Of a stretch of 36,427 bases of DNA, positions 1-36,427 are shown piece by piece. The DNA is from Salinivibrio proteolyticus. Its GTDB lineage: Bacteria > Pseudomonadota > Gammaproteobacteria > Enterobacterales > Vibrionaceae. Both the position numbers and the translations under genes were made by a program. The stretch's first letter is position 1. Each line of letters starts with the position of its first letter. The DNA lies in assembly GCF_001996165.1 (NCBI RefSeq), contig NZ_MUFP01000017.1:38043-74469 (forward strand), in the 5' to 3' direction. Under the pieces are notes generated by a model. It saw nothing but the letters and a program-made list of their open reading frames with translations, had not been told where the DNA came from and ran no database searches.

Positions 1-1
1 C

Positions 2-58
2 ATCGATAACTCAGTAAGCGGCCGTATGCGCCGTCTGAGCGATGCATTGCAGTCTTGA
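2..58 (+). CDS. atpH: ATP synthase subunit delta, C-terminal end (partial)
   Basis: Only the last 18 codons and the TGA stop are inside the window; the rest lies to the left. The readable tail ([18 protein letters not shown]) matches the usual C-terminus of F1 subunit delta, which joins the F1 head to the peripheral stalk of ATP synthase. The stop lies 16 bases before the atpA start, which is the expected atpH-atpA order. Identification rests on this short tail plus position, so the family call is strong but nothing can be said about the rest of the protein. Confidence 0.85.
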
Positions 59-74
59 TTTGGGGAATTGGAGC

Positions 75-1616
75 ATGCAACTTAATTCCACGGAAATAAG
101 CGATCTGATCAAGCAGCGTATCGAGAAATTCGACGTTGTAAGTGAAGCGCGTAACGAAGGTACCATCGTGTCAGTCAGCGACGGTATCATTCGCATCCAC
201 GGCCTTGCTGATGCTATGCAAGGTGAAATGATTGAACTGCCTGGCAACCGCTATGCACTTGCATTGAACCTTGAGCGTGACTCAGTGGGTGCGGTTGTGA
301 TGGGTCCTTATGCGGACCTGCAAGAAGGCATGAAAGTGACCGGTACAGGTCGCATTCTTGAAGTCCCGACTGGCCCTGAACTTCTGGGTCGCGTTGTGAA
401 TACGCTGGGTGAGCCGATCGACGGTAAAGGTCCGATCGAAACCAAAACCACTTCGCCAGTCGAAGTGATTGCCCCTGGTGTTATCGCACGTCAATCGGTC
501 GATCAACCTGTTCAAACCGGCTATAAAGCGGTTGACTCGATGATCCCAATCGGCCGTGGTCAGCGTGAGCTGATCATCGGTGACCGCCAAACCGGTAAAA
601 CCGCGCTGGCGATCGATGCCATCATCAACCAGAAAGATTCTGGTATTTACTCTATCTACGTTGCGATCGGCCAAAAAGCGTCGACCATTGCGAACGTAGT
701 GCGCAAACTGGAAGAGCATGACGCACTGAAAAACACCATTGTTGTGGTGGCTTCAGCGTCTGAAGCGGCAGCATTGCAATACCTCGCGCCTTACGCGGGT
801 TGTGCAATGGGTGAGTACTTCCGTGACCGCGGTGAAGATGCCCTGATTGTTTACGATGACCTGTCTAAGCAGGCTGTTGCATATCGTCAGATCTCGCTGC
901 TGCTACGTCGTCCACCAGGCCGTGAAGCTTTCCCAGGTGACGTTTTCTACTTGCACTCACGTCTTCTAGAACGTGCGGCACGTGTTAATGCGCACTATGT
1001 TGAGCAGTTCACTAAGGGTGAAGTGAAAGGAAAAACCGGTTCGTTGACCGCACTCCCTATCATTGAAACCCAAGCCGGTGACGTATCTGCATTCGTACCG
1101 ACCAACGTTATCTCGATCACTGATGGTCAGATCTTCCTGCAAACTGAGCTGTTTAATGCAGGTATCCGTCCAGCGGTTGACCCAGGTATTTCGGTATCGC
1201 GTGTTGGTGGTTCTGCGCAAACCAAGATCATGAAAAAACTGTCTGGTGGTATTCGTACCGCGCTTGCACAGTATCGTGAACTTGCGGCGTTCGCTCAGTT
1301 CTCTTCCGATCTGGATGACGCTACTAAGAAGCAATTGGACCACGGTCAGAAAGTGACCGAGCTGATGAAGCAGATGCAATATGCACCTATGTCTGTGTTT
1401 GAGCAGGCGCTGGTGATTTTCGCTGCGGAAAAAGGCTTCCTAGCAGACGTTGAGTTGAACAAAATCGGTGATTTTGAGCGCTCTCTGCTGGCCTTTGCTA
1501 AGAGTCAGTACGCTGACCTAGCGGCTCAGATCGATGAGTCTGGTGCTTATAACGATGAAGTTGAAGCACAGCTGAAAAAGCTGTTGGAAGATTTCAAAGC
1601 GACCCAGACTTGGTAA
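75..1616 (+). CDS. atpA: F1Fo ATP synthase subunit alpha
   Basis: Non-catalytic nucleotide-binding subunit of the F1 head on the cytoplasmic face of the inner membrane; three alpha subunits alternate with three beta subunits. The start at 75 gives 513 residues, the same length as the E. coli protein, and begins [19 protein letters not shown]; an in-frame ATG at 42 is rejected because it lies inside atpH. The Walker A motif GDRQTGKT is at residues 169-176, and the N-terminal beta-barrel, central ATPase and C-terminal helical regions are all present. A purine-rich site (TGGGGAATTGGAG) precedes the start. It is followed by atpG, atpD and atpC in the standard operon order. Confidence 0.98.
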
Positions 1617-1622
1617 AACGTA

Positions 1623-1644
1623 GGTGACCACTCAGGTGGTCACC
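1623..1644 (+). other. intercistronic hairpin between atpA and atpG
   Basis: GGTGACCAC (1623-1631) and GTGGTCACC (1636-1644) form a perfect 9-bp stem with the loop TCAG, seven bases after the atpA stop. No run of T follows, so it is not a standard terminator. It ends just upstream of the atpG ribosome binding site (CGGAGAG). It could protect the upstream mRNA 3' end or tune atpG expression relative to atpA; that is inference. Confidence 0.75.
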
Positions 1645-1662
1645 CACTAACGGAGAGTAACT

Positions 1663-2529
1663 ATGGCCGGCGCAAAAGAGATTCGTAATAAGATCGGAAG
1701 TGTGAAAAACACACAGAAGATCACTAAAGCGATGGAAATGGTGGCAGCCTCCAAAATGCGTAAAACGCAAGAAGCCATGGAGTCGTCACGTCCATACGCT
1801 GTCACTATGCGCAAAGTGATCGGTCATCTTGCACTGGGTAACTTGGAGTACCGCCATCCTTATTTGGAAGAGCGGGAAGCCAAGCGCGTTGGTTACATCA
1901 TCATTTCTACAGACCGTGGGCTGTGTGGTGGCTTGAACATCAATATGTTCAAAAGCGCTATCAGTGACATGGAAAGCTGGACCCAAAAAGGGGCTGAGAT
2001 TGATTTAGCCTTAGTGGGCGCTAAAGCGACAGCTTTCTTCAACAGCTACGGCGGTAATGTAGTGGCGCAAGTGTCTGGTCTGGGTGATACCCCAGCACTG
2101 GAAGACCTCATCGGTACCGTTGGGGTGATGCTGAAAAAATATGATGAAGGTGAGCTGGACCGCTTGTACTTGGTTTTCAATAAGTTTGAGAACACCATGG
2201 TGCAGACCCCAGTGATCGATCAATTGCTGCCTTTGCCAAAGTCAGACGACGAGGAAATGCAGCGCAGCCATGCTTGGGATTATATATATGAGCCTGAGCC
2301 AAAGCCGTTGCTCGATACCCTATTGGTCCGTTATGCGGAATCACAGGTGTATCAAGGTGTGGTTGAGAACCTCGCCAGTGAGCAAGCGGCACGTATGGTG
2401 GCGATGAAAGCTGCGACTGATAATGCAGGGAATCTGATTGATGATCTGCAATTGGTCTACAACAAAGCCCGTCAGGCTGCGATCACCCAAGAGCTGTCAG
2501 AAATTGTTTCTGGCGCAAGCGCGGTGTAA
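1663..2529 (+). CDS. atpG: F1Fo ATP synthase subunit gamma
   Basis: Central rotor shaft of F1, whose coiled coil turns inside the alpha/beta hexamer and couples proton flow to ATP synthesis. The 288 residues are close to the usual length. The N-terminal helix ([34 protein letters not shown]) is unmistakable when read in parts, and the C-terminal helix ends in [17 protein letters not shown]. The start is supported by CGGAGAG about six bases upstream. It lies 46 bases after atpA, with a hairpin in that gap, and 36 bases before atpD. Confidence 0.98.
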
Positions 2530-2550
2530 AGGCAAGGGTTAACGAACTAG

Positions 2551-3969
<1,419 letters not shown>

Positions 3970-3988
3970 GGCTTGAGTAGGAGGCGAT

Positions 3989-4411
3989 ATGGCAGCGATA
4001 ACCTTCCATCTGGATGTGGTCAGCGCAGAGCGACAATTGTTCTCTGGCCGTGCCGAGCACATTCAGGTGACCGGTAGCGAAGGTGAACTGGGTATTCACG
4101 CAGGACACACACCGCTGCTGACCGCTATCACGCCTGGTATGGTTCGCATCGTCAAACAAGGCGGTAGCGAAGAGATCATTTATCTTTCTGGCGGCACCCT
4201 TGAAGTACAGCCTGGCACAGTGACTGTGCTGGCTGATACAGCAATTCGGGGTGAAGAGCTAGACCAAGCCAAGGCAGAAGAAGCGAAGCGCCGCGCTGAG
4301 GAGCGAATCCACAATCAGCACGGTGACATCGACTTTGCTCAGGCGGCCAGTGACCTGGCTAAGGCGATTGCGAAGCTTCGAGTGATCGAGCTGACCAAAC
4401 ACAAGCGTTAA
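3989..4411 (+). CDS. atpC: F1Fo ATP synthase subunit epsilon
   Basis: Small F1 stalk subunit that binds gamma and can inhibit ATP hydrolysis through its C-terminal helices. The 140 residues show the N-terminal beta-sandwich ([35 protein letters not shown]) and a charged helical C-terminus ([14 protein letters not shown]). The ATG follows a strong ribosome binding site (TAGGAGGCGAT) and lies 19 bases after the atpD stop. It is the last gene of the operon and is followed by a clear terminator. Confidence 0.97.
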
Positions 4412-4431
4412 TCAGGCGCTCACGGTGAAAT

Positions 4432-4459
4432 AAAAGCGACGCGTTGGCGTCGCTTTTTT
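4432..4459 (+). terminator. rho-independent terminator of the atp operon
   Basis: AAAAGCGACGC (4432-4442) pairs with GCGTCGCTTTT (4447-4457) around the loop GTTG, followed by more T residues. It lies 20 bases past the atpC stop, so glmU is probably transcribed from its own promoter. Confidence 0.93.
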
Positions 4460-4492
4460 ATTGCCTGTACGAGTGTACTTTTTCGGTGGCGA

Positions 4493-4521
4493 TTCGCTCG
4501 CAAGCCAAAACGCGTTACACT
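4493..4521 (+). promoter_or_regulatory. possible glmU promoter
   Basis: TTCGCT (4493-4498) and TACACT (4516-4521) are spaced by 17 bases in the only gap between the atp terminator and glmU. The match to the sigma-70 consensus is weak (3/6 and 4/6). It is called mainly because a promoter is needed here. Confidence 0.3.
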
Positions 4522-4567
4522 AAGCGCAATATCATAGACAACTCATCTCTCTTATCACGGAAAGACT

Positions 4568-5926
4568 ATGCAATACAGTGCAGTAATTCTTGCGGCCGGA
4601 AAAGGCACGCGTATGTATTCTAATACTCCCAAAGTGCTTCATACTCTCGCCGGTAAACCTATGGTGAAACATGTGATTGACACTTGCCAAGGGCTAGGCG
4701 CCGCGTCGATTCATCTGGTTTATGGTCATGGTGGCGACACCATGAAGCAGGTGCTTGCTGATAGCGATGTGAACTGGTGTTTGCAAGCAGAGCAATTGGG
4801 GACTGGTCATGCGGTACAGCAGGCGGCACCGCATTTTCGTGATGATGAGCAGGTTCTGGTGCTGTATGGCGACGTGCCTTTGATTTCAGAGCAAACCTTA
4901 ACCCGTTTGCTCGAAGGACAGCCTGAGGGCGGGATTGGTCTATTAACGGTGCATCAAAACGATCCGACCGGTTATGGCCGTATTGTGCGTGAAAACGGGG
5001 AAGTGGTCGCGATTGTTGAGCAAAAAGATGCCACTGAAAGCCAGCTTGCCATCACTGAAATCAATACCGGTGTGCTGGTGGCGACTGGACGTGACTTGCG
5101 TCATTGGTTATCGCAGCTTGATAACAATAACGCGCAAGGCGAATTTTATCTCACTGACGTGATTGCGCTGGCCCATCAACAAGGCCGCACGATTCAAGCT
5201 GTGCACCCTGTGAATGCGATTGAAGTGGAAGGGGTGAATAATCGTCTACAACTTTCACGCCTTGAGCGGGAATATCAAAAAATGCAGGCTGAACAGTTAT
5301 TGCTTAGTGGCGTGATGCTCATCGATCCTGCGCGTTTTGATTTGCGTGGCCAACTGCAATGTGGGCTGGATGTCACCATTGACGCCAACGTGATTATCGA
5401 AGGCAATGTCACCCTAGGGGATAACGTGACCATCGGCGCAGGCAGTGTGCTGATTGATTGTGAGATTGATGACAATACATTAGTGCGCCCGTACAGCGTC
5501 ATTGAAGGGGCCAGCGTTGGGGAAGCGTGCACAGTCGGTCCGTTTACGCGGTTGCGTCCGGGTGCCGAACTGGCTCGCGATGCGCATGTCGGTAACTTTG
5601 TGGAAATGAAAAAGTCTCGCTTAGGGGAAGGGTCGAAAGCCAACCACCTGACTTATCTGGGTGATACAGAGGTGGGACGCGGCGTGAATATTGGTGCTGG
5701 GGTGATCACCTGCAATTACGATGGCGCCAATAAACATAAAACCGTGATTAAAGACAATGCCTTTATCGGCTCAGACTCTCAGCTGGTGGCACCTGTGGTG
5801 ATTGGCGAAGGGGTGACCGTCGGAGCCGGTAGTACCATCAGCAAAGATGTCTCCGATGGTCAACTTATCATCACTCGCGCTAAACCAAGGACAATTGAGG
5901 CTTGGCAACGGCCGAAAAAACAGTAA
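4568..5926 (+). CDS. glmU: bifunctional GlmU: glucosamine-1-phosphate N-acetyltransferase / GlcNAc-1-P uridyltransferase
   Basis: Makes UDP-N-acetylglucosamine from glucosamine-1-phosphate, acetyl-CoA and UTP for peptidoglycan and lipopolysaccharide. The 452 residues are close to the usual 456. The N-terminal pyrophosphorylase domain opens with the nucleotide-binding LAAGKGTRM (residues 8-16) and has YGDVPL. The C-terminal half is a left-handed beta-helix of hexapeptide repeats ([16 protein letters not shown] and similar), with the acetyltransferase segment [15 protein letters not shown]. The start has GGAAAG upstream. It follows the atp operon, as in many gammaproteobacteria, and glmS lies about 1.8 kb downstream beyond the tRNA cluster. 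Confidence 0.97.
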
Positions 5927-6004
5927 AATCACTGTCTGTTGAGCGCGTATCAACGGCTTTTTCACGCAAGCGGCTAAAACTTGCGCGGTTGGTAAAATCA
6001 GGTG

Positions 6005-6033
6005 TTGACTCCCGATAAAAACCAGCCTAGTAT
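6005..6033 (+). promoter_or_regulatory. promoter of the tRNA cluster
   Basis: TTGACT (6005-6010) and TAGTAT (6028-6033) are separated by 17 bases. The stretch after the -10 is ACGCGCC, a GC-rich discriminator typical of stringently controlled stable-RNA promoters. The first tRNA starts 12 bases after the -10 element. Confidence 0.8.
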
Positions 6034-6045
6034 ACGCGCCTCAGT

Positions 6046-6120
6046 TGGGGTATCGCCAAGCGGTAAGGCAACGGGTTTTGATCCCGTCATTCCCAGGTTC
6101 GAATCCTGGTACCCCAGCCA
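6046..6120 (+). tRNA. tRNA-Gln (anticodon UUG), copy 1
   Basis: 75 bases with CCA encoded. The acceptor stem TGGGGTA pairs with TACCCCA; the anticodon stem-loop is ACGGG-TTTTGAT-CCCGT with anticodon TTG; the T arm contains GGTTCGAATCC. It is identical in sequence to the copy at 6366-6440. Confidence 0.97.
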
Positions 6121-6122
6121 AC

Positions 6123-6199
6123 GCGTCCGTAGCTCAGCTGGATAGAGTACCTGGCTACGAACCAGGCGGTCGGAGGTTCGAATCCTCCCGGACGCGCCA
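6123..6199 (+). tRNA. tRNA-Arg (anticodon ACG)
   Basis: 77 bases with CCA encoded. The acceptor stem GCGTCCG pairs with CGGACGC, and the anticodon stem-loop is CCTGG-CTACGAA-CCAGG with anticodon ACG. The A34 would be edited to inosine (by TadA, from known biology) to read CGU, CGC and CGA. It follows the first tRNA-Gln by two bases, so the two must be cut from one transcript. Confidence 0.97.
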
Positions 6200-6241
6200 T
6201 CTTTCTTCAACTACCATGAAGTGAGATGAACAACTTGGAAT

Positions 6242-6326
6242 GCGGAAGTGGCGGAATTGGTAGACGCACCAGATTTAGGTTCTGGCGCCGCAAGGTGTGA
6301 GAGTTCAAGTCTCTCCTTCCGCACCA
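6242..6326 (+). tRNA. tRNA-Leu (anticodon UAG), copy 1
   Basis: 85 bases with a long variable arm typical of class II tRNA and CCA encoded. The acceptor GCGGAAG pairs fully with CTTCCGC. The anticodon stem-loop is CCAGA-TTTAGGT-TCTGG with anticodon TAG. It is identical to the copy at 6702-6786. Confidence 0.97.
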
Positions 6327-6365
6327 TTATTTGAAAGCATGTGGCGTAAAGCGGCATGACTAAGT

Positions 6366-6440
6366 TGGGGTATCGCCAAGCGGTAAGGCAACGGGTTTTG
6401 ATCCCGTCATTCCCAGGTTCGAATCCTGGTACCCCAGCCA
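6366..6440 (+). tRNA. tRNA-Gln (anticodon UUG), copy 2
   Basis: Second 75-base copy, identical to 6046-6120, with CCA encoded. The flanking bases differ apart from a short GT just before the 5' end, so the copies are distinct genes in one array. Confidence 0.97.
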
Positions 6441-6449
6441 CTTTAGGTT

Positions 6450-6526
6450 GGCTACGTAGCTCAGTTGGTTAGAGCACATCACTCATAATGATGGGGTCAC
6501 AGGTTCGAATCCCGTCGTAGCCACCA
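6450..6526 (+). tRNA. tRNA-Met (elongator, anticodon CAU)
   Basis: 77 bases with CCA encoded. The acceptor GGCTACG pairs with CGTAGCC and the anticodon stem-loop is CATCA-CTCATAA-TGATG. The paired first base and absence of the three G:C pairs of the initiator anticodon stem mark it as the elongator. As far as I recall it matches E. coli tRNA-Met(m) almost completely. A CAU anticodon can also belong to tRNA-Ile2, but the body is that of elongator Met. Confidence 0.93.
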
Positions 6527-6569
6527 TTCTTTCCGATTTGTCGCCAAAAGCGGTAAATCACACCGGTTT

Positions 6570-6656
6570 GCGGCGGTGGCGGAATTGGTAGACGCGCTAG
6601 CTTCAGGTGCTAGTGTCCGAAAGGACGTGAGGGTTCAAGTCCCTCCCCCCGCACCA
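6570..6656 (+). tRNA. tRNA-Leu (anticodon CAG)
   Basis: 87 bases, class II with a long variable arm and CCA encoded. The anticodon stem-loop is CTAGC-TTCAGGT-GCTAG. The acceptor strands GCGGCGG and CCCCCGC leave one C-C mismatch at the fifth pair (positions 5 and 68); the rest pairs. A mismatch at this pair is, from memory, also present in the E. coli Leu-CAG tRNA (A-C), so this is probably a functional gene. Confidence 0.94.
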
Positions 6657-6701
6657 AGACAATTGGTACTCAGCCCGCCCGCTGAGCTATCATAAAAATA
6701 T

Positions 6702-6786
6702 GCGGAAGTGGCGGAATTGGTAGACGCACCAGATTTAGGTTCTGGCGCCGCAAGGTGTGAGAGTTCAAGTCTCTCCTTCCGCACCA
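6702..6786 (+). tRNA. tRNA-Leu (anticodon UAG), copy 2
   Basis: Identical in all 85 bases to the copy at 6242-6326, with CCA encoded. It is the last gene of the array; a terminator hairpin starts 8 bases downstream. Confidence 0.97.
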
Positions 6787-6793
6787 TCTTAGA

Positions 6794-6824
6794 AGCCCAT
6801 CAGCTGTTGCTGGTGGGCTTTTTT
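6794..6824 (+). terminator. terminator of the tRNA cluster
   Basis: AGCCCATCAGC (6794-6804) and GCTGGTGGGCT (6809-6819) form an 11-bp stem with one G-T pair and the loop TGTT, followed by six T residues. Confidence 0.93.
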
Positions 6825-6874
6825 GTTATTTCTTGTTTATCCGCTTATTTCTCGTCACTTTTTGTGTTCTTTTC

Positions 6875-6902
6875 TTGATCTTTGATGTGTTTTCACTACC
6901 AT
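6875..6902 (+). promoter_or_regulatory. probable glmR-glmS promoter
   Basis: TTGATC (6875-6880) and TACCAT (6897-6902) are spaced by 16 bases, each matching four of six consensus positions. The predicted start site falls on the GTTTCGAAAC palindrome described next, an arrangement that fits autorepression. Confidence 0.45.
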
Positions 6903-6904
6903 AA

Positions 6905-6945
6905 GTTTCGAAACGAAAGTTGGTAGGTTACATGTCGAAACGAAA
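6905..6945 (+). promoter_or_regulatory. candidate GlmR operator (repeated TCGAAACGAAA)
   Basis: The palindrome GTTTCGAAAC lies at 6905-6914. The 11-base word TCGAAACGAAA occurs at 6908-6918 and again at 6935-6945, the second copy within codons 2-5 of the regulator. The palindrome recurs inside the gene at 7151-7160. DeoR-family proteins bind repeated sites as oligomers, so this is a plausible operator set. The link to this protein is inference. Confidence 0.5.
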
Positions 6946-7699
6946 CACGCAACAGCGTCGTCATACCATCGTTACCTTGCTTACCGAGCAGGGCAGCGTC
7001 AGCGTTGACGAACTCTCTCAACGCTTTGAAACGTCAGAAGTGACTATCCGTAAGGATCTTGCCGAGCTAGAAAAAAATGGCCTGTTGCTGCGCCGTTATG
7101 GCGGAGCGGTGCCTGTGCCGCAAGAAATGGTCTCGGAACAAGCCGTCAAAGTTTCGAAACAAAAGCAAAGCATCGCCGATGCCGCCGCTGCGCGCATTCG
7201 GGACCACAACCGTATTGTGGTCGACAGTGGCACGACCACCGCCGCTTTGATCCCTTTATTGGATAAAAAGCGTGGCCTGGTGGTGATGACTAACTCACTC
7301 CAGGTTGCCAATGCCATTCGTGAACTCGAACACGAGCCAACGCTGCTGATGACGGGCGGCACTTGGGATACCCATTCTGAATCGTTTCAAGGCCAAGTGG
7401 CTGAACAAACCTTACGTGCGTACGACTTTGACCAGCTTTTTGTGGGCGCTGACGGCATTGATGTGGCGCGCGGGACGACCACCTTTAACGAGATGACGGG
7501 CCTGACTCGGGTGATGGCGGAAGTCGCGCGAGAGGTGGTGGTGATGATCGAGTCTGAAAAAATTGGCCGTCGGATCCCTAACTTGGAGCTTGCGTGGTCC
7601 AGTATCGACACCTTGATCACTGATAATGCGTTGGATGAAGACACTCGGCGCGCGATAGAACAAACCGGCACAGACGTTATCTGTGTAGACAATGTATAA
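6932..7699 (+). CDS. glmR: DeoR-family transcriptional regulator, GlmR-like
   Basis: Predicted cytoplasmic repressor or activator of amino-sugar genes. The 255-residue protein has an N-terminal DeoR winged helix (NTQQRRHTIVTLL, VSVDELSQRFETSEVTIRKDL, residues about 4-50) and a C-terminal sugar-phosphate-sensing domain with VDSGTTTAALI, MTNSLQVANAI and DQLFVGADGID. The ATG at 6932 is preferred to an in-frame TTG at 6920 because GGTAGG lies about five bases upstream and family members start near MSKRN. The gene ends nine bases before glmS. In Pseudomonas aeruginosa a DeoR-type gene named glmR sits between glmU and glmS; the shared position is the basis for the symbol, and orthology is not proved. 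Confidence 0.85.
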   Translation: MSKRNTQQRRHTIVTLLTEQGSVSVDELSQRFETSEVTIRKDLAELEKNGLLLRRYGGAVPVPQEMVSEQAVKVSKQKQSIADAAAARIRDHNRIVVDSGTTTAALIPLLDKKRGLVVMTNSLQVANAIRELEHEPTLLMTGGTWDTHSESFQGQVAEQTLRAYDFDQLFVGADGIDVARGTTTFNEMTGLTRVMAEVAREVVVMIESEKIGRRIPNLELAWSSIDTLITDNALDEDTRRAIEQTGTDVICVDNV

Positions 7700-7708
7700 G
7701 GACTCACT

Positions 7709-9547
7709 ATGTGTGGAATTGTAGGCGCTGTGGCGCAGCGTGATGTGGCAGAAATTCTGGTTGAAGGCTTACGTCGCTTAGAATATCGCGGATACGACTC
7801 AGCAGGGGTCGCCATTACCGATACAAAGAGCGGGCAGATGACGCGTTTACGCCGACTGGGTAAAGTGGCGGCGCTCTCGGACGCAGTGGCTGACGCCAAC
7901 CCTGCTGGAGGCACAGGGATTGCGCACACGCGCTGGGCAACGCACGGTGAGCCAAGCGAAGCCAATGCGCACCCACACATGTCTGGCGATGATATTGCCA
8001 TTGTGCATAACGGCATTATCGAAAATCACCACAGCTTGCGCGAACAATTGCAAGCGCGTGGTTATCAATTCCACTCCCAAACCGATACCGAAGTGATTGC
8101 TCACCTCGTTGATTGGGAGCGTCGTCAATGTGGCGATCTCCTCGCCGCTTTCCAGCGCACTGTCAGTCAGCTTGAAGGCGCGTATGGCACTGTGGTGATG
8201 GATAAAAACCAACCTGAGCGTTTGATTGCGGCTCGTTCAGGCAGCCCGTTGGTGATTGGCCTGGGTGTGGGAGAAAACTTTCTCGCCTCTGATCAGCTAG
8301 CGCTGCTCAATGTTACCCGTCGCTTTATCTACCTTGAAGAAGGCGATGTGGCAGATATTAGTCGTCGTGAAGTGGTGATTTACAACCAAGAAGGTACGCC
8401 GGTTGAGCGAGAGGTGCATGAAGCAAGCGCCCAGTACGACGCGGCGGACAAAGGCCAATATCGCCATTACATGCAAAAAGAGATTTACGAGCAACCGACT
8501 GCGCTTACCAATACCATGGAAGGGCGTTTGGGCAACGATCATGTGATTGTGGATGCGATTGGTAACGGTGCTAGCGATATTCTTGCTAAAGCGCAGCATA
8601 TTCAAATCATTGCCTGTGGCACCTCCTATAATGCGGGCATGGTGGCGCGTTATTGGTTTGAATCGCTGGCAGGGATAAGCTGTGATGTGGAAATCGCGTC
8701 AGAGTTTCGCTATCGCCAGTTTGTCACCCGTCCGAACAGTGTACTGATCACCTTATCGCAGTCTGGTGAGACCGCAGATACGCTAGCAGCGCTGCGTTTG
8801 GCCAAAGAGCGTGGCTATATGGCCACCATGACCATCTGCAACGTGGCGGGCTCCTCGTTGGTACGTGAATCCGATCTGGCCTTTATGACGCGCGCGGGCG
8901 CAGAAATCGGTGTCGCATCGACCAAGGCGTTCACCACCCAGCTTTCTGCACTGCTGATGCTGGTCACCGCACTGGGTAAAATGCAGGGCACTATCGGATA
9001 CGAAAAAGAGCGTGAGATTGTCGATGCCTTGCATCATCTGCCTTCAAGTATCGAGCAAGCCCTGACCTTTGATAAAGCCATTGAGCAACTTGCGGAAGAC
9101 TTTGCTGACAAGCATCACTCACTGTTCTTAGGGCGTGGTGAGTTTTATCCGATTGCCGTAGAAGCTGCGCTAAAGCTAAAAGAAATCTCTTACATTCACG
9201 CTGAGGCCTATGCCGCTGGTGAGCTAAAGCACGGCCCACTGGCGCTGATTGATGCCGACATGCCAGTGATTGTTATTGCACCGAACAATGAGTTGTTGGA
9301 AAAGCTTAAATCCAATATCGAAGAAGTCCGTGCTCGTGGTGGTCAACTGTATGTGTTTGCCGATCAAGATGCCGGCTTTACACCGGAAGAGGGGATGAAC
9401 ATCATCGCCATGCCACACGTGGATGACATCATCGCCCCGGTGTTCTACACCATCCCGATGCAGCAATTGTCGTATCATGTGGCCTTGATTAAAGGCACGG
9501 ACGTCGACCAACCTCGTAACCTTGCGAAAGCCGTTACTGTAGAGTAA
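7709..9547 (+). CDS. glmS: glutamine-fructose-6-phosphate aminotransferase (isomerizing)
   Basis: Converts fructose-6-phosphate and glutamine to glucosamine-6-phosphate, the committed step to UDP-GlcNAc. The 612 residues compare with 609 in E. coli. The N-terminal glutaminase domain begins MCGIVGAV, with Cys2 as the nucleophile once Met is removed, followed by [11 protein letters not shown] and [18 protein letters not shown]. Two SIS sugar-isomerase domains follow ([45 protein letters not shown]), and the conserved end is [18 protein letters not shown] precedes the ATG. It is probably cotranscribed with the upstream regulator. I see no glmS ribozyme, as expected for a proteobacterium. Confidence 0.98.
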
Positions 9548-9562
9548 GCCTGCCTAACATTC

Positions 9563-9597
9563 ACCACGCTCTGACTAGGAGCGTGGTTGATCTTTTA
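9563..9597 (+). terminator. probable terminator after glmS
   Basis: ACCACGCTC (9563-9571) pairs perfectly with GAGCGTGGT (9579-9587) around a seven-base loop, followed by TGATCTTTTAT. The T run is short and interrupted, so termination may be partial. Confidence 0.7.
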
Positions 9598-9641
9598 TCA
9601 ATTACTGCCGTTTTGCTACAAAAATGCGATCTGCAGTGACA

Positions 9642-9669
9642 CATTTTGCAAAATGCAAATCATTTTGCA
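9642..9669 (+). promoter_or_regulatory. operator-like palindrome upstream of the first XRE gene
   Basis: CATTTTGCAAAATG (9642-9655) is a perfect 14-base palindrome. It overlaps TGCA-AAA-TGCA (9647-9657), and CATTTTGCA repeats directly at 9661-9669. It lies about 170-185 bases upstream of the XRE start and after the glmS terminator. The function is inferred from shape and position. Confidence 0.5.
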
Positions 9670-9703
9670 CTCAATCTCAGACATCCCGCCTGAAAATACA
9701 AAC

Positions 9704-9732
9704 AGAACGCTGTTCTATACCATAAGCTTATG
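9704..9732 (+). promoter_or_regulatory. two further inverted repeats upstream of the first XRE gene
   Basis: AGAAC-GCT-GTTCT (9704-9716) and the perfect palindrome CATAAGCTTATG (9721-9732) lie side by side; TATACC between them (9716-9721) could be a -10 element but lacks a convincing -35. Together with the neighbouring TGCA-N3-TGCA sites they make the 280-base gap dense in dyad symmetry. Confidence 0.35.
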
Positions 9733-9769
9733 ATTTTTATTGCTTTTAGTCCTGCCTAATAACTTGGCC

Positions 9770-9780
9770 TGCATTGTGCA
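9770..9780 (+). promoter_or_regulatory. TGCA-N3-TGCA site, 48 bases upstream of the first XRE gene
   Basis: TGCATTGTGCA has the same TGCA-N3-TGCA layout as the sites at 9647-9657 and 10312-10322. Its location between any promoter and the start codon would suit a repressor site. Confidence 0.45.
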
Positions 9781-9827
9781 TAGTCGATGGACAAGTACCA
9801 ACATTGATAAGTTGTAGAGAGGAAGCA

Positions 9828-10199
9828 ATGATTGACTCTAAAAACCAAGTCGCTAAGCGCATCAAAGAAGCCCGTGAGTGGAAAGGGATCACTCAAGTAA
9901 AAATGGCCAAGCTACTCAATGTCGCACGCCAAACTTACTTGGATATCGAAAACGGTAAAACCGAACCGCGTGTGCGCATGTTGTCGAACATCGCTGAGCT
10001 GACTGAGCGTCCATTAGTGTGGTTTGTGTATGGCGATGAAGATGTCGAGATGCACGATGTGCAGTACAAGCAAGATGTGAACCGCTTGTTGGAGCACTTC
10101 TCTCGTTTACCGCATGAAGCACGTACGGCGATCTTGAACCAGAGCGTGAACATGGCCTCATTCTTGGTGAACTATTCTAAGGCCGCACAGCGTGCCTAA
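9828..10199 (+). CDS. XRE/Cro-family helix-turn-helix regulator, first of a tandem pair
   Basis: A 123-residue DNA-binding protein with an N-terminal Cro/C1-type helix-turn-helix at about residues 8-62 (RIKEAREWKGITQVKMAKLL, NVARQTYLDIENGKTEP). The recognition region is probably NVARQTYLDI. The rest (about 63-123) is a short region with no enzymatic motif, perhaps for dimer formation. The ATG at 9828 is chosen over an upstream in-frame start at 9774 because AGAGAGGA sits seven bases before it. It is 61% identical (42 of 69) to the next gene product over the first 69 residues without gaps. The target is unknown; autoregulation through the TGCA-N3-TGCA sites is inference. Confidence 0.88.
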   Translation: MIDSKNQVAKRIKEAREWKGITQVKMAKLLNVARQTYLDIENGKTEPRVRMLSNIAELTERPLVWFVYGDEDVEMHDVQYKQDVNRLLEHFSRLPHEARTAILNQSVNMASFLVNYSKAAQRA

Positions 10200-10311
10200 A
10201 GGCCTGCCTGCCTGATTAGATATGCGGGTAAGTGCCTGCTTACTGAGGTAGGCATCAGCAGCGTAGCATCACACTATCGATGACAGCGCCCATGATAGGC
10301 CCGCCGAGCCA

Positions 10312-10322
10312 TGCATAATGCA
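10312..10322 (+). promoter_or_regulatory. TGCA-N3-TGCA site upstream of the second XRE gene
   Basis: TGCATAATGCA is a perfect inverted repeat around one central base and differs at one position from TGCAAAATGCA at 9647-9657. It lies 64 bases upstream of the second XRE start, in a 187-base gap that otherwise holds only short weak hairpins such as GTAAG-N6-CTTAC at 10228-10243. Confidence 0.5.
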
Positions 10323-10386
10323 AGGTCGGTGATGTGACGGGAGCCGATGTTTAAACGGCCCGGGTAACAGAGATGAGGCATGGACC

Positions 10387-10755
10387 ATGGTGATTTCGAC
10401 AGCGCGCATGGCGCAACGGATCCGTGAAGCACGGGAATTCAGTAAAATAACCCAAGTAGACATGGCGAAGCGTTTGAATGTGGCGCGCCAAACCTACTTG
10501 GATGTGGAGTCGGGAAAGACCGATCCTAAGATTCTCGCGCTCATCACGATTGCAGAGATCACTGGTCGCCCATTTAATTGGTTTATTTATGGTGAAACAG
10601 ACGAGCGAGATATTGCCTTCTCTCACCGCGATGATTTAGCGGCATTGACCAGTCTGTTAAGCCAGTTGCCTCAAGTGGCGCGCCAAACGGTGATGGATAA
10701 TGCCTTATCGATTGCCGAGTATCTGGTATCACTCTCGCCAGATAAGCGCGTCTAA
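10387..10755 (+). CDS. XRE/Cro-family helix-turn-helix regulator, second of a tandem pair
   Basis: A 122-residue paralogue of the preceding gene, with the same helix-turn-helix layout (RIREAREFSKITQVDMAKRL, NVARQTYLDVESGKTDP at about residues 31-47). The core LNVARQTYLD is identical in both, suggesting similar DNA recognition, while the C-terminal 50 residues have diverged (DDLAALTSLLSQLPQVARQTV). The start at 10387 is kept because it aligns without gaps with the first paralogue; GATGAGG about nine to fifteen bases upstream is a modest ribosome site, and an ATG at 10408 is the alternative. A strong terminator follows. The regulated genes are unknown. Confidence 0.87.
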   Translation: MVISTARMAQRIREAREFSKITQVDMAKRLNVARQTYLDVESGKTDPKILALITIAEITGRPFNWFIYGETDERDIAFSHRDDLAALTSLLSQLPQVARQTVMDNALSIAEYLVSLSPDKRV

Positions 10756-10766
10756 CCTCTGTTATC

Positions 10767-10794
10767 GGCCCGACATCCCCTGTCGGGCCTTTTT
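10767..10794 (+). terminator. terminator after the second XRE gene
   Basis: GGCCCGACA (10767-10775) pairs with TGTCGGGCC (10781-10789) around TCCCC, followed by five T residues. It reads on the + strand only; no T run is present for the convergent ilvA transcript. Confidence 0.92.
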
Positions 10795-10805
10795 GTATTA
10801 TTCGC

Positions 10806-12359
10806 TTAACGGCGAGAGAGAAAGAAGCGATAGGCTGGATTAGCCGTTTCGTCCTTCCACGCATAACCCAGTTCACGCAAATGGGCGGTAAACGCGAGTA
10901 AGTCCTGCTCGCCAAGTTCAAATCCACACAGCACACGGCCATAATCTGAACCATGGTTGCGGTAGTTGAATAAGCTAATGTTCCAGTGGGTGCCCAAGGT
11001 TTGCAAAAAGTGCAGTAATGCCCCGGGGTATTCCGGAAACTCAAAGCTATACAGGCGCTCGTTAAGCGGCACAGATGGTCGCCCACCAATCATGTAGCGT
11101 ACGTGTACCTTGGCCATCTCATCGTCAGATAAGTCTTCGACCGGATAACCAGCTTGGCGCAAATCATGCAGAATACTGTCGAGCTCTTCTTGCCCGCCCA
11201 GTAAACGTACCCCAACAAAAATATTGGCCAATTGGTCGTCGCCATAGCGATAGTTAAATTCGGTAACCGCGCGGCCACCAAGAATATCGCAAAACTTTAA
11301 AAATGCACCGGTTTGCTCAGGGATGGTCACCGCCAGTAGGCCTTCACGTTTCTCCCCCAGTTCAGCACGCTCAGACACGTAGCGTAGTGAGTGGAAGTTG
11401 GTGTTGGCGCCCGACAGGACCGCCCCCAATTGCTTGTTTTGTAGTTGGTGCTTGTCGACATAATGCTTGAGACCAGCGAGTGCCAAGGCACCTGACGGTT
11501 CAGAGATCGCGCGCGTGTCTTCGAAAATATCTTGTACGGCAGCACAAATCGCATCACTGGAGACGGTAATACTGTCGTCTAGGTATTGCTGACACAGTCG
11601 AAATGATTCGTCACCAATCCGTTTAACCGCCACCCCATCGGCAAAAGTTCCCACCCGCTCTAAGGTGACGGGAAAGCCTGCATCCAAGGCGGCACGCAGA
11701 CATGCGGAGTCTTCCGCCTCCACTCCGATCACCTTGATATTGGGCATAAGCTGCTTGATAAGCACCGCCACACCGGCAGCAATACCACCGCCGCCGACCG
11801 GGACAAAAATGTAATCAAGGTGGCTGTTTTGTTGCACCAGCTCCAGCCCGATCGTGCCTTGTCCGGCAATGACCTGCGGATGATCAAAAGGGGGCACAAA
11901 GGTATAGCCGTGTTGGTCGGCCAGCGCTTGTGCTTTGCTTTTCGCTTCATCAAAGTTATTGCCGTGTAGGACCACATTCCCCCCAAAGCCTTTAACGGCT
12001 TCAACTTTGATGGCGGGAGTGGTGCGGGGCATGACAATGGTGGCTTTGATACCCAGTTTACTGCCGGACAGGGCGACACCTTGGGCGTGGTTACCCGCTG
12101 ATGCAGCGATCACCCCCGCTTTTTTCTGCGCCTCTGTCAGCTGCGCCATCATGTTATGCGCGCCGCGTAGCTTAAATGAGTGCACGGGCTGCCGGTCTTC
12201 ACGTTTGAGCTGAACCTGATTACCTAAGCGTTCAGAGAGTCGCTTCATGGCCTGAAGTGGCGAGACAGTCGCCACTTCATAGACAGGCGCACGTAAAATA
12301 TTCCTTAAGTAATCGGGGCCATCCATGGGGTGTTCGGGTGACGTTTGCGCCTGTTGCAT
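10806..12359 (-). CDS. ilvA: threonine ammonia-lyase (threonine deaminase), biosynthetic
   Basis: PLP enzyme that converts threonine to 2-oxobutanoate and ammonia, the entry to isoleucine. The 517 residues compare with 514 in E. coli. The PLP lysine is K63 in HSFKLRGAHNMM, and the phosphate-binding glycines are in PVGGGGIAAG. Two C-terminal ACT-like regulatory domains follow (EGLLAVTIPEQTGAFLKFCD and RLYSFEFPEYPGALLHFL), which carry isoleucine feedback control in this family. The start is two bases after the ilvD stop, and its ribosome site GGAGGAATAA overlaps the end of ilvD, so translation is probably coupled. It is the last gene of the ilv operon. Confidence 0.98.
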   Translation of the reverse strand: MQQAQTSPEHPMDGPDYLRNILRAPVYEVATVSPLQAMKRLSERLGNQVQLKREDRQPVHSFKLRGAHNMMAQLTEAQKKAGVIAASAGNHAQGVALSGSKLGIKATIVMPRTTPAIKVEAVKGFGGNVVLHGNNFDEAKSKAQALADQHGYTFVPPFDHPQVIAGQGTIGLELVQQNSHLDYIFVPVGGGGIAAGVAVLIKQLMPNIKVIGVEAEDSACLRAALDAGFPVTLERVGTFADGVAVKRIGDESFRLCQQYLDDSITVSSDAICAAVQDIFEDTRAISEPSGALALAGLKHYVDKHQLQNKQLGAVLSGANTNFHSLRYVSERAELGEKREGLLAVTIPEQTGAFLKFCDILGGRAVTEFNYRYGDDQLANIFVGVRLLGGQEELDSILHDLRQAGYPVEDLSDDEMAKVHVRYMIGGRPSVPLNERLYSFEFPEYPGALLHFLQTLGTHWNISLFNYRNHGSDYGRVLCGFELGEQDLLAFTAHLRELGYAWKDETANPAYRFFLSRR

Positions 12360-12361
12360 GG

Positions 12362-14203
12362 TTATTCCTCCAACTTACTGCGATCGCGCACTGCACCCTT
12401 ATCGGCACTGGTGGCGAGACTGGCATACGCTTTTAGCGCGTAGGAGACTTGGCGTTGGCGGTCTTTAGGCTTCCAACCGCGAGCGTTCACCTCAGCACGG
12501 CGGGTGGCGAGGGTGGCTTCATCCACCAGCAGGCTGATTTCGCGGCTAGGAATATCGATACGAATCCGATCGCCATCTTCGACTAAGGCGATGGTGCCGC
12601 CATTGGCTGCTTCGGGCGAAACATGGCCGATGGACAGCCCAGATGTCCCCCCAGAGAAACGACCATCGGTGAGTAGGGCACAGGATTTACCCAATCCCAT
12701 CGATTTTAAGTAAGTGGTCGGATACAGCATTTCTTGCATACCTGGGCCACCTTTCGGGCCTTCATAGCGGATCACCACCACATCACCCGCTTTCACTTTG
12801 CCACCTAAAATGGCATCTACCGCGCTGTCTTGGCTTTCAAACACCACCGCGGGGCCTTCAAAGGTCAGTATGCTTTCATCCACCCCTGCGGTTTTGACGA
12901 TGCAGCCGTTCAAGGCGATGTTGCCTTGTAGCACGGCAAGGCCGCCGTCTTGACTAAAGGCGTATTCATGGGCACGAATACACCCGGATTGGCGATCATC
13001 ATCCAGGGTGTCCCAACGGCAACGTTGTGAGAACGCTTGGGTGGTGCGGATGCCTGCGGGGCCGGCGCGATAAAAAGACTTCACGTCCTCATCATCGGTT
13101 TGCATGATGTCATACCGAGCGAGCTGCTCCTCGAGGCTCATCCCCAGCACGGTTTGTTGTTTGACATTGAGCAGGTTCGCGCGCTGCAGCTCCCCAAGAA
13201 TGCCCATCACCCCCCCAGCACGGTGCACATCTTCCATGTGATATTGCTGGGTTGACGGCGCGACTTTGCAAAGGTGAGGTACTTGGCGAGACATGCGATC
13301 GATGTCATCCATATCAAAATCAATCTCGCCTTCTTGCGCGGCGGCCAGTAGGTGTAAGACCGTATTGGTGGACCCACCCATAGCAATATCCAGCGCCATG
13401 GCATTTTCAAACGAGGCGCGATTGGCGATATTGCGTGGCAAGATGCTGTCATCGTCATGCTCGTAGTAGCGTTTGGTCAGACCCACAATGCGTTTGCCGG
13501 CGTTGATGAACAATTGCTCACGGTCGGCATGGGTGGCGAGCATAGAACCATTACCCGGCTGGCTCAGCCCCAGCGCTTCGGTCAAACAGTTCATCGAGTT
13601 GGCGGTAAACATACCAGAGCACGAGCCACAGGTTGGGCAGGCGGAGCGTTCGATTTGCTCGCTTTGCTCATCGGAGACGTCGGGATTGGCGCCTTGCATC
13701 ATAGCATCGACCAAATCGAGCTTGAGGATTTGATCGGACAGTTTGGTTTTGCCCGCTTCCATCGGGCCGCCCGACACAAAGATCACCGGGATATTCAGGC
13801 GCATAGCGGCCATCAGCATACCCGGAGTGATCTTGTCGCAGTTGGAAATACACACCATGGCGTCGGCACAGTGCGCATTGACCATGTACTCCACGGAATC
13901 GGCAATGATCTCGCGAGAAGGCAACGAGTAGAGCATGCCGCCGTGACCCATAGCGATACCGTCATCGACCGCGATGGTATTGAACTCTTTGGCGATACCG
14001 CCGGCTTGCTCGATTTCTTTCGCCACCAGCTGGCCCATGTCTTTGAGATGGACATGACCGGGAACAAACTGGGTAAAGGAGTTCACCACGGCAATAATGG
14101 GTTTGCCAAAGTCGTCATCTTTGACGCCAGTGGCGCGCCATAACGCGCGCGCCCCTGCCATGTTGCGACCGTGGGTGGTAGTAGCGGAACGATAGGTTGG
14201 CAT
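12362..14203 (-). CDS. ilvD: dihydroxy-acid dehydratase
   Basis: Iron-sulfur enzyme of isoleucine and valine synthesis that dehydrates dihydroxy acids to the 2-oxo acids. The start at 14203 gives 613 residues (E. coli 616) and begins [19 protein letters not shown]; the open frame runs further upstream, but that part overlaps ilvE and is rejected. AAGGAGCC lies about eight bases before the ATG. Cluster and active-site features are visible: [46 protein letters not shown] and [21 protein letters not shown]. It lies 19 bases after ilvE. Confidence 0.97.
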
Positions 14204-14222
14204 AATTACGGCTCCTTTGCCT

Positions 14223-15164
14223 TTATTCGCTGTGCTGAGGGTTAACGGGGTCAAGCCAGCCCCATTTGTCGTCGGTGGTGCCATCAAACAAGCCGAAAAA
14301 GGCTTGTTGTAACGCGGCGGTGATCGGGCCTCGTTGGCCTTCGCCGACCGTGATCTGATCGACGCTGCGTACGGGAACAATCTCGGCCGCGGTGCCAGTC
14401 ATAAACACCTCATCGGCCAGATAAAGCGCTTCGCGTGCAATCGGCTCTTCGCGCACGGTGTAGCCCTGTTCTTTTGCAAGGGTGATGATCGAGTCACGGG
14501 TGATCCCTGGCAAAATCGCGCTGGTGGCAGGGGGGGTACTGATCACGCCATTTTTGATCACAAAGAGGTTTTCTCCCGCGCCTTCGGATAAAAAGCCACG
14601 TACATCCAGAGCAATCCCTTCGGCGTAACCATGGCGGCGAGCTTCGCCTCCTACCAGTAGGGAGGATAAATAGTTTCCGCCAGCTTTAGCGGCGGTGGGG
14701 ATGGTGTTTGGGGCGGCGCGGTTCCAGCTTGAGATCATCGCATCCACGCCTTGGGCTAGTGCATCTTCACCGAGGTAGCTGCCCCAACTGAACGCGGCAA
14801 TGATGACATCCATTTCTGTATCGACAGGCGGACAAACGCCTAAACCTACGTTACCCACAAAGCCTAACGGACGGATATACGCCGAGCGCAGTTGGTTAAC
14901 GCGCAGGGTTTCGCGGCACCCTTCCATTAGGGCATCGACACTAAAGGGGATCGGGAAGCGGTAGATTTTGGCAGAGTCTTTTAAGCGCTGCATATGCTCA
15001 CGATGGCGAAAGACCACCGGGCCGTTTGGGGTGTCGTAACAACGGATCCCCTCAAAGACGGAGGTACCATAATGCATCGCGTGAGTCAGTACGTGCACAG
15101 TGGCATCCTGCCAAGCGATCATTTCACCGTTAGACCAAATGTAATCAGCGGTATTTGTCGACAT
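14223..15164 (-). CDS. ilvE: branched-chain amino acid aminotransferase
   Basis: PLP class IV aminotransferase that makes isoleucine, valine and leucine from their oxo acids with glutamate. The 313 residues include the PLP lysine K160 in [14 protein letters not shown], plus [16 protein letters not shown] and the C-terminal [14 protein letters not shown] and [12 protein letters not shown] segments. The start at 15164 has AAGGAAAA upstream. It follows ilvM by 14 bases in the standard ilvGMEDA order. Confidence 0.97.
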
Positions 15165-15178
15165 GTTATTTTCCTTTT

Positions 15179-15436
15179 TTATGCGCGTAGGGAATGTGAT
15201 TGGGTTGAGGGTGTGAGTACCTCAACCACGTCCCATAGCTTAGTCAGTTGTGGTCGCAAGGTCTCGATCGCGCGTTGGCTTTCGACGGTCACGTCAAAGA
15301 TTACCTCGCCCGCCGCTGTGGGCATGGAGACATTGAGCTGACGCACGGTAAAACCACGGTGACGGATCACGCGCAAGATGCGCTCCAATAATTCTGGGCT
15401 GTGGGTGGCGTGAATCGAAAATTGGTGTTGTGTCAT
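15179..15436 (-). CDS. ilvM: acetolactate synthase II small subunit
   Basis: Regulatory subunit of acetohydroxyacid synthase II, 85 residues (E. coli 87). It is one ACT-type domain (FSIHATHSPELLERILRVIR, GFTVRQLNVSM). The ATG at 15436 shares a base with the ilvG stop (TGATG), so translation is probably coupled. An open extension into ilvG is ignored. Confidence 0.94.
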   Translation of the reverse strand: MTQHQFSIHATHSPELLERILRVIRHRGFTVRQLNVSMPTAAGEVIFDVTVESQRAIETLRPQLTKLWDVVEVLTPSTQSHSLRA

Positions 15437-17082
15437 CAGCTTTGCTCCATCATTTGTTGGTTGGCCGCACCGGGTGGCACCAGTGGCCAAACATTTTCCA
15501 TTTCATCGATAGCAACGTGTAGCAGGTAAGGACCGGGATGGCCCATCATCATGGTCAGCCCAGCGTGTATTTCTTCTTTGCAGCGGATACGGTGTCCCGG
15601 AATATCAAAGGCGCGCGCCAAGGTGAGAAAATCAGGGTTGTCAGACAAATTGGTCTCGCTGTAGCGCTGATCAAAAAAGAGCTGTTGCCACTGGCGCACC
15701 ATGCCTAAGCGTTGATTGTCGAGCAGGATGATTTTCACGCCGATGCCTCGGCGTTTTAAGGTACCAAGCTCTTGGATATTCATCATAAATGAGCCATCAC
15801 CAGTCACCAGTACCACCTCATCGTGGGGGCGAGCGATCTTCGCACCCATCGCGGCGGGCAAACCAAACCCCATGGTGCCAAGTCCTGCCGAGGTCAATAG
15901 GTTTTCGGGCTCGCTAGGCGTCACATGCTGGGCGACCCACATTTGATGCTGACCGACATCGGTGGCGATCACGGTTTGCGCCGGCATGCTGTCTGACAAG
16001 GTTTTCAGTAGCGCGGGCGCATAAATGGCATCGCCGGGATGGTCGTAACGCCATGCGTGCTGCTGTTGCCAGTGGTGTACTTGCTCTCGCCATGCCGGTG
16101 AGGTGTTGGGCGTGGCGAGCTTGGGTAAGACGGTATTCAGCTCAGCGCAAACCGGCGCTTGTGCGCGGCGCAGCTTGTTTAATTCTGCGGCATCAATATC
16201 CACATGCACTACCTTTGCGTGAGGAGCAAAGGTATCGAGCTTCCCGGTGACGCGATCATCAAAACGGGCCCCGACGGCAATCAACAAATCACATTGCTGT
16301 ACCGCAAGGTTGGCGGCTTTGGTGCCGTGCATACCCAACATGCCTAAATAGTGCGGATAGTCTTTGTTAACGGTGCCTAGCCCTTTAAGGGTACTGACAA
16401 CGGGCATTTGACTGCGAATAAGATAATCGCGAAGCGCCGCTGTTGCTTTGCCTAGCACCACGCCACCACCGACATACAGCATAGGGCGCTCGCTTTTTTG
16501 GATCAGTGCATTGGCATGTTCGAGCGCGACAGCATCCAGAGGGATGCCAGTGGGCGCAGGCACTGAGGCTTCTCGGGGCGCAGGGATCAGCGCTTGTTGT
16601 ACGTCTTTAGCAATATCGACTAACACAGGCCCCGGGCGGCCTGATTGTGCCACGACGAACGCCTTTTCGAGCGTGGCGGTAAGGTCTGCGGGGTCTGTGA
16701 CCAAAAAGCTATGTTTGGTACAGGCCAAAGACAAACCTAAGACATCAATTTCTTGGAAAGCATCCGTGCCGATTAATGGGCTGGCCACTTGGCCTGTGAT
16801 GGCGACCACCGGGACGGAGTCCATCATTGCATCGGCCAATCCGGTGATCAGATTCGTCGCGCCGGGGCCAGAGGTCGCTAGGCAGACGCCGGGACGCCCG
16901 CTAGCACGAGCATAACCGATGGCGGCCATGGCAGCGCCTTGTTCGTGGCGACATAAAATGTGTTCGACGCCGCCGTCGTATAGCGCATCATAGACTGGCA
17001 TGATGGCGCCACCCGGATAACCAAATACCGTTTCAACGCCTTGCTTACGTAAGGCTTCCACAACCCATTGTGCACCTGTCAT
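15436..17082 (-). CDS. ilvG: acetolactate synthase II large (catalytic) subunit, intact
   Basis: Thiamine-diphosphate and FAD enzyme that condenses pyruvate with pyruvate or 2-oxobutanoate, the first common step to valine and isoleucine. The 548-residue frame is complete, unlike E. coli K-12 where ilvG is frameshifted. The catalytic glutamate lies in [18 protein letters not shown], the FAD region includes [20 protein letters not shown], and the thiamine-diphosphate motif is [16 protein letters not shown] followed by [17 protein letters not shown]. The ribosome site GGGAGG sits within a GC-rich hairpin just upstream of the ATG. It is the first structural gene after the attenuator. Confidence 0.98.
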
Positions 17083-17088
17083 CGTCGC

Positions 17089-17112
17089 CCCTCCCCGAAT
17101 GAACGGGGAGGG
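17089..17112 (-). promoter_or_regulatory. hairpin enclosing the ilvG ribosome binding site
   Basis: On the minus strand CCCTCCCCG (17112-17104) pairs perfectly with CGGGGAGGG (17097-17089) around the loop TTCATT. The second arm contains the only Shine-Dalgarno sequence for ilvG, and the ATG follows six bases later (GCGACG-ATG). A nine-pair, mostly G-C stem should block ribosome entry unless opened. Confidence 0.75.
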
Positions 17113-17188
17113 CAGGTGTGCGAATAGTCAGTGTCTGCGCTCTCCATTTTTGCTGCTTCCGTTTTTGTGTGGCTTGACCACATGAATG

Positions 17189-17224
17189 AAAAAAGCCCCC
17201 GAACCTGGTTGGGTGCGGGGGCTT
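17189..17224 (-). terminator. ilvGMEDA attenuator terminator
   Basis: On the minus strand AAGCCCCCG (17224-17216) pairs with CGGGGGCTT (17201-17193), followed by TTTTTTCATT. It lies between the ilvL leader peptide and ilvG, about 33 bases after the leader stop. The last leader codons (GAGGGGTG) could pair with part of the 5' arm (CACCC, CCCC) as an antiterminator; that pairing is inference. Confidence 0.93.
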
Positions 17225-17256
17225 GGTTGCGATGTTTGCTGCTGTGTTTCGCGTAC

Positions 17257-17322
17257 CTACACCCCTCGCGGTAGAATGACCACGATAAGGCGAATAATGA
17301 GGACGGTAGCGAAGTTTGGCAT
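17257..17322 (-). CDS. ilvL: ilv operon leader peptide
   Basis: A 21-residue open frame ending in TAG, immediately before the attenuator. The peptide reads MPNFATVLII then RLIVVILPRGV. Eleven of 21 residues are Ile (4), Val (4) or Leu (3), with the cluster VLIIRLIVVIL at residues 7-17. In the known mechanism, scarcity of the charged tRNAs stalls the ribosome on these codons and favours the antiterminator. No strong ribosome site is visible; AAGACAGACAA precedes the ATG. It is shorter than the 32-residue E. coli leader. Confidence 0.92.
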   Translation of the reverse strand: MPNFATVLIIRLIVVILPRGV

Positions 17323-17347
17323 TTGTCTGTCTTTTCTTGTCGTTAGT

Positions 17348-17363
17348 CGCCCATTGTTGGGCG
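17348..17363 (-). other. small hairpin in the ilvL upstream region
   Basis: CGCCCA and TGGGCG form a 6-bp stem with a four-base loop, 26 bases upstream of the ilvL ATG. The gap to comM (17323-17565) must hold the ilv promoter and the divergent comM promoter. CATAAT on the minus strand (17377-17372) could be the ilv -10 element, but I find no good -35 match, so no promoter is called. Confidence 0.4.
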
Positions 17364-17565
17364 TTTTGTTAATTATGTTTTTGTTTGCGCCTGCTTGTTA
17401 CAGGTCAGTCACGAACTCGATCTGGCGCCGAGTCTCATGTTTAATTGTTGTGCATTTGTAGTGGTATCACAGACCTCACTCGCATGACAAGAAAAAATTA
17501 CTCTGAATCACAAATTCTCTCGTCACCATAAGCGCAAGGTTTCATAGTAATAGCAGGATAGAGTC

Positions 17566-19089
17566 ATGGCGCTAGCGATTGTGCATAGCCGAGCGTGTGT
17601 CGGGGTAGAGGCTCCCAATGTGACGGTTGAAGTTCACATTTCCAATGGATTGCCAGGATTTGCGCTGGTGGGGTTACCGGAAACCACGGTCAAAGAAGCG
17701 CGTGATCGGGTCAGAAGTGCCATTGTGACCTCCAATTTTGAATTTCCGTCACGGCGTATTACCGTCAATTTGGCACCGGCGGATTTACCGAAAGAAGGAG
17801 GGCGTTTTGATTTGCCCATCGCGCTTGGCATTTTGGTCGCCTCAGGGCAAATTCCAGCGAAACGGCTGCATGAATTTGAGTTTCTCGGTGAGCTGGCGTT
17901 ATCCGGGCAGTTGCGCCCCGTCAAAGGGGCATTACCGGCGGCGCTTGCCAGTCAAAAAGCGCAGCGCGCGCTCGTGGTCCCTGATGGTAACGCTAGCCAA
18001 GTGGCGTTGGTGGACAGCGAGCGCCATGTGTCAGCGCCCGATTTAATCGCAGTGTGTCAGCACTTAGCGGGCCAACAGAGTTTGCAGCTTAACGCGACAC
18101 CACATGGGGATACAACGCCGGCGCCAACCCGCTGCTTACGTGACATCATCGGCCAGCAGCAAGGCAAACGCGCGCTAGAAATCGCCGCCAGTGGTTCACA
18201 TAACTTGTTGTTTGTTGGACCGCCCGGAACGGGAAAAACCATGTTAGCGTCGCGTTTGTGCGACTTGCTTCCTCCCATGAACGACGAAGAAGCGTTAGCC
18301 TCCGCCGCGGTAACGTCATTAACCCAGCAACCTTTGCATGAGGGAAACTGGCGCCAGCGACCGTTTCGAAGTCCTCATCACTCTAGTTCTATGGCGGCAC
18401 TGGTCGGGGGCGGAACGGTCCCGCGTCCCGGGGAGATCTCATTGGCGCACCAAGGGGTGCTGTTTTTGGATGAAATGCCAGAGTTTGAGCGTCGTGTGCT
18501 TGATGCGCTCCGCGAGCCGCTGGAGTCGGGTGAAATTATTATCTCGCGTGCTAACGGTAAAACCCGCTTCCCCGCGCGTTTTCAGTTGATTGGCGCATTA
18601 AACCCGAGCCCGACAGGCCATCATGAGGGCGAACTAGCGCGCTCTAATCCACAGCAAGTGTTGCGCTATTTGGCGCGTTTATCTGGCCCTTTGCTGGATA
18701 GGTTTGATATGTCGATTGAGATCCCGGCACTGCCGCGCGGGATGTTATCGAGCGGCGGCGACCGCGGTGAATCAACCGCAAAGGTGAGAGCGAGAGTTGC
18801 GTGTGCCCGTGCGCGTATGTTGGCGAGGCAAGGGAAAGTGAATGCGTTACTCAGCAATCGCGAAATGGAGGAATACTGTCAGCTTGCGCAGGTGGATGCT
18901 GCGTTTCTCGAGCAGGCATTGCATCGATTAGGACTGTCGGTACGGGCATACCATAGGATCATTAAAGTGGCGAGGACGATTGCCGATCTGGCCGAAGCGG
19001 AGGCGATAAGCCGCCCTCATCTTGCTGAGGCCTTAGGGTATCGGGCGATGGATGGCTTACTTCGCCATCTCAACGCCCAAGTCAGTTGA
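17566..19089 (+). CDS. comM: ComM/YifB-family Mg-chelatase-like AAA+ ATPase
   Basis: A hexameric AAA+ helicase; in naturally competent bacteria ComM promotes branch migration during integration of transforming DNA. The 507 residues contain an N-terminal Lon-protease-like domain (VEVHISNGLPGFALVGLPET, residues about 20-40), Walker A GPPGTGKT at 218-225, Walker B LFLDEMPEF, and the C-terminal chelatase domain (LGLSVRAYHRIIKVARTIADL). The start follows AGGATAGAGTC. It is divergent from ilvL, as yifB is in E. coli. The stop abuts the dsbA stop from the other strand (TGATTA). Whether this species is competent cannot be told from the window, though dprA is also present. Confidence 0.95.
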   Translation: MALAIVHSRACVGVEAPNVTVEVHISNGLPGFALVGLPETTVKEARDRVRSAIVTSNFEFPSRRITVNLAPADLPKEGGRFDLPIALGILVASGQIPAKRLHEFEFLGELALSGQLRPVKGALPAALASQKAQRALVVPDGNASQVALVDSERHVSAPDLIAVCQHLAGQQSLQLNATPHGDTTPAPTRCLRDIIGQQQGKRALEIAASGSHNLLFVGPPGTGKTMLASRLCDLLPPMNDEEALASAAVTSLTQQPLHEGNWRQRPFRSPHHSSSMAALVGGGTVPRPGEISLAHQGVLFLDEMPEFERRVLDALREPLESGEIIISRANGKTRFPARFQLIGALNPSPTGHHEGELARSNPQQVLRYLARLSGPLLDRFDMSIEIPALPRGMLSSGGDRGESTAKVRARVACARARMLARQGKVNALLSNREMEEYCQLAQVDAAFLEQALHRLGLSVRAYHRIIKVARTIADLAEAEAISRPHLAEALGYRAMDGLLRHLNAQVS

Positions 19090-19791
19090 TTACTTCTGGC
19101 TTAACAGGAAGTTAATCAGCTGGAAGTACTCTTCCGGGGTTTCGACGGTTTTCGGTGTCACGTGATATTTACCGTTCACGATCACCGCAGGCACGCCGCG
19201 TAGGCCGGCTTTTTCAAAAGATTGATCAAATCGTTTGGCCATCGAGTTGGCGGCAAAGCTGTTGTAAGCCGAATCGAACTCTTTGCCATCGACGCCGTTG
19301 TCGACAAACATTTGGCGAACGTCATCTAGCGACTTGGGCGCATTTTGGGCCACATGAATACGGTCAAAAATCACGGGGATCATGGTGTCTTCAACGTTTA
19401 AGACCACGGCGGTTGCATAGGCGCGTGTGACCACTTCACCCATATTGCCGCCCATGAAAGAAACGTGATTTTTTACCACTTTGGCATTGTCAGGCACTTG
19501 TTGCTTCAACTGCTGCACCAGTGGCTCAAATTGGAAGCAGTGCGGACAATAAAACGAGAAGAACTCGGTTACCGTTGGGGTGTCGGTCGCTGCGGTATCT
19601 AGGATTTGATAATCCTCGCCCGCTTTGAAGCGGCCGGGTTTGGCGGCGGGGACGTCGATCGCTTCTGCTGGCTCAGTTTGGGATTGGGTTTGCGTCGTGG
19701 CCTGTTGGCTTGTCGACTCGACGGTTTCAGGCTCAGAGCAGGCCGCAAGGCCGAGTACGAGCAAGATAGGAAGCAGTTTTTTCAGCATCAT
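19090..19791 (-). CDS. dsbA: thiol:disulfide interchange protein DsbA, predicted lipoprotein
   Basis: Disulfide-forming oxidase of the cell envelope. The 233 residues are longer than the usual 200-210. The N-terminus has a lipoprotein signal, MMLKKLLPILLVLGLAAC, with lipobox LAAC and Cys18, followed by a Ser/Thr/Gln/Glu-rich linker (about 19-50) and then the thioredoxin-fold domain. The active site is CPHC at 82-85 in FFSFYCPHCFQFEP, and the DsbA-specific VSFMGGNMGE and RGVPAVIVNGKY (cis-proline loop) are present. Ser at +2 suggests outer-membrane retention under the usual Lol rule. The first ATG is nine bases after ACGGAG. It lies 29 bases downstream of srkA, the usual srkA-dsbA pairing. Confidence 0.93.
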   Translation of the reverse strand: MMLKKLLPILLVLGLAACSEPETVESTSQQATTQTQSQTEPAEAIDVPAAKPGRFKAGEDYQILDTAATDTPTVTEFFSFYCPHCFQFEPLVQQLKQQVPDNAKVVKNHVSFMGGNMGEVVTRAYATAVVLNVEDTMIPVIFDRIHVAQNAPKSLDDVRQMFVDNGVDGKEFDSAYNSFAANSMAKRFDQSFEKAGLRGVPAVIVNGKYHVTPKTVETPEEYFQLINFLLSQK

Positions 19792-19820
19792 TGAATGACT
19801 CTCCGTTATCGGTTGAACGC

Positions 19821-20801
19821 TTACGGGTACAAGGTAAGCGATGGCGCTTGTAAGGCGGCAAGCTGCTCTTTAAAAGCAAGCACCTGACTTTCCCAGTATT
19901 TTGCCTCAGCAAACCAGGGGAATGCACGTGGAAATGCCGGGTCTTGCCAGCGTTTTGCTAACCACGCCATATAGTGCACCATTCTCAGACCACGTAAGGG
20001 CTCGATCAGTTGCAATTGGTCAGCAGGAAATTCACTAAACTCACGATAGCCTTCGGCAAGGGTATCAAGTTGGGCCAGCTGATCGGCACGGCTGCCGTTT
20101 AAAAACAGCCACAGATCTTGAATTGCGGGGCCATTGCGGGTGTCGTCAAAGTCGACAAATAACGGGCCATCGCGCCATAGAATATTGCTCGGATGGCAGT
20201 CGCCGTGCAAACGGATAATCGGCCAGTTGGTATGCCACCTTTCGCTAATGGCATCGATCAGTCGGTCAAGATCGGAGAAAAAGGTCGATTTAATCCCATC
20301 GGGGATCAGGCTCGCATGGGTCAATGCGTGGCGAGGTTGGTAGAGGTGGGTGTCGAGATCAAATCGCGCACGTGCCTGAAAAGGTCGAGCGGCACCGACT
20401 TGGTGAATACGGCCAAGATAGCGGCCAACCGCTTCGAGCTGGTCCCAGTTGTCGACTTCAAAGTTGCGCCCACCCACGCTGGGAAACAATGCAAAACGGT
20501 AGCCGTTGAAATGAAACAAGCTGGTCCCGTCGAGAACGAGTGGGGCGACGACGGGAACCTCCGCGTCGACTAACTCTTGGCAAAACGCATGTTCTTCAAG
20601 TATTTGCTCGTCTGTCCAGCGGGCAGGGCGATAAAACTTCACCACGTAGCGCTTGCCATCATCGGCAACAAATTGATAGACCCGATTCTCGTAGCTATTC
20701 AGTGCAAGTAAACCCGATTGTGGGTAAATCCCTACCGACTCAATGGCATCCAGTTGATGCTCAGGGGTGAGGGCGTGAAAATCAAAGCCAGGTTCAGTCA
20801 T
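19821..20801 (-). CDS. srkA: stress response kinase A (YihE)
   Basis: Cytoplasmic Ser/Thr kinase with an aminoglycoside-phosphotransferase-like fold; in E. coli it is induced by Cpx and counters stress-induced death. The 326 residues show the ATP-lysine region KRYVVKFYRP, the catalytic loop HGDCHPSN at 199-206 (Asp201) and the metal-binding DFDD at 217-220. The N-terminus DFHALTPEHQLDAIESVG and length are typical. It lies directly upstream of dsbA, so the two are probably cotranscribed; no terminator separates them. Confidence 0.95.
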   Translation of the reverse strand: MTEPGFDFHALTPEHQLDAIESVGIYPQSGLLALNSYENRVYQFVADDGKRYVVKFYRPARWTDEQILEEHAFCQELVDAEVPVVAPLVLDGTSLFHFNGYRFALFPSVGGRNFEVDNWDQLEAVGRYLGRIHQVGAARPFQARARFDLDTHLYQPRHALTHASLIPDGIKSTFFSDLDRLIDAISERWHTNWPIIRLHGDCHPSNILWRDGPLFVDFDDTRNGPAIQDLWLFLNGSRADQLAQLDTLAEGYREFSEFPADQLQLIEPLRGLRMVHYMAWLAKRWQDPAFPRAFPWFAEAKYWESQVLAFKEQLAALQAPSLTLYP

Positions 20802-20842
20802 GGTTTGCTACTCATTCAGCACAGAAGTGTCATGGTAACAAA

Positions 20843-20867
20843 TAAAAAGGGCGCTGCATGCGCCCTT
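20843..20867 (-). terminator. terminator of ccoG
   Basis: On the minus strand AAGGGCGC (20867-20860) pairs with GCGCCCTT (20854-20847) around ATGCA and is followed by TTTATT. A second stem (AATCAGC/GCTGATT, 20874-20893) overlaps the ccoG stop. This separates ccoG from srkA. Confidence 0.85.
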
Positions 20868-20891
20868 GTTACCAATCAGCTGGGTGGCTGA

Positions 20892-22319
20892 TTAAAGGTC
20901 TGTAATAAAGCGGCTTTCCGCTTGGACCTCTTTTTGTTTGTCGCCCGATGCACGCTCCATGACAAAAGTGATGTCGGCAATGCGTTGGGTCATCTCGTAG
21001 GTGTCCACGCCTAAACTGATGGGCAGTGAGAACACTTCTCCCGCTTGCACTTTAACGGTTTGTGGACCGTACCATTGCACATCTTTTAGCCCTTTCACCG
21101 AGAGGGTATAGGTTTCATCACTTTGGGTCTTATTGAGGATTTTCAGCGTGTAGGTATTCTCAATCAGTCCTTGATTGTTGACGCGATACAGTTGGTTACG
21201 GTCACGAATGACATCCAATTCCATAGGCATCACGGACATGGCTAAGTAGATAAACATAGCCGTGACAATGGTCATGACGATGCCGTAACCGACCAGTTTG
21301 GGTCGCATAACTGCCGTCTTCTTCCCTTCAAGCTTATGCTCGGTGGTATAGCTTATCAGTCCGCGTTCATAGCCCATACGGTCCATGGTTTGATCACAGG
21401 CATCAATACAGGCACCACAGTTGATACATTCATACTGTAGGCCATCGCGAATATCGATGCCGGTTGGGCAGACTTGAACACATAAATTACAGTCAATACA
21501 GTCACCAAGCCCCAACTCTTTAGGATCTTTTTTACGTGGACGTGGGCCACGTTTTTCGCCCCGTTCGACATCATAGCCGACAATAAAAGTGTCTTTGTCG
21601 AACATGGCGGATTGGAAACGTGCATAGGGACACATATGGATACACATAATCGAGCGCATCCAACCCGCATTTCCGTAAGTACAGGCGGCAAAGAAAATCA
21701 CCCAAAAACCGACCCAGAAACTGGTATCGAAGGTGACTAAGTCCACCGCCAACTCGCGCATGGGGACAAAATAGCCGACAAAGGTCATGCCCGTAATTAA
21801 GGAGACTGCCCACCATGCCGCGTGTTTCGCAGTTTTGCGTACGGCCAGATCGGGCGTCATTTTTAATGAGTCTTGCTTACGACGCTTGTTGGCAGCACCT
21901 TCGAGCTTTTCTTCAAACCAGATAAACAGGAAGGTCCATACAGTTTGCGGGCAAAGGTATCCGCACCAGACGCGGCCGAGGAAGGTGGTAATAAAAAAGA
22001 GTCCGAACGCCCCAAGCATCAACAAAGCTGCCAATAAGGTCAGATCTTGTGGCCAAAGTGTGGTGCCAAAAAAGGTGAACTTCTGGTTGCCGATATCGAG
22101 CAAAATCGCTTGGCGCCCTTGATACGGGATCCAAGGAATAGCAAGAAACAGCACCATGAAAAACCAGCCCATGTAGCGGCGCATTTTTTGGTAATAGCCT
22201 TTTACCGCGCGCACATAAATGCGATTGCTTGGATTAAAGCGATCGTCAGCCCCTTTATGGGTCTTCGGATTGTATTCTTTTGCGGTCACGTCTTTGACGT
22301 CTATCTTTTCGTTGCTCAT
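20892..22319 (-). CDS. ccoG: cytochrome c oxidase accessory protein CcoG (RdxA/FixG family)
   Basis: Membrane iron-sulfur protein that serves in copper delivery to and assembly of cbb3-type cytochrome oxidase. The 475 residues have membrane segments near 50-65, 95-115, 170-187, 200-213 and 343-365, a WCGYLCPQTVW motif at 118-128, and two [4Fe-4S] ferredoxin motifs, CIDCNLCVQVCP (274-285) and CINCGACIDACD (298-309). A C-terminal Ig-like periplasmic domain follows. The ccoNOPQ oxidase genes are not beside it; here it sits between yihD and srkA with its own terminator. Confidence 0.95.
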   Translation of the reverse strand: MSNEKIDVKDVTAKEYNPKTHKGADDRFNPSNRIYVRAVKGYYQKMRRYMGWFFMVLFLAIPWIPYQGRQAILLDIGNQKFTFFGTTLWPQDLTLLAALLMLGAFGLFFITTFLGRVWCGYLCPQTVWTFLFIWFEEKLEGAANKRRKQDSLKMTPDLAVRKTAKHAAWWAVSLITGMTFVGYFVPMRELAVDLVTFDTSFWVGFWVIFFAACTYGNAGWMRSIMCIHMCPYARFQSAMFDKDTFIVGYDVERGEKRGPRPRKKDPKELGLGDCIDCNLCVQVCPTGIDIRDGLQYECINCGACIDACDQTMDRMGYERGLISYTTEHKLEGKKTAVMRPKLVGYGIVMTIVTAMFIYLAMSVMPMELDVIRDRNQLYRVNNQGLIENTYTLKILNKTQSDETYTLSVKGLKDVQWYGPQTVKVQAGEVFSLPISLGVDTYEMTQRIADITFVMERASGDKQKEVQAESRFITDL

Positions 22320-22389
22320 GACATTGGCTTTCCTTGGGATGTCGAGGCCTTGGTACGTTGCCAGACCCTGTTTATCGTTGTGACGCGTG

Positions 22390-22395
22390 ATTATA
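22390..22395 (-). promoter_or_regulatory. possible ccoG -10 element
   Basis: TATAAT on the minus strand, about 70 bases before the ccoG start. No convincing -35 lies at 16-18 bases, so activation by a regulator is possible. The remaining 188-base gap to yihD shows no other gene. Confidence 0.35.
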
Positions 22396-22507
22396 GCGTA
22401 GCCAGATTCGCGAATACTCTATCAGTGTCATAGTTTGCGAAACAGTCACAAACTAGAACAATTCCAGCTATAACAGCGCACTATGTGTGCTCCCTGCCTC
22501 ATTCCGC

Positions 22508-22774
22508 TTAAGATTGGATACCACGAGCACGCAAGATAGCGGCTTTGAAGTCCTCTTCGCTGTCTTTTGCCAAGCCGGGAATGGGGGCAGTTTTATCTTC
22601 TAGTCGCATTTTGAGTTGATAGATCAAGGTGTCGTCCGAGATGTTATCCAGCCCGTCTTGATGGCCAGCCTCTTGGGCAATGACAGTGAGCATCTCGACC
22701 AGTGAGCACTCTGGCGTTTTCTGCCACGACTGATTTAACAGCTCGAGCAGTTCATTGATGCGATGGCAATTCAT
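22508..22774 (-). CDS. yihD: YihD family protein (DUF1040)
   Basis: A small soluble protein of unknown function, 88 residues. It matches E. coli YihD as I recall it over its whole length, including the N-terminal CxRINELLELL-type start and the conserved end IPGLAKDSEEDFKAAILRARG. AAAGGA lies a few bases before the ATG. In E. coli yihD is next to srkA-dsbA; here ccoG lies between them. No catalytic motif is visible and no function is claimed. Confidence 0.9.
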   Translation of the reverse strand: MNCHRINELLELLNQSWQKTPECSLVEMLTVIAQEAGHQDGLDNISDDTLIYQLKMRLEDKTAPIPGLAKDSEEDFKAAILRARGIQS

Positions 22775-22868
22775 AGGTGTCCTTTATGTGTGGCACGTAA
22801 AAAACACCATTTTGCCCGAGCGTATTGGGCTGAAACTTAGCCAAGATCAAATAAGGCGCAGGTGAGGA

Positions 22869-23900
22869 TTAATTTATCGGCATCACGCGATTGCGGCCGA
22901 GTTTCTTAGCGCTGTATAAGTGCTTGTCAGCACGATGAATGAGATCTGACGCAGACTCACCCGTTTCATTATCGTACTCTGCAACGCCAATCGATACCGT
23001 GATATGGTCGAGCGTGTTGCCTCGGCGTCTGTCTTTGATAATCATCCGGTCGATAGCGGTGCGTATCGTTTCAGCAATCCGCTTGGCGCCATTGAGACGT
23101 TTTTGCGGGATGAGCAAAGCAAACTCTTCGCCGCCATAACGAAAGGCTTGGATGCCATCACGACAGTAATCGCTGAGGCGCTTGGCCACTTGTTTTAGCA
23201 CAGTATCGCCAATCACATGACCATAGGTGTCGTTGAGCTTTTTAAAGTGGTCAAGGTCAATCATGGCGAGGCAAAAAGGCGGAGTGAGATTGCTGTCGAT
23301 ATAGGCGGCGAGTTCTCGGTCGAAGGCGCGGCGGTTTAATAGGCCGGTTAAGCCATCATGCGTGGCTTGCTCTGTCATTTCTGCCAGCGTCTGTTTGAGC
23401 TGAGAGATCTCTTGCTGCGCATCACTGAGCTGGTGCTTGAAGTAGCGGGTCGACTGGGTGAGCGATTGGGAGTCTTTAACCACGTTACGCACGACCGCGA
23501 TGGTCTCATCGATAGACAAGCCTTCATCTTCCACCCGCGCAAGCTGTTCGAAGGTGCGATCTAACACACTCTGGAAGGCATCGGTGTCTTGCAACGTATC
23601 CGACATCGAGTGGCTCATCTCGGTCATCATCGACTCGAGGCTTTGCTTGAGAGCGCTCATGTCTTGGCTGTGTTTATCGGCGACGTGTTTTTGGTAGAGC
23701 ATGTCACTTTGCAGCGGACTGCAGGTGCCATGATGCGTGAGCGTGTCGTCCACATCCGCATTGAGTTGAGGATCGGTATCCGCGACATAGGTGTACCACA
23801 ATGCGTAGTTGGTAGGGGTGGTGGGCACCTTGTATTTCATCATTAACGGCACGGCTTTCTTTAGAAAACCGGTCGATTGTTGAAACTGATCATCCGACAT
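22869..23900 (-). CDS. diguanylate cyclase (GGDEF domain) with a Vibrio-type N-terminal domain
   Basis: Predicted enzyme making cyclic di-GMP from two GTP. The 343 residues have no transmembrane segment. The N-terminal part (1-165) begins FLKKAVPLMMKYKVPTTPTNY and is rich in predicted helix, with a coiled-coil stretch near 135-175 before the domain. The GGDEF domain starts near THDGLTGLLNRRAF and has the active-site motif GGEEF at 256-260, as well as IDLDHFKKLNDTYGH. The usual inhibitory RxxD site is RDGI here, so product inhibition is probably absent. It is a single-gene unit between yihD and trkA; the ribosome site is weak (GGGAG about 14 bases upstream). Confidence 0.92.
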   Translation of the reverse strand: MSDDQFQQSTGFLKKAVPLMMKYKVPTTPTNYALWYTYVADTDPQLNADVDDTLTHHGTCSPLQSDMLYQKHVADKHSQDMSALKQSLESMMTEMSHSMSDTLQDTDAFQSVLDRTFEQLARVEDEGLSIDETIAVVRNVVKDSQSLTQSTRYFKHQLSDAQQEISQLKQTLAEMTEQATHDGLTGLLNRRAFDRELAAYIDSNLTPPFCLAMIDLDHFKKLNDTYGHVIGDTVLKQVAKRLSDYCRDGIQAFRYGGEEFALLIPQKRLNGAKRIAETIRTAIDRMIIKDRRRGNTLDHITVSIGVAEYDNETGESASDLIHRADKHLYSAKKLGRNRVMPIN

Positions 23901-24004
23901 GGCTACGTTGATACTCCCTGTCCGGTCGGGGGCCGAAAAAACACGTTATTATCAGTGTATACCCAAATTTAGGGCGCTGGCAGTGCGCGAGCCAAAAGTG
24001 TGTA

Positions 24005-24029
24005 CCTGTAGGCCAGATTGGCCTACAGG
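24005..24029 (-). other. strong hairpin after trkA, possible terminator
   Basis: CCTGTAGGCCA and TGGCCTACAGG form a perfect 11-bp stem with a three-base loop, nine bases past the trkA stop. The following minus-strand sequence (TACACACTTTT) has only a delayed T run, so it may be a weak terminator or an mRNA-stabilising stem. Confidence 0.6.
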
Positions 24030-24037
24030 GCATTGAT

Positions 24038-25414
24038 TTAGAGAAAGAAAGGACTGGGCTGGAACAGGCGCTCTACGTCTGGAATGTATTTTTTATCGAC
24101 CAAGAACATCACCACATGGTCGTCTTGTTGGATCACGGTTTTATCGTGTGCAATCAAGACTTCTTCGCCACGTACCACTGCCCCGATGGTGGTGCCGGGG
24201 GGCAGTTTGATATCGCCAATCTCACGGCCCACGACTTTGGATGTTGCAGCATCACCATGAGCGATGGCCTCGATGGCTTCGGCCGCGCCACGCCGTAGCG
24301 ATGACACATTGACGATGTCACCACGACGAACGTGGGTTAGCAGGGCAGAGATAGTCGCTTGTTGAGGAGAGATGGCAATATCGATCGCGCCGCCTTGTAC
24401 CAAGTCGACATACGCACCGCGTTGAATCAGCACCATGACTTTCTTTGCCCCAAGGCGTTTGGCCAACATGGCAGACATGATGTTCGCTTCATCTTCATTG
24501 GTCACCGCGATAAAGACATCGATTTGGTCAATGTGCTCTTCGCTCAACAGCTCTTGATCGGAGGCATCGCCACAAAATACCGTGGTATCTTCCAGCAACT
24601 CAGATAGGTGTTCGGCTCGGGCAGGATCGCGCTCGATAAGCTTAACGCTGTATTGGCGTTCAAGTGCCATGGCTAGGCCAGCCCCGATATTCCCGCCCCC
24701 GACAATCATGATCCGTTTGTAGGGTTTTTCGAGGCGTTGCAATTCACTCATCACGGAGCGAATGTGGTTACTGGCGGCGACAAAAAACACTTCGTCATCG
24801 GCTTCGATAATGGTGGTGCCTTGCGGGCGAATGGGGCGATCGCGACGGAAGATAGCGGCAACACGGGTATCGACGTGCGGCATATGCTCACGCAGTGCCG
24901 ACAAAGCCTTTCCGACAAGCGGGCCGCCGTAATACGCTTTGACGGCGACTAAGCCCACTTTGTTATCGGCAAAACCGACCACCTGCAGCGCCCCTGGATA
25001 TTCAATGAGGCGGCGAATGTAGCGGGTAACGAGCTCTTCGGGCGCAATTAAATGATCGACCGGACAGGCCTCGCGATTAAACAGCTGATCTTTGACTGCC
25101 AAGTACTCTGGGCTGCGGATCCGGGCGACACGGTTAGGTGTATTAAATCGGGTATACGCAACCTGACAAGCAATCATATTGGTCTCGTCAGAATTGGTGA
25201 CCGCAACTAACATATCAGCATCTTGTGCGCCAGCTTCTTGCAGCGTTGAGGGATGGCTGGCATAGCCTTGCACCACGCGCAGATCGTATTTGTCTTGCAA
25301 GTCACGCAGTCGTTCAGGCGCACAATCGACAATGGTGATGTCGTTGTTTTCACCCACCAAGTTTTCTGCCAAGGTGCCGCCGACTTGTCCGGCGCCCAAG
25401 ATGATGATTTTCAT
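24038..25414 (-). CDS. trkA: Trk potassium uptake protein TrkA
   Basis: Peripheral NAD(H)/ATP-binding subunit that gates the Trk potassium channel (TrkH) at the inner membrane. The 458 residues form two tandem RCK halves: the first Rossmann motif is [15 protein letters not shown] (residues about 5-19) and the second is [14 protein letters not shown] near residue 235; each is followed by an RCK-C domain. GGGAGAG precedes the ATG. It is the last gene of def-fmt-rsmB-trkA, 25 bases after rsmB, the same order as in E. coli. trkH is not in the window. Confidence 0.96.
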
Positions 25415-25439
25415 GTTATTAACTCTCCCTGCTTGGCAC

Positions 25440-26723
25440 TTAGGTCAGTGACTTTTCCAAGCATGCGTAGTAAAAGCCGTCCATGTCTTGCTCGCCGGGT
25501 AAAACCTGACGTCCCGGTACTTCTGACGTGCCGGTGCGTAAGTTGGCATCTGGTGTACGGGCGAGAAAATCACGGATTTGATGGCGATTTTCATCAGGTA
25601 AAACAGAACAGGTTGCATACACAAGAGTACCGCCCGGCTTAAGCTGCTGCCACATTGCATCCAAGATTGCCGCTTGGAGCGTGACGAGGGCGGCAATGTC
25701 GCTATCACGGCGTAACCATTTGATGTCGGGGTGGCGACGGATCACACCGGTTGCCGAACAGGGTGCATCCAGCAAAATACGGTCAAATGCGGGACCTGAA
25801 TGCCAAGCGCTGGGTTCGCGAGCATCGGCTTGTTTCACCGTGGCATTAAGCCCCAGTCGAGCAAGGTTCTCTTTGACGCGGCTCAATCTTTGCGCATCGG
25901 CATCAATCGCGGTCACGTGTGCGCTCGGTTGGTGCTCTAAGATATGACAGGTTTTTCCGCCCGGTGCCGCACAGCAATCAAGAATCGTCTCGTTTGCTTG
26001 CGGGGTCAGGTAGTCGACCGCGAGCTGGGCAGCGGCGTCTTGGACGGATACCCAACCTTGGTCAAACCCAGGTAAGCGCGAGACATCGCAAGGCTTGGTT
26101 AGTTTGATTGCATCGCCAGCCTCAACGAAGCACTCTCCATCAATGCCCGCTTCTTTGAGTAGTGCAAGATAGGTATCAGGGCGATGGTACTGACGATTAA
26201 CCCGCAGCCACATGGGCGCTTTTTGATGGTTGGCCGCGACAATCGCTTGCCATTGCTCGGGATAGGCTTCTTGTAACCGCTTGAGTAGCCAACTGGGGTG
26301 GCAAAACTCGCCGGCGGCATTGGCGGTACTGGTTTCATCTAACGCGGTTTGCTCGCGTTGATATTGACGTAAGATGGCATTGATCAACCCACGAAGTTGA
26401 GGGCGCTTGAGTGTTTGGGTGGCGTTCACGGTTTCAGCCACTGCTGCATGCGCTGGGATGCGCATATAACCTAATTGATACAAGCCGACCAGAATGAGGT
26501 GATGGAAGACACGTTGTTTGCCTTTCAGTGGCTTATCCATCAAGGATTGCACGATTTGCTCAAGGCGTGGCAACCAACGTAAGGTGCCATAACACATCTC
26601 TTGTAATAAGGCCGCATCACGCGGTGCGATACGTTGCTGGGCTAAAGGCAGTTGTTGTGACAGGGACTGACCCTGATCGACAACTTGATACAGAACGCGG
26701 GCAGCCGCGGCTCTTACATTCAT
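25440..26723 (-). CDS. rsmB: 16S rRNA (cytosine967-C5)-methyltransferase
   Basis: SAM-dependent methyltransferase for C967 of 16S rRNA. The start at 26723 ([15 protein letters not shown]) gives 427 residues, near the E. coli 429; the open frame upstream is not supported by homology. An N-terminal NusB-like domain is followed by the SAM-binding [14 protein letters not shown], the motif [23 protein letters not shown] and the motif [11 protein letters not shown] with its catalytic cysteine. A ribosome site (TAGGTAA) lies close upstream. A terminator separates it from fmt, so its supply of mRNA may depend on readthrough or an internal promoter. Confidence 0.95.
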
Positions 26724-26783
26724 GCTGTTACCTACATTGCAGCCAAGTGGCGAGTCGTATGCCACCAAGGGGCGTTAACCAAT

Positions 26784-26808
26784 AAAAAAGGCCAGTGGAC
26801 TGGCCTTT
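26784..26808 (-). terminator. terminator between fmt and rsmB
   Basis: On the minus strand AAAGGCCAG (26808-26800) pairs with CTGGCCTTT (26795-26787) around TCCA, then TTTTTTATT follows. A smaller stem ACACGG/CCGTGT (26820-26835) lies just after the fmt stop. Confidence 0.88.
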
Positions 26809-26838
26809 GAATGACGATGACACGGGAAACCGTGTTCA

Positions 26839-27783
26839 TTATAGCTGTGTACCAATCTCAAACCATTCACGGCGCGCGTTGAGCAGCTCATGGGCTTGCA
26901 TGGCTTTTTTACCGGGAGGCTGAAGCTGTGTTAGCTGGAGTACACCTTTGCCGGTAGCAACCTGAATACCGTGCTTGTCGGTATTGATCACCGTGCCTGG
27001 TGTGGCCTCGACATCAATGTCGAGCACATTGGCCTGCCAGACTTTGATATTTTGCTCTCCCAAGGTGAAGTAGCTGACTGGACGTGGATTAAAGGCGCGA
27101 ATGCAGCGTCCGATAAACGCAGCATCTTGTGTCCAATCAATTTTGGCTTCTTGCTTGGTCAGCTTCTCGGCATAGTTGGCTTTGGCATCGTTTTGTGGCT
27201 CGGCAAGAATAATGCCGTTGGCCATGTCATTGAGACAATCAATCAAGGCTTGGGGCCCCAATTCTGCCAAACGCGTATACAAGCTGGCACTGGTATCGGT
27301 TTCTTCGATAGGCAGCGTGGCGATTTTTAGCATATCACCGGTATCAAGGCCTTCGTCCATCTGCATGATGGTGACACCGGTTTCGGTATCTCCTGCCCAT
27401 ACGGCACGCTCTATCGGCGCGGCGCCGCGCCAACGTGGCAAGATAGAACCGTGGACATTCACACAGCCCAAACGAGGTGTATCCAATACCGCTTTGGGCA
27501 GAATCAGCCCGTAAGCGACCACCACCATCACGTCGACGTTCAAGGCAGCCAGTTCCGCTTGTGCTTGTTCATCACGCAACGTGCGGGGTTGATACACGGG
27601 TAAGTCATGCTCAAGCGCGAGCTTTTTCACTGGGCTTGCCGTGAGCTTCTTGCCTCGGCCTGCCGGTTTATCTTCGCGGCTATAAACCGCAATCACCTCA
27701 TGCTCGCTGTTGAGCAGGGCCTGCAAATGGCGCGCGGCAAAATCCGGCGTGCCCGCAAATACAATACGCAGCGGTGTACTCAA
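26839..27783 (-). CDS. fmt: methionyl-tRNA formyltransferase
   Basis: Formylates initiator Met-tRNA with 10-formyltetrahydrofolate. The 314 residues show [19 protein letters not shown], the catalytic [20 protein letters not shown] and GLDTGDML segments, and the C-terminal RNA-binding domain ([26 protein letters not shown]). The start codon is TTG: no ATG or GTG fits, and the N-terminus (M)[14 protein letters not shown] aligns with known Fmt starts. GAGGTCAC precedes it. It lies seven bases after def. Confidence 0.96.
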
Positions 27784-27790
27784 AGTGACC

Positions 27791-28303
27791 TCAGCTTGCT
27801 TTTTGGTTAGCGCGTTTGATTTTTTCCATCTTCTGCTTGATGCGTTGACGCTTCAATGGCGAGAGGTAGTCAACAAACAACTTACCTTCCAAATGGTCGA
27901 GCTCATGCTGGACACAAATGGCCAACAGGTCGTCAGCATCAAACTGAAATGGATTGCCGTCGCGGTCTAACGCTTTCACAGTCACTTCGGCAGCACGTGG
28001 CACCAAGGCACGGGAACCCGGTACGGACAGGCAGCCTTCTTCGATACCGTCTTCGCCACGTTTTTCGATGATCTCTGGGTTAATTAACACCATAGGGTCA
28101 TCACGGGTTTCAGATATATCGATCACCACGATACGTTGGTGAAAATCCACCTGGGTCGCGGCGAGACCAATACCGTCTTCGTCGTACATGGTCTCGAGCA
28201 TGTCGTCGACCATTTTTTGGATCTCAGGCGTCACTGCTTCGACCGGCTTGGCGACGGTGCGAAGACGCTCATCTGGGAATGTTAATACGTTCAATAAAGC
28301 CAT
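27791..28303 (-). CDS. def: peptide deformylase
   Basis: Metalloenzyme that removes the formyl group from new proteins. The 170 residues contain the three family motifs: [15 protein letters not shown] (metal-binding cysteine) and HELDHLEG (two metal-binding histidines and the catalytic glutamate). It is the first gene of def-fmt-rsmB-trkA and runs divergently from the LysM gene. The ribosome site is weak (CATAATGAGAC-like region, no clear AGGA), and the start is chosen by homology ([15 protein letters not shown]). Confidence 0.97.
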
Positions 28304-28356
28304 AACGTCTCATAAAAATTGAACTGTGCCGAAAGCGGCACGGGGTAATTGGGTTA

Positions 28357-28398
28357 ATTCTAGACATTTTGACAGCCAATTGACAGCATCAGCATCAT
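28357..28398. promoter_or_regulatory. possible divergent promoters between def and the LysM gene
   Basis: For def (minus strand) TAGAAT at 28362-28357 is a good -10 with a poor -35. For the LysM gene (plus strand) TTGACA at 28369-28374 is an ideal -35, with CATCAT at 28393-28398 as an 18-base-spaced -10. TTGACAGC is repeated at 28380. These are readings by eye. Confidence 0.35.
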
Positions 28399-28420
28399 CC
28401 GTCTGGTGAGGAAGACATTG

Positions 28421-29482
28421 ATGACAAGAAAGCTGTTCAATCTCGCCGCCGCTGGGCTATTGGCTATCGCGCTACCAGTACTGGCAGCCAGCTCTGCCGA
28501 GAGTCAGCGATATGTGGTTGAGCGAGGGGATACCCTGTGGGATATCGCCGCTACCTTTTTCGATAACCCTTGGCAATGGCCTGAGGTGTGGTACGCAAAT
28601 CCGACCATAAAGGATCCCAATCTGATTTATCCCGGCGATGTGCTCACCCTCACATGGCAAGCGGGGAAACCGACCGTTAGCTATAAGCCTAGGCGTGCGA
28701 TTGCAGCAAAGGGAGATTCGCCTAAGACGCCAGCGCTGAGCAGTGTCGATCCTATGCTGCTGCCGTACTTACAGCAGGACATGCTGGTTGAAAAGGCGCG
28801 TTTGGTGGCGCTGCCTCGCGTCCTTGGCTCAACGGATGGGCGTCAATATTTGTCAGTGCACGATACCCTGTATGTGGATGCGTCGCTGAGTGCTAAGGAT
28901 TGGCAAGTGTTTCGGGTTGAGAAAACCTTTTTACGCCCTGCGACGTCAGAGGCTAGCGCCGAACCTACCGCGATGGTGAGCTTAAAACATGTGGCTGATG
29001 GAAGCATCCGTGCGCGAAGTGAAGGGCGCAGTGTGATGACATTGACTCGGGTAGTGCAAGAAGTGCGCCCCAATGATGTCTTGTTACCTTTACCCGAGAA
29101 CACGCATCCGCGCTTTTGGCCCCAAGCGGCTCAAACTGATGCCACATTATTAGGGCATCTTTATGGCAGTGAGTATGTCGCGAATGGTCAGCTTGTGGTG
29201 CTTGATAAAGGCGCCAATGATGGCGTGGCAGCCGGGCAAATGTTTACTGTCACTGAAGCCGGTGCCAACGTATTAAATGGCCCTGGTGAGTATCGCTATC
29301 AAAACGCGAGTGACAGTGCCGCCCAGCCGATGACCGCCTTGCCTGATGTGACGGTGGGACAAACCATGGTGGTTCGGGCATACCCTTGGGTCAGTTTGGC
29401 TGTGATTACCCAAGCGCGTCAGCCAATTAAAGCCGGCATGCATGCGGTGCCACCTTCCCCTCAACTGGCCTATGCGCGATAA
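28421..29482 (+). CDS. secreted LysM-domain protein of unknown function
   Basis: A 353-residue envelope protein. A signal peptide (KLFNLAAAGLLAIALPVLA, about residues 4-22) is followed by a LysM domain (RYVVERGDTLWDIAATFF to NLIYPGDVLTL, about 30-76), which in this fold binds peptidoglycan. The remainder, about 270 residues, has no motif I recognise; it contains a segment LVVLDKGANDGVAAGQMFTV typical of this family. The ATG at 28421 is chosen because GAGGAAG lies seven bases before it. The same gene type lies between def and dprA in Vibrio. It overlaps dprA by 11 bases. Confidence 0.88.
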   Translation: MTRKLFNLAAAGLLAIALPVLAASSAESQRYVVERGDTLWDIAATFFDNPWQWPEVWYANPTIKDPNLIYPGDVLTLTWQAGKPTVSYKPRRAIAAKGDSPKTPALSSVDPMLLPYLQQDMLVEKARLVALPRVLGSTDGRQYLSVHDTLYVDASLSAKDWQVFRVEKTFLRPATSEASAEPTAMVSLKHVADGSIRARSEGRSVMTLTRVVQEVRPNDVLLPLPENTHPRFWPQAAQTDATLLGHLYGSEYVANGQLVVLDKGANDGVAAGQMFTVTEAGANVLNGPGEYRYQNASDSAAQPMTALPDVTVGQTMVVRAYPWVSLAVITQARQPIKAGMHAVPPSPQLAYAR

Positions 29483-30581
29483 ATCCCTGCGAGGGTGGTT
29501 GATACTGACCCAAGTGCCGCGGTTGCGCGTTTCTCAGCGACGCGCGCTGTTGGCCAAAGTGCCCATCGATGCGTTGAGTGAGCAAACTGCTCATGATCTT
29601 GCCGCGGTTGGCTTAACCGCGGAGCAATGTCAGGCTATCACGCATCCCAATCATGCCATGATTGAGCGTAGCCTTGAGTGGGCGAGGCAAGAGCATTGCC
29701 ACTTGGTTGGCTTTGATCATCCAGCTTACCCTGCATTACTCCGAGAAATCGCACGGCCGCCTTTGCTCTTATATGTGCAAGGCGATCTGACTTGCTTGGC
29801 GATGCCTCAATTGGCGATGGTTGGCAGTCGTCACGCGACCCCGCAAGGCTTAGAAACGGCGTATCAATTTGCTAAACAACTGGTTGAGCATGGTGTTGCG
29901 ATTACCAGTGGGCTTGCGCTAGGTATCGATGGGCGGGCACACAAAGGCGCACTTGAAGGTCACGGTAAGACATTGGCGGTGCTAGGAAGCGGGCTTGCCA
30001 ATGTGTATCCCGCACGACATCGCGCATTGGCCGAGCGGATTGAAGCACAGGGTGCACTGGTTTCAGAGTTCTGGCCAGAGGCACCGCCAAGGGCTGAGCA
30101 CTTTCCGCGGCGCAACCGGTTGATCAGTGGCCTGTCGGCAGGCGTATTAGTGGTAGAGGCCGCGCCACAAAGTGGGTCACAGATCACGGCACGTTATGCA
30201 CTTGAGCAAAATCGTGATGTGTTTGCGATTCCTGGGCCCATTGACCAAGTCCAGTCGCGTGGATGCCACCAATTGATTAAACAAGGGGCCACACTCACAG
30301 ACTGTGTCGATGATATCTTGCATGAAATTGATAGCCTGATAAGCTTCGCCGCGTGTCAACAAACCGAATTATTTAGTGACGCGCCTAAGTTAGATACACA
30401 TGAAGGATTGCCATTTCCTGAGCTGTTGGCTAACGTAGGTACTAAAGCGACGTGTGTCGACGTACTGGCTGAGCGCTGCAACCAACCGGTTCACGAAATC
30501 ATGATGCAGTTGTTAGACTTAGAACTCCAGGGGCTTGTAGCAGCAGTACCCGGTGGCTATGTCAGAACGAGGAGGGGCTAG
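29472..30581 (+). CDS. dprA: DNA processing protein DprA (Smf)
   Basis: Binds single-stranded DNA and loads RecA during natural transformation. The 369-residue protein has an N-terminal SAM-like region, a Rossmann-like core ([58 protein letters not shown]) and a C-terminal winged-helix domain (about 305-369). The start at 29472 ([18 protein letters not shown]) fits family N-termini. It lies inside the last 11 bases of the LysM gene and no Shine-Dalgarno is visible, so translational coupling is likely. An alternative ATG at 29442 would add ten residues. Confidence 0.95.
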
Positions 30582-30583
30582 CC

Positions 30584-31057
30584 ATGATGGACATTCTTAT
30601 GTACCTGTTCGAAACCTACATCCACAGCGATGTGGAAGTGATGATCGATCAGGACGAGTTAGCAGATGAATTGTCCCGCGCGGGTTTTCATCAAGACGAT
30701 ATATATAAAGCCCTGAACTGGCTTGAAAAGCTGGCACAGTTGCAAAATGCGGATAAACAGCCTTACCTATCAGGCAGTGCCCAAAGCTCGATCCGAATCT
30801 ATACCGAGCAAGAAACGCGCTTTATTGACCAAGAAAGCCGAGGCTTCCTCTTATTCTTAGAGCAGGCTGGGGTGCTTTCACCGGAAACGCGTGAAATGGT
30901 CATCGATCGGGTGATGGAACTCGAGACCCAAGAATTTGGTCTTGATGATCTAAAATGGGTTATTTTGATGGTGCTGTTTAACGTGCCTGGTAACGAACGT
31001 GCGTATACACAGATGGAAGAAATGCTGTACGACGCACAAGAGGGATACGTGCATTAA
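30584..31057 (+). CDS. smg: Smg family protein (DUF494)
   Basis: Conserved protein of unknown function, 157 residues, the same length as E. coli Smg. The N-terminus [16 protein letters not shown] and the stretch [24 protein letters not shown] are diagnostic. GGAGG (30571-30575) lies eight bases before the first ATG, which is kept over the second ATG three bases later. It begins two bases after dprA, in the standard dprA-smg order. Confidence 0.94.
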
Positions 31058-31085
31058 CGCTTATCAATGACAGTAAAAGGTGTGA

Positions 31086-31643
31086 ATGAGTAAAGATAAC
31101 ACCCCGAATACCCACGAGCGCTGCCCGGAATGTGGCAGCGCTCTTGCGTTTAAATCGGGCAAACGAGGCCCGTTTCTGGCCTGTACCGCCTATCCAGACT
31201 GCCACTATACCAAAGCTTTACATCATGGTGATGGCCATGTAGTAAAAGCGCTTGGCGTGGCTTGCCCGGCGTGTCATCAGGGAGAATTGGTGTTACGCCA
31301 AGGTCGATTCGGTATGTTTATTGGCTGTGATCAGTTCCCGCAATGTACGCATATCGAAAAACCGGATGAACCCGATCATACCACCCTAACCTGCCCAGCC
31401 TGCCACAAAGGTGAGCTGGTGGAGCGCACCTCGCGTTACGGCAAGCGCTTTTTTGCCTGTGACCAATACCCTAAGTGTCATTTTGCGGTAAACGCACAAC
31501 CGATAGCCGGCACCTGCGAGCAATGTGGTTTTGCGCTGCTGGTGGAGCGTAAGAAAGGTGGCAAGACAGTACATCAATGTGCCGATAAGTCCTGCAGCGC
31601 GATTCAAGGTGAATCGGCTGCAGAATCGGAGAGCGAAGGCTAA
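31086..31643 (+). CDS. topoisomerase-type C4 zinc-finger protein (YrdD-like)
   Basis: A 185-residue protein built from four C4 zinc fingers like those at the C-terminus of topoisomerase I: C13-C16-C33-C39, C60-C63-C81-C87, C103-C106-C125-C131 and C144-C147-C165-C170. No topoisomerase catalytic domain is present, so it is a separate DNA- or RNA-binding protein of unknown role. The position after smg matches E. coli yrdD, which as I recall has one fewer finger. AAAGG precedes the ATG. Its TAA stop overlaps the purK stop from the other strand by four bases. Confidence 0.92.
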   Translation: MSKDNTPNTHERCPECGSALAFKSGKRGPFLACTAYPDCHYTKALHHGDGHVVKALGVACPACHQGELVLRQGRFGMFIGCDQFPQCTHIEKPDEPDHTTLTCPACHKGELVERTSRYGKRFFACDQYPKCHFAVNAQPIAGTCEQCGFALLVERKKGGKTVHQCADKSCSAIQGESAAESESEG

Positions 31644-32788
31644 TCGGTTTGCGCGGCGAGAGCTAATGCCGCCGATTTCAAACCGTGAAAAGCATCGCAG
31701 GGAAGGTAGCTGGCGAGACTGGCTAACTTGGTGGCAAGCGCCGCGTTCGATGTGGCCGTGACATTAATATGACCCACTTTGCGCCCCGGACGAGGCGTTT
31801 TGTTGTACCAATGCACATGGGCATCACGATAGGTCGCAAGCGGGACACTGCCTTGGCCTAAGATATTGATCATTGCCGTCGGCTGAATTAACTCGGTCGG
31901 GCCGAGGGGTAAGCCGCTGACCGCGCGCAGGTGGTTTTCAAATTGGCAACACGCGCTACCTTGCTGTGTCCAGTGACCGGAGTTGTGCACCCGAGGCGCT
32001 ATCTCGTTCACCAGCAAGCTGCCGTCTACATCAAAGAATTCCACCGCAAGCACCCCCACATAGTTAAGCGCGCTGGCAATTTTTTCCAACATGTCCGCCG
32101 CCTGTGTTTGCAAGGCATCCTCATCCGGGCGCACCACAGACAAGGTTAGTATCCCATCATGGTGGTGGTTTTGGGTCAGGCTATAGCTGGCAAATTCACC
32201 ATTCGCGCCACGCACACCAATCAGTGACACTTCTCGATCAAAAGGGATCATGGCTTCGGCAATGATGGCTTGGCCATCGCGCTGTTCGGGCGCGGTGAGA
32301 AAGGCGTCGAGCTCGGCCCATAATGCGTGAAGATCATCGCCGTCACGATAGCGCCACTGTCCTTTGCCGTCATAACCATCCAAGGTGCTTTTGAGGACCA
32401 AGGGCGCGCCTAGTGCGTCGACCGCCTTTTCTAAATCAGCCTGTGTATACACCACTCGGTATGGCGCATTGGCGACGCCTGCTTGCATCAGCAGGGCTTT
32501 CTCAATTTGGCGGTCGCCACCGGTTAGAATCGCCTGAGCACTGGGGCGTAACTTCCCGCTTTGCTCGCATTGGTGCAAGATATCAGCGGGGATATGCTCA
32601 AATTCCGCGGTAATAATATCTGCGCCAGCGATGGCCGTATTGAGGCCGTGCCCCAGTGGTTGCAGCGTCAGTGGGTGAATAATGTCGCCACTACGCACAT
32701 CATAGGCGCTGACGATAAGATTGAGCGGTGCGCCGGCCAAGGCCATCATCCGGGCCAGTTGTCCCGCACCTAACACCAGAATATTCAT
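31640..32788 (-). CDS. purK: N5-carboxyaminoimidazole ribonucleotide synthase
   Basis: ATP-grasp enzyme of purine synthesis that makes N5-CAIR from AIR, bicarbonate and ATP. The start at 32788 (MNILVLGAGQLARMMALAG) gives 382 residues with AAGG upstream; the longer open frame overlaps purE and is rejected. Visible motifs are LVLKSTLDGYDGKGQW in the ATP-grasp fold, GVLAVEFFDVDGSLLVNEIAPRVHNSGHWT and the C-terminal HINVTA. It starts four bases after the purE stop, forming purEK. Confidence 0.96.
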   Translation of the reverse strand: MNILVLGAGQLARMMALAGAPLNLIVSAYDVRSGDIIHPLTLQPLGHGLNTAIAGADIITAEFEHIPADILHQCEQSGKLRPSAQAILTGGDRQIEKALLMQAGVANAPYRVVYTQADLEKAVDALGAPLVLKSTLDGYDGKGQWRYRDGDDLHALWAELDAFLTAPEQRDGQAIIAEAMIPFDREVSLIGVRGANGEFASYSLTQNHHHDGILTLSVVRPDEDALQTQAADMLEKIASALNYVGVLAVEFFDVDGSLLVNEIAPRVHNSGHWTQQGSACCQFENHLRAVSGLPLGPTELIQPTAMINILGQGSVPLATYRDAHVHWYNKTPRPGRKVGHINVTATSNAALATKLASLASYLPCDAFHGLKSAALALAAQTD

Positions 32789-32792
32789 GGCC

Positions 32793-33275
32793 TTACCCTT
32801 GTGGATTGGGTTGAGCGAGAACGGCTTCAGTTTGCGCTTGGCGAAACGCATCCACTTTTGCCATCAAGTCAGGGTCGGCCGTTGCGAGAATTTGTGCGGC
32901 AAGGAGGCCTGCATTCGCGGCGCCTGCGTCTCCAATGGCGAGTGTGCCCACTGCCACGCCTTTGGGCATTTGAGCAATAGAAAGCAATGAGTCCATGCCC
33001 TTTAACGCTTTTGACTGGACCGGCACGCCGAGCACCGGCAGGCTGGTGTGTGCGGCGGTCATCCCAGGCAAATGGGCGGCCCCCCCAGCGCCGGCAATAA
33101 TCACTTTAATCCCGCGCTCGGCCGCTTGTTGGGCGTAGTCGGCAAGTAACTGTGGTGTGCGATGGGCGGAGACAATACGGGTTTCGTAAGGGATGGCAAA
33201 ATGATCCAACATAGCCGCTGCATGTGTCATGGTAGGCCAATCGGATTGCGAGCCCATGATGATACCGACAGTCAT
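32793..33275 (-). CDS. purE: N5-carboxyaminoimidazole ribonucleotide mutase
   Basis: Converts N5-CAIR to CAIR in purine synthesis. The 160-residue protein has [13 protein letters not shown] (residues 4-16), the catalytic SAHRTP and the [12 protein letters not shown] loop. AAGGACG precedes the ATG. It is the first gene of purEK and is controlled by the promoter and PurR box just upstream. Confidence 0.97.
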
Positions 33276-33328
33276 AATACGTCCTTCTTGATGACAAGCG
33301 TGAATAAGATAAGCTGAGCGTGGCGCGA

Positions 33329-33334
33329 ATTATA
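33329..33334 (-). promoter_or_regulatory. purEK promoter -10 element
   Basis: A consensus TATAAT on the minus strand, 54 bases before the purE start. The position for the -35 (TTTTCC, 33357-33352) is a poor match and lies inside the PurR box. Confidence 0.75.
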
Positions 33335-33350
33335 CCCAGATTTCACCGCA

Positions 33351-33366
33351 AGGAAAACGTTTGCGT
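33351..33366 (-). promoter_or_regulatory. PurR operator
   Basis: ACGCAAACGTTTTCCT on the minus strand matches the purine repressor box (ACGCAAACGTTTTCNT) at all specified positions. It overlaps the purEK -35 region, so bound PurR with hypoxanthine or guanine would block the promoter. Confidence 0.92.
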
Positions 33367-33417
33367 CGGCGGTGGGGGATGAAATTCCGTCAAGATCCCA
33401 CTGCGTGGATCAGGTAA

Positions 33418-34371
<954 letters not shown>

Positions 34372-34374
34372 CAG

Positions 34375-35199
34375 ATGACCGATCGTTATTGTGTGGTCGG
34401 CCACCCGATTGGCCACAGTAAGTCGCCGCAGATCCACGCCGCATTTGCGACGCAAACCCAACAAGACATCGACTATCAAGCCATTGAAGCGCCGCTCGAA
34501 GGCTTTGTGACCAGTATGCAGGCGTTTTTTGCGCAAGGAGGGCGCGGCGCCAATGTGACCGTGCCTTTTAAACAGCAAGCGTATGAATGGGCTGATACAC
34601 TGACAGAGCGTGCCCGCCGCGCCGGTGCCGTGAATACGCTGGTTAAGCAAAGCGATGGTTCCCTACTGGGTGATAATACGGATGGGGCAGGTTTGGTGAC
34701 TGATTTGCACTACCACCATGTGGCACTGCGTGATAAGCGCATTATGGTCGTGGGTGCGGGCGGTGCAGCACGGGGTGTGTTGCTTCCTTTACTGGAGCAA
34801 GAGCCAGCATCGCTGATGATTGTGAATCGCACCGAGCAAAAAGCCCAGCAACTAGCCGCTGCATTTGGTGAGGCCGGACCGATCACCAGCCATGCCGTGG
34901 ATAAAACTATGGCGGCGCCGGTTGATGTGATCATTAATGCGACCTCGGCGAGTTTACATCAAAGTCATCCTCCTCTCCCTCACGGCGCGATTGGTCCAGC
35001 GACCACTGTCTATGACATGGTGTATCAAGCTGGCTGCACAACCAGTAACCAGTGGGCGCAACGCCAAGGAGCAGGGCGGTGTTTAGACGGTTTGGGTATG
35101 CTGGTGGAACAAGCGGCGGAAAGCTTTGCTATATGGCGCGGCTGTCGGCCGCAAACCGAACGTGTGCGTAAGCAGTTAAGAGAGGCACTCAATCAATGA
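34375..35199 (+). CDS. aroE: shikimate dehydrogenase
   Basis: NADPH-dependent reduction of 3-dehydroshikimate to shikimate in aromatic amino acid synthesis. The 274 residues include the substrate-binding GHPIGHSKSPQIH, the catalytic lysine in NVTVPFKQQAYEWAD, the aspartate in GDNTDGAGLV, the Rossmann glycines VVGAGGAARGVLLPL and NRTEQKAQQLA for NADP. The C-terminus DGLGMLVEQAAESFAIWRG is typical. It begins three bases after hemF and overlaps the next gene by four bases (ATGA). The common neighbour tsaC is not present. Confidence 0.96.
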   Translation: MTDRYCVVGHPIGHSKSPQIHAAFATQTQQDIDYQAIEAPLEGFVTSMQAFFAQGGRGANVTVPFKQQAYEWADTLTERARRAGAVNTLVKQSDGSLLGDNTDGAGLVTDLHYHHVALRDKRIMVVGAGGAARGVLLPLLEQEPASLMIVNRTEQKAQQLAAAFGEAGPITSHAVDKTMAAPVDVIINATSASLHQSHPPLPHGAIGPATTVYDMVYQAGCTTSNQWAQRQGAGRCLDGLGMLVEQAAESFAIWRGCRPQTERVRKQLREALNQ

Positions 35200-35456
35200 A
35201 TCAATCCCTTATTCTTGCTGCGGACCAAGCGCAGGTCGACACGGCAAAGGCCCGTGTTTGTTTTTACGGCCAACTTAATGGTGCATTGTTAACATGCGCT
35301 GTTCGCTTTACCACCTTATCCGCGCTCGCCGGCTGTGCGGTGGACACGGATAATGCGCAGGCGATCGTCGAACAAGTCTGGTTTGATATAGAAGAGCAAA
35401 TGGAAGCGGCCATCGAATCAGAAGCGTTTGAACCCGATGGCAGCTTGGTGATCTAG
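35196..35456 (+). CDS. yrdB: DUF1488 family protein (YrdB-like)
   Basis: A small protein of unknown function, 86 residues. It resembles E. coli YrdB, which also follows aroE, with VCFYGQLNGALLTCAVRF near residues 21-38 and an acidic C-terminal half. Its ATG overlaps the aroE stop (ATGA), so it is translationally coupled. Its TAG stop shares CTAG with the stop of the convergent gene. No motif shows a function. Confidence 0.85.
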   Translation: MNQSLILAADQAQVDTAKARVCFYGQLNGALLTCAVRFTTLSALAGCAVDTDNAQAIVEQVWFDIEEQMEAAIESEAFEPDGSLVI

Positions 35457-35992
35457 CGCTCGCAGCGGTAGATGTCTTTGGTGTCGACATAGTTTTGCGC
35501 TGAGCGTGCAAAATAAGCACGCTCTTTGTCGGTAAGGGGGCGAACCTGTTTAACCGGTGAGCCAACATACAGATAGCCACTCTCTAAGCGTTTTCCGGGC
35601 GGGACTAAACTGCCAGCGCCAATCAGTACTTCATCTTCTATCACAGCGTCATCAAGAATAATCGTCCCCATTCCCACTAGGACTCGGTTGCCAATCCGAC
35701 AGCCGTGTAACATGACTTTGTGGCCGATTGTCACTTCTTCGCCAATGATCAGCGGGTAACCTTGTGGGTTTTCGGCATTTTTGTGAGTAACATGAAGGAC
35801 TGAGCCATCTTGCACATTGGTCCGAGCGCCAATCTGGATATGGTTAACGTCACCACGCGCTGCAACCAGCGGCCAAATACTCACATCATCACCTAGCGTA
35901 ATATCGCCAGCCAATACACTGGATTCATCAATATAGACGCGTTCGCCAAGCTGAGGCGTCATGCCTTTATAAGCGCGCAGCTGTTTTGCCAT
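35453..35992 (-). CDS. yrdA: gamma-carbonic-anhydrase-like hexapeptide protein (YrdA)
   Basis: A left-handed beta-helix trimeric protein of the gamma-carbonic anhydrase family; activity is often not shown for YrdA members. The 179 residues include hexapeptide repeats (DITLGDDVSIWPLVAARGD, IGARTNVQDGSVLHVTH) and the metal-binding histidines in LHVTH and TIGHKVMLHGC. The ATG at 35992 is preferred to a GTG three bases earlier; GAGGGA lies about seven bases upstream. It is convergent with the DUF1488 gene and diverges from the rRNA promoters. Confidence 0.9.
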   Translation of the reverse strand: MAKQLRAYKGMTPQLGERVYIDESSVLAGDITLGDDVSIWPLVAARGDVNHIQIGARTNVQDGSVLHVTHKNAENPQGYPLIIGEEVTIGHKVMLHGCRIGNRVLVGMGTIILDDAVIEDEVLIGAGSLVPPGKRLESGYLYVGSPVKQVRPLTDKERAYFARSAQNYVDTKDIYRCER

Positions 35993-36116
35993 CACAAATC
36001 CCTCTTTATATCGCTATACAATGTCAGATAACGCTGACTTTGGTACCAGTTTTACACCCTAGCGAGCAAAAAAACAGCGAGTGACAGTTTTTTTCTAAAA
36101 AACCACTAAAAAGGGG

Positions 36117-36144
36117 TTGCCAATCTGATCAGCTTCCCTATAAT
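36117..36144 (+). promoter_or_regulatory. rRNA operon promoter, first of three
   Basis: TTGCCA (36117-36122), a 16-base spacer, then consensus TATAAT (36139-36144) with the discriminator GCGCC. An A/T-rich block (36085-36112) upstream resembles an UP element. A 16-base spacer and GC-rich discriminator are typical of strong stringent rrn P1 promoters. Confidence 0.85.
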
Positions 36145-36221
36145 GCGCCTCCATCGACACGGCACACAGGGCAAGCGCTCAGCGGCCATGTCGGGGCAAA
36201 AAATTAAATAAAAATAAACGC

Positions 36222-36249
36222 TTGACGTGAGTTTTTAAATGATTAAGAT
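36222..36249 (+). promoter_or_regulatory. rRNA operon promoter, second of three
   Basis: TTGACG (36222-36227), a 16-base spacer, then TAAGAT (36244-36249), followed by AGCCCACC. The A-rich stretch 36198-36218 just upstream could act as an UP element. Confidence 0.75.
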
Positions 36250-36342
36250 AGCCCACCTACTTAACGCCGACAACGCGTTAGGGGAGTCAAGAAGAGGTTT
36301 TGTTTTCGCCGGTTGGCATCAACAAAAAGATAAAATTTCTTC

Positions 36343-36370
36343 TTGACTTCATCGGCAAGGCGAGTAATAT
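36343..36370 (+). promoter_or_regulatory. rRNA operon promoter, third of three
   Basis: TTGACT (36343-36348), a 16-base spacer, then TAATAT (36365-36370), followed by ACGCAGCC. It is the promoter nearest to the leader, in the place of P2 in the E. coli rrn operons. Confidence 0.8.
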
Positions 36371-36386
36371 ACGCAGCCCTGACCGA

Positions 36387-36427
36387 GCGAAGCAACGCTT
36401 CGCAAGTCAACGCTCTTTAACAATTTG
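36387..36427 (+). other. rRNA operon leader with boxB-like hairpin and boxA
   Basis: GCGAAGC (36387-36393) and GCTTCGC (36397-36403) form a 7-bp stem with loop AAC, then GCTCTTTAA (36412-36420) matches boxA, followed by CAATTTG at the window edge. These are the antitermination signals before 16S rRNA. The 16S gene itself begins beyond the window. The stretch 35993-36116 between yrdA and the first promoter shows no gene. Confidence 0.85.

Follow-up and report, generated by a model that had tools for sequence, protein, structure and literature searches.

What controls a pair of small XRE regulators whose upstream regions share a palindrome? In Salinivibrio proteolyticus, a stretch of 36,427 nucleotides (the window) contains two such genes, flanked by glmS (7709-9547) and a convergent ilvA, and three copies of TGCA-N3-TGCA at 9647-9657 (site 1), 9770-9780 (site 2) and 10312-10322 (site 3). 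The original prediction regarded them as one operator, shared by two proteins that would regulate themselves and each other. Comparison of relatives suggests a different organization, in which gene 1 is very probably a second direct output of the quorum-sensing response regulator LuxO, beside the Qrr small RNA, switched on at low cell density by phosphorylated LuxO (LuxO~P) together with sigma-54. Cell density, relayed through LuxO~P, would then most likely be the signal for this predicted promoter.

The XRE gene pair and its relatives

Gene 1 (9828-10199, plus strand), the predicted LuxO/sigma-54 target, encodes p1, an XRE regulator of 123 residues, and gene 2 (10387-10755, plus strand) encodes p2, a faster-evolving paralogue of 122 residues. 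Both are XRE/HTH_3 regulators, with HTH_3 scores of 54.1 bits (E-value 1.6e-14) for p1 and 42.1 bits (8.9e-11) for p2 against a Pfam cut-off of 23, and they are 46% identical over 117 aligned residues. The domains, the alignment and the neighbouring genes thus agree with the earlier description of two paralogous XRE regulators between glmS and the convergent ilv side. The same description gave 61% identity over the first 69 residues, which corresponds to the 42/69 counted from the alignment, and a LNVARQTYLD segment that is indeed common to both proteins in this genome.

Homologues of p1 were found in 100 of the 150 family genomes (E<=0.001), with only weak matches in genera g10 and g12. Of 35 fetched loci with gene 1 relatives, the 24 close homologues (L001-L024) come from Salinivibrio, Enterovibrio, Grimontia, Veronia and Candidatus Enterovibrio, and 11 remote ones (L025-L035) were dropped. 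Forty further family loci, a selection from the p1 homologues outside this near clade, bring the total to 65 with the window; these loci are not independent (L021 and L022, for example, are near-identical). Free-living members of the near clade have p1 copies of 91-99% identity, and the four symbiont loci L020-L023 have copies of 84-85%. For p2, identity is 88-92% within Salinivibrio and 57-67% beyond: the Enterovibrio and Grimontia copies reach 57-63%, when their p1 reaches 91-93%, and one Veronia p2 has 67% over a part. Outside Salinivibrio, glmS is 78-84% identical where found (73% in L020, some copies being in pieces) and ilvA mostly 79-82% (73% in L021 and L022, in two pieces in L019). 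By these identities, p1 is the most conserved of p1, p2, glmS and ilvA. Gene 2 was found in 44 of the 65 loci. In L024 (2204-2573), from Salinivibrio socompensis, the p1 match is split between frames, as from a frameshift or a sequencing error near its end.

The AlphaFold2 model of p1 (mean pLDDT 84.5, pTM 0.57) is composed of an HTH and two long C-terminal helices. Small XRE/HTH_3 repressors, such as SinR, CylR2, C.BclI and phage repressors, have the same N-terminal HTH, but differ from the p1 model in its long C-terminal helix pair, and their similarity is mostly limited to the HTH. Structure and sequence searches with p1 returned HTH proteins of many functions, mainly through the common HTH fold, and were set aside as a clue to its function; neither protein reaches the cut-off of any NCBIfam family listed. 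More specific roles were rejected in turn. For a HipB/HigA-type antitoxin, couple_hipB gives 33.3 and 30.3 bits with a cut-off of 71.65, and the neighbours are glmS and ilvA, with no toxin gene. The seven phage records matched by p1 are remote (36-41% identity over 52-60% of p1), which argues against a phage repressor or a phage origin. Replacement of AphA by p1 was discarded as well, since a protein with PF10400, the AphA-type C-terminal domain, is present in this genome (8/9 genomes tested).

Conserved elements upstream of genes 1 and 2

Site 1 is contained in a 13-bp box, TTGCAAAATGCAA (9646-9658, no strand assigned), which is an exact match to the LuxO-type enhancer (UAS) TTGCAWWWTGCAA, as given in the available part of PMC10162802. 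The qrr promoters carry 13-mers of the same form and, in the available part of the V. cholerae ChIP-seq study (PMC10328515), the LuxO site of qrr1, ttgcaaaatgcaa, matches the window's box at every base. TTGCA-N3-TGCAA was present in 19 of 21 loci (window, L001-L019 and L024), with one base off in the other two, and alignment of the near-clade loci delimits a conserved block TTGCA-N3-TGCAAATCATTT(T/C)GCA. An extra half-site, TTTTGCA (9663-9669, no strand assigned), adjoins the box in the alignment, and the qrr promoter of this genome has a TTTGCA in a similar position. Genome-wide, TTGCA-N3-TGCAA occurs seven times (reversed control, 0): once before the Qrr RNA adjoining luxO, five times inside mechanically called reading frames (93 to 648 aa), and once in the window. 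A mechanical ORF from TTG also covers the qrr box, and the LuxO start was taken from the alignment instead. In two uncultured Enterovibrio loci (L021:5770-5796 and L022:522-548), three overlapping tandem TTGCAATTTGCAA are found upstream of p1, plus TTGCATTTTGCGA further down.

Site 2 overlaps the element TTGGCCTGCATTGTGC (9764-9779, plus strand), located downstream of the UAS and containing GG-N10-GC. By sequence it is a -24/-12 element of sigma-54, with (C/T)TGGC-N9-GC following the consensus. The conserved part of the site is TTGGC-N9-GC, or (C/T)TGGC-N9-GC across loci; this strict form of the element, within 100 bp of gene 1, was found in 61/65 loci, versus 0.35% of mononucleotide shuffles. 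The four exceptions are L126, with no element, L116, with GA for the -12 GC, L120 (TTGGA) and L127 (TTGGT). Upstream of this element, TAAGCTTATGATT (9723-9735, minus strand) is an IHF-like site with one mismatch to the IHF consensus YAANNNNTTGATW. In a search of the 100 bp before the -24 element, 48 of 63 loci had their best IHF-like match at a distance of 38-42 bp from it; there was no mismatch in 21/63, versus 1% of mononucleotide shuffles, and two mismatches in 12/63. The same two blocks stand out when six Salinivibrio loci are compared with 12 of the 15 Enterovibrio, Grimontia and Veronia loci (72 pairs): identity is 79% in the box block and 75% in the sigma-54 block, versus 37-46% between them and 31% upstream.

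Site 3, TGCATAATGCA (10312-10322, plus strand), is of another kind. It includes CATAAT (10314-10319), the probable -10 hexamer of gene 2, and a TCACA element (10269-10273, plus strand) lies upstream. TCAC(A/G) and an ATAAT-type hexamer, with 44-46 bp from one start to the other, occur together in 39/44 loci, all except L094, L095, L106, L111 and L115, though this pattern was found by looking, without a control. By eye, no sigma-54 element was seen before gene 2. Gene 2 thus seems to have its own sigma-70-type promoter, with the -10 hexamer inside site 3. A LuxO or XRE operator placed over this hexamer, repressing gene 2, is an unlikely alternative in which the conservation of the near clade would find an explanation: 20 of the 44 gene-2 loci, all near clade, have TGCATAATGC, spacer included, before gene 2, and in this genome site 3 is one base from a LuxO box, with a LuxO matrix score of 13.3. 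This score is, however, seldom shared by relatives, which range from 0.8 to 13.9 and mostly have 7.5-8.2, whereas the qrr boxes used for the matrix all have at least 16.8, and site 3 was consequently rejected as a LuxO site. The matrix derives from 19 distinct boxes chosen by pattern, so its scores favour that pattern.

LuxO and other candidate activators of gene 1

The box with TTGGC-N9-GC 60-120 bp downstream occurs at two places in this genome, the qrr promoter and the gene 1 promoter. The distance from box to TTGG is 86 bp at qrr, the single match to the 60-90 bp form, and 118 bp at gene 1, the single match to the 91-120 bp form. Among the 150 family genomes, the longer form is present in 43 and lies upstream of gene 1 in 20 of them; the other 23 belong to other genera, and several of their matches adjoin listed qrr genes. 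The shorter form is present in 89 genomes and marks gene 1 in two, G071 and G104, some of its matches resembling coding sequence. Reversed controls over both strands of the 150 genomes gave four matches for the 91-120 bp form and five for the 60-90 bp form. The box and sigma-54 architecture precedes gene 1 in Salinivibrio, Enterovibrio, Grimontia and Veronia. In a g12 genome, a match at G117:C5:120712-120833 has no adjoining Qrr among the matches listed, and may represent a further LuxO target, a Qrr outside that list or a chance occurrence.

The corresponding machinery is encoded in this genome. LuxO (481 aa) is encoded next to qrr and to a LuxU-like ORF, which was identified by eye on the basis of sequence and of position beside luxO; Qrr scores 83 bits (gathering, 50) and the RpoN domain 238.5 bits. 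The gene 1 promoter resembles the qrr promoters of Vibrionaceae in its 13-bp box, its -24/-12 element and a similar distance between them. What lies downstream is different, namely a Qrr RNA in qrr promoters and a protein-coding gene here: in 9500-10900, Rfam returned four matches at E up to 1, with no Qrr RNA (RF00378) among them, and as all four are far below gathering score, a structured RNA was rejected for this region. Pairing of Qrr with the gene 1 start was also rejected, being weaker (-33.4 kcal/mol) than the null median of -40.6. With the gene 2 start it reaches -53.5 kcal/mol, close to the 5% point of the null (-53.3) and the strongest of six starts tried, which we do not count as evidence.

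We infer LuxO binding, sigma-54 dependence and a density response of gene 1 according to the following scheme. While cell density is low, LuxO~P would occupy the box at 9646-9658. A bend in the DNA, probably made by IHF near 9723-9735, would then carry it to the sigma-54 RNA polymerase at 9764-9779. Transcription of gene 1 would start at about 9790. Gene 2 would be transcribed from its own sigma-70-type promoter, and read-through from gene 1 is also possible.

LuxO is usually described as acting via Qrr RNAs. According to the available part of PMC10328515, LuxO is found in V. cholerae almost only at qrr genes, with five ChIP-seq peaks, four at qrr1-4 and a weak fifth between cspD and clpS, and no XRE gene like gene 1 is named there. 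Against this background, a conserved target that encodes a protein would be new. No report of one conserved across genera was found in the literature searched, which included the available parts of PMC10162802, PMC11407668 and PMC10328515 and covered few papers of subscription journals. If gene 1 is such a target, the low-density programme of other Vibrionaceae would include a branch that runs directly through a protein.

Could gene 1 depend on sigma-54 but on another enhancer-binding protein, for example a SypG-like one, rather than on LuxO? Two groups of relatives bear on this question. Of the 35 loci of genus g8, 33 keep the sigma-54 element, but the boxes are mostly degenerate: by LuxO matrix two are in the qrr range (17.7), four score 15.0, one 12.9 and 28 have 10.6 or less, 13 of which are still at p<=0.05 versus shuffles. 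This genus is probably Photobacterium, because the LuxO of one g8 genome is closest to the solved structure 5EP0, identified as V. angustum LuxO in the available part of PMC10162802. Another activator, or a changed site, may operate at the gene 1 promoter in g8. Upstream of p1, many g8 promoters (L088-L116) have, instead of the LuxO box, TTGCGAAAT with TGCRANTCAA-like elements about 30 bp further down.

The second group is Candidatus Enterovibrio, which are host symbionts. In two reduced genomes, G002 and G021, a search with filters strict enough to miss weak matches gave no Qrr, and LuxO has no close orthologue, its best relative reaching 55-56% identity. Both genomes retain gene 1 and its sigma-54 element; the box is kept in G002 (L023) and one base off in G021 (L020), and p2 was not found at either locus. 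LuxO therefore need not be the sole activator. In both, the LuxO-like protein is encoded downstream of an ORF with an HPt-like sequence (L177 and L178; by eye). In V. fischeri, according to the available part of PMC10162802, qrr1 is activated by SypG via LuxO-type sites, with LuxO-type boxes and sigma-54 as here but at a different gene; hence, a SypG-like protein may act in the symbionts.

For the genome analysed here, such an activator in place of LuxO is nevertheless improbable. No second LuxO relative near 55% is encoded (the next best is 41% identical by score, and another has 46% over a part), and the gene 1 box has the same form as the one at the genome's own qrr. LuxO thus remains our preferred activator of gene 1. 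A wider and rather tentative extension of this reading, with less than even chances, is that Salinivibrio, Grimontia and Enterovibrio have two parallel low-density outputs of quorum sensing, Qrr and p1, the latter being a further low-density master regulator with p2 as its first target, and that p1 passed to a SypG-like activator in the Candidatus Enterovibrio symbionts without LuxO and Qrr.

The palindrome cluster

The three palindromes are present at the positions originally indicated, and sites 1 and 3 do differ by one base. A fourth copy, at 1375-1385, had been overlooked and has a low LuxO matrix score (7.9). The motif had been expected less than once in a window of this size, which is contradicted by dinucleotide shuffles, with a mean of 1.89 copies and 10/100 reaching four. 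The whole genome (3.60 Mb) contains 67 copies, or roughly one in every 54 kb (reversed control, 26), so the three copies in 676 bp are unusual, as had been claimed for a span of about 680 bases, yet the motif is too common to serve as sole evidence. By a Poisson estimate, about 0.005 such clusters are expected genome-wide, for a motif picked after being seen and uncorrected for that choice.

The three sites differ in their conservation pattern among relatives. Near relatives keep the palindrome at sites 1 and 3, but at site 2 it is found in only 5 of 25 near loci (window, L010, L013, L014 and L016; the set is the window plus L001-L024), the others having, e.g., TTGGCGCGTATTGTGC. In more distant homologues, only the ATAAT core of site 3 was found, and TGCATAATGC was present in none of 23 loci outside the near clade. 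The sites thus look regulatory, as proposed, but conservation and matches to known elements separate them into three different elements: by sequence, site 1 is an exact LuxO enhancer box and site 2 a sigma-54 element, and site 3 is most likely part of an ordinary promoter. On these comparisons, the cluster is read as a look-alike of three distinct elements. That the palindromes are operators for self- and mutual regulation by the XRE proteins is very unlikely: the clustering in 676 bp, the retention of sites 1 and 3 in the near clade and the LNVARQTYLD segment of p1 and p2 would suit it, but sites 1 and 2 match, at the correct spacing, elements of another system, site 2 retains GG-N10-GC rather than the palindrome, and site 3 is confined to the near clade. 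Use of these sites by LuxO or sigma-54 would by itself be no bar to XRE binding of the same DNA.

Further upstream, the window carries seven tRNA genes at 6046-6786 (Gln, Arg, Leu, Gln, Met, Leu, Leu), followed by a DeoR-like gene, recognised by eye, and glmS.
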